DNA from: Buchnera aphidicola (Formosaphis micheliae)
Lineage (GTDB): Bacteria > Pseudomonadota > Gammaproteobacteria > Enterobacterales > Enterobacteriaceae
DNA length: 64,000 bases
Direction: 5' to 3'
Assembly (NCBI RefSeq): GCF_039403185.1
Contig: NZ_CP135047.1
Span: 124,001 to 188,000, forward strand
In this document: one piece after another, positions 1-64,000 of the stretch
How positions within the stretch are numbered: position 1 is the first letter of the stretch
Layout of the letters: each line of letters starts with the position of its first letter
The notes under the pieces: generated by a model
Database searches by the model: none
Told to the model about the DNA's origin: nothing
Seen by the model: the letters and a program-made list of their open reading frames with translations, nothing else
Made by a program: the position numbers and the translations under genes

Positions 1-16
1 TTAAGGAATTAAATAT

Positions 17-310
17 ATGGTATTTACTAAAGCTAAATTATTGGAGTGTTTGTTTGAAAGTTTAAAAATAAAAAAAAAAGATGTTAAAAATATTATAGAG
101 TTGTTTTTTAAAGAAGTTTGTTTTGCTTTAGAAGATGGTGAAAAAGTTAAATTATCAGGATTTGGTAATTTTGACTTAAGATATAAAGAAGAACGTCCTG
201 GTAGAAATCCTAAAACAGGTGAAAAAATATTAATTAAAGCAAGGAGAATAGTAGTATTTAAGCCTGGAAAAAAATTGAAAAATAGATTTAAAATACATAA
301 TTTTAATTAG
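17..310 (+). CDS. ihfA: Integration host factor alpha subunit
   Basis: A 97-residue HU/IHF-family DNA-bending protein. It aligns along its length with E. coli IhfA, including [10 protein letters not shown] (about residues 46-55) and the PGRNPKTGE beta-arm motif with the intercalating proline (about 61-69). This loop sequence favours the alpha subunit over HU or IhfB. AAGGA lies 9 bases before the ATG. In E. coli ihfA follows pheST, so pheT probably ends just left of the window. The partner ihfB is not in the window. IHF normally works as an alpha/beta heterodimer in the nucleoid. Confidence 0.93.
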
Positions 311-745
311 ATTGTTAATTATATAATTAAAAAAATAATGTTAAGATATAAATAATATATATAGTATTTTACATGATTTGATTTATAGATATTTTATAAA
401 ACATATATTTTATTAATTTTATAATTTTTATTATATGTTACATATGTCATTTAAATTCATAATATAATGTGTGTTTTATTATTTTTTTATCATATGATGT
501 TGATCATATTAATATTAAATTATTTTACATTTAATAATGTAATACATTAATTGCTATTTTTTTAAACATTAGTATTATTTTATAATTTAGTAACATAATT
601 AATTTATTTATAAAAAATTTGTTACATATTTACTATTACAATAATAAAATAAATAATAGATGATAAAATTAAATATTTATTATATTGATATTTTATATTA
701 ATTATATACGATATGTTATTTCTTTAATAAAACAAAGGAGATTAA
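311..745. other. Gene-free AT-rich spacer between ihfA and tgt
   Basis: No coding potential or RNA gene was seen on either strand. The only clear structure is a 7-bp hairpin, ATATGAT-GTTG-ATCATAT, at 492-509. It could end ihfA transcription but has no good T-tract. In E. coli ihfA and tgt are not adjacent, so this is a join created by gene loss or rearrangement. Confidence 0.6.
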
Positions 746-1849
<1,104 letters not shown>

Positions 1850-2066
1850 AATAGTTAGTATATGATTTAATATTTTATTTTTATGAAAAAATATTTTTTT
1901 AGATATATATAATTAATAGTACTGTTATCTATAATATTAAGTATTTATATTAGCATATTATTTTTGATACATATATTAATTTGATTAAAGTTTAGTATAT
2001 TTTATTTAATAATATTTTTATATATAATAAATGATGTTTATTTTTTAAATAACTTTTTTGTTTAAA

Positions 2067-2086
2067 ATGAATATTTCAATATTCAT
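2067..2086 (-). terminator. Hairpin between convergent tgt and glyS
   Basis: A near-perfect dyad, ATGAATATT-tc-AATATTCAT, starts 8 bases past the glyS stop on the minus strand, between the 3' ends of two convergent genes. The stem is AT-rich and the T-tract imperfect, so it is a plausible but weak terminator. Confidence 0.4.
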
Positions 2087-2094
2087 ATATTATT

Positions 2095-4167
2095 TTAAAA
2101 TAAAACAGAAAAATCGGCAATTTTTAAAAATAATTTTTTTATTTTATCTAATATAGTTAATCGATTAATTTTTATATGTATATTGTCATGGTTAATTATT
2201 ATTTTATTAAAAAAAATGTTTATAGGAATATTTAATTGATTGATATTAATAAGAGCTTCTTTGTATTTATAATTTAAAATTAAATGTGGAATTGTAGATT
2301 CTAAATATAGGATTATTTTTACTACATTTTTTTCTTCTATATTTATAACAAGATTATTGTCAATATGTCGATTAAGTTTAATTGTATTTTTTTTTAAAAT
2401 ATTTGATATTCTTTTATTTATAGATATAAGTGATTGATATATTGTTAACGTTTTAAAGTGTGATATCGCTTTAATACGAGCGTCTATATCTATTGGTGTA
2501 GTAATATTACATATTAAAACTGATGTAACTATATTTTTATCGTATTCTGTTTTTTTATATATTGAATAACATTTTTTTATAATAAATTTTAAAGTTGTAT
2601 TAATCGTATTTTGTTTTTCATTGATTGATTGGTATAAATTAACAGATATTTCTATTAATTTTTTTAAGTTAATAGGAATATTATATTTTATAAGAATTCG
2701 TAATATACCTATTGCTGCACGTTTTAAAGCATATGGATCCTTATCGTTTTTAGGATATTCTTGAATTCCAAATATACCTGATAAAGTATCTATTTTATCG
2801 GCGATAGAGAGAGCACATGCAATAGGATGGGAAGGTAATGAATCATTTGATAATTTAGGTTGATATTGTTCTTTTATTGCTATGGCAATTTCATTAATTT
2901 CTTTATTTTGTAAGGCATAATACATTCCAATTGTTCCTTGTATGTCAGGAAATTCACAGACCATGTTAGTGACTAAATCACATTTAGATAATTGAGCTGC
3001 TCGTATAGAATGATTTATGTTAGCTTGAGTATATGGAGCTATCCATTCAATTAAGGTTTGAATTCTACAAGTTTTATCGTATAATGAACCTAATTTCTGA
3101 TGAAATAAAACATGTTTTAATTTAGGTAAATAATCTTCTAATTTTTTTTTTGAATCGTTTTTAAAAAAAAATTCCGCATCTGCAAATCTAGAATGGAGTA
3201 CTTTTTCATTACCAGAAATTATATGTTGAGTGGAATTGGAGATGACATTTGAAACAAAAATAAAATATGGTATTAATTGTTCTGTTTCATTATACATTGA
3301 TAAATATTTTTGCTGATGAGACATTATATGTACTAATATTTCATGTGGTAATTGAAGAAATTTTTTATTAAATTTACCAATCAGAGCTGTAGGTGATTCT
3401 ACAATAGAAGTAATTTCTTCCAGTAACATATTAGAGAATTTTAATATCCCATTATGTTTTTTTGCTAGATATGTAATATCTTTCTTTATTTTTTCTTTTC
3501 TGGTATTAAAATGTGCGATAATATTTGAGTGTTTAAACAATATATCTGGATATTGTTCTGCATGTTGAATAATTATTTTACGAGATTGCATAGATAAATG
3601 ATGTCTCAGTATTCTATTTGAATATAAATTAAATATATTTATAGAAATTATTTTTTCTCCAAATAAAGTGCAAATATTTCTAATTGGACGAGAAAATTTA
3701 TGGTTATAATTATCCCATCTCATTTTTGTTTTTAAGTTAATATGTTTTATTGATGTATAAATAATTTTAGGTAAAATATTATAAGTTTCTTGAGTTTGTG
3801 ATTTTTTTTCATAATATAACCATTCTCCTTGATTGTTTTTTATTTTTATGGCTTGTTTAATATTTATTTTACAAGATTGAGCCCATTTTAAAGCTATACA
3901 AGATGGATTTCCAGATACATCAAATGAATTTAATATTGAAGGTCCTTTTTTTTTGATGGTTTTATCTGTGTATGTAGTATGCATTTGTTCTATTTTTAAA
4001 GCGATACGTCTTGGAGTGGCAAAAGTTGTATATGATCCATGTGGAATATGATATAATTTTAATTGTGTAAGAATATTGGAACAAAACGATAAATGAATAT
4101 TATATAATTCTTTTGCAGGTAGTTCTTCAGTACCTAATTCTATTAATAATGTTTGTTGTTTTTGCAT
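2095..4167 (-). CDS. glyS: Glycyl-tRNA synthetase beta subunit
   Basis: The large subunit of the bacterial alpha2beta2 glycyl-tRNA synthetase, needed for tRNA recognition. The 690 residues match the E. coli length of 689. Recognisable segments are the N-terminal LLIELGTEELPAKEL (about residues 7-21), the FSRPIRNI motif (about 157-164), and an HD-type centre with LVTNMVCEFPDIQGTIGMYY (about 396-415). It lies 53 bases downstream of glyQ on the same strand, as in E. coli, so the pair is probably one transcript. AGGA stands upstream of the ATG. Confidence 0.96.
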   Translation of the reverse strand: MQKQQTLLIELGTEELPAKELYNIHLSFCSNILTQLKLYHIPHGSYTTFATPRRIALKIEQMHTTYTDKTIKKKGPSILNSFDVSGNPSCIALKWAQSCKINIKQAIKIKNNQGEWLYYEKKSQTQETYNILPKIIYTSIKHINLKTKMRWDNYNHKFSRPIRNICTLFGEKIISINIFNLYSNRILRHHLSMQSRKIIIQHAEQYPDILFKHSNIIAHFNTRKEKIKKDITYLAKKHNGILKFSNMLLEEITSIVESPTALIGKFNKKFLQLPHEILVHIMSHQQKYLSMYNETEQLIPYFIFVSNVISNSTQHIISGNEKVLHSRFADAEFFFKNDSKKKLEDYLPKLKHVLFHQKLGSLYDKTCRIQTLIEWIAPYTQANINHSIRAAQLSKCDLVTNMVCEFPDIQGTIGMYYALQNKEINEIAIAIKEQYQPKLSNDSLPSHPIACALSIADKIDTLSGIFGIQEYPKNDKDPYALKRAAIGILRILIKYNIPINLKKLIEISVNLYQSINEKQNTINTTLKFIIKKCYSIYKKTEYDKNIVTSVLICNITTPIDIDARIKAISHFKTLTIYQSLISINKRISNILKKNTIKLNRHIDNNLVINIEEKNVVKIILYLESTIPHLILNYKYKEALININQLNIPINIFFNKIIINHDNIHIKINRLTILDKIKKLFLKIADFSVLF

Positions 4168-4220
4168 AGTATTATTATAGTCCTATATATAACATATAAT
4201 CTTATTATATTGAATGTGTT

Positions 4221-5099
4221 TTAAATATTTAATTGGTAATATTTATGTGCTATTTCTTTAGTAATTTTTCTTATATATAAAATATATTTTTGACGTTCAG
4301 TTATAGACAAAGCTTTTCTGGCATCGAGTACGTTAAAAATATGTATTGCATATAATATATGTTCGTATGACGGTAGTATTAGTGAATTGTTTGACAGATT
4401 TAGTAGCCGAATAGATTCTTTTGTATATTGTTCAAATAATGTATTTAATATATTCAAATCAGCATATTGAAAATTATATAAAGATTGTTCTAATTCATTG
4501 TGTAAAAATAAATCTCCATATGTAATTTTTTTTGGTAAATTATTCCATAATATATCATAAACATTATTTTTATTTTGTATATGCATATTAATTCTTTCTA
4601 GTCCATATGTTATTTCTACAGTAATAGGATTGCATTCTATTCCTCCGACTTTTTGAAAATAAGTAAATTGAGTTATTTCCATACCGTTTAACCAAATTTC
4701 CCATCCTATTCCTGATGCTCCTAAAGTAGGATTTTTCCAATTATCTTCAACAAAACGTATATCATTTATTGTAGAATCAATTTGTAATGCTGTCAGTGAA
4801 TCTAAATATATGTCTTGTATATTATTTGGAGCTGGTTTGATAGCTACTTGAAATTGATAGTAATGTTGTAAACGATTTGGATTTTTTCCATATCTTCCAT
4901 CAGCAGGTCTTCTAGAAGATTGTACATATGCAATACTAAAAGGTTTTGCACCAATACTTCCAAAAAATGTTTGATTATGAAAAGTACCTGCTCCTATGGG
5001 TATGTCATATGGTTGTATTACAGTACAACCATGTTTTAACCAATAGTTTTGTAAAATACATATAACGTTATAAAAGGTATTATTTTTAATAATTGACAT
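4221..5099 (-). CDS. glyQ: Glycyl-tRNA synthetase alpha subunit
   Basis: The catalytic class II subunit of GlyRS, which forms glycyl-adenylate. The 292 residues compare with 303 in E. coli; the C-terminus is slightly short. Diagnostic stretches are the N-terminal [17 protein letters not shown] (about residues 15-31), the [19 protein letters not shown] region (about 58-76) and the [11 protein letters not shown] motif 2-like segment (about 79-89). It precedes glyS in the same direction. The ribosome binding site is weak (GGATATAT), as is common in this genome. Confidence 0.96.
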
Positions 5100-5560
5100 A
5101 TATATCCAAAATATAATATATAAATTTAATTTGTATTATAATAACTATATTATAATACGTTTATATAAATTGATACGTTAACGAAATAATATTATAAAAA
5201 GTTTATTTTATAAATATAAAATATGTTTTTTTATTATTTTTATATTATGTCATTACATAAATATATATATTGTTTAAATACAATATTCATTAAAAGTAAT
5301 ATTTTGTATATTGTTTTTATTAATAGATGAAATTATATTTTTTATTAATTATATAGAGTTATAAAATATATAATATTACAATTTAATTTATAAAATAATA
5401 TTTATATATATTTTTATTAAAATTTTTTAATTAATTTATATATAGATATATATATTGATATATGTATTGTATTTTTTATATAAAAAAATAACTTTATATT
5501 ATAGTAATAATATATTTTTTTTTTATAAGATAGTATGTTTTAAAGGTATAAAAATAATTT
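5100..5560. other. Divergent gene-free spacer between glyQ and nfo
   Basis: About 460 bases of nearly pure A/T between divergently oriented glyQ and nfo. It must hold both promoters, but with this composition no -10/-35 pair stands out above chance. No ORF remnant or RNA gene was recognised. Confidence 0.55.
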
Positions 5561-6400
5561 ATGAAATATATTGGAGCACATATTAGTATTGCAGGTGGTG
5601 TAGATAAAGCTGTATTGCGTGCATATAAATTAAAAGCTACGGCTTTTTCTATGTTTACTCAAAATCAAAGACGATGGAAATCTGTTTTATATAGTCGCCA
5701 AACAATTGTTAATTTTAAATTAATGTGTGAAACTTATAATTATCAAGTTAATACTATTTTACCACATGCCAGTTATTTAATTAATTTAGGTCATCCTATT
5801 GATCATTTATTAAAAAAATCTAGATATGCATTTATTGATGAAATAAATAGATGTAATTTGTTAGGATTGGTATTATTAAATTTTCATCCAGGAAATCATT
5901 TAAACAAAATATCAATTGAAAATTGTTTAGATCGGATATCTGAATCAATTAATTTTGCGTTAGATCATACTAAAAAAATAGTGTTAGTTATAGAAAACAC
6001 AGCAGGGCAAGGAACGAGTGTTGGTTTTTCATTTGAACATTTAGCTAAAATTATTAGTGGTGTTAGATACAAAGATAGAATCGGAGTATGTCTTGATACT
6101 TGTCATTTATTTGTTTCAGGATATGATTTACGTTCAGAATATTTATGTCATTGTACATTTGATAAGTTTGACAAAATTATAGGTTATCATTATTTAAAAG
6201 GATTACATATTAATGATTCTAAAAAACCGTTATGTAGTAAAGTTGATCGTCATCAAAATTTAGGACAGGGGTATATAGGTTATACTGTTTTTCGTTGGAT
6301 TATGAAGAATTCTTTGTTTGATAATATTCCAATTATTTTAGAAACTACTAATTCTAATCTGTGGTTAGAAGAAATTGCTTGGTTAAATTCGCAACAGTAA
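5561..6400 (+). CDS. nfo: Endonuclease IV (AP endonuclease)
   Basis: A base-excision-repair enzyme cleaving 5' of abasic sites; 279 residues against 285 in E. coli. The trinuclear zinc ligands of the family are all visible: His in LPHASYLINLG, His in FHPG, Glu in VIENTAGQG, Asp and His in CLDTCH, His in LHINDSK, Asp and His in DRHQNLGQG, and Glu in IILETT. The gene therefore looks fully functional, which contrasts with the frameshifted ung near 60.5 kb that would supply its abasic-site substrate. It is transcribed alone, rightward. Confidence 0.97.
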   Translation: MKYIGAHISIAGGVDKAVLRAYKLKATAFSMFTQNQRRWKSVLYSRQTIVNFKLMCETYNYQVNTILPHASYLINLGHPIDHLLKKSRYAFIDEINRCNLLGLVLLNFHPGNHLNKISIENCLDRISESINFALDHTKKIVLVIENTAGQGTSVGFSFEHLAKIISGVRYKDRIGVCLDTCHLFVSGYDLRSEYLCHCTFDKFDKIIGYHYLKGLHINDSKKPLCSKVDRHQNLGQGYIGYTVFRWIMKNSLFDNIPIILETTNSNLWLEEIAWLNSQQ

Positions 6401-6640
6401 TATATACTTTATAAGATATTTGATAAATGTAAAATATTTATATAAAAAAATATTATTGCATTATATTTTTTAAAATTTATAAATTTATAGAGGTATATAT
6501 ATGTCTTATTTAAACATAATTAATTTATTTATTTTTTTATGTATATATATATAAGTAATTAATTATTTATTAATTATATAATATTTTTTTGTATTTATAT
6601 GAATAAATCATGTTTTATAATTGTTTAAAGAGAACTAATC

Positions 6641-6925
6641 ATGTATATGATTTACGGGACATTAAGAACAGACAAAGGTAAAAGTGCTAGTAGACGTTTT
6701 CGTATTAAAAATAGCTTTCCTGCTGTAGTATATGGTAAAGAAAAATCTAATCTTTGTATATTATTAGATCATGATATTATGTTTAATTTACAATTGAAAC
6801 CAGATTTTTATAAAAAAAAGTGTTGTTTAATACTGGAACATAAAAAACATATAGTACGATTGCAGTCAATTCAAAGACATGCTTTTAAACCTAAATTATT
6901 ACATATGGATTTTATATATGTTTGA
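6641..6925 (+). CDS. rplY: 50S ribosomal protein L25
   Basis: A short-form L25 of 94 residues, the same length as E. coli, binding the 5S rRNA loop E region. Conserved features are the GKSASRRFR segment (about residues 13-21), the FPAVVYG strand (about 26-32), and the C-terminal IQRHAFKPKLLHMDF. AAGAG precedes the ATG. It is convergent with yabI; the 3' spacer contains two strong inverted repeats described separately. Confidence 0.96.
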   Translation: MYMIYGTLRTDKGKSASRRFRIKNSFPAVVYGKEKSNLCILLDHDIMFNLQLKPDFYKKKCCLILEHKKHIVRLQSIQRHAFKPKLLHMDFIYV

Positions 6926-6955
6926 TATTTTTTGATTAATTTGTGATTATTTATA

Positions 6956-7039
6956 TATCGGCACATAATCTTGTTTTATATCAAGTATTAATTTGTATCT
7001 TAAATATTTTTTATTGATTAATAGTATTTTGTGCCGATA
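6956..7039 (+). ncRNA. 84-nt structured element 3' of rplY (bidirectional terminator or structured RNA)
   Basis: A perfect 10-bp stem TATCGGCACA / TGTGCCGATA (6956-6965 with 7030-7039) extends inward by AAT/ATT after one mismatch. It encloses a small CTTG...CAAG hairpin (6970-6985) directly abutting a second stem TATTAAT/ATTAATA (6986-6992 with 7017-7023). The three helices meet almost without unpaired bases. The GC-containing outer stem stands out from its AT-only surroundings. It could end both rplY and yabI transcripts or be a stable RNA. No family was recognised; the strand is arbitrary because the outer stem folds on both. Confidence 0.4.
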
Positions 7040-7085
7040 GTTATAGTTCAGTATATAAGACGTATTTAGTATTTTTAAAAGGTAT

Positions 7086-7111
7086 TGTGCGACAAAAATA
7101 TTTTTTGCACA
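7086..7111 (-). terminator. Hairpin 3' of yabI
   Basis: TGTGC (7086-7090) pairs with GCACA (7107-7111) around an A5-T6 inner helix. It sits 25 bases past the yabI stop and 160 bases past rplY in the convergent spacer. It looks like an intrinsic terminator, with the poly(A)/poly(T) forming the inner part of the stem. Confidence 0.45.
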
Positions 7112-7135
7112 TAAAATATGTTTAAAATAAGTTAT

Positions 7136-7852
7136 TTAAAAGTAAAATTTTATTAAAAAAAATAATATAATACTTATTAATAAGATAGAAATAGTTAAAT
7201 GTTTTGTTTTTTTTATAAATAAAACAGATGTTAAATTGTCATATTTTTTACGTTTCCACCATTTTAACGATAACCATATTATTAACCAAATGAGAATTAA
7301 GATATCAAATATATGCCATTTAATAGTATTATCAATTTTATGTAAAGGAATTCTCACTATAGCATCTAATAGCATTCCAGGAAAAAAATATATTGGAGGC
7401 CATATTATACATCCAATTATACTAGGGAAAATAAATTTTTTTAACGGTAATTTTAACATACCACATACCATGGGTATTAATGGTCTTGTAGGTCCAATAA
7501 ATCTTCCAATTAATATAGTTAGTATATTATGATTAATTAAAGTTTTTTTTATTTTTGTTAATATCATTTGATATTTTTTTAGTAAATATAAATTAAGCAA
7601 CCAGTGTTTAAATCGCCATCCTATGTAATATGAACTCCAATCTCCAAGTAAACAACCTATCATACTAGCTATCCAAGACGTATAAAAATTTAAATAACCA
7701 TGGCCAATTAAAGTTCCTAAACTGGTCATCATTATAATACCTGGTAAAAATAAACCAACTAAAGTAAAAGATTCCAAAAAAGATATTGAGGTAATTATAA
7801 TTGGTGCGTAATATAAAGATTTTTTAATTAGATATGTTAACCAATATTCCAT
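7136..7852 (-). CDS. yabI: DedA-family inner-membrane protein YabI
   Basis: A 238-residue multi-pass membrane protein that aligns with E. coli YabI (254) throughout. Conserved parts are the re-entrant N-terminal motif SFLESFTLVGLFLPG (about residues 23-37), IGCLLGDWSSYYIGWRFK (about 65-82), the DedA signature GRFIGPTRPLIPMVCGML (about 115-132), and a C-terminal membrane anchor with lysine-rich linker. DedA proteins are linked to undecaprenyl phosphate and phospholipid flipping and to membrane homeostasis; the exact substrate of YabI cannot be told from the sequence. It is monocistronic and convergent with rplY. Confidence 0.92.
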   Translation of the reverse strand: MEYWLTYLIKKSLYYAPIIITSISFLESFTLVGLFLPGIIMMTSLGTLIGHGYLNFYTSWIASMIGCLLGDWSSYYIGWRFKHWLLNLYLLKKYQMILTKIKKTLINHNILTILIGRFIGPTRPLIPMVCGMLKLPLKKFIFPSIIGCIIWPPIYFFPGMLLDAIVRIPLHKIDNTIKWHIFDILILIWLIIWLSLKWWKRKKYDNLTSVLFIKKTKHLTISILLISIILFFLIKFYF

Positions 7853-8424
7853 AAATATTATTTCTTATAAATTAGAGTTAATTCTTTTAATTTCATTCAA
7901 CAGTATATCTTATACTAGGTAAATTTATTTTTTAAGTATAATCTGTACTAATACGACACATATTTATTAATTTATAAAATATGTGTCGTATATATGCAAT
8001 TTTATAAAAAATAGATAAAAAATATTTAAAATATAATAATGTATTATATATTAAATATATAAAATATTTTTTTAAAAAATTTTAAATTAAAAAATTAATT
8101 TTTATGTTATTTAACATTATTTTTTTTATTTAAAATATTAAATAGATCTTTTCTATATTTTTTATATTTGGTTTTACATTATAATTTTTATATAAATAAT
8201 AATAAAATTTTATATATTTTTATGATTTTAATAATTTATGGTAAGTTTTATGTATATTTTGTATAACAAATAATTTTTTTTTATTTTATAAAATTATTAA
8301 TTATATTATAAAGAATATATTATATATAACTCATTAAATATAAATGAATTATAATTTATCAATATAATATATATTTTATTCAATATTATAGTAAGATATT
8401 TTTTATTTTGATGAGTAATTTTAA
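7853..8424. other. Gene-free gap at the expected surA position
   Basis: About 570 bases between yabI (minus) and rsmA (plus). E. coli has surA-pdxA-rsmA-apaG-apaH-folA here. As I recall it, other Buchnera genomes keep surA between yabI and rsmA. No surA-like reading frame or fragment was recognised on either strand. The segment is A/T-only except for the 15-bp dyad at 7951-7991. Confidence 0.55.
7951..7991. repeat. 15-bp perfect inverted repeat upstream of yabI
   Basis: ATACGACACATATTT (7951-7965) is exactly repeated in inverse as AAATATGTGTCGTAT (7977-7991), with an 11-base spacer. It lies about 100 bases upstream of the yabI start, in a divergent spacer where no terminator is required by present genes. 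It could be an operator-like dyad, the 5' end of a leader RNA, or a relic of a lost gene. Confidence 0.6.
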
Positions 8425-9228
8425 ATGATTTGGAATACAAAATCTTATGATTTTATGCCTAAAAAATATTTAGGACAAAATTTTCTTATAGAAATGAATA
8501 TAATAAATAAAATTATAGACTATATTAATCCAAAATGGAAAGATAATATAGTGGAAATTGGACCTGGTTATGCAGCGTTAACAAAACCGATTTGTAAATA
8601 TGTAGAATTATTAAATGTAATTGAATTAGATAAAAATTTGGTATTTTTTTTGGAAAATAGTTGGTTTAGAAAAAAGTTAAATATTTTTCAAAGTAATGCA
8701 GTACATTTTAATTATTTAGATATATATAATAATGGTAATAAAAATATACGTATTTTTGGAAATTTACCGTACAATATTTCTGTTGCATTAATTTTGTATC
8801 TTTTTAATTTTTTAGAAATTATTGAAGATATGCATTTTATGGTACAGAAAGAAGTTGCTGATCGTTTATCAGCTATTCCAGGGACAAAAAAATATGGTAG
8901 ATTAAGTATTATTGCTCAATATTATTGTGATATTTTTCCATTATTTTCTGTTGATCCTATTTCTTTTAAACCTATGCCTAAAGTCAAATCTATGTTTGTA
9001 AAGTTTATACCTAACGTAAAATTTCCAGTATGTCCTCAAAAAATAGAAGTATTAGAAATGATTACCAAAGAAGTTTTTAAACATAAGAGAAAAATGTTGC
9101 GTCATAGTTTATCAAAATTTCTAACCATGGAAAATTTTATAGAATTAAGAATTAATCCTATGTTAAGAGCAGAAAACTTAACTATATTTCAATATTTTAA
9201 ATTAGTTCATTATTTAACATTAAAATAA
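8425..9228 (+). CDS. rsmA: 16S rRNA (adenine1518-N6/1519-N6)-dimethyltransferase
   Basis: KsgA/RsmA dimethylates two adjacent adenines near the 3' end of 16S rRNA during 30S maturation. The 267 residues include KKYLGQNFL (about residues 12-20), the SAM-binding VEIGPGYAALT (about 43-53), and the target-adenine motif GNLPYNIS (about 112-119). The C-terminal RAENL segment is also conserved. A second in-frame ATG ten codons on would begin closer to the conserved core, so the first residues are uncertain. It is followed by apaH, as in E. coli apart from the missing apaG. Confidence 0.95.
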   Translation: MIWNTKSYDFMPKKYLGQNFLIEMNIINKIIDYINPKWKDNIVEIGPGYAALTKPICKYVELLNVIELDKNLVFFLENSWFRKKLNIFQSNAVHFNYLDIYNNGNKNIRIFGNLPYNISVALILYLFNFLEIIEDMHFMVQKEVADRLSAIPGTKKYGRLSIIAQYYCDIFPLFSVDPISFKPMPKVKSMFVKFIPNVKFPVCPQKIEVLEMITKEVFKHKRKMLRHSLSKFLTMENFIELRINPMLRAENLTIFQYFKLVHYLTLK

Positions 9229-9325
9229 AATTAATCGTTTTTTATTTAATTTATTTCGAATTATTTTTAATTGGAATGTATGTTTCATCATTTTTTTATT
9301 AAATATAAATTAAAGGATATATACA

Positions 9326-10147
9326 ATGAGCACGTATATTGTAGGGGATATTCATGGTTGTTATTTACAGTTAAAATTGTTATTAAAAAAAGCACATTTT
9401 AATTCTGCAAAAGATCTATTGTTATGTACTGGAGACATAGTAGGGCGTGGATCTGGTTCACTAGAAGTAATTCGTTTTTTATACTCTATAAGATATAATG
9501 TAAGAATAGTTTTAGGTAATCACGATCTAAGATTATTATCAGTATATTTTGGTTTAATTGAACAAAATAAATATGATCATTTTGAAGATATTTTAAAATA
9601 TAAATTTTCTGAAAATTTAATTCAGTGGTTAAGAACACAACCTTTATTATATATAGATAAATGTAAAAAGATTATTTTATCTCATGCAGGTATTTATTTT
9701 AAATGGAATATTAATACATTAATAAATTACGCTAAATTAGCTGAAATGGCTTTATCTGGTATAGATTATTTATTATTTTTAAAAAAAATACAATTTAATG
9801 AGATAACATATTATAAAGAAAATATGAAAGAATATGATCTAATATGTTTTATAGTGAATACGTTAACACGAATGCGTTATATTGATTCAAATGGTAATTT
9901 AAATATGACTTGCAAAAAAATACCATCTAGTGTTACAGAACCATTAATTCCATGGTTTCATATGTTATATGATAAAAAATATTTATTTTATTCAATATTT
10001 TTTGGTCATTGGTCATCTTTATTAAATTTTAACACACCATGTAATGTTTTTGCATTAGATTCAGGTTGTTGTTGGGGTAATAAATTAACTATGATACGTG
10101 TGGAAGATAAAATGTTTTTTTTTCAACCATATGAAATTAATAATTAA
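9326..10147 (+). CDS. apaH: Diadenosine tetraphosphatase (symmetrical)
   Basis: Hydrolyses Ap4A to two ADP and, as known from E. coli, can act on Np4-capped RNA. The 273 residues carry the calcineurin-like phosphoesterase signatures: GDIHGCY (about residues 7-13), GDIVGRG (about 36-42), LGNHDLRLL (about 63-71) and SHAGIYFKW (about 128-136). The C-terminal FGHWS and LDSGCCWGN are also conserved. AAGGA precedes the ATG. It ends only 12 bases from the convergent folA stop. Confidence 0.96.
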   Translation: MSTYIVGDIHGCYLQLKLLLKKAHFNSAKDLLLCTGDIVGRGSGSLEVIRFLYSIRYNVRIVLGNHDLRLLSVYFGLIEQNKYDHFEDILKYKFSENLIQWLRTQPLLYIDKCKKIILSHAGIYFKWNINTLINYAKLAEMALSGIDYLLFLKKIQFNEITYYKENMKEYDLICFIVNTLTRMRYIDSNGNLNMTCKKIPSSVTEPLIPWFHMLYDKKYLFYSIFFGHWSSLLNFNTPCNVFALDSGCCWGNKLTMIRVEDKMFFFQPYEINN

Positions 10148-10159
10148 TATTAAATTGGA

Positions 10160-10651
10160 TTATTGACTGACTATTTTTTTTAATATTTCAAATTGATAAT
10201 CAAAGTTAATTATATGATTAGCGTAAACATATTTATAATATATACGATTCCATTTTATTTTTTTATAATTAGGAAAGTATTTATCTCCTGGTATATTTTT
10301 GTGTAATTTAGTTAAGTATAAGGTATTAGTCATATGTAAAGTTTGTTCATAAATACTACTACCTCCAATAATCATTATTTCTTTATTATATTTAGCTAAT
10401 TTTATTCCGTCTTTAATTGATTTTGCCCATATTATTCCTGAATGATATATTTTTTTTTTACTAATTATAATATTTTCTCTCATAGGTAAAGGTTTACCGA
10501 TAGATTCCCAGGTTAATCGTCCCATTATAATACTTTTATGTAAAGTATGTTTTTTAAACCATATAAGATCTGGAGGTAAATTCCATGGTAAATTATTATT
10601 ATTACCAATAATTTTATTTTTAGATATAGCTGCAATGATACTAATGTTCAT
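10160..10651 (-). CDS. folA: Dihydrofolate reductase
   Basis: Reduces dihydrofolate with NADPH. The 163 residues compare with 159 in E. coli. Visible are IAAISKNKIIGNNNNLPWNLP (first about 25 residues), the catalytic Asp in LPPDLIWFK (equivalent to Asp27), the NADPH-binding IIMGRLTWESIG (about 41-52) and IMIIGGSSIY (about 92-101). It lies 14 bases downstream of carB on the same strand, so it is probably the last gene of a dapB-carA-carB-folA transcript. Confidence 0.96.
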   Translation of the reverse strand: MNISIIAAISKNKIIGNNNNLPWNLPPDLIWFKKHTLHKSIIMGRLTWESIGKPLPMRENIIISKKKIYHSGIIWAKSIKDGIKLAKYNKEIMIIGGSSIYEQTLHMTNTLYLTKLHKNIPGDKYFPNYKKIKWNRIYYKYVYANHIINFDYQFEILKKIVSQ

Positions 10652-10665
10652 TTTGTACTTAAAAA

Positions 10666-13600
10666 TTATATATTATTTTTTTTGATTGTTTTATGTCTAT
10701 CTTGTAAAGATAATATTGTTTTCGTTGGGTTTTCAGATAAGGCCATAACGGTAGCAAAAGCTCCATTTAATGTAGTATCATAATGTACTTTATAATGTAA
10801 AGCATTACTGAAAATTAGTTGAGATTCATCCATAGATTTATTAGTGTCAGTAGTATTTATTATGTAGTTATATTCTTTATTTTTTAGACGATCTTGAATA
10901 TTAGGACGACCTTCATCATGTATTGAGTTGACTAATCTTGTATTGATTCCTACTTTTTTTAAAATTTTAGCAGTATTTAAGGTGGCGTCTAATTTAAAAC
11001 CCATATTTTTGAGTTTAATAGCTAATATAATAATATTTTTATGATCTCGTTCCTTAACAGATAGTAATACACGTCCTGATGTTTTAATATTAATTTGAGC
11101 TCCTAACATTGCTTTAGAAAATGCTTCTGAAAAATTTCTGCCTATACCCATAACTTCACCTGTTGAACGCATTTCTGGGCCTAGTATAGGATTGACTCCT
11201 TGAAATTTGTTAAAAGGTAATACTACTTCTTTTATAGAATAATATGGTGGAATAATTTCTTGTGTATATCCTTGTTGATTTAATGTTTTTCCGCACATGA
11301 CACGTGCTGCAATTTTGGCTAGCTCTATACCAGTTGCTTTAGAAATAAAAGGTACACTTCTTGAAGCTCTTGGATTAACTTCAATAATATATATATTTTT
11401 ATCTTTAATAGCAAATTGTATGTTCATTAGACCTTTAACTGATAATTCTATTGCTATTTGTTTTACTTGTTTTCTAATAATGTTTTTAACATTATTAGAC
11501 AATGTATATGTCGGAAGAGAACAGGCAGAATCTCCTGAATGAATACCAGCTTGTTCTATATGTTCCATAATTCCACCGATTAATACATTTTTTCCATCAC
11601 TAATAGCATCAACGTCTATTTCTATTGCGTTGTCTAAATAATGATCAAGAAAAATTGGTGATATATTATTTGTTTGAAATGTATCCAAAAAGTGTTTTTC
11701 TAGTTCATTTATATTATATACTACTTTCATGGATCGACCACCTAATACATAAGAAGGTCTAATTATAATTGGAAATTTTATTTCTGTAGCTTTTATTTTT
11801 GCTTGTTCTAGAGTTGTTACTGTAGCATTTATTGGTTGTTTAAGACCTAATTTTGATATAATTTTTTGGAATCTATTTCTATCTTCTGCTTTATCAATTG
11901 AGTCAGGAGTAGTTCCAATTATTGGTAATCCTTCTTTTTGAAATTGATCAGCTAGTTTTAATGGAGTTTGTCCTCCATATTGTATAATTATTCCCATAGG
12001 TTTTTCTATACGTGTTATTTCTAAAATATTTTCCAATGTTAAAGGTTCAAAATATAATCGGTCAGACAAATCATAATCTGTAGAAACTGTTTCTGGATTG
12101 CAATTAATCATAATTGTTTCAAATCCATCATCTCTTAAAGCTAACGCTGCATGTACACAGCAATAATCGAATTCAATACCTTGTCCTATGCGATTAGGTC
12201 CTCCTCCTAGAATAATAATTTTATTGTTGTTTTTATTAGGGTTTGATTCGCATTCATCTTCCCATGTTGAATATAAATAAGCAGTATCAGTAGAAAATTC
12301 TGCAGCACAGGTATCTATTCTTTTATATACTGGATAGAGATTTAATTTATGTCGTGTATCTCTTATTTTTTTTTCATCTACGTGTAGTAAATTAGCTATA
12401 CGTATATCTGAAAATCCTTTTTGTTTTAACATTCTAAAGAATGGATAATTTAATCCTATTAAACCATAAAGTATTATTTTTTTTTCTATATTTACTAGTT
12501 CTTTAATTTGAATTAAAAACCATGTATCAATTAATGTTAATTCAAAAATATCATTTAAAGACATATTTATACGAAATGCATCTGCAATATACCAAATTCT
12601 TTCAGCTCCAGCACATTTTAATTCATATCTGATTTTTGAAAATAACTGAGGATCATCATGAATAGTTATTTTTGTTTCAAATCCATAAGATCCAATTTCT
12701 AAACTTCTAATAGCTTTCTGTATTGATTCCTGAAATGTGCGACCAATTGCCATGACTTCGCCAACAGATTTCATTTGAGTTGTTAATCTATCGTTACATC
12801 CTTCAAATTTTTCAAAATTAAATCGAGGAATTTTGGTTACTACATAATCTATGCTAGGTTCAAAAGATGCAGGAGTATTAATTCCAGTAATATCATTTTT
12901 TAATTCATCTAGAGTGTAACCGATGGACAATTTTGCTGCGATTTTTGCTATAGGAAAGCCAGTAGCTTTAGAAGCTAATGCAGATGAACGTGATACTCTT
13001 GGATTCATTTCTACAATAATCATTCTGCCGTTTTTTGGATTAATTGCAAATTGTACGTTTGAACCTCCGGATTCTACACCAATTTCCTGTAAAATTTTAA
13101 TCGATGCATTTCTCATTTTTTGATATTCTTTGTCAGTTAAAGTCTGAGCAGGAGCAACAGTAATTGAATCTCCTGTATGTATCCCCATAGGGTCTATATT
13201 TTCAATGGAACAGACAATGATACAGTTATCGTTTTTATCTCTCATAACTTCCATTTCATATTCTTTCCATCCAATTAACGATTCATCAATTAGTAATTCT
13301 TGAATAGGAGACGATTCAAAACCTTGCATACATATTTCTTTAAATTCTTCGTGATTATAGGCAATACCTCCTCCACTACCTCCCATGGTAAAAGAAGGAC
13401 GAATAATACATGGAAATCCAATTTTTTTTGATATTTTAAATGCTTCTTCTATATTATGAGCAACTTCTGATCGAGCAGTTTCTAAATTAATTTTTTTCAT
13501 TGATTTTTCAAATAAAGCACGATTTTCTGCTTTTTTAATTGAGGTAACAGTAGCACCTATCATTTTTATGTTAAATTTTAATAAAATTCCTTTTTTATCT

Positions 13601-13905
13601 AATTCTAAGGCGCAATTTAAGGCAGTTTGCCCTCCCATTGTTGGTAATAATGCATCAGGTTTTTCTTTTTCTATAATTTTTTTAATAATTTTCCAATGAA
13701 TTGGTTCAATATACGTAACATCAGCCATGTTTGGATCAGTCATAATTGTTGCTGGATTCGAATTAACTAAAATAATTCTTAATCCTTCTTCTTTTAGAGC
13801 TTTACAGGCTTGAACACCAGAATAATCAAATTCGCAAGCTTGTCCAATGATAATAGGACCCGCTCCTAGAACTAATACAGATTGTATTTCTTTTTGTTTT
13901 GGCAT
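10666..13905 (-). CDS. carB: Carbamoyl-phosphate synthase large subunit
   Basis: Makes carbamoyl phosphate from glutamine-derived ammonia, bicarbonate and 2 ATP for arginine and pyrimidine synthesis. The 1079 residues match the E. coli length (1073) and show two homologous ATP-grasp halves. The first opens with [19 protein letters not shown] and has [12 protein letters not shown]; the second has [17 protein letters not shown] and [12 protein letters not shown]. The C-terminal MGS-like allosteric domain begins near residue 940. Its ATG overlaps the carA stop by one base, indicating translational coupling. Confidence 0.98.
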
Positions 13906-15059
13906 TATGATTGTTTTCCTGTAATATTTTTTTTGTTCATGTTATTTTTCATTAAATGTATGAAGTGATCAAATAAATATATTGCATCATGTGGCCCAGG
14001 ATTAGATTCAGGATGACCTTGAAAACCAAAAGCTAATTTATTTTTATGATGTAATCCTTGTAAAGTATTATCAAAGAGGGAGATATGGGTAATATTTGCA
14101 CTTTTCGGCAAAGTTAAATGATCAACAGCAAAATTATGATTTTGAGTAGTAATGATTACTTTATTTTTTTTAATGTCTTTGACAGGATGATTTGCTCCAT
14201 GATGTCCAAATTTCATTTTTATTATTTTTGAACCGATTGCTAATGCTAGTAATTGATATCCTAAACAAATTCCAAACATAGGTATATTATGTTGTAAAAA
14301 AGTTTTTATAGCGGAAATAGCATAATAACATGTTCTTGGATCTCCTGGTCCATTTGATAAAAAAATTCCATCTGGAGATAATTTTAATACTTCATTAGCA
14401 GTAGTTTTAGCGGGTACAATAGTCAGAAAACAATTTTTTTTATTTAAAATATTTAATATACTTCTTTTTATACCAAAATCATACGCTACTACGTTATATA
14501 AGAATTTTCTTTTTTTATTAGGGTCTATTTGATAATTCCAAGTATAAGATTTTTTAGTTGATACTAATTGTGCCAAGTCCATTCCATCTAATCCTGCAAA
14601 TAATTTGTTTTTTTTGTTAGCTATTTCTACATCTATTTTATCAGTAGCTAAAATACATCCATTCTGAGATCCTTTAATACGTAATATACGTGTTAGTTTT
14701 CTTGTATCAATATTAGAAATTGCAATTACATTGTTTTTTTTTAAGTAATCAGATAATTTTTGAGTACATCTGTAATTACTTGGAATTATTGACATATCTT
14801 TAATTATTAATCCGTGAGCATGAATTTTATTTGATTCGTTATCAAAATTGTTGGTGCCGACATTTCCAATATGAGGATAAGTAAGAGTAATTATTTGATG
14901 AGCATATGATGGATCAGTTAAAATTTCTTGGTAACCAGTCATTGAAGTATTAAATACTACTTCTCCTACGGTAGAACCTTTAACACCAATGGATTGACCG
15001 TGAAATATGGTTCCATCTGCTAAAACTAATATTGCTAATTTGCTCAAGTTATTCTCCAT
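13905..15059 (-). CDS. carA: Carbamoyl-phosphate synthase small (glutaminase) subunit
   Basis: The glutamine amidotransferase subunit that feeds ammonia to CarB; 384 residues against 382 in E. coli. The N-terminal domain has [15 protein letters not shown]-like sequence (about residues 30-44). The class I glutaminase triad is present: Cys in [14 protein letters not shown] (about 265-278) and His/Glu in [12 protein letters not shown] near residue 350. It starts 20 bases after dapB, preceded by GGAG, and is coupled to carB through a TAATG overlap. Confidence 0.98.
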
Positions 15060-15079
15060 TAATATTATAAGTTTTTATA

Positions 15080-15892
15080 TTAAAAATTTAGTACGTCTTG
15101 CATTGTAAATAACCCTTTTTTATCTGTATTTAACCATATTGCTGCATTTATTGCTCCTTTGGCAAATGGAGTTCTATTACTAATTTTATGACTAATTTCA
15201 ACACGTTCTCCTAATTTAGCAAATATTATTGTATGTTCACCAACGACGTCTCCTGCTCTGACAATAGAAAATCCTATTTTTTGTTTTTCTCTTTTTCCTA
15301 TACATCCTTTTTTACGATATATAGAATATTCTTCTAAATTTACATTCATAGTTTGTGCTATTTTTTGACCTAATAATAAAGCTGTGCCAGATGGAGCATC
15401 TATTTTATCTTTGTGATGTACATCTATAATTTCTATATCAGAGTCATGACTAAGAGTATTGGTAGTTTGTTCTAACAATTTTAAAATTAGGTTAATTCCG
15501 ATACTAAAGTTTTCACTATATACAATACCTATATTTTTGCTGGCTAATTTTATTATTTTTTTTTCAATTTCATTAAAACCAGTTGTACCAATGACCATAT
15601 TTTTATTATGTTTTTGACATATTTTTAAATTGTTTATAGTATTTTTAACAGTACTAAAGTCAATAAGAATATCAAAATTATTGATTTCATTTTGTATAGA
15701 ATGGTTAATATTAATTCCAATTGGATTTATATTTAATACTGTTCCAATATCTTTTTTAATAAACAGATCATTCTTTCTGATTATTGCAGCAGTTAAATAT
15801 ACATCAGTATGTTGTATTATTTCTTGGATTAATATTTTACCCATTCTACCTAGAGCTCCAGAGATAGCTATTTTTAATTTATTTTTTTGCAT
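15080..15892 (-). CDS. dapB: 4-hydroxy-tetrahydrodipicolinate reductase
   Basis: An NAD(P)H-dependent step of the diaminopimelate/lysine pathway, relevant to peptidoglycan and to lysine supply for the insect host. The 270 residues compare with 273 in E. coli. The Rossmann motif AISGALGRMGK is at about residues 8-18, VIGTTGF at about 100-106, and the catalytic signature HHKDKIDAPSGTA at about 158-170. It heads the dapB-carAB-folA run. Upstream lies an 800-base gap where ispH would stand in E. coli. Confidence 0.97.
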   Translation of the reverse strand: MQKNKLKIAISGALGRMGKILIQEIIQHTDVYLTAAIIRKNDLFIKKDIGTVLNINPIGININHSIQNEINNFDILIDFSTVKNTINNLKICQKHNKNMVIGTTGFNEIEKKIIKLASKNIGIVYSENFSIGINLILKLLEQTTNTLSHDSDIEIIDVHHKDKIDAPSGTALLLGQKIAQTMNVNLEEYSIYRKKGCIGKREKQKIGFSIVRAGDVVGEHTIIFAKLGERVEISHKISNRTPFAKGAINAAIWLNTDKKGLFTMQDVLNF

Positions 15893-16707
15893 ATTGTATC
15901 CAATTTTATTAGTGTTATATTATTTTTGATTTGTAATAAAATAAATAATTTAATTTAAATATTATCATTAATCTACAATAACATATTGTATGATTTTCAG
16001 TATATAGAATATTAATTAATAGATATATTTTTTATTAGATGTATGTATCTAATTAGAAATATATATTTATATGAAATTAATATAAAATATTTTGTTATAA
16101 AATAATAAAATATTATTTTTAAAATAATAATAATAAATATTTATTTTTATTATTTTAAATTTTGTTTTTATTATGAAAATAATGAATATATTTGATATGA
16201 ATATTGTATCTGAATAGTTTGTACATAATAGTTAGTTTTGTAATATAATTTGATTATGTATATATTAAACTGTATGTCATTTAATCGATATATATTAATA
16301 AATTATATTATGTAATTATATAATTAGAACGTAGTATTGTATTGTACTATACATATATATTTTTGTATTTATTAGATGTTGTTATGTATTTTTTTAACCA
16401 ATTAACATTATTTTAGTTAATATAGTATTAAATAGAGATGTAATTATTTTAGATATATAATATGATGATACCTAACATGAATTATGATGTTTATTTCTTA
16501 AATGTATAAAATATTTTTTATTATCAATTATATATAGAACGTGATTTTTATATTATAATTAATTATTAATTAATTATGAATATTTTAAAGTAAAATATTT
16601 TTATTTTTTTATTTTTATAAATATATTTAAAATTTGGAAATAATTTAATTTTAATAGTATATTATTATTATTTTTTTAGATGATATTATATTTAAATAAG
16701 TTTATTA
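15893..16707. other. Gene-free gap at the expected ispH position
   Basis: An 815-base A/T-rich gap between dapB and lspA. In E. coli lspA is followed by fkpB and ispH before dapB-carAB, and ispH is about 950 bases long. I looked for IspH motifs such as the N-terminal GFCAG and the ATCPLV segment in minus-strand frames and saw none. If this is a decayed gene, it has eroded beyond recognition by eye. Confidence 0.55.
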
Positions 16708-17202
16708 TTAAATTAGTGTTTTTATAAATAATATAATTCCTGTAATAATACTAACATCTGCAATATTAAAAGTAGCAAAATGATAATTTTTTATATATAA
16801 ATCAATAAAATCAATTATAAAACCATGATTTATGCGATCTATTAAATTACTAAAAGAACCACTTATAATAAATAGGTATGAAATATAATTTTTATTATTG
16901 TTTTTTATAGATATATATGTTTTGTATAGTAATATTAATATAATTAATATATTAGTAAATATAAAATACAAAAATGTCCAAATGTTTCGATTAGACAAAA
17001 CATTAAATGCACCTCCATAATTATGAAGGTGAATAATGTTTAACATTGGAATAATTTTTTTAAATTCATACTCCACAAGATTTTTTATAATTAATTTTTT
17101 ACTAATGTAATCACATAGAATAATAATGAAAAATATTACTAAATAATATGTTTTTTTTGGAGAAAGTATTTTTTTATTATATAAATTCACGTTTTTCACC
17201 AT
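16708..17202 (-). CDS. lspA: Lipoprotein signal peptidase (signal peptidase II)
   Basis: A four-helix inner-membrane aspartyl protease that cuts prolipoprotein signal peptides. The two catalytic Asp segments are clear: [18 protein letters not shown] and [12 protein letters not shown]. Starting at the ATG of [11 protein letters not shown] gives 164 residues, the same as E. coli. The reading frame stays open for 17 more codons, but that would bury the start deeper inside ileS. Even with the chosen start the gene overlaps the ileS 3' end by 26 bases, more than the few bases in E. coli. Confidence 0.9.
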
Positions 17203-19996
17203 AACCAAATATATTAGTAACACATCTATTACATAAATGAGGATATTGACCATGTTCAGAAAAATTATTAAAATAATGCCAGCAACGATGACATTTTTTT
17301 CCTGTATGTTTTTTTAATAAAATTTTAAAATTTTTAATATGTTTACTTTTTATAGCATTATATGGCGCTAACATATAATCTTTAATTGTACTTTCTGAAG
17401 TTAGTAACATGAATTTTAATTCGTGACCTAGTGTACTAAGTTTTTGAAAAAGATTTTTATCAACATATAATATAATTGATGTTTCCAAGGAAGTTCCAAT
17501 AATTTGGTTAATTCTAGATTGCTCTAATATTAGATTTACTTCGTTTTTAATTGCAATTAATTCAGACCATAATGTATCATTTATTTTTGTTGTATGATGT
17601 AAATTTTGTAAACCATTAAACCATTCTTCAGTAAAAACATATTTTTCACGTTTTCCTGGTAAATAATTCCAAATTTCATCTGCAGTAAATGACAAGATAG
17701 GTGCAATCCATCTTACGAATGCTTGTAATATAAGGTATAAAGCTGTTTGGGAACTTTTTCTAGCATATCCATTTTTTTTTGTAGTGTATAAACGATCTTT
17801 AAGAATATTTAAATAGAAAGCGCTCATTTCTATGGAACAGAAATATATTAAAATTTTTATAATTTCGTGAAATTTATATTTTTTATATAAATTTATAATT
17901 TTTAATTGAGTTTTGTGTGTTTTTGATATAGCCCATTGATCTAAATGGATCATATCATCAAATTTAATAAAATCTGTATTTGGATTAAAATCATGAATAT
18001 TCGCAATAATAAATCGAATTGTGTTTCTAATTTTTCTATAGTTTTCTGATGACTGTTTCAGTATTTCATCAGAAATTAACATATCTTTAGAATAATCTGA
18101 GGAAGCTACCCATAATCGTAAGATATCTGCTCCTAAAGTTTTTATAATAGTATTTGGACTGATAGTGTTACCTATTGATTTAGACATTTTTCGTCCATTT
18201 TTGTCGACAGTAAATCCGTGTGTTACTATTTCTTCATAAGGAGATTGATTATAAGTAGCCATAGATACAATTAACGCAGACATAAACCATCCACGATATT
18301 GATCTGAACCTTCTAAATATAAGTTTGCCGGATTATTTTTTTTATTTTTATCATTATACATTTTTACTATTTGAATAGCTCCAGATTCGAACCATACATC
18401 TAGTACATCGTTAATTTTAATATATTGTTCTGTATTTACTTCTTTAATCAAATCTTCTAATTTTAAATTCCACCATATTTGAATTCCATGATTTTCTATT
18501 TTTTTTGCGATTTTTTCTATAAGTAATAAAGTTTTAGGATGTAATTCACCTGTATCTTTATGTATAAATATTGTAATTGGTACACCCCATGTTCTTTGTC
18601 TTGATATACACCAATCTGGACGGTGAGATATCATTGATTCCATTTTATTTTTACCCCAGGCAGGTAGCCAATGTACTTGTTGTATTTTTTGTATAGAGTG
18701 GTGACGTAAGTTTTTAAAGTTAATATTGATAAACCATTGAGGAGTTGCTCTGTAAATAAGAGGTGTTTTATGTCTCCAACAATGAGGGTAACTGTGTGAT
18801 ATTGTGCTATTATGTAATAATTTTTTATTATTTTCTAATATTTTAATTAAAATATTATTGGATTTAAATATATTTAAGTTATTTAATTGTTCATGTACAT
18901 TATTTTTGAAATATCCTTGGTTGTTAATGAGATGAGTTAATTGTATGTTATATTTTTTAGATACTTGGTAATCATCATATCCGTAATCTGGGGCAGTATG
19001 TACAGCACCAGTCCCTATATCTGAAGTCACGTGTTTTGCTAGTATAATAGGTATTTTAAAATTTAAAAAAGGATGAATAAATTCTAAATTTTCTAACTGA
19101 TATCCTAGTGTTGTTCCAATTATTTTCCATTCATATATATTTATTTTTTCCATAGTGATTGATATTAAATTTTTAGCTATAATAAGGGTATTATTTTTTA
19201 TTTGCACTAATTGGTATTCAATATCTGGATGTAATGTAACGGCACGGCAAGCAGGTAAACTCCAAGGTGTAGTAGTCCAAATCAGTATATTAGATGTGAT
19301 TAATTTTAAATTTGTATTAAATATATCTTTTATAGCATGTAAATTTATTGCTTCTAACATGACAATGATTGAAGGGGATGTTTTATTAAAATATTCTACT
19401 TCTGCTTCAGCTAGTGATGAAGAACAATCAATGCACCAGTGTACTGGTCTAAAATCTCTGTATATATAACCATTTTGTATAATTTTAGCTAAGGATCGAA
19501 TTACATTGGCTTCGTTTTTAAAATCCATAGTTAAATAAGCTTCGTTCCAATTGCTTATAATTCCTAATCTTATAAAATCTTTTTTTTGTTTTGTTATTTG
19601 TTGTATTGCATATTTATGGCAAAATATACGAAATTTTTCATGAGAAATAGATTCTCCTGGTTTTCCAACAATTTTTTCAACTTGGTGTTCTATTGGTAAT
19701 CCATGGCAATCCCATGCAGGGATATAGGGAGCATCAAAACCAGACATATTTTTTGATTTTATAATTATATCTTTTAAAATTTTATTAACTGCATGACCAA
19801 GATGGATATTACCATTAGCATAAGGAGGTCCATCTTGTAATAAAAATTTTTTTTTTCCTTTTTTTTTTATTCTAATCATGTGATATAGATTGTCATCTTG
19901 CCATTTTTTAATGACGTTTGGTTCTTTTTTAGATAAGTCACCTCTCATTGAGAATTTTGTATTAGGTAAATTTAAAGTAGACTTGTAATCGTTCAT
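17177..19996 (-). CDS. ileS: Isoleucyl-tRNA synthetase
   Basis: A class I synthetase of 939 residues, equal to the E. coli length within a residue. It has [12 protein letters not shown] (HIGH motif, about residues 58-69), the CP1 editing domain with [10 protein letters not shown] (about 241-250), [10 protein letters not shown] (KMSKS, about 605-614), and the C-terminal zinc finger CHRCWHYF...CNRC typical of bacterial IleRS. Two A10 tracts near the 5' end (19847-19856 and 19859-19868 on the opposite strand) remain in frame. It lies between ribF and lspA as in E. coli. Confidence 0.98.
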
Positions 19997-20018
19997 TTAT
20001 TTTCTCAGATTAATATGA

Positions 20019-20957
20019 TTAAGTTTTATAATGTATTGCAAAATAATTTCGTACTATTAATATATCTTTTGATATTTGTTTTTTTAATTCTTCTATGGAA
20101 GAAAAAGTTTTTTCATCTCTAATTTTTTTACATAAAATAACTTCTATATTTTGTGTATATAAATCAATTGTTATATCGAATAAATGTACTTCTAACTGTT
20201 GTAGTTGATTAGAAAAACTAGGTTTTATACCAATATTAGCAATACCGTAAATATATTTTGTTAATAATTTAGGTATTTTAACTGCAAAAACTCCTGTAAC
20301 TGGACTAATATATTGGGATAGAGATATATTAGCAGTAGGAAAACCTATTTTTCGACCTTTTTTTCGACCATGTATTACTTTACCTGAAATACTAAATGGA
20401 TATCCAAGTAAGGATTGTGCTAAAGAAAAATTATTTTTTGATAGGGCGTTTCTAATAGCTGTACTACTGATTTTTTTGTTATTTTTACAATATGTATTAG
20501 GTACAATAACATGAAAATTATAAATTTTTCCTTTTTCTCTAAGTAAAGATACATTTCCCATTCTATTTTTACCAAATCTAAAATCGTTTCCTATAATTAA
20601 AATTTTTACTTTTAATTTTTCGACTAGTATATCAGAGATAAATTGATTTGGGTGAAGTAAGGAAAAATGTTTATTAAATCGTAAACAAATTATTGTATCA
20701 ATATTCCATAACGATAAATGTCTTATTTTTTCACGCAATTTTGTTAATCTAGGAGGTGATGCATCAGGACGTAATAATTCTAATGGTTGTGGTTCAAATA
20801 GTAGAAGTACAACTGGTTTGTTATAAAGTATTTTTTGTTTCGTAATAAAATTTAATAAAAATTTGTGACCCAGATGTACTCCATCAAAGTTTCCAATTGT
20901 TAGGATGCAATCTTTCCATTTATTTTTAATATTTTCAATATCTCGAATTACTAGCAT
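20019..20957 (-). CDS. ribF: Bifunctional riboflavin kinase / FAD synthetase
   Basis: Converts riboflavin to FMN and FAD; 312 residues against 313 in E. coli. The N-terminal nucleotidyltransferase domain has LTIGNFDGVHLGH (about residues 19-31) and VLLLFEPQPLELLRP (about 50-64). The C-terminal riboflavin kinase domain has GRKKGRKIGFPTANI (about 197-211). It heads the ribF-ileS-lspA block, 22 bases before ileS. The flavins made here are needed by NuoF in the complex I operon downstream. Confidence 0.97.
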   Translation of the reverse strand: MLVIRDIENIKNKWKDCILTIGNFDGVHLGHKFLLNFITKQKILYNKPVVLLLFEPQPLELLRPDASPPRLTKLREKIRHLSLWNIDTIICLRFNKHFSLLHPNQFISDILVEKLKVKILIIGNDFRFGKNRMGNVSLLREKGKIYNFHVIVPNTYCKNNKKISSTAIRNALSKNNFSLAQSLLGYPFSISGKVIHGRKKGRKIGFPTANISLSQYISPVTGVFAVKIPKLLTKYIYGIANIGIKPSFSNQLQQLEVHLFDITIDLYTQNIEVILCKKIRDEKTFSSIEELKKQISKDILIVRNYFAIHYKT

Positions 20958-21172
20958 AGTAGTTATATATTTAATGAAAAAGTTATATTATAAAAATAAT
21001 TGATATATTTATAGTTATAATGTACTAATGTAGTACAGTATAATTTCTGTAATTGTCATATTTTTATGTAATAATTATAAGTTAATATGTTTTTATATTA
21101 TCATGGTTTTAATTTTTAATTATATAAAAATAATATATTTTAAATTACAATATTATTAGGAGTAAAAAAGAG

Positions 21173-21436
21173 TTGGCTAATATTAAAGCATCTAAGAAGG
21201 ATGCTATAAGTGCTATTAAACGTCGTTTAAATAATGTTAGAAAACGTTCTATGATGCGTAATTTTATAAAAAAAGTATATATAGCTATTTCATTAAATAA
21301 TAAAACATTAGCACAGAGTACATTTTTAAGATTATTACCTGTAATAGATAGGTTTGCTACTAAAGGTCTTATACATAAAAATAAAGCTGCTAGACATAAG
21401 TCTAATTTAATGATAAAAATTAATAAATTAATTTAA
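21173..21436 (+). CDS. rpsT: 30S ribosomal protein S20 (UUG start)
   Basis: An 87-residue S20, the E. coli length, opening [18 protein letters not shown]. The only suitable start is TTG at 21173, preceded by AGGAG at 21158-21162. E. coli rpsT is known to start with UUG, so the rare start codon seems conserved here despite extreme AT drift. The gene is divergent from ribF, as in E. coli, and convergent with dnaJ across a strong hairpin. Confidence 0.97.
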
Positions 21437-21501
21437 AAATTAATACATATATATTATAATTAGTTATTTTAATGATATTATCTAAAGTAATTAATCATTT
21501 T

Positions 21502-21540
21502 TAGTATTGCTTCCATGCAATAATATGGCAAGCAATACTA
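21502..21540. terminator. Bidirectional terminator between rpsT and dnaJ
   Basis: TAGTATTGCTT (21502-21512) pairs perfectly with AAGCAATACTA (21530-21540). An inner CCAT/ATGG stem (21513-21516 with 21525-21528) continues it past one bulged C. A T-rich stretch follows on each strand. Position between convergent 3' ends and 15 stem pairs make this one of the best terminators in the window. Confidence 0.8.
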
Positions 21541-21548
21541 TTTAATAT

Positions 21549-22688
21549 TTAGTATCTTCTTAAATCTTCAAAAAATCTTTTTACTCCGTCAAAAAATCTT
21601 TTTGATCTAGGGCTGTTTTGTTCTCCTTTAAAACCTGTTAAGCTATTTCCTAAATCATATAATAATTTTTTTTGTTGTTCATTTAAATTAACAGGAGTTT
21701 CGACTACTACTCGACACAGTAAGTCACCTTTATATCCATTTCGAACAGATTGTACTCCTTTGCCACGTATACGAAATAATTTTCCTGTTTGTGTTTCTAT
21801 TGGTATTTTTAGTTTAACTTTACCGTCTAATGTTGGAACTTCAATTTCTCCACCTAAAGCGGACATAGCAAAATTAATAGGAACTTCACAATATAAATTA
21901 TTTTCTTCTCTTTTAAAAATAGGATGTTGTTTAACTGTGATCTGAACGTATAAATCTCCTGATCTTGCACCATTTATTCCAGCTTCGCCTTCATTATTTA
22001 ATCGAATTCTATCATTAGAATCAATACCAGGAGGGATTTTTACTGATAATTTTTTAGATTTTTCAATACGTCCTTTGCCTTGACATAAATTACAAGGATG
22101 TTTAATAACAGATCCATAACCATGACATGTAGAACAAGTTTGCTGAACTGTAAAAAATCCTTTTCTAATATGTATTTGTCCTTTTCCATTACAGTATGGA
22201 CAATTTTGTGGTTTGTTACCTGGTTTAGAGCCATTTCCATTACATATATGACAAGTTTGTAAACTTGGAATATGTAATTCTTTTACGACACCTTTTACTG
22301 CTTCTTCTAATGTTAATTCTATGTTGTAACATAAATCTGATCCTTGTCGTGTCCTTTGTTTTTTTTCATTACCAAAAATATCTCCAAACACGTCACCAAA
22401 TATGTCTCCAAAATCAGCTGTGCTATTAAAACTATGATTAAATGAATTTTCTGTATTCCCTTGTTCAAAAGCAGAATGTCCATATTGATCGTATGCTGTT
22501 CTTTTTTTTGGATCAATTAATATTTCATAAGCTTCTTTTATTTCTTTAAATTTTTTTTCAGCATGCTTATTACCCTGATTTCTATCAGGATGATATTTCA
22601 TTGCTAATTTTTTATATGCTTTTTTAATGTCACGATCATCAGATGTATTATTTATTCCAAGTACCTGGTAGTAATCTTTTTTTACCAT
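21549..22688 (-). CDS. dnaJ: Chaperone protein DnaJ
   Basis: A type I Hsp40 of 379 residues (376 in E. coli). It has a J domain with MKYHPDRN (HPD at about residues 33-35), a short Gly/Phe-like linker rich in Phe, Asn and Gly, and four CxxCxGxG zinc repeats: [24 protein letters not shown] and CNLCQGKG (about 145-208). It stimulates DnaK ATPase and delivers unfolded clients. It lies 115 bases after dnaK in the same direction, with a hairpin in between. AGGAAA precedes the ATG. Confidence 0.98.
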
Positions 22689-22716
22689 TCTTAATTTCCT
22701 ATTTTTTAATACATGT

Positions 22717-22753
22717 GCACGGGTATTAAGTTTAGTTAATTTTATTCCCGTGC
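22717..22753 (-). promoter_or_regulatory. Intercistronic hairpin between dnaK and dnaJ
   Basis: GCACGGG (22717-22723) pairs perfectly with CCCGTGC (22747-22753) across a 23-base loop. Six of seven pairs are GC, very unusual for this genome. It sits in the 115-base dnaK-dnaJ spacer. No T-tract follows, so partial termination, mRNA processing or stabilisation of the upstream dnaK message are all possible. Confidence 0.5.
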
Positions 22754-22803
22754 CAATTTATTAGGGAACTTACATCCTGTAATTAGAGTGATATTAGAAG
22801 ATG

Positions 22804-24720
22804 TTATTTTTTAGGTTCTTTAATTTCTTCAAATTCTGCATCTACAACATTATCTGTTTTTTCATTTACACTATTTTTATTGTTATTAGATGGTTGAGAA
22901 GTTGAATTTTTTTGACATTTTTCAATTAATTTTGAAGAAATTTCTAAAAGTTTTTGTATTGCATCGTCTATATCAGATTTATTATCTTTTTTTAATACTT
23001 GATGTAGATGATCTAAAGAATTTTGTATTGTTTTTTTACTTTCTTCATCTAATTTGTCTTTATATTCAGTTAATTGTTTTTTTATGTTATGAGAAATTTG
23101 ATCACCTTGATTTCTTGTATTAATTAATTCTTCAAATTTACGATCTATTTCAGAATTGGTTTCTGCATCTGCAATCATTTGTTTTATTTCAGATTCATTG
23201 AGTCCTGACGATGCTTTAATGGCAATTTTTTGTTCTTTGCCTGTGTTTTTATCTTTTGCAGAAACATGTAGTATACCGTCTGCATCAATATCAAAGGTAA
23301 CTTCTATTTGTGGTATTCCACGAGGAGCAGGCTGAATACCATCTAGATTAAATTGTCCGAGTGATTTATTATCTTTAGATCTTTTTCTTTCTCCTTGTAA
23401 TACATGAATTGTTACTGCAGATTGATTATCTTCTGCAGTTGAAAATACTTGACTATGTTTAGTTGGGACAGTGGTATTTTTACTAATTAAAGATGTCATT
23501 ATTCCACCCATAGTTTCAATACCTAAAGATAATGGGGTAACATCAAGTAGTAAAACATCTTTAACGTCTCCAGATAATACACCGCCTTGTACAGCTGCTC
23601 CCATAGCAACAGCTTCATCAGGATTAACATCTTTTCTAGGTTCTTTTCCAAAAAAATCTGCTACTTTATTTTGAACCATAGGCATTCTCGTTTGCCCACC
23701 AACTAATATAACGTCATTTATAGCTGATGTTGTTAAATTGGCATCTTTTAGTGCTATTTTTAATGGTTGAATTGATCGTATAATTAAATCTTCGACTAAA
23801 GATTCTAATTTTGAACGAGTAACACGGATATTTAAATGTTTTGGTCCCATTGAATCAGCTGTAATATAAGGTAAATTGACATCTGTATGTTGTGCAGATG
23901 ATAATTCTATTTTTGCTTTTTCTGCAGCTTCTTTTAAGCGTTGCATTGCTAGAGAATCATTTCTAAGATCAATAGTTTGTTCTTTTTTAAATTCATCAAC
24001 TAAATAGTTTATTAATCTACTATCAAAATCTTCTCCTCCTAGATGAGTATCTCCATTAGTAGCAAGTACTTCAAATGTTTTTTCTTTATCTACTTCATCT
24101 ATTTCAATAATGGAAATATCAAAAGTACCTCCACCTAAATCATATACAGCGATAGTTTTATTTCCTTGGTGTTTATCTAAACCGTAGGCGAGTGCTGCTG
24201 CTGTTGGTTCATTGATGATTCTTTTTACTTCTAATCCAGCAATTCTTCCTGCATCTTTAGTTGCTTGTCTTTGTGCATCATTAAAATATGCAGGTACTGT
24301 AATCACAGCTTCTGTAATAGTTTCTCCTAGATAATCTTCTGCAGTTTTTTTCATTTTTTTTAGTACTTCAGCAGAAATTTGGGGAGGTGCAACTTTTTTA
24401 TTTTTTATATTTAACCATGCATCACCGTTTTCTGATTTAGTAATATTGTAAGGCATTATTTTAATATCACGTTGTACTTCTTCATCTTTGAATTTTCTTC
24501 CTATTAATCTTTTTATTGCAAACAATGTATTTTTTGGATTTGTAATAGCTTGACGTTTAGCAGGTTTACCTACTAAAATTTCACCTTCTTGAGTATATGC
24601 AATTACTGAAGGAGTGGTGCGGTCACCTTCTGAATTTTCTAATACTCGCGCTTTGTTACCATCCATGATAGCAACACAAGAGTTTGTTGTTCCCAAGTCA
24701 ATACCAATAATTTTGCTCAT
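22804..24720 (-). CDS. dnaK: Chaperone protein DnaK (Hsp70)
   Basis: The 638 residues equal the E. coli length. Signatures are [14 protein letters not shown] (N-terminus), [16 protein letters not shown] (about residues 193-208), [14 protein letters not shown] (about 336-349), the interdomain [16 protein letters not shown] (about 385-400), and a C-terminal lid ending [12 protein letters not shown], similar to the E. coli EEVKD-type tail. TGGAG precedes the ATG. A sigma-32 promoter lies 113-141 bases upstream. It forms the Hsp70 cycle with DnaJ and the GrpE encoded near 61.5 kb. Confidence 0.99.
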
Positions 24721-24832
24721 TTAGGTTTTCTCCATTGAATAATTTCTACAAGTTAAGTATCTTGGTGTAGACGTAATTACTATTTAGAATAAATAAAATT
24801 ACATTTAAAATTATATTTGTTAATACTAGTTA

Positions 24833-24861
24833 GTATGGGGTCTCTTTCTCTAGCATCAAGG
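24833..24861 (-). promoter_or_regulatory. Sigma-32 heat-shock promoter of dnaKJ
   Basis: On the minus strand CCTTGATG (-35, 24854-24861) is followed after exactly 13 bases by CCCCATAC (-10, 24833-24840). This matches the RpoH consensus CTTGAAA-N13-CCCCATNT and closely resembles E. coli dnaK P1, whose -35 is also CTTGATG. It is upstream of dnaK in the correct orientation, in a region otherwise lacking C-runs. Confidence 0.88.
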
Positions 24862-24978
24862 TTTATATAAAAATATATTATTTATTTTAATGAACTTTTG
24901 TTTAAGACGTGTCAAATTAATTAAAGTTATTTATGTAATTTTTCTATTTTGATTTAGGTTTAAAATTGTTAAAGTTTA

Positions 24979-25004
24979 TTTTTTGTATTCTGAAATACAA
25001 AAAA
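24979..25004 (+). promoter_or_regulatory. 11-bp dyad in the nuo operon leader
   Basis: TTTTTTGTATT (24979-24989) is the exact inverse of AATACAAAAAA (24994-25004), with loop CTGA. It ends about 60 bases before nuoA. As RNA it gives a hairpin followed by A- then T-rich sequence; as DNA it is an operator-like dyad. Its role is unknown. Confidence 0.45.
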
Positions 25005-25064
25005 ATGGTATCTTTTTTTTAGTTGATATAAAATGTTATTATGTATTTTGTTTTGAGAATAAAT

Positions 25065-25448
25065 ATGATAATTAATAACCATGTATATGCTCAATATTGG
25101 GCTTTTGCTGTATTTATTTTTGGTGGATTTTTTATTAGTATTTTTATGTTGTTATTAGGCTATTTATGCGGAGGTAAATCGTTTTCCTGTGATAAACATA
25201 TACCATTTGAGTCTGGAATTAATTCTGTAGGTAATAGTTATTTACGTTTTTCTATTCAATTTTATTTAATAGCGATGCTATTTGTTATTTTTGATGTAGA
25301 AGCTTTATATTTATATGTTTGGGCAATTGGAATTTATAATATTGGATGGATTGGATTTTTTGAAGTTTTAATGTTTATTTTGACATTATTATTAGGTTTA
25401 TTTTATGTTGTACGATGTGGAATGTTACAGTGGATTAAAAAATATTAA
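25065..25448 (+). CDS. nuoA: NADH-quinone oxidoreductase subunit A
   Basis: A three-helix membrane subunit of complex I. The conserved loop PFESGINSVGNSYLRFSIQF (about residues 44-63 from the chosen start) and FVIFDVEALYLYVWA are present. I start at the second ATG (25065), preceded by GAGAA, giving 127 residues beginning MIINNHVYAQYWAF like E. coli. An upstream ATG at 25041 would add eight residues. The C-terminus ends about 20 residues before the E. coli protein. First gene of the nuo operon. Confidence 0.95.
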   Translation: MIINNHVYAQYWAFAVFIFGGFFISIFMLLLGYLCGGKSFSCDKHIPFESGINSVGNSYLRFSIQFYLIAMLFVIFDVEALYLYVWAIGIYNIGWIGFFEVLMFILTLLLGLFYVVRCGMLQWIKKY

Positions 25449-25511
25449 TAAAAAATATTTTTTATATTGTAAAGTAGTATTTTAATTAGACATTAATACG
25501 GGATGTAAAAG

Positions 25512-26180
25512 ATGAATTATAGTTTAACACCAATTAATATCGATAATACTAAACAAAAGTATACAGATAATAATTCTAAAAAAGTAAATGATCCTTTTTT
25601 AAAATATACACATACAAATATATATATGGGTAAATTAGTTAAATGTTTAAATAAATTAGTTAATTGGGGAAGAAAAAATTCATTATGGCCTTACAATTTT
25701 GGTTTATCTTGTTGTTATGTAGAAATGGTTAGTTCATTTACTGCTGTGCATGATGTTGCACGGTTTGGTTCAGAAGTCTTAAGAGCATCTCCTAGACAAG
25801 CTGATTTTATGGTTATAGCTGGTACACCATTTATTAAAATGGCACCGGTGATTAAAAGATTATATGATCAAATGTTAGAACCAAAATGGGTTATTTCTAT
25901 GGGTGCTTGTGCTAATTCTGGAGGAATGTATGATATATATTCTGTAGTTCAGGGTGTAGATAAATTTTTACCAGTAGATGTTTATATTCCTGGATGTCCT
26001 CCCAGACCTGAAGCATATATTCAAGGATTAATGTTATTACAAAAAACGATTGAAAAAGAAAGACGTCCTTTGTCTTGGATAATAGGAGATCAAGGAATAT
26101 ATAAGGCTAATATGCAATCAGAAAAAGAAAGAACACAAAAAAAAAGAATTTCCGTAAAAAATTTACCTATCGATAAATAA
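25512..26180 (+). CDS. nuoB: NADH-quinone oxidoreductase subunit B
   Basis: A peripheral-arm subunit holding the terminal [4Fe-4S] cluster N2 that reduces quinone; 222 residues (220 in E. coli). The N2 ligands are visible: tandem Cys in GLSCCYVEM (about residues 65-73), Cys in [10 protein letters not shown] (about 129-138) and Cys in [11 protein letters not shown] (about 156-166). The non-ligand Cys of the E. coli GTCFTKMAP segment is Pro here. GGGATG precedes the start. Confidence 0.97.
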
Positions 26181-26362
26181 GAAAATTATAATAGAATATT
26201 AAATATTCATCATGTATGTATGACGGTTGTTATTATAGTATATATAATGTTTTTATTTAAAATAATAAACATATATTAAAATGTTATTTAGTAGTAAAGT
26301 AATCAATTTATTTTTTTTGATTAAATGAAGATATTTTTTATAAATAAAATATAGTGAGTATT

Positions 26363-28126
26363 ATGGATACAACAGAACAATTTGTTAGTGTTTCTATAAT
26401 TGAAGAATTAAAATGTTTTTTTGGAGAACAATCTTTTTTTGTTCAATCTACTAAAATGGGTTTACCAGTTTTATGGGTCGATCGTACTTTAATATTAAAA
26501 ATAGCAAAATTTTTACATAATATTCCTAAATCATATAATTTTCTATTTGATTTACATGGAGTTGATGAACGTTATCGTTTACATCGAAAAAATATACCAA
26601 ATTCTGATTTTTCTGTATTTTATCATTTTGTTTCTATTGAAAGAAATGATGACATTATGATAAAAGTAGCATTGTTTTTTGATGATCTAAATATTCCTAC
26701 ATTAACTAATGTATTTGTTAATGCTAATTGGTATGAAAGAGAAACATGGGAAATGTTTGGTATTGTATTTACAGATCATCCAAATTTAAGACGTATTATT
26801 ATGCCCGATGATTGGATAGGATATCCCTTGAGAAAAGATTATCCATCTAGAGCTACTGAGTTTGATCCTTTCTTTTTAACAAAGGATAAAGAAGATTTAG
26901 CAATGGAATCTTTAACATTTAAACCAGAACAGTGGGGAATGAAAAGAGGAACTAAGGATTTAGACTATATGTTTTTAAATTTAGGTCCTAATCATCCTTC
27001 TGCTCATGGTGCATTTCGTATTGTATTACAATTAGATGGAGAAGAAATTATAGATTGTGTACCAGATATAGGATATCATCATCGAGGTGCGGAAAAGATG
27101 GCAGAAAGGCAATCATGGCATACTTATATTCCGTATACAGATCGTATTGAGTATCTAGGTGGTTGCATAAATGAAATGCCGTATGTATTAGCAGTGGAAA
27201 AATTAGCAGGAATTTCAGTATCTAATAGAGTAGAAGTTATAAGAATAATGTTATCGGAATTATTTAGAATTAATAGTCATTTATTGTATATTTCTACATT
27301 TATTCAAGATGTTGGAGCTATGACTCCTGTATTTTTAGCTTTTACAGATCGTCAAAAAATTTATGACCTAGTAGAATTTATAACTGGAGCTAGAATGCAT
27401 CCAGCTTGGTTTAGAATTGGTGGATTAGCTAATGATTTACCTATTGGATGGGATAAATTATTAAAAGATTTTTTACAGTGGATGCCGAAACGTCTTAATA
27501 TTTATCTAAATGCTTCGTTAAAAAATACTATATTAATTAGTAGAGCTAAAGGAGTAGCTGCTTATACTAGACAAGATGCTATAAATTGGGGGGTTACTGG
27601 CGCAGGATTGCGAGCGACAGGTATATCTTTTGATATTAGAAAAAGTCGTCCATATTCAGGTTATGAAAATTTTGATTTTGAAATTCCTATAGGTAATGGA
27701 ATTAGTGATTGTTATTCGAGAGTTATGTTGAAAGTAGAAGAAGTACGACAAAGTTTGTCTATTTTAACTCAATGTTTACAAAATATGCCATCTGGACCTA
27801 TCAAATCTGATCATCCATTAGCGACTCCTCCAAACAAAAAACATGTTTTCAAACACATAGAAACAATGATTACTCATTTTTTACAAATGTCTTGGGGTCC
27901 TGTAATTCTTCCGAATGAAAGTTTTCAGATGATTGAAGCTGCTAAAGGTATTAACAGTTATTATATTATTAGTGATGGGGAAACAATGAGTTATCGTACT
28001 AGAATTCGTACGCCTAGTTTTCCTCATTTACAACAAATACCTTCGGTAATACGAGGTAGTGTAATATCAGATTTAATAGCCTATTTAGGTAGTATCGATT
28101 TTGTTATGTCAGATGTTGATCGTTAA
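26363..28126 (+). CDS. nuoC: NADH-quinone oxidoreductase fused subunit C/D
   Basis: The C and D subunits are fused as in E. coli. Residues 1 to about 190 are NuoC ([25 protein letters not shown]). The rest is the NiFe-hydrogenase-like NuoD ([41 protein letters not shown]), which lines the quinone site, ending SDVDR exactly like E. coli. I chose ATG at 26363, with GTGAG just upstream; a GTG at 26354 would add three residues. About 180 bases separate it from nuoB. Confidence 0.97.
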
Positions 28127-28143
28127 ATTGTGTGTATAAAAAA

Positions 28144-28641
28144 ATGATAAAAGTTAATTTATTAAATTCTAATTTTAGATTAAATAGTCTAGAAAAAAAT
28201 AAAATAAAAAATCAAATAAAATATTATGAAGATTCTAGATCTGTATCTATAGAAGCTTTAAAAATTGTACAAAAAGAAAGAGGTTGGATTTGTGATGAAG
28301 CAATTTTTGCTATATCTAAATTATTAGGAGTATCTGTAGTAGATATAGAGTCAGTAGCTACTTTTTATAATCAAATTTTTCGACAACCAGTTGGTAAAAA
28401 TATTATAAGATATTGTGATAGTATTGTATGTTTTATTAATGGTTATAAAGATATTCAAATGTTACTTGAAAATATATTGGCAATAAAAACAGGAGAAACA
28501 ACTCAAGATGGTATGTTTACTTTACTTCCTACTTGTTGTCTAGGTAATTGCGATCAAAGTCCTGTTCTGATGATTAATGATGATATGCATTTCTGTGTTA
28601 CTCCAAAATTAATTCCTAATTTATTAGATTCATACAAATGA
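28144..28641 (+). CDS. nuoE: NADH-quinone oxidoreductase subunit E
   Basis: A thioredoxin-fold subunit with the [2Fe-2S] cluster N1a. Ligands are in YCDSIVC (about residues 89-95) and CCLGNC (about 130-135). Flanking [14 protein letters not shown] is conserved. ATG at 28144 gives 165 residues (E. coli 166); a GTG at 28132 would add four, and neither has a clear ribosome binding site, so coupling to nuoCD translation is likely. Its stop overlaps the nuoF start by 4 bases (ATGA). Confidence 0.95.
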
Positions 28642-29927
28642 AAAAAATATTATGTACTTCTGAAACACATCCTTTAACTTGGTGGTTAGGTGATAATCAT
28701 AATAACACTATTTGGATAACAGAATATCGTAATAAAAATGGATATAAAGCTGCAGAAAAAGTATGCAAAAATTTTAATCCAATAGATGTTATTAATATTG
28801 TAAAAGATTCGAAATTAAAAGGAAGAGGAGGAGCTGGGTTTTTAACTGGAAATAAATGGAGTTTAATGCCTCAGTATGAAAAAGGTGTGAATCGTTATTT
28901 AATTTGTAATGCAGATGAAATGGAACCAGGTACTTATAAAGATAAATTTTTAATGGAACATATTCCTCATCAATTGATAGAAGGATTATTAATTAGTTCT
29001 TTTGCTTTACAGGTAAGTAGAGCTTATATTTTTTTACGAGGTGAATATGTACAAGCAGAAAAAATTTTAAATCGTGCTATATCTGAAGCGAAAGAATTAG
29101 GTTTTTTAGGTAAAAATATTTTTGGAAGTAAATTTACTTTAGATATAGTTATACATAGTGGAGCAGGTCGTTATATCTGTGGAGAAGAAACAGCATTAAT
29201 AAATTCGTTAGAAGGAAAAAGAGCAAATCCAAGATATAAACCGCCGTTTCCTGCTATGGTTGGTTTATGGGGAAAACCGACTTGTGTTAATAATGTAGAA
29301 ACGTTATCCAATATTCCTTCCATTATTTTGAATGGAGTAAATTGGTATAAAAATTTATCTAAAAGTAATGATACTGGAACTAAATTAATGGGTTTTTCTG
29401 GCAGAGTTAAATGTCCTGGTCTATGGGAATTGCCATTTGGTATAACGGCTAATGAATTATTACATAATTATGCTCAAGGAATGAAAAAAGGTTTAACATT
29501 AAAAGCATGGTTACCAGGAGGGGCTGGTACAGGATTTCTTACTCCAGAACATTTGAATGTTACAATGGAATTTTCTAGTATTAGTAACGTAGGTAGTAGA
29601 TTAGGTACAGGGTTAGCTATGGCTATTGATAATACTTTCAGTATGGTATCCATTGTGTTAAATTTAGAAAAATTTTTTTCAAGAGAATCTTGTGGTTTAT
29701 GTACTCCATGTCGAGATGGTTTGCCATGGACAGTTAAAATTTTAAAAATGCTTGAAAAGAAAAGAGGACATGAAAATTATATTACATTGTTAGAAGAATT
29801 ATGTAATCAATTAAATACTGGTCGCACTTTTTGCGCTCATGCTCCTGGTGCTGTAGCACCGATAAAAAGTGCTATTAAATATTTTCGATCAGATTTTGAA
29901 GCAGGTTTATTAAAAAATAAATTATAG
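28638..29927 (+). CDS. nuoF: NADH-quinone oxidoreductase subunit F (NADH/FMN-binding)
   Basis: The electron-entry subunit binding NADH, FMN and the [4Fe-4S] cluster N3. FMN/NADH motifs are [15 protein letters not shown] (about residues 55-69), [13 protein letters not shown] (about 92-104) and [19 protein letters not shown] (about 175-193). Cluster ligands are in [12 protein letters not shown] and the later TFCAHAPGA. The 429 residues lack only the non-conserved C-terminal tail of E. coli NuoF (445). Coupled to nuoE by ATGA. Confidence 0.97.
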
Positions 29928-30106
29928 AGATAATGTTATGTAAAATATATATTTTAGTTAGTTTATTTCTATAAATTTAAATTATTAACTTATATTCAAT
30001 CTGAAAAGCTATTTTTTTAGATTCCAATATATTTAACATGTAAATTAGCATTATGATATCTTGGATATAATTTCGATATTTTTTTAATTTTTAAGTTGGA
30101 TGATTT

Positions 30107-32833
30107 ATGGCTGAAATTTATGTAGATGGTAAGCAGTATAATGTAGATGAATCAAATAATTTACTACATGCATGTTTATCAGCGGGTATTGATATTCCTT
30201 ATTTTTGTTGGCATCCAATTTTAGGAAGTGTGGGTTTTTGTCGTCAATGTGCAGTAAAAAAATATGATTCTATGGAATTAAATCAAGGACAGATAGTTAT
30301 GTCCTGTATGACTCCTGCTAAACATGGAACAATAATTTCAATTAAGGACGAAGAGTCGATAGCATTTCGTAAATTTATAATAGAACTTTTAATGACTAAT
30401 CATCCACATGATTGTCCTGTATGTGAAGAAGGAGGTAATTGTCATTTGCAAGATATGACTGTAATGACTGGACATAATATACGTCGTTATAATTTTAATA
30501 AGAGAACCCATAATAATCAATATTTAGGTCCGTTTATATCTCATGAAATGAATCGTTGTATAGGATGTTATAGATGTACTAGGTATTATCAAGATTACGC
30601 TGGTGGAACTGATTTAGGAGTATTTGGTATTAGTAATAATATTTATTTTGGTAGAATTTCTGATGGTATATTAGAGAATGAACATTCTGGAAATTTAGTA
30701 GAAATATGTCCTACAGGAGTTTTTACTGATAAGACAAGTTCTGAACATTATCATAGAAAATGGGATATGCAATATGCTCCTAGTATTTGTAATTATTGTA
30801 GTATAGGTTGTAATATTAGCGTAGGTGAACGTTATGGTAAGATATGTAAAATAGAAAATAGGTATCACGGATTAATTAATCATTATTTAATTTGTGATTT
30901 AGGTCGTTTTGGATATGGATATAGTAATATTAATGATCGTCCTATAAAATCATATCATAAGATATTAAATGATAAAATCATCTTAAATGATGAACAAGCG
31001 ATTGAAACTGCAGCAAATATACTAAATAAATCTAATTCTATTCTTGGAATTGGTTCTAACAGGGCTAGTATTGAGAGTAATTTTGCATTAAAAAAAATAG
31101 TTGGTGAAGAAAACTTTTCTTCAGGTTTATTATTTGAAGAACAGGATTGTATTAATTTAATTATTAACATTTTAAAAAATGGTGGAATTTATACTCCTAC
31201 ATTAAGAGAAATAGAAAATTATGATGTGATTGTGATTTTAGGAGAAGATTTAACTCAAGTAGCTCCTAGGATGGCTTTATCTGTTAGACAAGCTGTTAAA
31301 TCTAAACGTTTGCAATTAGCGGAACAAAAAAATGTACCAATATGGCATAATCAAGCATGTATAAATATATCTCAAGATAAAAAAAATTATTTATTTATCA
31401 CTAATATTGATGTAACTAATTTAGATGATATTTCAACATGGAATTATACAGGATCAGTTGATGATCAAGTCATTTTAGCGTATTCAATTGCTAATGAGAT
31501 AGATAAATCTAGCCCTCCATCTGTATGTATTGATGAAACTATTGTACATAACAAATTGTTTTTAGTAAAAAAATTATTATCTAGTAAAAAACCATTAATT
31601 ATATCAGGATCGCATTCAAGAAATGTGAATTTAATACAAGCTGCTTTTAATATTTCTTTAGCATTAAAAAAATTAAATCGTGATGTAGGCCTTATATTAT
31701 TAACTTCTAGTAGTAATAGTATTGGATTAGGTTTAATTGGAGGTATTTCTTTAGATAAAGTATTAGTAAATATTCACAAAAAAAAATATGATACTATGAT
31801 AGTAATGGAAAATGATTTGTATAGAATGTATTTAAAGTCTCAATTAGAATCAGTTTTTAATTGTATAAAATATATAATTGTTATTGATTATTTTAATAAC
31901 AATACTATGAAACATGGTACGTTAGTTCTTTCTGCTGCTAATTTTTTTGAAAGTTCTGGAACAATATTAAATTATGAAACTCGGGCGCAGAAATTTTTTA
32001 AAGTTTATGATCCAAAGTTTTTTGATAATCAAATAGGTAAATTAGATAGTTGGAAGTGGTTAAGTTATATAGCTCAGCGTATGGGAAAGAGTGGTATGTT
32101 GTGGAACAATGTAGATGATGTTATGAATTCAATTATTGATGATATTCATGATTTTAAGTGTTTAAAAAATAATTTACCAAATGCATCTTTTCGCATTTAT
32201 GGTAGTAAAATAGCACGTTCTTCACATAGAGCTAGTGGAAGAACTGCATTGCGCTCTAATATTAGTGTACATGAAATAAGACAACCTCAAGATATTGATT
32301 CAATGTTTTCTTTTTCTATGGAAGGTAATCAACAGGCATATAGATTTTCTTCTTACATACCTTTTGCATGGAGGCCAGGGTGGAATTCTCCACAAGCATG
32401 GAATAAAGTTCAAAAAACTATTAATCAGAGTTTATTATGTGGTGATTCAGGGGTTTTAGTATTAAAAGGATATAAAAAAAATAATATTAATTGGTTTCAA
32501 TATTTATCTAATTCTTCTAAAATTATAAATAATTGTTATGTTGTTCCTTATTATTTTTTATTTGGATCAGAAGAAATAACTCAAAGAACTCCTGTTTTAA
32601 GTAAAAAAATACCTATTTTTTGGGCTTATTTTAGTATTTCAGATGCCCAAAAAAATTGCTTAAAAAATAATTCATTAGTTAGTTTTTTTTGTTTAGATGA
32701 ATATTTTCAAGTTAAAATACGTATTTCAAAAAAATTAAAGTCTGGACAGATTGGTTTACCATTAGGAGTATCTGGTTTTCCGTTTATTCTTTTTGGTCAA
32801 GAAATAAAAAAAATACAGGAGATAAAAAAATGA
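30107..32833 (+). CDS. nuoG: NADH-quinone oxidoreductase subunit G
   Basis: The large iron-sulfur subunit; 908 residues, the same as E. coli. N-terminal ferredoxin domain with [15 protein letters not shown] and MSCMTP (N1b). [18 protein letters not shown] supplies N5/N4 region ligands and [11 protein letters not shown] the next set. [17 protein letters not shown] with a later CDLG carries cluster N7, found in only some bacteria. The remainder is the molybdopterin-oxidoreductase-like domain without cofactor function. An A9 tract near 31.78 kb stays in frame. Stop overlaps nuoH by 4 bases. Confidence 0.97.
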
Positions 32834-33801
32834 ATTTTATTTCCAGTAGTGTAAAAGAAATAATCCCATCTATTCTACAATCTTTTTTTATATTATTTAC
32901 ATTAATTTTTTTTGCTGCATTTTTGAGTTTAGTTGAACGTAGAGTGTTAGCTTTATTTCAAAATAGATATGGTCCAAATAGAGTAGGATATCATGGAATA
33001 TTACAAATATTTGCCGATATGATTAAAATAGCATTCAAAGAAGATTGGATACCTAATTTTAGTAATCGTTGTATATTTATTATTTCTCCAATAATTGCGT
33101 TTACTTCATTATTATTTGTTATGGGAATAATTCCTATTAGTTCTAATATAATCATTATTAATTTAGACATTGGTTGTTTATTCTTTTTAATGATGGCTGG
33201 GTTGTCAGTATATTCTATTTTATTTGCAGGTTGGTCTAGTAATAATAAATATGCTTTGTTAGGCTCTATGAGAGCAGCTGCGCAAACGTTGAGTTATGAA
33301 ATATTTTTGGGTTTGTCGTTAATGGGTGTAGTAGCACAATGCGGATCTTTTAATTTATTAGATATAGTAAATAAACAACGTTATTTATGGAATATTGTTC
33401 CTCAATTTTTTGGTTTTTTAACTTTTTTTATTGCAGGTCTAGCAGTATGTCATAGACATCCTTTTGATCAACCAGAATCTGAACAGGAGTTAGCAGATGG
33501 TTATCATATTGAATATTCTGGTATGAAATTTGGACTATTTTTTATTGGTGAATACATTTCTATTATCACTGTATCTAGTTTAATTACAACGATGTTTTTA
33601 GGTGGTTGGAATGGCCCATGGTTACCAGATTATTGTTGGTTTATTTTTAAAACTTGTTTGTTTATTTTGATATTTATTTTAATTAGAGCTTCTTTGCCTA
33701 GACCCAGATACGATAAAGTAATGTTATTTGGTTGGACAATATGCTTACCGATAACATTGTTAAATTTATTAATTACTGGTTTTATTATATTATTATTTTA
33801 A
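32830..33801 (+). CDS. nuoH: NADH-quinone oxidoreductase subunit H
   Basis: A membrane subunit at the junction with the peripheral arm, forming part of the quinone chamber; 323 residues (325 in E. coli) with about eight hydrophobic helices. Conserved [18 protein letters not shown] (about residues 36-53), [14 protein letters not shown] (about 62-75), [11 protein letters not shown] (about 148-158) and the acidic loop [19 protein letters not shown] (about 215-233) are all present. ATGA overlap with nuoG. Confidence 0.97.
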
Positions 33802-33825
33802 TTATAATAGGATATTTTTGAGTAT

Positions 33826-34368
33826 ATGATTTTAAAAAATATTTTTTTTGGTTTGATTAGTCAAATACGAAGTATATTTATCATTGGTATGCGTGCTTTT
33901 TATAAAAGAGAAACTAAACAGTATCCTGAAGAACGAGTAAAGCTTTCTAATAGATATCGTGGAAGAGTTGTATTAACTCGTAATTTGAATGGTGAAGAGC
34001 GATGTGTAGCTTGTAATTTATGTTCTGCTGTTTGTCCCGTTAGTTGTATTTCTATGGAGAAAACTAATCTTAAAGATAAACGTTGGTATCCTAAATTTTT
34101 TCGTATTAATTTTTCAAGATGTATTTTTTGTGGATTATGTGAAGAAGCTTGTCCTACTGCAGCAATACAGCTTATTCCTGATTTTGAATTAGGAGAATTT
34201 AAAAGACAAGATTTAGTATATGAAAAGGATGATTTATTAATTTCAGGTCCAGGAAAATATACAGATTATGATTTTTATAAATTTACAGGTGTTACTATTT
34301 CTGGAAAAAAATGTGGTGATTTAAAATATGAAAATAAACCTATCGATGTAAAAACATTGTTACCTTAA
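33826..34368 (+). CDS. nuoI: NADH-quinone oxidoreductase subunit I
   Basis: An 8Fe ferredoxin-like subunit carrying clusters N6a and N6b. The two motifs are [15 protein letters not shown] (about residues 60-74) and [15 protein letters not shown] (about 99-113). The 180 residues and the ending PIDVKTLLP match E. coli NuoI. It lies 24 bases after nuoH. Confidence 0.97.
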
Positions 34369-34377
34369 GGAAATTCT

Positions 34378-34872
34378 ATGGAATTTATTTTTTATGCTTT
34401 AGGAACATTGGTTACATTTTTTACAATATTATCGATTTTTACTTGTAATCCAGTATATGCATTAATTTATCTTATAGTATCTTTATTATTTATATCAGGT
34501 ATATTTTTTTTATTAGGTGATATTTTTCCTGCTGTATTAGAAATTATTATTTATGCTGGAGCTATAATGGTATTGTTTATATTTGTAATAATGTTGTTGA
34601 ATCTTGGTAAATATATAGAAAAAACAGAAATGATTTTTTTAAATTCTAATAGTTGGAGAAAAATTAGCGTTTTATTTTTATTTTTTTTGATAGCTTTAGT
34701 TTATAGTATTTCATATGTGAGTAATCTTAATATTACTGAAACCACTATAGATATTAAAGAAATGGGTATGAATTTATTTGGTTCTTATATTTATATAGTA
34801 GAATTGGTATCAATATTATTATTAAATACATTAATATTAGTGTTTCATTTTGGAAAAAATAGATATAATTAA
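34378..34872 (+). CDS. nuoJ: NADH-quinone oxidoreductase subunit J
   Basis: A five-helix membrane subunit of 164 residues (184 in E. coli). The characteristic helix VLEIIIYAGAIMVLFIFVIMLL (about residues 59-80), whose pi-bulge takes part in coupling, is intact, and the N-terminal NPVYALIYLI is conserved. It starts 9 bases after nuoI, preceded by AAGGAAA. The C-terminus is shortened compared with E. coli. Confidence 0.95.
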   Translation: MEFIFYALGTLVTFFTILSIFTCNPVYALIYLIVSLLFISGIFFLLGDIFPAVLEIIIYAGAIMVLFIFVIMLLNLGKYIEKTEMIFLNSNSWRKISVLFLFFLIALVYSISYVSNLNITETTIDIKEMGMNLFGSYIYIVELVSILLLNTLILVFHFGKNRYN

Positions 34873-34906
34873 TTTTATATAGATTAAAAGAGGTATGTTA
34901 TTTAAG

Positions 34907-35209
34907 ATGATTTCTATTTTAGATGGTTTAATTTTATCAATTATTTTATTTTTTTTAGGAGCTTTGTGTATTGTTATACGTCGTAATGTTTTGTTTATTT
35001 TTATTGGTATAGAAATTATGATGAATGCACTTGCGTTAGCTTTTATATTTATAGGACATTATTGGAATCAAAGTGATGGACAGATAATGTATATTTTAAT
35101 TATTACCTTAGCTGCGTCGGAAGCTAGTGTAGGTTTAGCTCTTTTAATTCAACTATATCGGCGTTATAAAACGTTAGATATTGATATATTAAGTAGGATG
35201 CGAGGATGA
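34907..35209 (+). CDS. nuoK: NADH-quinone oxidoreductase subunit K
   Basis: A small three-helix membrane subunit. From ATG 34907 ([12 protein letters not shown]) the protein is 100 residues, exactly the E. coli length; an ATG at 34895 would sit only one base from the AGAGG element and add four residues. The key membrane glutamates are in [10 protein letters not shown] (about residues 33-42) and [13 protein letters not shown] (about 69-81). The C-terminus SRMRG matches E. coli. Stop overlaps nuoL by ATGA. Confidence 0.95.
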
Positions 35210-37047
35210 GTGTTATTTATCTTATCGTTGGTTTTCCATTGTTTAGTTTTTTTTTATTATCTTTTTTTAGTAAATATTTATCTAATAATTATTCTATGTT
35301 TATTAGTAATATTTCTATTTTTATTTCTTTAATATTAACTTGTTATTATTTGAATATATTTTTACATTTTAATCATCATGTATATTTATTTAAACTATGG
35401 AATTGGATTCATATTGGAAAGTTAATAGTTGATTTTAATTTGTTGTTGGATAATTTATCTTTAGTTATGTTATTGATGATTATTCTTGTTGGTTTATTAA
35501 TATGTATGTATTCTATTTGGTACATGAAACGTGTTGAGGGTTGTACTCGTTTTTTTTCATATATTAGTTTATTTATTGCAAGTATGTTATTATTGGTATT
35601 ATCAGATAATTTGTTGTTGCTTTTATGTGGTTGGGAATTAGTTGGATTATGTTCTTATTTATTAATTGGTTTTTATTACAAAGATATTAAAAATTGTCGA
35701 TCAGCAATTAAGTCGTTTATTGTTACACGGTTTGGAGATATTTTTTTATTATTTGCAATTTTTTTAACTTATTATTATTTTGGGTCTTTTAATTTTTGTG
35801 ATTTATCATTAATTGCAGAAAATAGTATTTTTGTAAGTTATGATTTTTCATTAAAATGGGTGATGTTATTTTTTTTAATAGGGGGATTAGGTAAGTCTGT
35901 TCAAATTCCATTTCACATTTGGTTAACTGATGCAATGGTTGGACCCACTCCTGTTTCAGCATTAATTCATGCTGCTACTATGGTTATAGTAGGAATTTAT
36001 TTATTTTTAAGAATACATACTTTATTTATTTTAACACCAAATATATTGTTTATAATATCTAACATTGGAATTATAACTTTGTTAGTATCTAGTCTATCAG
36101 CTGTTGTACAAAAAGATATTAAATGTATATTAGCTTATTCAACAATGAGTCAAATAGGGTATATGTTTTTAGGTTTAGGGGTAGGTGCCTGGAATGCTGT
36201 TATTTGTCATTTAGTTATTCATGCTTTTTTTAAAGCATTATTATTTCTTACATCAGGTTCAATAATATTAGCATGTAATCACGAAAGAAATATTTATAAA
36301 ATGGGTGGTTTATATAAAATATTATTTTTTGAATATATATGTTTTTTATTAGGAACTAGTGCTTTAATTGCTTTTCCTATTATTAGTGCTGGATTTTATA
36401 GTAAAGGAGCTATCTTACTATCAGTTTATCAAGCTCGTCATTTTTATCTTTTTGGTATAGCATTAATAAGTTCTATTATAACATCTATTTATGCATGTAA
36501 GATGATTTTTCTTATTTTTCATGGTCAACAAAATATTCTTGTTACTAAATACAAAGAAATAATATATAAAGTTCCTTTAATAGTATTAGGTATATTATCT
36601 ACTGTGTTTGGTTATTTTTTAGTTTTTCCTTTGTCTAATATTTTTGTAATGAAGCCCATACTTTTAGTTAATACTTTTTATATAGAATTTTTGTGTAGTG
36701 TATGCTCTATATTAGGTATTTGGATAGCATACATTATGTGGTTCAAGAAAAAAAATATATTTTTTTGTTTTCAACAAGTAAAACTAGTTTATTTTTTAAA
36801 AAATTTTTTATATTCAGGTTGTGGATTTAATTATTTATATAATTATTTATTTGTTAAACCATATTTACGGTGTTCATATTTTTTATCACATGATCCATTA
36901 AATTATATTATTCAATTTCCTATAAATTGTGTTGTTACGTTTAGGAAAATGTTATCAGTTATGGTGAATGGTTATTTACGTTGGTATATATCTTCAATGA
37001 TTATAGGTATTACAATTAATTTAATATTTATATTACTGATGTATTGA
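35206..37047 (+). CDS. nuoL: NADH-quinone oxidoreductase subunit L
   Basis: The distal antiporter-like proton-pumping subunit with the long lateral helix; 613 residues, the E. coli length. [19 protein letters not shown] (about residues 140-158) holds the essential Glu, [35 protein letters not shown] (from about 226) the pumping Lys and His. The lateral-helix region is present at the C-terminus with low sequence conservation. GAGG precedes the ATG within the nuoK end. Confidence 0.97.
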
Positions 37048-37140
37048 TTGTCTAAATATATTGACTATATTTTTATGGTATATAAATCATAAAATTGGTT
37101 CAATAATATTATTAAAATATTGAATAGGGTTATAACTATA

Positions 37141-38625
37141 ATGTTTTTACCATTATTAATCGTTGTTCCATTTTTTGGCGCTTTTTTATGTTGGCAATCA
37201 GAACGGTTTAATTACAAATTACCTCGTTGGATTGCATTGATTACAATGGGAATAGTTTTATCATATATATTAAAAATTTGGTGTTATAAGTTTAATTTAG
37301 GAATTCAACCACCATTTCAATTAGATAATTGGTTGATAGAATTTTTCATACGATGGATTCCTAAATTAGGTATTGATATTCATTTAGGAGTTGATGGTTT
37401 ATCTATTTTAATGTTATCACTTACAGTTTTCTTTGGAATTGTTTCAATTTTGTGTTCATGGAATCATATTAATAGATATCAGGGACTATTTTATTTTAAT
37501 TTAATGTGGTTATTAGGAGCAATTATCGGTCTATTTTTGTCTATTGATTTATTTTTATTTTTATTTTTTTGGGAAATAATGATAATTCCTATGTATTTTT
37601 TAATTATTTTATGGGGTTATAAAGCATTTAATAGTCAAAAGAATATTGATTCAGCAAATAAATTTTTTATTTATTCACAATTATCTGGATTATTATTATT
37701 AATTGGTATACTTACTTTGGTATTTACTCATTATTGTGTTACTCATGAATGGACATTTAATTATAATTTATTGATAAAAACTCCTATGAGTCAAGAATTA
37801 GAATATTTTTTAATGTTCTGTTTTTTTTTAGCATTTATTATTAAAATACCTGTGATTCCATTCCATACTTGGTTACCGGAAGTACATTCATATTCTCCAA
37901 TTTCTGGTGTTTTAGATTTATCTGGATTGTTATTAAAAACAGCAATTTATGGTTTATTACGTTTTTCATTACCATTTTTTCCACATGTTTTATCTAGTTT
38001 TTCTAAATTTGCAATATGTATTGGTTTGATTAGTATGTTCTATAGTGCGTGGATGGCATTCTCTCAAAATAATATAAAAAAAGTTGTGGCTTATAGTTCT
38101 ATATCTAATATGGGATTAATGCTAATTGCTATTTATGTTAATAATATAATTTCTTTTCAGGGAGTTATGATACAAATATTATCGCATAGTATTTCAATTG
38201 CAGCTTTGTTTATTTTGATTCATCAATTATACATAATTCTATTTACAAGAAATATAAAAAAAATGGGAGGATTATGGTCAAATATTGGATGGATTCCAGC
38301 TTTTTTTTTATTTTTTATTATATCCAATATTGGTTTACCTGGAACAGGAAATTTTGTAGGTGAATTGATGATGTTTATTGGAATTTTTAATTATTCTCCT
38401 ATATTATCTTTTGTGTCTTTATTCATATTAATATTTTCTTCTGTTTATTCTTTATATGTGATAAAAAAAATTTGTTTTGGTAAAACTAAAACTTGTTATG
38501 AAATAAAAAATATACAGTGTATTGAGTTTGTTATATTGATTATTTTTACTTTAATATTAATTTCTATAGGTTTTTTTCCAACGTTTATTTTAGATACTGC
38601 ATATATAGCTATGTATAATTTTTAG
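37141..38625 (+). CDS. nuoM: NADH-quinone oxidoreductase subunit M
   Basis: A second antiporter-like proton pump. I place the start at ATG 37141 (MFLPLLIVVPFFGAFLCWQ), which aligns with the E. coli N-terminus and has AGGG 11 bases upstream; a TTG at 37120 would add seven unmatched residues. The protein is then 494 residues (509 in E. coli). The helix with FFWEIMIIPMYF carries the essential Glu and IKIPVIPFHTWLPEVHSYSP the conserved Lys. Confidence 0.96.
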   Translation: MFLPLLIVVPFFGAFLCWQSERFNYKLPRWIALITMGIVLSYILKIWCYKFNLGIQPPFQLDNWLIEFFIRWIPKLGIDIHLGVDGLSILMLSLTVFFGIVSILCSWNHINRYQGLFYFNLMWLLGAIIGLFLSIDLFLFLFFWEIMIIPMYFLIILWGYKAFNSQKNIDSANKFFIYSQLSGLLLLIGILTLVFTHYCVTHEWTFNYNLLIKTPMSQELEYFLMFCFFLAFIIKIPVIPFHTWLPEVHSYSPISGVLDLSGLLLKTAIYGLLRFSLPFFPHVLSSFSKFAICIGLISMFYSAWMAFSQNNIKKVVAYSSISNMGLMLIAIYVNNIISFQGVMIQILSHSISIAALFILIHQLYIILFTRNIKKMGGLWSNIGWIPAFFLFFIISNIGLPGTGNFVGELMMFIGIFNYSPILSFVSLFILIFSSVYSLYVIKKICFGKTKTCYEIKNIQCIEFVILIIFTLILISIGFFPTFILDTAYIAMYNF

Positions 38626-38656
38626 TATATTTTTTTATTTTATTGAAAGGTTTTTC

Positions 38657-40126
38657 ATGAGTACAATTATTATAAAACAATTTATTGGATTAATTCCTAT
38701 TTTCATTTTATTAATAGCAGCATTGATTGGGATCTTTTCAATTGCTATAAAGAGAAATCATATATTTGTTTATATTATAAGTGTAATAGGTTTTATTATA
38801 TCAATATTATCTATGTTTTTTGTTTGTCAAATAATACCAATTGATATTGGTATGTTATTTTATATCAATCATTATTCAATTTTATATATGAGTATAATTA
38901 TTATATCTGGTATTATTACTATTATTTTAGCTTATCCTTATTTATTGCATTATAAATTTAATAAAGAAGAGTTTTATTTATTATTATTATTTTCTACATT
39001 AGGTAGCATGGTCGTTGCTATTTCTAATCATTTAATTAGTATTTTTATAAGTATTGAACTAATGTCTTTTCCGATATTAGGATTAATTGGTTATGAATAT
39101 TTTCAATATAAATCGTTAGAAGCAGCATTAAAATATATGATTTTATCCGGATTTTCATCTATATGTTTATTATTAGGTATTGCTTTAATATATTATGTAT
39201 CAGGTAGTTTAAATTTAATTGATATTGGTAATACTTTAATTTTTAATTCTATATATAACAATAATATAATTATATTATTGGGTTTAAGTTTAATTTTAGT
39301 ATCTTTTATATTTAAATTATCAATTGTACCTTTTCATTTATGGACTCCTGATGTATATGAAGGAAGTTCTTATGTAGTTCTTTTTTTTGTATCTTCTGTT
39401 GGTAAAATTGCAGTATTTAGTTTATTAAGTAGATTATTTTTGTATATTCCGAATAGCAAAATCAGTTTAATATATTTAATATTAGAATTTATGTCATTTA
39501 TTTCTATTGTTTTTGGTAGTGTAATGATGTTATTTCAAAAAAACATTAAGAGGTTATTAGCTTATTCATCTATTTCTAATTTAGGTTATTTATTAATTAC
39601 AGTGATATATATCAATAATCAATATATTTCATTAATAACTATTGGATTATTTACACTTAGTTATATATTATCAAATGCAGTTTTTTTAGGTTCTATAAGT
39701 TCTATTTCTATAAAAAATGAACAAAAAGACATTGATTATATTAAATTTTATAGAGGTATATTTTGGCGTCATCCAATTATTGCAATTATGTTAACAATAG
39801 CTTTATTTTCGTTTGCAAGCATTCCTATGAGTATTGGTTTTTTTGGAAAGTTTTATTTAATGTTACTAATAGTATCTAAAAAATCATTATTATTAGGATT
39901 TGGAATTGTTTTAGGTAGTATAATTGGATTATATTGTTATTTACAGGTAATTTTAAGTTTTTATTTAAAATCATCTGAATTATTAAGCAATAACAAATTA
40001 TTTAATAGTTTTAAATTAACTGTATTAAATATATTAATAATAATATTGTCTACTATAATAGTATTATTTGGTATATATCCAACATATTTAATTGAGTTAT
40101 TTGGAAACATTCAATGGTTGTTATAA
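38657..40126 (+). CDS. nuoN: NADH-quinone oxidoreductase subunit N
   Basis: The third antiporter-like subunit and last gene of the operon; 489 residues (485 in E. coli). Family motifs are SIELMSFPILGLIGYE (about residues 132-147, essential Glu), FKLSIVPFHLWTPDVYEGSS (about 222-241, Lys/His) and QKNIKRLLAYSSISNLGYLL (about 293-312). AAAGG precedes the ATG. With this gene every nuo subunit of the E. coli operon is accounted for. Confidence 0.97.
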   Translation: MSTIIIKQFIGLIPIFILLIAALIGIFSIAIKRNHIFVYIISVIGFIISILSMFFVCQIIPIDIGMLFYINHYSILYMSIIIISGIITIILAYPYLLHYKFNKEEFYLLLLFSTLGSMVVAISNHLISIFISIELMSFPILGLIGYEYFQYKSLEAALKYMILSGFSSICLLLGIALIYYVSGSLNLIDIGNTLIFNSIYNNNIIILLGLSLILVSFIFKLSIVPFHLWTPDVYEGSSYVVLFFVSSVGKIAVFSLLSRLFLYIPNSKISLIYLILEFMSFISIVFGSVMMLFQKNIKRLLAYSSISNLGYLLITVIYINNQYISLITIGLFTLSYILSNAVFLGSISSISIKNEQKDIDYIKFYRGIFWRHPIIAIMLTIALFSFASIPMSIGFFGKFYLMLLIVSKKSLLLGFGIVLGSIIGLYCYLQVILSFYLKSSELLSNNKLFNSFKLTVLNILIIILSTIIVLFGIYPTYLIELFGNIQWLL

Positions 40127-40304
40127 AAAACATAATATTCATATACAATTTTAGCATATTTGTATCTATTTTGTATTTAATATATTTTATTACATAAAAT
40201 ATATTTTGTTTAATATAAGTAATACTTTATATAGTATAAACTAAGTATATGAAAAGTACTGTTTATAATTTTATTTGAATATTTTTATAATGGAATAAAT
40301 AAAA

Positions 40305-41157
40305 ATGTATCATAATGTAGGTACAACTTTTCTTTGGACGGTTTTTAGTATATTGTCTATTTTAATGATTTTGTTTGAGGTAACATTACAAAAAAAAAAT
40401 ATTTTTAAAAAATTATTCTAAAGGAGCTTATTTATTAACTATATCTTGGATATGTACTACCTTTTTATTCGCTTTAATATTTTGGTTATGTATTAAAAAT
40501 AATTTTAATTGTGAACATGCTAATACAATATTATTATCTTTTTTTAGTGCTTACTTTTTTGAACAATTATTATCTATAGATAATATTTTTGTGTGGTTTA
40601 TATTATTTAAATCATTTTCTATTTCTTTTATATGGCAACGTAAAGTATTAATATATGGAGTATTAGGTGCTATTTTATTTCGAACTAGTATGATTTTAAT
40701 AGGTAATTGGTTATTGATAAAGTTGCATTGGGTATTGTATTTTTTTGGAGTTATTTTAATATTAACAGGAGCAAAAGTATTTTTTAGTCGAAACAATGAA
40801 AATGATATATTAAAAGAAAAAAAATGGATAATATGGATATATAAAAAATTAAGAATAATAAATGAAATTCAAGGAGATAAATTTTTTTTAAGACGTAATA
40901 GAATATTTTTTTTAACTCCCTTGTGTTTTGTAGCTATATTAATTGAACTTAGTGATATTATTTTTTCTATTGATAGTCTTATAGCTGTTTTATCTATAAC
41001 TGTAGATCCTTTCGTTGCAATTACATCAAATTTATTAGCTATTTTTAGTTTGCGTTCTTTATATTTTGTTTTATATTCTTGTATTAAAAAAATAGATTTT
41101 ATAAAGTATGTAGTAGGGTTAATATTAATTATTATTGGTCTGAAAATTTTTATATAA
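40305..41157 (+). pseudogene. alx: TerC-family membrane protein (Alx-like), frameshifted at an A10 tract
   Basis: Two overlapping reading segments together match E. coli Alx (YgjT). The first runs from ATG 40305 (MYHNVGTTFLWTVFSI) and stops at 40419-40421. The second, in the next frame, continues from 40417 with SKGAYLLTISW, FFEQLLSIDNIFVW and then ELSDIIFSIDSL to the stop at 41155-41157. The break lies beside A10 at 40390-40399; removing one A gives a continuous 283-residue protein with both TerC acidic motifs. TerC/Alx proteins act in manganese or other metal export. The long intact second part argues for recent damage, slippage rescue or a sequencing error. The symbol is by similarity. Confidence 0.8.
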
Positions 41158-41422
41158 CATATAATATATTTTTTTGGTATATTTATAAATAATATGTAAA
41201 CAGATATTGAAATAATATTACTGAGTAATAATATATATATGTTGTAAATATATTGTTATCATAGTAAAGTATGCAAGTTGTTAGTATTTTTTTAAATATT
41301 TTTAATAAAATATTTAATTTCAATATACAAAAACTTATAATTCGTTTATTTGTATATTAATTAACGTATATTTTATTTTTTAAAATGATTTTTTATTGTA
41401 TAGTTAAAATATATAACACGAA

Positions 41423-42625
41423 ATGTATCTTAAAGAAAATAATATAAATTTATATAATTTTAAATTATTGGCAAAAAAAATGCATTTATTGCATTCTTCT
41501 GCATTTATTTTTATTGTTGGCGGTACTAATGGAAAAGGGACAGTATGTTATTTTTTAGAAAAGATTTTTATAAATTCTGGGTATCGAGTAGGGTTATATA
41601 CTTCACCTCATTTATTAGATGAAATTGAACGTGTGAGGATTAATGGTCAATATGTTGAAAGAAGTGTATATCAATATGCGTTTTCATTAGTGAGATTGTA
41701 TCAAAAAAATTTTTTCTTAACATATTTTGAATTTATTACATTAGTTGCATTAGTTTTGTTTAAAGATACCAAATTAGATGTTATTATTCTTGAAGTAGGA
41801 TTAGGAGGTAGATTAGATGCTACAAATATCATTAATACAGATTTATCTATAATTACTAATGTCGGGATAGATCATGTTGATTGTTTAGGTAGCACTCGTT
41901 CTAGTATTGGATTTGAAAAGGCTCATATTGCCAGAAAAAATAAATTTATCATATTTGGAGAATATGATATACCTGGTAAAATGGTACATGTAATAAAAAA
42001 TAAACAGGCTATATTAAAATTATTTAAGAGAGATTGGTTTATTATTAAAAATAAAAATAACTGGAGTTATGTTTCTCGTACTAGAAATATATACAATATT
42101 TCTTATCCTAATGTATCTTTAAATAGTATTTCAGTAGCTTTAACTGCTTTATTTTGTTCTCCATTTATAATATATAATAATGTTATTATAGATGTGATTA
42201 AAAATATTGTGATACCTGGGCGATTTCAAATTATATCTCAAAAACCTAAAATAATATTAGACGTTGGACATAATCCACATGCTATATTAAATTTATCTAA
42301 AAAAATAAAAAAAATTAGTCATAAAAGAAAAAAAATTTATGTGATTATGGGAATATTAAAAGATAAAGATTTTCATAATATGATTTTAAATTTAATAGAA
42401 GTAGTTGATTATTGGTATACTGCGCCAATAGATACGATAAAAGGATTTACTTGGTGTCAATTAAATAAAATTTTACCAAATTTTTTTAATATTTGTAAAA
42501 ATGTTCAAAAAGTATGGGATGTTGTTCAAAAAAGAACTAACAAAGAAGACGTAATAGTCGTATGTGGATCATTTTATTTAGTATCGGAAATAATGAAAAT
42601 TATGAAATTAAAAGTAATAATTTAA
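41423..42625 (+). CDS. folC: Folylpolyglutamate synthase / dihydrofolate synthase
   Basis: Adds glutamate to dihydropteroate and to folates. The P-loop GGTNGKGTVCYFLE lies at about residues 33-46, TYFEFITLVALVLF and ILEVGLGGRLDATNI at about 107-140, and DVGHNPHAI near 280. The 400 residues lack about 20 N-terminal residues present in E. coli (the SWLSYLENLHSK part); no in-frame extension exists because a stop lies three codons upstream. A frame at 41385-41447 could hold the missing piece, but this is weak. Confidence 0.93.
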   Translation: MYLKENNINLYNFKLLAKKMHLLHSSAFIFIVGGTNGKGTVCYFLEKIFINSGYRVGLYTSPHLLDEIERVRINGQYVERSVYQYAFSLVRLYQKNFFLTYFEFITLVALVLFKDTKLDVIILEVGLGGRLDATNIINTDLSIITNVGIDHVDCLGSTRSSIGFEKAHIARKNKFIIFGEYDIPGKMVHVIKNKQAILKLFKRDWFIIKNKNNWSYVSRTRNIYNISYPNVSLNSISVALTALFCSPFIIYNNVIIDVIKNIVIPGRFQIISQKPKIILDVGHNPHAILNLSKKIKKISHKRKKIYVIMGILKDKDFHNMILNLIEVVDYWYTAPIDTIKGFTWCQLNKILPNFFNICKNVQKVWDVVQKRTNKEDVIVVCGSFYLVSEIMKIMKLKVII

Positions 42626-42723
42626 TTTAATTTATTTTTATAAGAGGATAAATGTAAGTAAATATTTTTTATATATATGATATATTTTTAATAATAGATA
42701 TTTTACATATTTAATAAATAAAC

Positions 42724-42758
42724 AGTACACTAAAATGAATAATTAATTTTAATGTACT
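42724..42758 (-). terminator. Terminator of prs
   Basis: AGTACACTAAAAT (42724-42736) and ATTTTAATGTACT (42746-42758) form a 13-bp stem. Read as minus-strand RNA the single mismatch becomes a G-U pair. It lies about 30 bases past the prs stop and between the convergent folC and prs, so it most likely ends prs. Confidence 0.6.
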
Positions 42759-42789
42759 TATGAAAATATATTGTATTAAAACAATGGTT

Positions 42790-43737
42790 TTAGTGTTCGA
42801 ACATTTCAGAAATAGATTCTTCATTACTAATTCTACGAATTGCTTCAGATAACATGCTAGAAAGACTCAATTGTCTTACATTAGGCAATAAACTAATTTT
42901 TTCAGATAATGGAATAGAATCACATACAACAACTTCATCAATTACAGAACGTTGTAAGTTTTCTACAGCATTACCAGAAAAAATTGGATGTGTAGCGTAA
43001 GCAAATACTCTATTTGCTCCTCTACTTTTTAGAGCTTCAGCAGCTTTACATAATGTACTTCCAGTATCTATTATATCGTCAACTAATACGCAATCACGTT
43101 CTGTAACATCTCCTATAACATGCATTACTTGAGATATATTAGATTGAGGTCTTCTTTTGTCTATTATAGCCATATCTGTATCATATAATAATTTAGCTAT
43201 TGCTCTAGCTCTAATTACTCCACCTATATCTGGTGATACAACAATTGGATTATTTAAATTAATTTTTAACATATCTTCTAATAAAATTGAACTACCAAAA
43301 ACGTTATCTACAGGTACATCAAAGAAACCTTGAATTTGTTCTGCATGTAAATCAACAGTTAAAATGCGATCAATTCCAACATTTGATAGAAAGTCAGCAA
43401 CGACTTTTGCAGTGATAGGTACTCTAGCTGAACGAACACGTCGGTCTTGTCTAGCATATCCAAAATAAGGAATAACTCCAGTAATACGACCAGCAGAAGC
43501 ACGTCTTAAAGCATCTACCATAACTAATAATTCCATTAAATTATCGTTTGTAGGAGCGCAAGTTGATTGAATAATAAATACATCACTGCCTCTGACATTT
43601 TCATTAATTTGTATGCTAATTTCTCCATCACTAAATCTAGTAACTAATGCATTACCTAATGTAGTATACAGTCTTTTTGTAATAGATTTAGCTAATTTTG
43701 GGATAGCATTACCAGAAAATAATTTTATGTTAGACAC
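42790..43737 (-). CDS. prs: Ribose-phosphate pyrophosphokinase (PRPP synthetase)
   Basis: Makes PRPP for nucleotide, histidine and tryptophan synthesis. I place the start at a GTG (43735-43737) giving [14 protein letters not shown] after the initiator. The protein is then 315 residues, exactly the E. coli length, and AAGG lies 9 bases upstream; E. coli prs is also known to start with GUG. A longer frame from TTG 43764 is unlikely. Visible are [17 protein letters not shown] (about residues 36-52), [10 protein letters not shown] (about 97-106) and the PRPP loop [13 protein letters not shown] (about 217-229). Confidence 0.97.
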
Positions 43738-44639
43738 GGAAGTCAACCTTAATTTATTGATCAATTGAATTGGTTGTATTTTAAATGGATATAATAAAAA
43801 TTTAATATTTTCAATATTAAAGTAATTATTTTTTAAAATGAATATTATTTCTATATAAAATATTTTTTATAATAGAAATATATCATATAAATATTATTTT
43901 TTTAGAAGGTTAATATAATTTTTTAGTTGATTAAAATTATTAAATATTTTTTTAATGGTATGATAAAATTACACAGTATTTAGATAATTTATATTTTTAA
44001 TTCAATATTTTGAAATATGTGATTAGTGCGTTATGCTATTGAATTATTTTAATATTTTGCATAGTATTTAACGTTATGATTTGAATCATTATTTTTTTGA
44101 AAAGTATATTTTATTATATAATATAAATTTGATATAAAAATATTATTTTTTTATTATGAAATGATACTTATAATATAAAATAATATTTTTGTGCATTTTT
44201 AAAAAATATAATACATTATAGATAGTGTTTGCTTATAGTAATATTTTTTATTATTTTTAGTAGATTTTTAAGTAAGTTTTTATTCAAATATGTGACGTTG
44301 ATGTTATTTGTTTTTATTTTATAGTATAAGGGAATTTTATTATATTAATTTTATTTTATAAATTTAAGATATATATATTTTAGGAGTATAGGATATAAAA
44401 TATGTTTATAAGGATAAATTACTATTATAATTATATAATAAATAAAATATTGACTAGTATTGTTATTTTTATATCAATAATATTAATAACATGAATATAG
44501 TGTTTTTTATATTTAAAGTTTATTAATTATAATAGTTCAGTTTTTTTATATTGTTTTTATAATGATTTTAAAGATATATATTGATAGATAGTATTATATG
44601 ATAGGTATGTAAAATGCATTAATAAGGTAAATGATATAG
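43738..44639. other. Gene-free gap at the expected ispE position
   Basis: About 900 A/T-rich bases between prs and prfA. In E. coli ispE, lolB and hemA lie here, and as I recall other Buchnera genomes keep ispE. The gap is about the length of ispE (roughly 850 bases). No ispE-like kinase motif (GGLGGGSS-type glycine-rich segment) was seen in any frame, only short open segments. Confidence 0.55.
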
Positions 44640-45716
44640 ATGAAAAAATCTATTTTATGTAAATTAGAACATATAAAAAACCGGTGTGAAGAATTAGAAT
44701 TGATGTTATCGGAATCTAATTTGATATTAAATCATGAAAAATTTCGTATATTATCTCAAGAATATATTAAATTATTAGATATTAAAAAGTGTTTTATAAA
44801 TTGGAAAGTTAATCAAAAAAATATAAAAACAGCTACAGAATTATTAAATGATAAAGAAGTTCGAGTATTAGCAGAAGAAGAATTGAAGTATTCTCTCCAA
44901 TATTCTAAGGATTTAGAAGAACAAATAAATATTTTATTGTTACCACGTGATCCTAACGATGAATATAGTTGCTTTATTGAAATTAGAGCAGCAACTGGAG
45001 GAGATGAAGCAGCAATTTTTACTGGAGATTTGTTACGTATGTATGTAAAATATGCTGAATCTCGCGCTTGGACAACAGAATTAATTAGTTCAAGTATAGG
45101 AGAAAAAGGTGGTTTTAAAGAAATTATTATTAAAATTACTGGAAATGGAGTGTGTGGAAGGTTGAAATTTGAGTCTGGAGGACATAGAGTACAGAGAGTA
45201 CCTCAGACTGAATCACAAGGTCGAATTCATACCTCTACATGTACAGTTGCAGTTATGCCAGAAGTTAAAACTTCAGAAAAACTTGTTATTTGTCATAGTG
45301 ATTTAAAAATTGATACTTTTCGTTCTTCTGGAGCAGGAGGTCAACATGTAAATACTACTGATTCTGCTATTAGAATCACACATATTCCAACAGGTCAAGT
45401 AGTAGAATGTCAAGATGAGAGATCACAACATAAAAATAAAGCTAAAGCATTATCTGTTTTATCTGCTCGTATTAATTCTGCTGAAATAGAAAAACGTAAT
45501 AAAGAAAGCGCATTTATTCGTCGAAATTTATTAGGAAGTGGAGAAAGATCCGATCGTAATAGGACCTATAATTTTTCTCAAAATAGAGTCACTGATCATA
45601 GAATTAATTTAACTTTATATTGTTTAGATGATATTTTAGAGGGTAAATTAGATTTATTAATCGAACCAATTATTCAGGAACATCAAGCAGAAATGTTACT
45701 TTCTTTATCAGATTAA
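44640..45716 (+). CDS. prfA: Peptide chain release factor 1
   Basis: Terminates translation at UAA/UAG. The 358 residues (360 in E. coli) include the catalytic GGQ in [16 protein letters not shown] (about residues 227-242) and a [12 protein letters not shown] segment (about 185-196) containing the PxT-like anticodon-recognition region. The stop codon is 4 bases before prmC, whose product methylates the GGQ glutamine, so enzyme and substrate are co-transcribed. Confidence 0.97.
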
Positions 45717-45720
45717 TTTT

Positions 45721-46551
45721 ATGAGTATTATTGATTGGTTAAATTATGCATATTGTCGATTATCTTATATAGGCTATTTAAAGATAGATGCTGAATTAAT
45801 ATTAAAATTTGTTTTAAAAAGATCCAAAATATGGTTAATTATTAATCATAAGTTGAAATTAAATATACTTCAATTAAATCAATTAAATCAATTACTTAAT
45901 AGACGAATTTCTGGTGAACCGATTGCTTATTTATTAAGAAAAAAAGAATTTTGGTCATTGTCTTTATGTATATCAAAATTTGTATTAATACCTAGAACAG
46001 ATACTGAAATATTAGTAGAACAGAGTTTAAAAAGAATTACTCATGTTAATTTTAAAATATTAGATTTAGGAACTGGTTCTGGAGCGATTGCTTTAGCAAT
46101 AGCAAAAACTCGTCCAGATTGTCATATTTTAGGTATTGATTGTTTAAAAGAATCAGTAGAATTAGCAACATTCAATGCTAAAAAATTAAATTTAAATAAT
46201 ATAAATTTTATTCGTAGTAATTGGTTTTCTGAATTAAATAATAAAAAATTTAATATTATTGTAAGTAATCCACCTTATATTGGATTGCAAGAAATTTCTT
46301 TGTTAGATAAAGATATTTTTTTTGAACCTTTTATATCGTTAGTGTCAGGTAATGATGGATTAGCAGATATACAATTTATAGTAAAGAATGCAAATAAATA
46401 TTTATATTCTCAAGGTTATTTATTAATTGAACATAGTTATAGACAAAAAAATGTAGTACAAAATATTTTTAAATCACATGGTTTCTTAGGAGTCAAATCT
46501 TATAAAGATTACTCTGGGAATGATAGAATTACTTTAGGAAAAAAAATATAG
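45721..46551 (+). CDS. prmC: Release factor glutamine methyltransferase
   Basis: Methylates Gln of the GGQ motif of RF1 and RF2. The 276 residues (277 in E. coli) have the N-terminal RRISGEPIAYLLRKKEFWSL (about residues 60-79), the SAM-binding LDLGTGSGAIALAIA (about 115-129) and the catalytic NPPY in IIVSNPPYIG (about 180-189). It starts 4 bases after prfA, as in E. coli. Confidence 0.97.
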   Translation: MSIIDWLNYAYCRLSYIGYLKIDAELILKFVLKRSKIWLIINHKLKLNILQLNQLNQLLNRRISGEPIAYLLRKKEFWSLSLCISKFVLIPRTDTEILVEQSLKRITHVNFKILDLGTGSGAIALAIAKTRPDCHILGIDCLKESVELATFNAKKLNLNNINFIRSNWFSELNNKKFNIIVSNPPYIGLQEISLLDKDIFFEPFISLVSGNDGLADIQFIVKNANKYLYSQGYLLIEHSYRQKNVVQNIFKSHGFLGVKSYKDYSGNDRITLGKKI

Positions 46552-46808
46552 ATTATTAATTTTTATAGTTGATGATATTTTTATATTACAATAACTAATA
46601 TTTATTTCATTTAATAATTATATGATAAATATTTTTAATTTTTTTCATTTATATTGATAATTATTTTTCACTATAACAAATTTTATATGATATGGTATAT
46701 AGGATATAATTTATTATAGAAATGAAACTATATTTTAAAACAGATAAAATATATATTTTATTTATATTATTTAGTGAAGCATAATTACATATTATAATTG
46801 GAGGTAAT

Positions 46809-47618
46809 ATGAAATCTTTTGATAAAATTGATTTTTCTACATCTCCACTGTGTGAAATAATAATGCTTATTTTTCAGACGATTCGAAAAGATTTTTCAAT
46901 AGAGGATGTGTATTCTGAATTACGTAATAGAGTTGATGAAGCTAGAATTTATATTTCTGCAGAAAGTAATCAAAACAATCAATTAAAAAAATTATTAGAG
47001 TTATTTTATGAACGTTGGAGATTTGGCGGGGCTAATGGAAAATACTTGTTGTCAGACGTATTGTGGTTAGATAATGTATTACAAACAAGAAAAGGGACAG
47101 CAGTATCGCTTGGTATAATATTATTACATATTGCTCAAGAGTTAGAATTGCCATTAATGCCTGTTATTTTTCCTACACAGTTAATTTTACGAGTAAAAAA
47201 TAAAAATAATGAGTTGTGGTTAATTGATCCATTTAATGGGAATACTTTAGATAAACATACTTTAGGAGTATGGTTAAAAGGCAATATTAGTCCTACTGCT
47301 AAATTATATGATAATGATTTAGATCAAGCTGATTCTACGACAGTAATAAGAAAAATATTAGACATATTAAAAACAGCTTTAATGGAAGAAAAGAAAATGG
47401 AGTTAGCATTAAATGTTAGTAATATATTATTACAAATAAATCCAGATGATCCTTATGAAATTAGAGATCGTGGTTTAATTTATGCTCAGTTGGAATGTAA
47501 TCACATTGCTTTGACTGATTTAATTTATTTTGTAGAACATTGTCCTGAAGATCCAATTAGTGAAATTATTAAGATACAAATTCATTCAATTGAACAGAGA
47601 CAAATTACGTTACATTAA
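46809..47618 (+). CDS. sirB1: SirB1-family protein (transglutaminase-like fold and TPR)
   Basis: Matches E. coli YchA (SirB1), 269 residues. Conserved pieces are the RWRFGGANGKYLLSDVLWLDNVL stretch (from about residue 71), RKGTAVSLGIILLHIAQ (about 98-114) and a C-terminal tetratricopeptide-like part with NPDDPYEIRDRGLIYAQL. The family keeps a transglutaminase-like fold but its biochemical function is unsettled. GGAGG lies before the ATG. In E. coli it follows prfA-prmC with one gene (sirB2) between. Confidence 0.9.
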   Translation: MKSFDKIDFSTSPLCEIIMLIFQTIRKDFSIEDVYSELRNRVDEARIYISAESNQNNQLKKLLELFYERWRFGGANGKYLLSDVLWLDNVLQTRKGTAVSLGIILLHIAQELELPLMPVIFPTQLILRVKNKNNELWLIDPFNGNTLDKHTLGVWLKGNISPTAKLYDNDLDQADSTTVIRKILDILKTALMEEKKMELALNVSNILLQINPDDPYEIRDRGLIYAQLECNHIALTDLIYFVEHCPEDPISEIIKIQIHSIEQRQITLH

Positions 47619-48134
47619 TTGAATTTAATTAAATATAATTAATAGGTGCAGTATATTTTTTTTGTTTTTTTACAATTAAGTTAATTAATATAATTATGTT
47701 TAAATAATTTTTAAAAACATATACGATTATAAATATATTTATTTATAATTTATTTTGAAAAAATATAATTGATATAGATATTTGATTATATTATTTTATT
47801 GGTATTTTATTATATTTAGTACTTATTTTGTTAATAATAGTATCATTAATTAAAATAATTATTTAAACATATTTTAAGTTATATTAATTACTGAATATTA
47901 GTTTTATATCATATTAATGATATTATATAATTATGATATATATATGAAAATTTTATTTTTGATAAAAAATCAATATAATCAGTTACGTTAGGTTGATTTT
48001 TTTAATTAAAAATTAAATTGTATTAATATTATTTCGTTTAGTGTATATTTTATAGTTAATTTTTATATATATTGATTTATCAAAAATATAATATTATATA
48101 TAATGTTTATATTTTATTAAATAGGTAATTTATT
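47619..48134. other. Gene-free gap between sirB1 and ackA
   Basis: About 515 A/T-rich bases. In E. coli the divergent membrane gene yfbV lies directly upstream of ackA; nothing resembling it was seen here. The gap contains one terminator-like dyad (47964-48002) described separately. Confidence 0.5.
47964..48002. terminator. Orphan terminator-like dyad upstream of ackA
   Basis: AAAAAATCAA (47964-47973) is the exact inverse of TTGATTTTTT (47993-48002), with a 19-base loop. Each strand reads as stem followed by a T-run. It is about 350 bases past sirB1 and 130 bases before ackA, oddly far from any gene end. Confidence 0.45.
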
Positions 48135-49352
48135 TTGAATAGATTAGTTTTAGTTTTAAATTGTGGTAGTTCTTCTTTAAAATTTTCTATTATTGATGTT
48201 AAGAATAATAAAAAGATTATTTTTGGTAGAGTAGAATCAATATTATCTTCTAAGTCGTATATTATATGGAGTGCAAATAATATTGAATATAAAAATATTT
48301 TAAAAAAAAATATTACATATAGTTCTGCATTAAATTTTATTTTAAATAATATTTTAAAAAAAGATATAAAATTATTTAGTAATATTACAGCTATAGGACA
48401 TAGAGTAGTGCATGGAGGCAGCAAATTAATTAATTCTGTAATTGTTAATGATAAGATTATAGAAGATATTACAGATGCTAGTTGTTTTGCTCCTTTACAT
48501 AATCCAATAAATTTATTAGGTATTCAATGTGCACTCAATGTATTTCCTCATTTAAGCAATAAAAATGTAGCAGTATTTGATACTTCTTTTCATACTACAA
48601 TACCAGAACATGCATATTTATATGCTATACCATATCATTTTTATATCAACAATGGAGTTAGAAGATATGGTGCTCATGGGATTAATCATCAATATATTTC
48701 TATTCAATCTGCTAAGATATTAAATAAATCATTAAAAAAAATTAATATTATTTCATGTCATTTAGGGAATGGTGCATCTATATCGGCTATTCGTAAAGGT
48801 ATTTGTATCGATACTTCAATGGGTTTTACTCCTTTAGAAGGATTAGTAATGGGTACTCGTAGTGGAGACATTGATCCCGAAATTATTTTTTTTATGTATA
48901 AAAAATTAGGTATAAGTTTAAATGAAATTCATACAATATTAACCAAAGAATCTGGTTTATTAGGATTAAATGGAGTTAGTAGTGATTGTCGTTATGCAGA
49001 GAAAAATTATTATACTGATGTAGGAGCTAAAAGATCTATTGATGTTTTTTGTTATCGTTTATCTAAGTATATTGCAGCTTATAATATGTTAATGAAAGGA
49101 AAATTAGATGCAATTGTTTTTACAGGAGGGATTGGTGAAAATTCTTCATTAATTCGAGATATAACAATATCTCAATTATCTGTCTTAAATTTTAATATTG
49201 ATAAAGAATGTAATATGTGTAATACGTTTGATAAATATATTTATATTCATTCAAAAGATTCTTTACCTATTTTAGTTATACGTTCTAATGAAGAATGGAT
49301 GATTGCAAAAGAAACTATTTCTTTATTAAATTTAAAACATGTTCATGAATAA
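48135..49352 (+). CDS. ackA: Acetate kinase
   Basis: Makes ATP from acetyl phosphate, the last step of overflow metabolism. The 405 residues (400 in E. coli) show VLNCGSSSLKFSII (about residues 6-19), VAVFDTSFHTTIPEHAY (about 147-163), GAHGINHQYI and FTPLEGLVMGTRSGDIDP (about 235-252). No ATG fits the N-terminus: a stop lies three codons upstream and the conserved strand begins at once, so TTG 48135 with AGGT nine bases before it is the likely start. It is followed by pta after 53 bases. Confidence 0.95.
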   Translation: MNRLVLVLNCGSSSLKFSIIDVKNNKKIIFGRVESILSSKSYIIWSANNIEYKNILKKNITYSSALNFILNNILKKDIKLFSNITAIGHRVVHGGSKLINSVIVNDKIIEDITDASCFAPLHNPINLLGIQCALNVFPHLSNKNVAVFDTSFHTTIPEHAYLYAIPYHFYINNGVRRYGAHGINHQYISIQSAKILNKSLKKINIISCHLGNGASISAIRKGICIDTSMGFTPLEGLVMGTRSGDIDPEIIFFMYKKLGISLNEIHTILTKESGLLGLNGVSSDCRYAEKNYYTDVGAKRSIDVFCYRLSKYIAAYNMLMKGKLDAIVFTGGIGENSSLIRDITISQLSVLNFNIDKECNMCNTFDKYIYIHSKDSLPILVIRSNEEWMIAKETISLLNLKHVHE

Positions 49353-49405
49353 ATAGTAAGACAAAAATTATTTTTTATTTAACATATTTTAAGAGGTGTA
49401 TAGTT

Positions 49406-51559
49406 ATGGCACGAGATATAACTGTGATTCCAATAGGGACTCATGTTGGTTTGACAATTGTTAATCTTGGATTAATACGATCTATAACGTGCAAAGATTT
49501 AACAGTGAGATTTTTAAAACCAATATTTAAATTTCGTGATGACAAAAAAAAAATAGATAATGTAGGTCATTCAATATTTATCAATAAATTAGTACGTTGT
49601 GTGGAAATTATTGAATTGTCTTATACTAAATTGTCGTATAATGATAATTTTATCATGTCAATAGTTGATACTATTATTGATAAGTTTTATCAATGTAAAA
49701 AAATATATGATATTACTTTAATTGAAGGTTTTAGATACACGGAAATAGGAGCATTGTCTTATATATTAAATTATAAGATTTCTTTAATATTATCTACTGA
49801 TATTTTATTTGTGGCTGCAGATAATGAAAATATAGAAAATTATTTTATGGAATCCAATTATTTTTTTAGAAATATATTTAAAAGTAATAAACAGGTAAAC
49901 ATTTTAGGAGTAATATTAAATAAATGTAATAATTTTAAATTTAATAACAATAGTATTATAGATTGTATGGATTTATTTGGTATGCATTTTAATATATTTA
50001 AAAATAATTTATTTTCTCAGTTAGAAAAAAAATATACTGTATTTTTTAATAATATAAAATTACCAATATTAGCTACTATTCCTTTTAATTTAGAATTAAT
50101 TAATATTACTGTGTTTCAATGTATTCAATACTTAAATGCAAAAATTATTAAAAATAATTCTATTGAATGTAAATCAATAGAACAGATTATTTTTTTTGAT
50201 CAATTATCATGTATTAATATTCATAATAAAAAATATAAACGAATGTGTATCATTTCATTTGAACAATTAAAATACGTTGATAATTTGTATTTAAATAATA
50301 TAAAAAATAGCAATGTTATTGCGATTTTATTAACTGGAGTTGATAATTTTTTAGATAAAGATAACAAATTTGTGTCAAAATTATTAATATTGTCTAATAT
50401 ATATATATTTTCAGTATCAACTAATATTTTAACCACATTAATAAAATTATGTAACATGTATTATTATACATATAGATATGATCGAAATATTATAACACAA
50501 TTGAAAGATTATGTATCAAATTATATTTCTATTAATTGGTGTAAATTATTAAAAAATATTAATAAATTAACTGGATACATTTCTCCTATATTTTTTCGTT
50601 ATCATTTAATAAAATTGGCTAATAAATGTAAAAAATGTATTGTTTTACCAGAAGGAAATGACATTCGTATAATAAAAGCTGCATCTATATGTGAAAAAAA
50701 AGGTATTGCAAAATGTATATTATTGGGTAATCCTGATGAAATTCATGAAATATCTGTCAGAGAAAAAATTTCTGGCATAGATAGTATAAATATTATTAAT
50801 CCTATAGAAATACAAAATAATTATATCATGCGTTTAGTTCAATTAAGAAGTAAAAATGGTATGACTTTATTTAATGCTAAAAATGTAATTAAGGATAATA
50901 TTGTATTATCTACTTTAATGTTAGAAAATGATGACGTTGATGGAGTAGTATCTGGAGTTATTAATACAACAGCGAATACAATTCGACCAGCATTACAATT
51001 AATTAAATTAAAAAATAATGTTTCATTAGTATCTTCTTTGTTTTTTATGTTGTTGTCTAATAAAATATTCATATATGCCGATTGTGCTATTAATATTGAT
51101 CCCAATGCTTATGAATTAGCTGATATCGCTATTCAATCAGCAAATTCAGCGAAATTATTTGGGATTCATGCAAAGATAGCAATGATTTCTTATTCCACGT
51201 ATGATTCAGCTGGTGGTTGTTCAGTAGAAAAAGTTAGAGAAGCCACATATATTGTAAAAAAACTGAGACCTGATTTAGACATAGATGGTCCTTTACAATA
51301 TGATGCAGCAACTGTGCCAGAAATAGCAAAATTAAAATCTCCTAATTCACCAATTTCTGGAGATGCAAATATATTAATTTTTCCTGATCTTAATACTGGA
51401 AATACTGTTTATAAAGCTGTACAAAGATCTGCTAATTTTTCTGCTATTGGTCCTATTCTACAAGGTTTAAATAAACCAGTAAATGATTTATCTAGAGGAG
51501 CAAATATAGAAGATATAGTATATACTATTGCTGTTACGGCAATTCAATCAGGACAATGA
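49406..51559 (+). CDS. pta: Phosphate acetyltransferase (long form)
   Basis: Converts acetyl-CoA to acetyl phosphate. The 717 residues match E. coli Pta (714): an N-terminal P-loop/DRTGG-type regulatory half (weakly conserved, about residues 1-390) and a C-terminal catalytic PTA domain beginning IVLPEGNDIRIIKAA. That domain carries VSGVINTTANTIRPALQLI and the acyl-transfer segments AMISYSTYDSAGG and DGPLQYDAAT. An A10 tract at 49544-49553 stays in frame. GAGG precedes the ATG; it forms an operon with ackA. Confidence 0.97.
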   Translation: MARDITVIPIGTHVGLTIVNLGLIRSITCKDLTVRFLKPIFKFRDDKKKIDNVGHSIFINKLVRCVEIIELSYTKLSYNDNFIMSIVDTIIDKFYQCKKIYDITLIEGFRYTEIGALSYILNYKISLILSTDILFVAADNENIENYFMESNYFFRNIFKSNKQVNILGVILNKCNNFKFNNNSIIDCMDLFGMHFNIFKNNLFSQLEKKYTVFFNNIKLPILATIPFNLELINITVFQCIQYLNAKIIKNNSIECKSIEQIIFFDQLSCINIHNKKYKRMCIISFEQLKYVDNLYLNNIKNSNVIAILLTGVDNFLDKDNKFVSKLLILSNIYIFSVSTNILTTLIKLCNMYYYTYRYDRNIITQLKDYVSNYISINWCKLLKNINKLTGYISPIFFRYHLIKLANKCKKCIVLPEGNDIRIIKAASICEKKGIAKCILLGNPDEIHEISVREKISGIDSINIINPIEIQNNYIMRLVQLRSKNGMTLFNAKNVIKDNIVLSTLMLENDDVDGVVSGVINTTANTIRPALQLIKLKNNVSLVSSLFFMLLSNKIFIYADCAINIDPNAYELADIAIQSANSAKLFGIHAKIAMISYSTYDSAGGCSVEKVREATYIVKKLRPDLDIDGPLQYDAATVPEIAKLKSPNSPISGDANILIFPDLNTGNTVYKAVQRSANFSAIGPILQGLNKPVNDLSRGANIEDIVYTIAVTAIQSGQ

Positions 51560-51611
51560 ATAAAATAATATTTGTATTTTTATATAATGAATAGTAGATA
51601 TTATTTATTTT
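51559..51611. terminator. Imperfect dyad between convergent pta and yfaE
   Basis: AATAAAATAATAT just past pta pairs, with one bulge, with ATATTATTTATT just past yfaE. The whole 53-base convergent spacer is taken up by this structure, which probably terminates both transcripts, although the stem contains only A-T pairs. Confidence 0.4.
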
Positions 51612-51612
51612 T

Positions 51613-51897
51613 TTATGATAAGTATGGAATTTTAATTTCCATATTTTTTTTTTGTATTATATTACAACAACAAGGTAAAATCTCTCCTGGATGAAGATAT
51701 ACTGTTGAGTTGAAATTAGAAATTAATAAAAATTTTCCTTTAATTAATTTAACTCTACATACTCCACAGTATCCTTTTCGACATTGGAATTCTATAGGTA
51801 TTTTGCATATTTCTATTATTTCTAATAATGAAATATATTTTTTTTTTGGTTTTATTATGTAATGTATATCATTAATTTTAATATTAATTTTTTGCAT
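51613..51897 (-). CDS. yfaE: [2Fe-2S] ferredoxin YfaE (diferric-tyrosyl maintenance for NrdB)
   Basis: A plant-type ferredoxin of 94 residues. The cluster ligands are CRKGYCGVC (about residues 40-48) and the Cys run of ILPCCC (about 77-82), as in E. coli YfaE (84 residues). In E. coli it reduces the NrdB cofactor for assembly and repair. It starts 3 bases after nrdB, which supports that role here. An A10 tract near the 3' end remains in frame. Confidence 0.95.
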   Translation of the reverse strand: MQKINIKINDIHYIIKPKKKYISLLEIIEICKIPIEFQCRKGYCGVCRVKLIKGKFLLISNFNSTVYLHPGEILPCCCNIIQKKNMEIKIPYLS

Positions 51898-51900
51898 AAA

Positions 51901-53031
51901 TTATAACTTAAAATTTTTAAATTCGGAATCGCTAATATCTGAATCAATTTGTCCTACTAAATAAGAACTTACTTCTACTTCTTGAGGAGCATTTTGAACA
52001 TAATCTGAATTTAGCCAATAATTAATCCATGGAATAGGATTAGAATTTGTTGAAAAAGGTGATTTTAATCCTATTGCATTCATACGAATATTTGTAATAT
52101 ATTCAATATATTGAATTAAAATGTCTTTATTTAGTCCTAGCATAGAGCCATTTTTAAAAAGATATTCTGCCCATTTTTTTTCTTGTTCAGCTACTAATTT
52201 AAATAATTGAAAAGCTTCTTCTTCACATTCTGATGCTATATTTTTCATATTTTCATTAATTGGATTTGTTTTTATAATGTTTAACATGTATTGTGTACTA
52301 TTTAGATGTAATGCTTCATCTCTAGCTATTAATCTAATTATTTTTGCATTTCCTTCCATAATTTGTCTTTCTGCAAAAGCAAAAGAACATGCAAAACTGA
52401 CGTAAAATCTAATGGCTTCTAATGCATTTACACTGATTAAACATAGATATAATGTTTTTTTTAATGTTTTTAAATTAATATATATTTTTTCATTATTAAT
52501 AATATGGCTACCTTCTCCTAACATATGCCAGTAATTAGTCATTTTAATAAGTTTATCATAATAAGCTGAAATGTCTTTAGCTCGCGAAATAATATTTTTA
52601 TTGGTAATAATGTCATCAAAAATTAAAGATGGATTATTAACAATATTTCTAATGATATGAGTATAAGATCTAGAATGAATTGTTTCAGAAAATGACCAAG
52701 TTTGTATCCATGTTTCTAATTCTGGAATAGAGACAATTGGTAAAAATGCTACATTTGGACTTCTACCTTGAATTGAATCTAATAAAGTTTGATATTTCAA
52801 ATTACTTAAGAAAATATGTTTTTCGTTTTTTGGTAAATTATGATAATCGATATTATCTCTAGATAAATCTATCTCTTCTGGTCTCCAAAAAAAAGATAGT
52901 TGTTTTTCTATAAGATTTTCAAAAATTTTATATTTTTGTTGATCATAACGGGAAATATTTACTGATTGTCCAAAAAACATTGGTTCAATTAGTTGATTAT
53001 TTTTTTTTTTTGAAAACGTAGTATATGTCAT
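51901..53031 (-). CDS. nrdB: Ribonucleoside-diphosphate reductase beta subunit (class Ia)
   Basis: The diiron-tyrosyl radical subunit; 376 residues, the E. coli length. Radical Tyr is in [11 protein letters not shown] (about residues 118-128), iron ligands in WSFSETIHS and [13 protein letters not shown] (about 234-246), and the NrdA-binding C-terminus [19 protein letters not shown] is intact. Codons 7-10 contain A12 (opposite strand T-run 53000-53011), the longest in-frame homopolymer I found, so slippage here could matter. Confidence 0.98.
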
Positions 53032-53053
53032 AATTTTTATATTTTAACCTGAT

Positions 53054-53070
53054 AGTAGTAAGTTACTACT
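53054..53070. repeat. 17-base palindrome between nrdA and nrdB
   Basis: AGTAGTAA-G-TTACTACT is perfectly symmetrical around one base, in the 94-base nrdA-nrdB spacer. As RNA it makes a short hairpin and could set nrdB message levels. It does not resemble the NrdR box, whose repeats usually lie upstream of the whole operon. Confidence 0.45.
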
Positions 53071-53125
53071 TATAGAATTGTTTTATAATATCATATTTTA
53101 TAGTAAGTATATGAATAGAATTATG

Positions 53126-55414
53126 TTATATTGAACAAGCTCCACTATCACAATGATTATTTTTTAATAATGATATATGTTGTATAGATTGATTATCTTC
53201 AGCTCTATCTCTAGTGTTTTGATAATAAAGCGTTTTTATTCCTAATTTGTAAGCAGTTAGTAAATCTTGTAGTAAAATTTTCATAGGAATTTTGCCATTG
53301 GCAAACAAATAAGGATCATAGTTTGTATTAGTTGAAATAGATTGATCAATAAATTTTTGCATAATTCCTACAAGTTGCAAATAACCATTATTATTTGGGA
53401 TATTCCATAGTAATTCATAATTTTTTTTTAAAATTTTATATTCTGGAATTACTTGACGTAACATTCCATTTTTTGATGCTTTAATACTAATAAAACCTCT
53501 GGGAGGTTCAATGCCATTAGTTGAATTAGAAATTTGTGAAGATGTTTCTGATGGCATGATTGCTGATAAAGTTGAATTACGTAAACCATATTTTTTGATT
53601 TTTTTTCTTAAATTTTCCCAGTTATAATGTAGTGGTTCAGTGCATACAGAATCAATATATTTTCTATAAGTATCAATTGGTAGAAATCCTTGATAATAAG
53701 ATGTATGGTGAAACCAAGGACAGGAACCTTTTTCTTTTGCTAATTCGCAAGATGCATCAAGTAAATAATATTGTATAGCTTCAAATGTTTTATGGGTTAA
53801 GTTATTTGCTGATCCATCAGAGTATCGTACTCCATTTTTAGCTAAATAATAAGCAAAATTAATAACTCCGATGCCTAAAGATCTTCTTCCTTTAGTACTC
53901 TTTTCAGCGCTAGTTAACGGATAATTTTGATAATCTATCACTGCATCTAGTCCACGGACAATTAGTTTAGTAATTTCTGAAAGATCTTTAAGATTTTTTA
54001 TGCATCCTAAATTAATAGCAGATAATGTACATAAAGCTATTTCTCCATTTTTATCATGTAGATCATTTAAAGGTTTCGTAGGTAACGTGATCTCAAGACA
54101 TAAATTAGATTGTCGAATTGGTGCAATTTGTGGATTAAAAGCACTATGAGTATTGCAATGATCAACATTTTGAATATAGATACGTCCTGTAGATGTTCGT
54201 TCTTGCATCATAAGTGTAAATAAATTCATAGCTTTTATTCTTTTTTTTCTAATATTATTATTATTTTCATATTTTAAGTACAAATTTTCAAATAATATTT
54301 GATCACAAAAAAATGCATTATATAGATCTGGTACATCTGATGGACTAAATAAAGTAATATTTTCTCCTGAAATCATTCGTTGATACATTAATTTATTAAT
54401 TTGTACTCCATAATCAATATGACGTACTCTATTTTCTTCTATTCCTCTATTGTTTTTTAAAACTAATAGATTTTCCACTTCAAGATGCCAAATTGGATAG
54501 AATAAAGTAGCAGCTCCACCTCTTATACCTCCTTGAGAACAAGACTTAACAGCAGTTTGAAAATGTTTATAAAATGGAATAGCTCCAGTATGAAAAGCTT
54601 CTCCAGATCTAATGGGGCTACCTATTGCTCGAATTTGTCCAGCATTAATTCCTATACCTGCTCTTTTTGATACGTATTTTATGATAGCGCTACTTGTAGC
54701 ATTTATTGAATCTAGGCTATCTGCACATTCAATTAATACGCATGAACTAAATTGTCGAGTAGGTGTACGAACGCCTGACATAATAGGAGTAGGTAATGAA
54801 ATTTTAAATGTAGAAATAGCATCATAGAAATTTTTAATGTACTTCATTCTTTGAGCATGAGGATAATTAGCAAATAAACAAGCAGAAATTAATATATAAA
54901 GAAATTGAGCGCTTTCATAAATTTTTCCATTGACTCTATTTTGTATTAAATATTTTCCTTCTAATTGTTGTACTCCAGAATATGAAAAATTCATATCTCT
55001 CTTATGATTTATAAATGAATTCATTATTATATATTCTTTTTTTGTATAATCTATTAGTAAATGTTTATCATATTTTCCTAATTTTACCATATTTTTGACA
55101 TGTTTATATAATGAAGGAGGCTCAAATTGTCCATAAGCTTTTTTACGTAAATGAAAAATAGATAATCTAGCGGCCATATATTGATAATCAGGAGCTGTTT
55201 CTGAAATAAGATCTGCTGCTGCTTTAATTATTGTTTCATGTATGTTAACTGTTTTAATTCCATTATAAAATTGAATTTTAGAACGTAATTCTACTTGTGA
55301 TACAGAAACGTTTTCTAATCCTTTTGCGGCCCAATTTAGTACACGATGAATTTTATCTAAATTAATTCGTTCTTTACTTCCATCTCTTTTAGTAATAAAT
55401 AAACTGTGATGCAT
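53126..55414 (-). CDS. nrdA: Ribonucleoside-diphosphate reductase alpha subunit (class Ia)
   Basis: The catalytic subunit making dNDPs; 762 residues (761 in E. coli). It has an N-terminal ATP-cone (ITKRDGSKERINLDKIHRV), the active-site SCVLIE segment near residue 225, QSNLCLEITLPTKPL (about 435-449) with the thiyl-radical Cys, MPSETSSQISNSTNGIEPP (about 617-635), and the redox-active C-terminal pair in CDSGACSI. With nrdB and yfaE it forms an operon, as in E. coli. Confidence 0.98.
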   Translation of the reverse strand: MHHSLFITKRDGSKERINLDKIHRVLNWAAKGLENVSVSQVELRSKIQFYNGIKTVNIHETIIKAAADLISETAPDYQYMAARLSIFHLRKKAYGQFEPPSLYKHVKNMVKLGKYDKHLLIDYTKKEYIIMNSFINHKRDMNFSYSGVQQLEGKYLIQNRVNGKIYESAQFLYILISACLFANYPHAQRMKYIKNFYDAISTFKISLPTPIMSGVRTPTRQFSSCVLIECADSLDSINATSSAIIKYVSKRAGIGINAGQIRAIGSPIRSGEAFHTGAIPFYKHFQTAVKSCSQGGIRGGAATLFYPIWHLEVENLLVLKNNRGIEENRVRHIDYGVQINKLMYQRMISGENITLFSPSDVPDLYNAFFCDQILFENLYLKYENNNNIRKKRIKAMNLFTLMMQERTSTGRIYIQNVDHCNTHSAFNPQIAPIRQSNLCLEITLPTKPLNDLHDKNGEIALCTLSAINLGCIKNLKDLSEITKLIVRGLDAVIDYQNYPLTSAEKSTKGRRSLGIGVINFAYYLAKNGVRYSDGSANNLTHKTFEAIQYYLLDASCELAKEKGSCPWFHHTSYYQGFLPIDTYRKYIDSVCTEPLHYNWENLRKKIKKYGLRNSTLSAIMPSETSSQISNSTNGIEPPRGFISIKASKNGMLRQVIPEYKILKKNYELLWNIPNNNGYLQLVGIMQKFIDQSISTNTNYDPYLFANGKIPMKILLQDLLTAYKLGIKTLYYQNTRDRAEDNQSIQHISLLKNNHCDSGACSI

Positions 55415-55599
55415 AATATAACATATTCCTATTTTTATTTAATTACGTATTAAATTAAATTGTTGTTGAGTTAAATAAGAAATTAATATTTTTATATTTT
55501 TAATTTTATAGAAAATTTTATTAATAATGGATGAGTATTACCATGAATATAATATTTATAAAAATATTATTTAAAATTAGAATTAAGTATAGGATTTTT

Positions 55600-58146
55600 T
55601 TACTTATTGGATATATTATATGTTTCATTAACTTTTTGTAATGCTACTACTTTTTCTTTTTCTATTGTACGTATTAAAATTACACCTTGTGTATTTCTTC
55701 CTAATATACCTACTTCTGATATTCTAGTTCTTACTAATGTACCTGCATTAGTTATCATTAAAATTTGATCATTGTCTAGTACTTGGATAGCTCCTACCAT
55801 AATTCCATTTTTTTTTGTTATTTTAATAGCAATTATACCTCTTGTAGCACGAGATTTTATAGGAAATTCAGAAATTTTTGTCCTTTTACCATATCCATTT
55901 TCTGTTACTGTCAAAATATTCCCTTTTCCATTAGGTACTATTAATGATACTACTTGATCTGTTTTATTTGTTTTAATTCCTTTTATTCCTGCAGCTGTTC
56001 TTCCCATGTTTCTTACTTTTTTTTCAGAAAAATGGACAACTTTTCCAGATTTAGTAAATAACATAATGTTATCATTTCCGTTAGTTAAAGATACTCCAAT
56101 TAATTCGTCATCATTTTTTAAATTAATTGCAATAATACCTGTATTTCGGTGTCTATTAAATTCACTTAAAGAAGTTTTTTTAACTATTCCTTTAGCAGTA
56201 GCCATAAAAATATTGATATGATTTTTATTTTTTTGTATTGGTAAAATAGCTGTAATTCTTTCTTTTTTATTTAATGGTAATAAATTAATGATAGGACGAC
56301 CACGTGCATGTCGACTAGCTTCAGGAAGTTGATATACTTTCATCCAATATAATATACCTTTGCTGGAAAAACAAAGAATAGTATCATGTGTATTAGCTAT
56401 TAACAAACTTTCTATAAAATCTGTTTCTTTTATTTTCGCAGCTGATTTACCCTTTCCTCCTCTTTTTTGCGCATTGTAATCCGATAACGGTTGATATTTA
56501 ACATAACCTGAGTGTGACAGTGTTACTACGACATCCTCTTTATTAATTAAATCTTCGAAATTAATATCATTAGTTTGAGTAATAATTTCAGTTCGTCGAT
56601 TATCTCCAAAAGTATTTTTGATAAGAATTAATTCTTTTTGAATAACTTCAGTCATATGATCAGGATTGTCTAAAATGTTCATTAATTTTAATATTTCTTT
56701 AAAAATTAAATTGTATTCTTCTATTAATTTATCAGTTTCTAAATTAGTCAATTTATTTAAACGTAAATCTAGAATAGCTTGAGTTTGTTGTTCAGTGAAT
56801 ATATATTGATTATCATTAATATAATTTATTTTATTATTTTCATTAAATATTTTTAACGATTTTTTTTTTAAAATATTTACAATACAATCTTTTCTTATTT
56901 TCCAAATGTGTGATATTAACGATTTTTTTGCAATAGATGTATTTTTAGATTGTTTTATTAAATCTATAATTAAGTTAATATTTAATAATGCTACAATGAG
57001 TCCTTCTATAATATGGATTTGTTCACGATATTTTTTTAGTTCAAACATAGTACGACGAGTAACTACTTCTTTACGATGTAATGTAAAAGATTCTAAAATA
57101 TCTTTTAGAGATAGCGTTTTAGGTTGACCGTGACATAATGCTACCATATTAATACCAAAAGAGGTTTGTAATTGTGTAAGAATATAAAGTTGATTTAGTA
57201 TTACTTCAGCTACCGCTTCTCTTTTAATGTCAATAACTATCCTCATACCATCTTTATCCGATTCGTCTCGAAGAGCGCTGATTCCTTCAATTTTTTTTTC
57301 TTTAATTAATTCTGCTATTTTTTCTATTAAACGTGATTTATTCACTTGATAAGGAATTTCATTAATAACAATACTTTCTTTTTTTGTTTTTTTATTAATT
57401 ATTATTTTACTTCTGGCACGAATATAGATTTTTCCTTTACCTGTTTTATAAGCTTCTTCTATTCCAATATTACCATTTATAATTCCAGCTGTTGGAAAAT
57501 CAGGTCCTGGAATATATTTCATTAATTCTGTTAAATTAATTTGATTATTTTTAATGTATGCTAGACATCCATTGATTACTTCTGTTAGGTTATGAGGAGG
57601 AATATTAGTAGCCATACCGACTGCTATTCCAGATGAACCGTTTATTAATAAATTTGGTATTTTTGTAGGTAATACTTCAGGTATTTTTTCAGAACCATCA
57701 TAGTTTAATGCAAATGTTACTGTATTTTTTTGTAAGTCTTTTAACAACTCATGAGCTATTCTAGACATTCTTATTTCAGTATAACGCATAGCTGCAGCTG
57801 GATCTCCATCAACAGAACCAAAGTTTCCTTGACCATCTATAAGCATATAACGTAATGAGAATGTTTGAGCCATTCGAACTATTGTATCGTATACTGCTGT
57901 ATCTCCATGGGGGTGATATTTACCTATGACGTCTCCAACTACTCTAGCTGATTTTTTATAAGGTTTATTCCAATCATTACTTAAAACACTCATTGCAAAC
58001 AGTATACGTCTGTGTACAGGTTTTAGTCCATCTCTTACATCTGGTAAAGCTCTGCCAATTATTACTGACATAGCATAATCCAGATAAGAGTGCTTTAGTT
58101 CTTCTTCAATATTGACCTGTACGATTTTTTTAGCAAGGTCTTTCAT
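55600..58146 (-). CDS. gyrA: DNA gyrase subunit A
   Basis: Breaks and rejoins DNA to introduce negative supercoils with GyrB. The 848 residues (875 in E. coli) include [19 protein letters not shown] (from about residue 31), the helix-turn-helix region [19 protein letters not shown] (about 75-93), the catalytic Tyr in [12 protein letters not shown], and the GyrA-box [10 protein letters not shown] (about 560-569) needed for wrapping. Position 83 (E. coli numbering) is Thr rather than Ser. The acidic C-terminal tail of E. coli is missing. Confidence 0.98.
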
Positions 58147-58734
58147 AGAATTATTTTCTCTTTATAAGATATAAATAAGATTAAAAGTAATACATATTTG
58201 TATAATAGATTAAAATAATTTATTAATATATATATCACAAGGTGCGAAGTTTATCATTATAGTGTTTATGTATTAAGTAAGAGATTAATAATTTTAATAA
58301 AATATGAATTATTTTATAAATTAGTTTTTTTAATTTAATTATTATTAATTTAATATATTTTTTATACTGTAATATAATACATAAATATTTTAGTTATATA
58401 TAAATTTTGTTTAATTATTTTTCATTTTAACTTAATTTTATTATTTAAATGAAATTATATATTTTTTTTAAATACTAGATATATTTTATATTTTTAGTTA
58501 CAATTTGTATAATAAATATGTAAGTGTTATTTTATACATGTTAGCATATTTTTTAACCTGAGAATATCTTAAATATATCTATTAATTATATACCATAACT
58601 AATTAAATATAAATTTAATATGAAGTACATTTTTATTGTGTAATATAATTAAGTTTATTTTTTTATATAAAATTAATAGTATGCTAGTAGTATATATATA
58701 TTATGTATTCATAAATATGTTTGGTAGGTCAATT
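58147..58734. other. Divergent gene-free spacer between gyrA and the DUF2076 gene
   Basis: About 590 A/T-rich bases between divergent genes. I saw no coding remnant, tRNA or strong dyad. It must contain the gyrA promoter, but A/T content prevents a confident call. Confidence 0.5.
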
Positions 58735-59532
58735 ATGGAACTAGAAGATAAAAAAATAATAGAAAATTTGTTTAATCGTTTAGATCATGTAGAGAAAAAT
58801 TCTGTATCTCGAGATACTGTTGCTGAACAGTTAATAAAAGATTTATTAATTAAACAATCTAATGCGCCATATTACATGGTACAAATTATTTTAGTACAAG
58901 AAACAGCTATTAAAAAATTAAATGATGATATTGCTAAGTTAGAAAATAAAATTGTTGTTATGAAAGAAGAAAATAAAAAAAATAATTCATCTGGTTTTTT
59001 ATCTGGTTTATTTGGATCTAGTAATAAGGAGAATAATCAAAAAAATATAAAAAATTCTTGGAATGAAACTAATAACACAGGTAATATGCAGCAACGACCT
59101 CAAGTTTTAGATCATAATAAACCTACTTCTGGATATGTTGCTACAAATCATGGTAATAGTAATGTGTTTTCTGGATCTGGTAATCATCATCCTATAGGTA
59201 GTTTTCTTGGTAGTGCTTTACAAACAGCTACTGGTGTAGCAGGTGGTATAGTGATGGGTAATATGTTGATGAATTTATTTCAACATAAACATTCTGAAGA
59301 AGAATTATTTAATAACATGCATAATGCTTCTGACTCACATTTGTATTCTACTTCTAGTATACAAAACGCAGAAGAGATAAACAAATTTGATAATATAAAA
59401 CAAGAAGAGTCTTCTAATTTTTATAATGAAACAGATCATTATTCTGATAATTCAATAGTACATGATGAATTTAATAATGATGATTTAGATACTGATATTG
59501 ACATTAATGATGATGATAGCAGCTACATTTAA
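58735..59532 (+). CDS. DUF2076 domain-containing protein
   Basis: A 265-residue protein. N-terminal MELEDKKIIENLFNRLDHVE and a probable coiled coil to about residue 85 are typical of DUF2076. A low-complexity Asn/Ser/Gly linker follows, then the conserved Gly-rich hydrophobic segment GSFLGSALQTATGVAGGIVM (about 154-173), and a strongly acidic C-terminus (DDLDTDIDINDDDSSYI). The start is set by alignment with the family N-terminus; an open frame 33 codons further upstream lacks similarity. Function is unknown. It is retained between gyrA and the peroxiredoxin gene. Confidence 0.85.
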   Translation: MELEDKKIIENLFNRLDHVEKNSVSRDTVAEQLIKDLLIKQSNAPYYMVQIILVQETAIKKLNDDIAKLENKIVVMKEENKKNNSSGFLSGLFGSSNKENNQKNIKNSWNETNNTGNMQQRPQVLDHNKPTSGYVATNHGNSNVFSGSGNHHPIGSFLGSALQTATGVAGGIVMGNMLMNLFQHKHSEEELFNNMHNASDSHLYSTSSIQNAEEINKFDNIKQEESSNFYNETDHYSDNSIVHDEFNNDDLDTDIDINDDDSSYI

Positions 59533-59554
59533 AATTTTTTTAATATAGATAAAA

Positions 59555-59622
59555 AATATGCATTATATTTTTTATCTATATATGGTTTTTTTAGAACTAT
59601 ATATAAGTATATAATGCATATT
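59555..59622. terminator. Bidirectional terminator between DUF2076 gene and peroxiredoxin gene
   Basis: AATATGCATTATAT (59555-59568) is the exact inverse of ATATAATGCATATT (59609-59622). The loop holds a second, imperfect CTATATAT-type stem. It lies between convergent 3' ends, 22 and 35 bases from the two stops. Confidence 0.65.
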
Positions 59623-59657
59623 ATAGGAATATTAAATTATAATAACTTTATAATTTT

Positions 59658-60263
59658 CTATTTTGAATAATCTCTATTTTTACTACAATAATCTAATATT
59701 CCATTAGGAGAAGGTTTTATAGCATCTTTTCCTTGTGTCCATTGAGCTGGACATACTTCTCCATGTATATCATTAAATTGTACAGCATCTATCATTCTTA
59801 GTAGTTCATTAATATTTCTTCCAAAAGGTAAGTCATTTATTACTTGATGTCGAATAATTTTATTTTTGTCTATTAAAAAAGATGCTCTTAGAGCTACGCC
59901 GATACTAGGATGTTCAATTTCATATATTTTTTGTATTTCTCTTTTTATATCTGAGACTATAGTATATTGTATATTACCAATACCTCCTTTTTTTATAGAA
60001 GTTTGACGCCATGCATAATGTACGAAAACAGAATCACATGATACTCCAATAATTTCTGTATCTCTTTTAAGGAATTCAGAATACAATTGGTTAAAAGCTA
60101 TAATTTCTGATGGACATACGAATGTAAAATCCATTGGCCAAAAAAATAGAATGCATTTTTTGTTGTGGATTGTTTTATATAAATTAAAATTTTCAATAAT
60201 TGTATCATTATGTAAAACTGCAGATGTTGTAAAATCTGGGGCAGGTTTAGTTACTAAAGTCAT
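59658..60263 (-). CDS. ahpC: 2-Cys peroxiredoxin (AhpC/TSA family)
   Basis: Reduces hydrogen peroxide and organic peroxides. The 201 residues contain the peroxidatic Cys in DFTFVCPSE (about residues 45-53) and the resolving Cys in HGEVCPAQW (about 165-173), the pattern of typical 2-Cys enzymes, plus GVALRASFLID. It resembles the AhpC/TsaA group; no ahpF lies next to it, so the reductant (thioredoxin or other) is open. It is likely the main peroxide defence alongside the complex I electron supply. Confidence 0.92.
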   Translation of the reverse strand: MTLVTKPAPDFTTSAVLHNDTIIENFNLYKTIHNKKCILFFWPMDFTFVCPSEIIAFNQLYSEFLKRDTEIIGVSCDSVFVHYAWRQTSIKKGGIGNIQYTIVSDIKREIQKIYEIEHPSIGVALRASFLIDKNKIIRHQVINDLPFGRNINELLRMIDAVQFNDIHGEVCPAQWTQGKDAIKPSPNGILDYCSKNRDYSK

Positions 60264-60447
60264 TTTTTTTCTCTTTATAAAATATAGAATAATTTATTAA
60301 TAAATATTATTTGTAAGTAATTTGTAGTTTTTATATATTTTTTATATTTATAGTATAAATATATTTTTTATAAAAAATTATTTCTATGTTATTTTTGTTT
60401 AATTTATAATATATATATTATTATAGTATTATAAAATTGGAATTGTA

Positions 60448-61115
60448 ATGCAAACTAAATTTATTAGTTGGTCCCATGTTTTACAACAAGAAAAAAAAAA
60501 AAATATTTTTTAGATATAATAAATTTTTTATCATATGAACGAATGAAGAAAAATATTTATCCTCCAGCAAAAGAAGTATTTACAGCGTTTCGTTTAACTA
60601 ATTTACATAAAATTAAAGTAGTCATTATAGGTCAAGATCCTTATTATCATTTTAATCAAGCTCATGGATTAGCTTTTTCTGTTAATAAAGGTGTAATTAT
60701 TCCTCCTTCATTAAAAAATATTTATAAAGAAATTGTTTCAGACTTATCATGTCCTAATGATTTTATAGATGGATCTTTAAATAGTTGGTCTGATCAGGGT
60801 GTTTTTTTATTAAATTCTGTTTTAACTGTCGAATCAGGTAAACCAGCATCTCATTTCAATATCGGTTGGCAAGTTTTTACAGATCAAGTAATTAGGATAA
60901 TTAATAAGTATTTAAATGGTATAGTGTTTTTGTTATGGGGTAATTTTTCTAAAAATAAATCTTTTCTTATTGATAATAAAAAACACTATATATTACAGGC
61001 GTCACATCCATCACCATTGTCGGCTTATCGTGGATTTTTTGGATGCCGCCATTTTTCTCAAACAAATAAAATATTAATTAAACAAGGTAAAACCCCTATT
61101 AAATGGGTGTTTTAA
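60448..61115 (+). pseudogene. ung: Uracil-DNA glycosylase, frameshifted at an A13 tract
   Basis: From ATG 60448 the product reads MQTKFISWSHVLQQEKKK, matching the E. coli Ung N-terminus, but stops at 60511-60513. The frame that continues with YFLDIINFLSYER and the rest of Ung begins beyond A13 at 60491-60503; one extra A would join them. The catalytic Asp motif reads GQDPYYHFNQAHG: Tyr replaces the usual His after DPY and the next residues are atypical. The C-terminal HPSPLSAYRGFFGC is normal. Either slippage rescues it, the tract length is a sequencing error, or uracil repair is being lost. Confidence 0.82.
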
Positions 61116-61178
61116 ATAAATTTTTACAGATTAAAAAAATTATTTTATAGAACAATTATAATAGAATTATATATACTA

Positions 61179-61760
61179 TCATATAGATAATTGAACTAAG
61201 GCTTTTCTCAATACAATATTATTTAGAGTATATCCAAATTTTATTACAGAAATAATATGATTTGGTGGAATAATTTCAGAAGTTTGATTGGATACAGATT
61301 GATGCAAATGATCTTGAAATAATTCATTTTCTTTGCCTTCTCTTTTTATTCCAAATTTTTCAATTATATTTAATAGTGATTGTAAAGTTAATTCTAAGCC
61401 TTGTATGATGTTTGAATTTTGTATATTTTTTTTATGGGATATTTTTATTATTTCTTCTAAATAATCTATTATGGGTAATATTTTTTTGGAAAATTCTTCT
61501 AATTTATTATATTTTATTAATTTTATATTTGATTGATTTATTTTTCTAATATTATCTATCTTAGCTTGACCTCTTAGTTTAATTTCTTTTATTTGTTTAT
61601 TTATTTGATTAATTTCTTCTTGTAATTTTGTTTCATCTAAGACTGTTTTATTAATAATTGTATCATTTTTTTTTTTGTCTATTGAAATATCTTTATCCAA
61701 GTCGTATTCTTTATTTGGTTTAGATTTTTTTTTTTCTAGATTATTAGATTGATTATTCAC
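61179..61760 (-). CDS. grpE: GrpE nucleotide exchange factor
   Basis: Exchanges ADP on DnaK. The 193 residues (197 in E. coli) have a lysine-rich N-terminus, a long coiled coil (about residues 40-85), and the C-terminal beta-wing segment with LHQSVSN and LNNIVLRKALVQLSI. Two A11 tracts (T-runs at 61666-61676 and 61725-61735) remain in frame. A sigma-32 promoter 43-70 bases upstream ties it to dnaKJ. Confidence 0.95.
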   Translation of the reverse strand: MNNQSNNLEKKKSKPNKEYDLDKDISIDKKKNDTIINKTVLDETKLQEEINQINKQIKEIKLRGQAKIDNIRKINQSNIKLIKYNKLEEFSKKILPIIDYLEEIIKISHKKNIQNSNIIQGLELTLQSLLNIIEKFGIKREGKENELFQDHLHQSVSNQTSEIIPPNHIISVIKFGYTLNNIVLRKALVQLSI

Positions 61761-61802
61761 AATTAATCCTAAATAAGTTGTAGTATTGTTAACTAATGTT
61801 AA

Positions 61803-61830
61803 GTATGAGGTTTATAAAAGATTTTTCAAG
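61803..61830 (-). promoter_or_regulatory. Sigma-32 heat-shock promoter of grpE
   Basis: On the minus strand CTTGAAA (-35, 61824-61830) is followed after 13 bases by CCTCATAC (-10, 61803-61810). The -35 is the exact RpoH consensus and the -10 differs from CCCCATNT by one base in its C-run. Spacing equals that of the dnaK promoter, and grpE begins 43 bases downstream. Confidence 0.8.
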
Positions 61831-61877
61831 ATCATTTTTTTAAAAAAATATATTTTATAATTGGGAAAATAGAATTA

Positions 61878-62759
61878 ATGAAAGCGTTTTTAAATTATAT
61901 TGGTCTAGTTGGTTATCCTTGTAATAAGAATGTATTAGAAACACATCAGGTGCTTTATCATTGGTTAATTAAAAAAGGTTATGAAGTGATGATTGAATAT
62001 CAATTATCTAAAGAATTATTGTCCATTAAATCTCCTAACATAGGTAATTTGTCTAAAATAGGTCAATGTTGTGATTTAGCAATAGTAGTAGGTGGAGATG
62101 GTAATTTACTATGCGCAGGTTATATTTTATCTAGTTATAATATCAAAATTATTGGTATTAATCGTGGAAATTTAGGATTTTTAACTGATTTAAATCCAGA
62201 TACAGCGTTGCAACAATTATCTGATGTATTATCTGGACAATTTACGATAGAAAACAGATTTTTGTTGGATGTTCATATATTTAAAAAATTAGATAAATTA
62301 CATGTTAATACAGTAATTAATGAAGCTGTATTGCATTCGGAAAAAGTGGCACATATGATAGAATTTGAGGTCTATATTGATGAACATTTTGCTTTTTCTC
62401 AGAGATCTGATGGATTAATTATTTCTACTCCTACTGGTTCTACAGGATATTCACTTTCTGCAGGAGGACCTATTCTAGAAGCTTCTTTAGAAGCTATTGT
62501 ATTAGTTCCTATGTTTCCTCATACTTTATCTGCTCGTCCATTGGTTGTAAAGAGTTCAAGTATAATTTATTTGAAATTTCCTAACTGGTATAATGAATTA
62601 AAAATTAGTTGTGATAGTCAAAGAGTATTATCGATTAATAGTCAGGATACAGTGGTGATTCGTCGCAGTCATAATTCTCTTAATTTAATTCATCCGAAAA
62701 ACTATAGTTATTTTAATACTTTAACAACTAAATTAAATTGGTTAAAAAAGTATTTCTAA
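61878..62759 (+). CDS. nadK: NAD kinase
   Basis: Phosphorylates NAD to NADP; 293 residues, close to the 292 of E. coli. The catalytic [12 protein letters not shown] lies at about residues 71-82, the NAD-contacting [13 protein letters not shown] at about 153-165, and [16 protein letters not shown]-type sequence at about 186-200. In E. coli it is divergent from grpE, as here. Downstream the E. coli genes recN, bamE, ratAB and smpB are missing and ssrA follows. Confidence 0.97.
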
Positions 62760-62829
62760 AATTAATATTGTTTTATTTTTTAGTTTATTTTTATATATGA
62801 ATCATATAATAATATATTTTATTAATATA

Positions 62830-63191
62830 TGGAGCTGGCGGGAATTGAACCCGCGTCCAAAATTTCTATTACTTTAGATCTACATGCTTAGTCTATGCTT
62901 AATTATTTTCATAGTCTTATTTTAGGATAGACTCTTAGTAAGATTTTAGCTTAAATTTTAAAATACGTATGAATTCTTAAGCAAAATTTGTTACGTATCT
63001 CTTATTTTTGACCATCTTAATATCTATTTCTAAGAGAAAAATAGACAGATGGGCTTTAGATAGGTTATTAAGCTGCTAAAGCGTAGTTGTTTTTGTTTGC
63101 GTTTATTTATTTACGGTTTTTAACGAGGCAACCGTACCTCGGCATGCACTGTCAGCAGTCGATAATTTTGTCGAATCCAAAATACAGCCCC
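62830..63191 (-). ncRNA. ssrA: Transfer-messenger RNA (tmRNA)
   Basis: Rescues stalled ribosomes and tags their products. The 5' end GGGGCTGTATTTTGGATTCG (63191 downward) pairs with AGCTCC before the 3' end. The T-arm GGTTCAATTCC is clear. The tag frame at about 63098-63063 reads GCA AAC AAA AAC AAC TAC GCT TTA GCA GCT then TAA TAA, encoding ANKNNYALAA (E. coli ANDENYALAA). After the discriminator A (62830) the genome reads TAT, so the 3' CCA is not encoded and must be added. A TTGCAA-type -35 lies upstream, but the promoter is uncertain. Confidence 0.96.
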
Positions 63192-63510
63192 ATAGAACTA
63201 TCTATCTTTATTTTATTATTGCAAAAAAAAATGAAATAGTCTACATATTGTTTTTAATAATTTACAATTTATTTAATTGAATAAAATAGTTTTATTATGT
63301 GTAGATGTTTATTTTAATATATTCATTATAATTTAATTATAAGTGAATATAATATTATTTGTATAAAAAATGTTGATATTATGTTTAATATTATTAATAT
63401 TTTTTCTATTAAAAGTATTATTTTATTTCAATTGATAGCAATAGTTTTTTGTGAGAGAATATTTTAGTTAATTGAGTTGTTGTCATGTGATAAACAGTAG
63501 GAATTAATGT
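63192..63510. other. Divergent spacer between ssrA and grxD
   Basis: About 320 A/T-rich bases with no gene seen. Both the ssrA and grxD promoters must lie here. Confidence 0.5.
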
Positions 63511-63846
63511 ATGAATATTATTGAAATAATAAAAAATCAAATTTCAAAAAATCCAATTTTACTGTATATGAAAGGTAGTCCAGATTCTCCTAATTGTGGT
63601 TTTTCAGCTCAGGCAGTACAAGCTTTGTCTTTGTGTAAAGAAAAATTTGCTTATATTGATGTTTTGAAAAATCCAGAAATACGTACGGAATTACCTAAAT
63701 ATGCTAATTGGCCTACTTTTCCTCAGTTATGGATAGATGGAGAACTAATAGGTGGTTGTAATATTATTATGGAAATGGTACAAAATGGATCACTTAAAAA
63801 ATTAATTAATGAGACAGTATTGAAATATAAAATAAATCAAGAATAA
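63511..63846 (+). CDS. grxD: Monothiol glutaredoxin (Grx4)
   Basis: A CGFS-type glutaredoxin that binds and transfers [2Fe-2S] clusters. The 111 residues contain MKGSPDSPNCGFSAQAVQAL (about residues 20-39) with the single active Cys, the cis-Pro WPTFPQLW (about 67-74) and the glutathione-binding GELIGGCNI (about 77-85). E. coli Grx4 has 115 residues. AGGA precedes the ATG. Iron-sulfur delivery fits the many clusters of the complex I encoded upstream. Confidence 0.97.
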   Translation: MNIIEIIKNQISKNPILLYMKGSPDSPNCGFSAQAVQALSLCKEKFAYIDVLKNPEIRTELPKYANWPTFPQLWIDGELIGGCNIIMEMVQNGSLKKLINETVLKYKINQE

Positions 63847-63857
63847 TTTACGTTGTT

Positions 63858-63918
63858 AATAACAGTAGATTCAATAATTTTTTTTGTATATGATTTGCAT
63901 ATTTTATCTACTGTTATT
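63858..63918 (+). terminator. Terminator of grxD
   Basis: AATAACAGTAGAT (63858-63870) is the exact inverse of ATCTACTGTTATT (63906-63918), a 13-bp stem starting 12 bases past the grxD stop. The 35-base loop contains a T8 run. It is a strong candidate terminator and could also serve a leftward gene beyond the window. Confidence 0.65.
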
Positions 63919-64000
63919 TGAATAAATATTATACATGTATATTTTTTATATAAATTATAGTAAATATTATTGATTTTATAATTTTTTTATAAAGATATGT

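Follow-up and report, generated by a model that had tools for sequence, protein, structure and literature searches.

Among described systems, the locus reported here comes closest to the Buchnera and Blochmannia genes that are frameshifted at poly(A) and corrected by slippage (Tamas et al. 2008; Wernegreen et al. 2010; both cited in PMC3017870 and PMC4389277). In symbiont genes correction by slippage at poly(A) has been reviewed to reach 12-50% of the transcripts (PMC5009743), and Blochmannia genomes carry several genes that are frameshifted at poly(A) tracts (PMC3017870; PMC4389277). In Buchnera, a survey of the whole transcriptome detected no restored frame; in homopolymers it counted 151 single-base insertions versus 16 deletions (PMC5574713). 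Genes with homopolymeric frameshifts number 1-18 per Buchnera genome (PMC3164680). As for the gene concerned, Alx/YgjT is known from Escherichia coli, and the corresponding Buchnera genes are BUSg_160 (Schizaphis) and BBp_156 (Baizongia); absence of alx has been reported for the Buchnera of A. pisum and Cinara cedri (PMC3246468).

We analysed a stretch of 64,000 nucleotides (the window) from Buchnera aphidicola (Formosaphis micheliae), in which alx, the gene of a TerC-family membrane protein of metal homeostasis, is split between two reading frames. Like the slippage-corrected Buchnera and Blochmannia genes, alx lies in an AT-rich reduced symbiont genome and has a single short indel in an extended run of A, with the remainder open and constrained; unlike them, it carries a lesion found in one genome, has lost its C-terminal helix and is known here from DNA alone. 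Frameshifting at poly(A) is an already known phenomenon, and its correction in Buchnera and Blochmannia, to which the preliminary description of this DNA had referred, is documented in the literature; alx of the window is a new instance, ordinary if taken by itself, and is not named in the literature we found on slippage-corrected symbiont genes. With Alx/YgjT of E. coli and of the Schizaphis and Baizongia Buchnera it shares the TerC domain and both acidic motifs, but it differs from them by its broken frame and missing last helix. Whereas E. coli alx has a manganese/pH riboswitch leader, a search for a riboswitch upstream of alx in the window gave no Rfam match.

The source genome comprises 563,141 bases on two contigs, a chromosome of 554,353, of which the window covers positions 124,001-188,000, and a second contig of 8,788. 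The latter is a plasmid carrying trpE, trpG, repA, an Hsp20 gene and a gene of the TIGR00645 family (L068), and over 74% of its length it matches pTrp from strain 27 of the same symbiont with 99.3% identity.

Reading frames of alx and the A10 tract

The gene lies on the plus strand, as do its conserved neighbours nuoN (38657-40126, upstream) and folC (41423-42625, downstream), which flank alx in nine other symbiont genomes too. Frame 1 starts with the ATG at 40305, covers the first membrane helix and ends after 38 codons with the TAA at 40419-40421; its start and end are those given in the preliminary description. The TerC core is encoded in frame 2 (40384-41157), which has no start codon before the GTG at 40591 and is open over 257 codons up to the terminating TAA at 41155-41157; neither this core nor the frame-1 piece holds a second lesion. 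In random first-order sequences of the same make-up as frame 2 a mean of 24 stops is expected over this length, the minimum being 9 in 2000 trials.

The frame-2 piece matches Pfam TerC (PF03741) over positions 2-176 of 178, with 128.5 bits at a cut-off of 27.8. Against the Alx model TIGR03718 the piece, from which the N- and C-termini are missing, aligns to positions 33-268 of 303 and scores 217 (cut-off 246.4), while an intact alx of a sister species scores 253.6. Both acidic motifs of the TerC/Alx family, EQLLSIDN (40561-40584) and ELSDIIFSID (40945-40974), were located by alignment and lie in membrane helices.

Both frames are open in no more than 38 bases (40384-40421), where the shift must fall, and an A10 tract (40390-40399) sits inside this overlap. 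In three sister species of the same genus (G001, G002 and G003) alx is intact, being present at the same place as a single uninterrupted gene of 322-326 codons. The distance from a conserved C to a TATTT motif is 10 bases in the window as compared to 12 in G001 and G002; G003 also has an A10 tract but is in frame, its overall spacing being that of G001 and G002. Judged by this spacing the indel in alx is a net -2 relative to the sister species, equivalent in frame to +1, so that the one-base frameshift proposed earlier is right in its effect on the frame and wrong in size. The alignment makes A10 the likely site of the indel, and of any slippage, but not the proven one, since a shift at a nearby T5 or A6 aligns equally well.

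The two frames are joined if the tract has a length of A9 or A12, with predicted products of 283-284 residues, whereas A8 and A11 would give 33-34 residues, and A10 and A13 would give 38-39. With one A removed the protein is one residue shorter than the orthologues at this place, while A12 corresponds to the orthologous length. The prediction that deletion of one A yields a full TerC-type protein with both acidic motifs was thus borne out for the motifs but not for the length, as the stop at 41155 cuts off the last helix. Single-base insertions, which dominate in Buchnera transcripts, do not help the A10 tract. As in slippage-corrected genes, the indel of alx falls in a homopolymer of about nine or more with both sides otherwise open.

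Selection on alx and its missing C-terminal helix

We compared alx with the sister species and with more distant symbionts. When the protein branch of this genome is divided by the G001-G003 distance, alx has a ratio of 1.24, which is the median of 44 genes of the window. A codon model gave an omega on this branch of 0.058 for alx, a rough value as synonymous change is saturated here, as well as 0.057 for nuoN and 0.041 for folC, and omega = 1 was rejected for alx by 41 log units. All 27 residues that are invariant in 11 symbiont Alx orthologues are kept, and the frame-1 piece, with a nucleotide identity of 68-74% to the sisters, is as conserved as the core. As read from these substitution patterns, the comparisons show long-term purifying selection on both sides of the break.

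Signs of an old pseudogene, i.e. several stops or frameshifts and accelerated change, were not observed, the core being free of a further lesion and the rate lying at the median. A random substitution in the core would create a stop in about 6-8% of cases, however, and the open core limits the neutral time since the lesion to about 5-6% divergence only. The same picture would result from a lesion with an age of less than about 5% neutral divergence, and selection is therefore demonstrated for the branch and not for the time since the lesion.

The protein ends about 40 residues short of the end of its sisters, and the C-terminal helix typical of the Alx subfamily is absent. All 11 symbiont Alx orthologues compared continue for about 40 residues beyond the position of the stop, including a further helix. 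The remnant of this helix in the window (41158-41275) is decayed, being 49-51% identical to the sisters, as compared to 69-70% for the core and 47-56% for the flanking intergenic DNA, whereas the sisters are 80-90% identical among themselves in the tail. Since the tail behind the stop has drifted to intergenic identity, the loss of the last helix is old, and after this loss the shortened alx remained under constraint.

Without the helix the product roughly corresponds to the shorter form of TerC seen in the YkoY/YjbE subfamilies. As to a second TerC gene that might take over the function of alx, the TerC domain occurs elsewhere in the same genome in a 540-codon family member and in a weak match, and a scan of the genome contigs returned distant TerC genes only. 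A search for the alx locus in viral contigs found nothing.

alx and ung in other Buchnera

Relatives with small genomes were assigned to Buchnera by the placement of dnaK, a dnaK identity of 78-82% and gene order, the assignment being least certain for G013, G021, G040, G049 and G071. Among 36 genomes of one Buchnera genus alx is nearly complete in 19, one of which (G433) was not resolved on closer reading, rotted with many stops in three and without a trace in 14; in another genus it is present in six of 11 genomes. The rotted copies, in G409, G410 (L101) and G413, contain 10-17 in-frame stops and give a picture of the gene after real inactivation.

Five related genomes (G406, G419, G422, G425 and G436) have an alx frame of 312-319 codons that is open but off the ancestral ATG frame (loci L079, L089, L092, L098 and L099, near positions 1360-1500). 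They form one side of a branch with a support of 93/93, indicating a single origin, and in four of the five omega is 0.16, with omega = 1 being rejected by 58 log units. As there is an in-frame TTG in G422, the ATG has been lost from G425 and the run of G436 is only T6, slippage is not the only possible cause in this group, and either slippage or non-AUG initiation is possible. From the distribution of frames and losses, alx can evidently be kept for a long time with a disturbed 5' end, and it is often lost.

The window contains a second frameshifted gene, and the idea that alx is its only broken gene was dropped, as ung is split at an A13 tract. Our screen for broken genes used the ORFs of the sister species, so that breaks shared with the sisters may stay hidden; ung escaped it, as this gene has its break at the same site in the sisters. 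The gene (60449-61115, plus strand) starts with the ATG at 60449 (MQTKFISWSHVLQQEKKK...), and the piece in the ATG frame (60449-60514) is out of frame with the remaining uracil-DNA glycosylase, whose frame is open from 60468. The break lies at the A13 tract (60491-60503, plus strand), at which A11 or A14 would be in frame. Likewise, ung of G001, G002 and G003 is out of frame at this tract. In the window nrdB (51901-53031) and grpE (61179-61760) carry A12 and A11 tracts, respectively, within their first few codons; both genes are in frame, and the tracts are likely sites of future frameshifts.

We then looked at the frame of ung in 27 Buchnera genomes that have nine or more A's at the site and a recognisable first part. 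Fifteen of these are out of frame and 12 are in frame, and the downstream part is open over 201-207 codons in all 37 genomes read. On the tree the frame switches at least nine times, five of the changes being forced by well-supported branches, and genomes of like state do not cluster more than under shuffled labels. Two sets of four genomes that are all out of frame have omega values of 0.078 and 0.073, an in-frame set has 0.051, and omega = 1 was rejected for the sets by at least 100 log units. A misreading of single A12-A13 tracts is possible, but interrupted tracts that are out of frame are common to several genomes, namely A10GA in G424, G416 and G426 and A10CT in G001 and G002, and their presence in separate assemblies means that assembly error cannot explain all cases. 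A start behind the tract is argued against by the conservation of the first part. Taken together with the codon models, these patterns would most simply be accounted for by restoration of the frame during expression, by slippage of the polymerase or the ribosome. A lesion common to diverged relatives, as expected of slippage-corrected genes, is present in ung and not in alx, and ung is the stronger case of the known phenomenon. Our literature search, which was not exhaustive, yielded no report of frameshifted ung in Buchnera.

Fate of alx and significance of the poly(A) breaks

The preliminary description had offered slippage rescue or very recent inactivation for alx; the long-term purifying selection downstream of the break was confirmed, but the two readings are not separated by the evidence. 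We lean slightly towards a leaky lesion that is partly rescued by slippage at A10, with some Alx still being made. The last membrane helix was lost long ago while the gene stayed under selection; a subsequent net change of -2 in the poly(A) tract that follows the first helix would have left the two parts in different frames. RNA polymerase would slip on A10, and A9 or A12 messages would encode an Alx of 283-284 residues, so that some protein would still be made and selection could still act. What we infer is slippage at this tract, its protein product, which of the two lesions came first, and that the present level matters to the cell. By analogy, ung in the same window favours a working rescue in this lineage, and ung and the five-species alx cases show that such breaks can persist under selection, which, like the lack of a second lesion in the 257-codon core and in the frame-1 piece, argues against an inactivation that happened very recently in the strain or species. 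We nevertheless give such an inactivation, in which the slipped product is incidental and the break is the first step of the loss completed in other Buchnera, a probability somewhat below one half. The frame may stay open by chance up to about 5-6% neutral divergence, losses and rotted copies of alx are common in the relatives, the earlier truncation had already removed the last helix, and in a comparison of four Buchnera genomes from Aphidinae the majority of pseudogenes occurred in a single genome and arose by homopolymer mutations (PMC3164680). Rescue also has to be reconciled with the transcriptome survey in which Buchnera showed no restored frame (PMC5574713), with a lesion seen in only one genome and with the dispensability of alx in many Buchnera, as seen from the 14 of 36 genomes without a trace and the three with rotted copies. 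If the lesion is very young, the evidence for selection has no bearing on the present state of the gene.

Homopolymers are the commonest site of indel errors, and an error of assembly or library would mean that the genome truly has A9 or A12. This is improbable, however, as the genome matches an Illumina NovaSeq assembly (PMC11193766), a platform for which A10 is short, and as about two dozen A or T tracts of 9-12 in other genes of the window are in frame. Translation of the downstream part alone from an internal start might draw on the AAGGAG at the frame-1 stop (40421-40426), but frame 2 lacks an ATG, GTG or TTG before 40591, which lies beyond the first acidic motif, and conservation of the frame-1 piece equals that of the core. 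Internal initiation therefore does not explain the constraint, and we regard it as extremely improbable.

The homopolymer frameshifts in the window, the scope of our count, are of the same lesion type as those listed for other Buchnera genomes, and two in 64 kb correspond to a like frequency (PMC3164680). Those counts treat the frameshifted genes as inactivations, whereas the comparison of ung reveals a break that has long persisted under selection. On balance, with some reserve, we think that at certain poly(A) tracts of Buchnera the frame in the DNA is almost irrelevant, as slippage during expression would yield a mixture of frames. For ung this would hold across the radiation of the aphid symbionts, with tracts of A10 to A14 and at least five to nine flips under strong selection, and alx of the window would be a recent arrival. 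Whether symbiont genes with frameshifts are scored as dead or alive alters the conclusions drawn on gene loss and on minimal genomes. Of more interest than alx itself is the comparison of ung, which makes testable the dependence of a gene on slippage during expression across a whole symbiont radiation.
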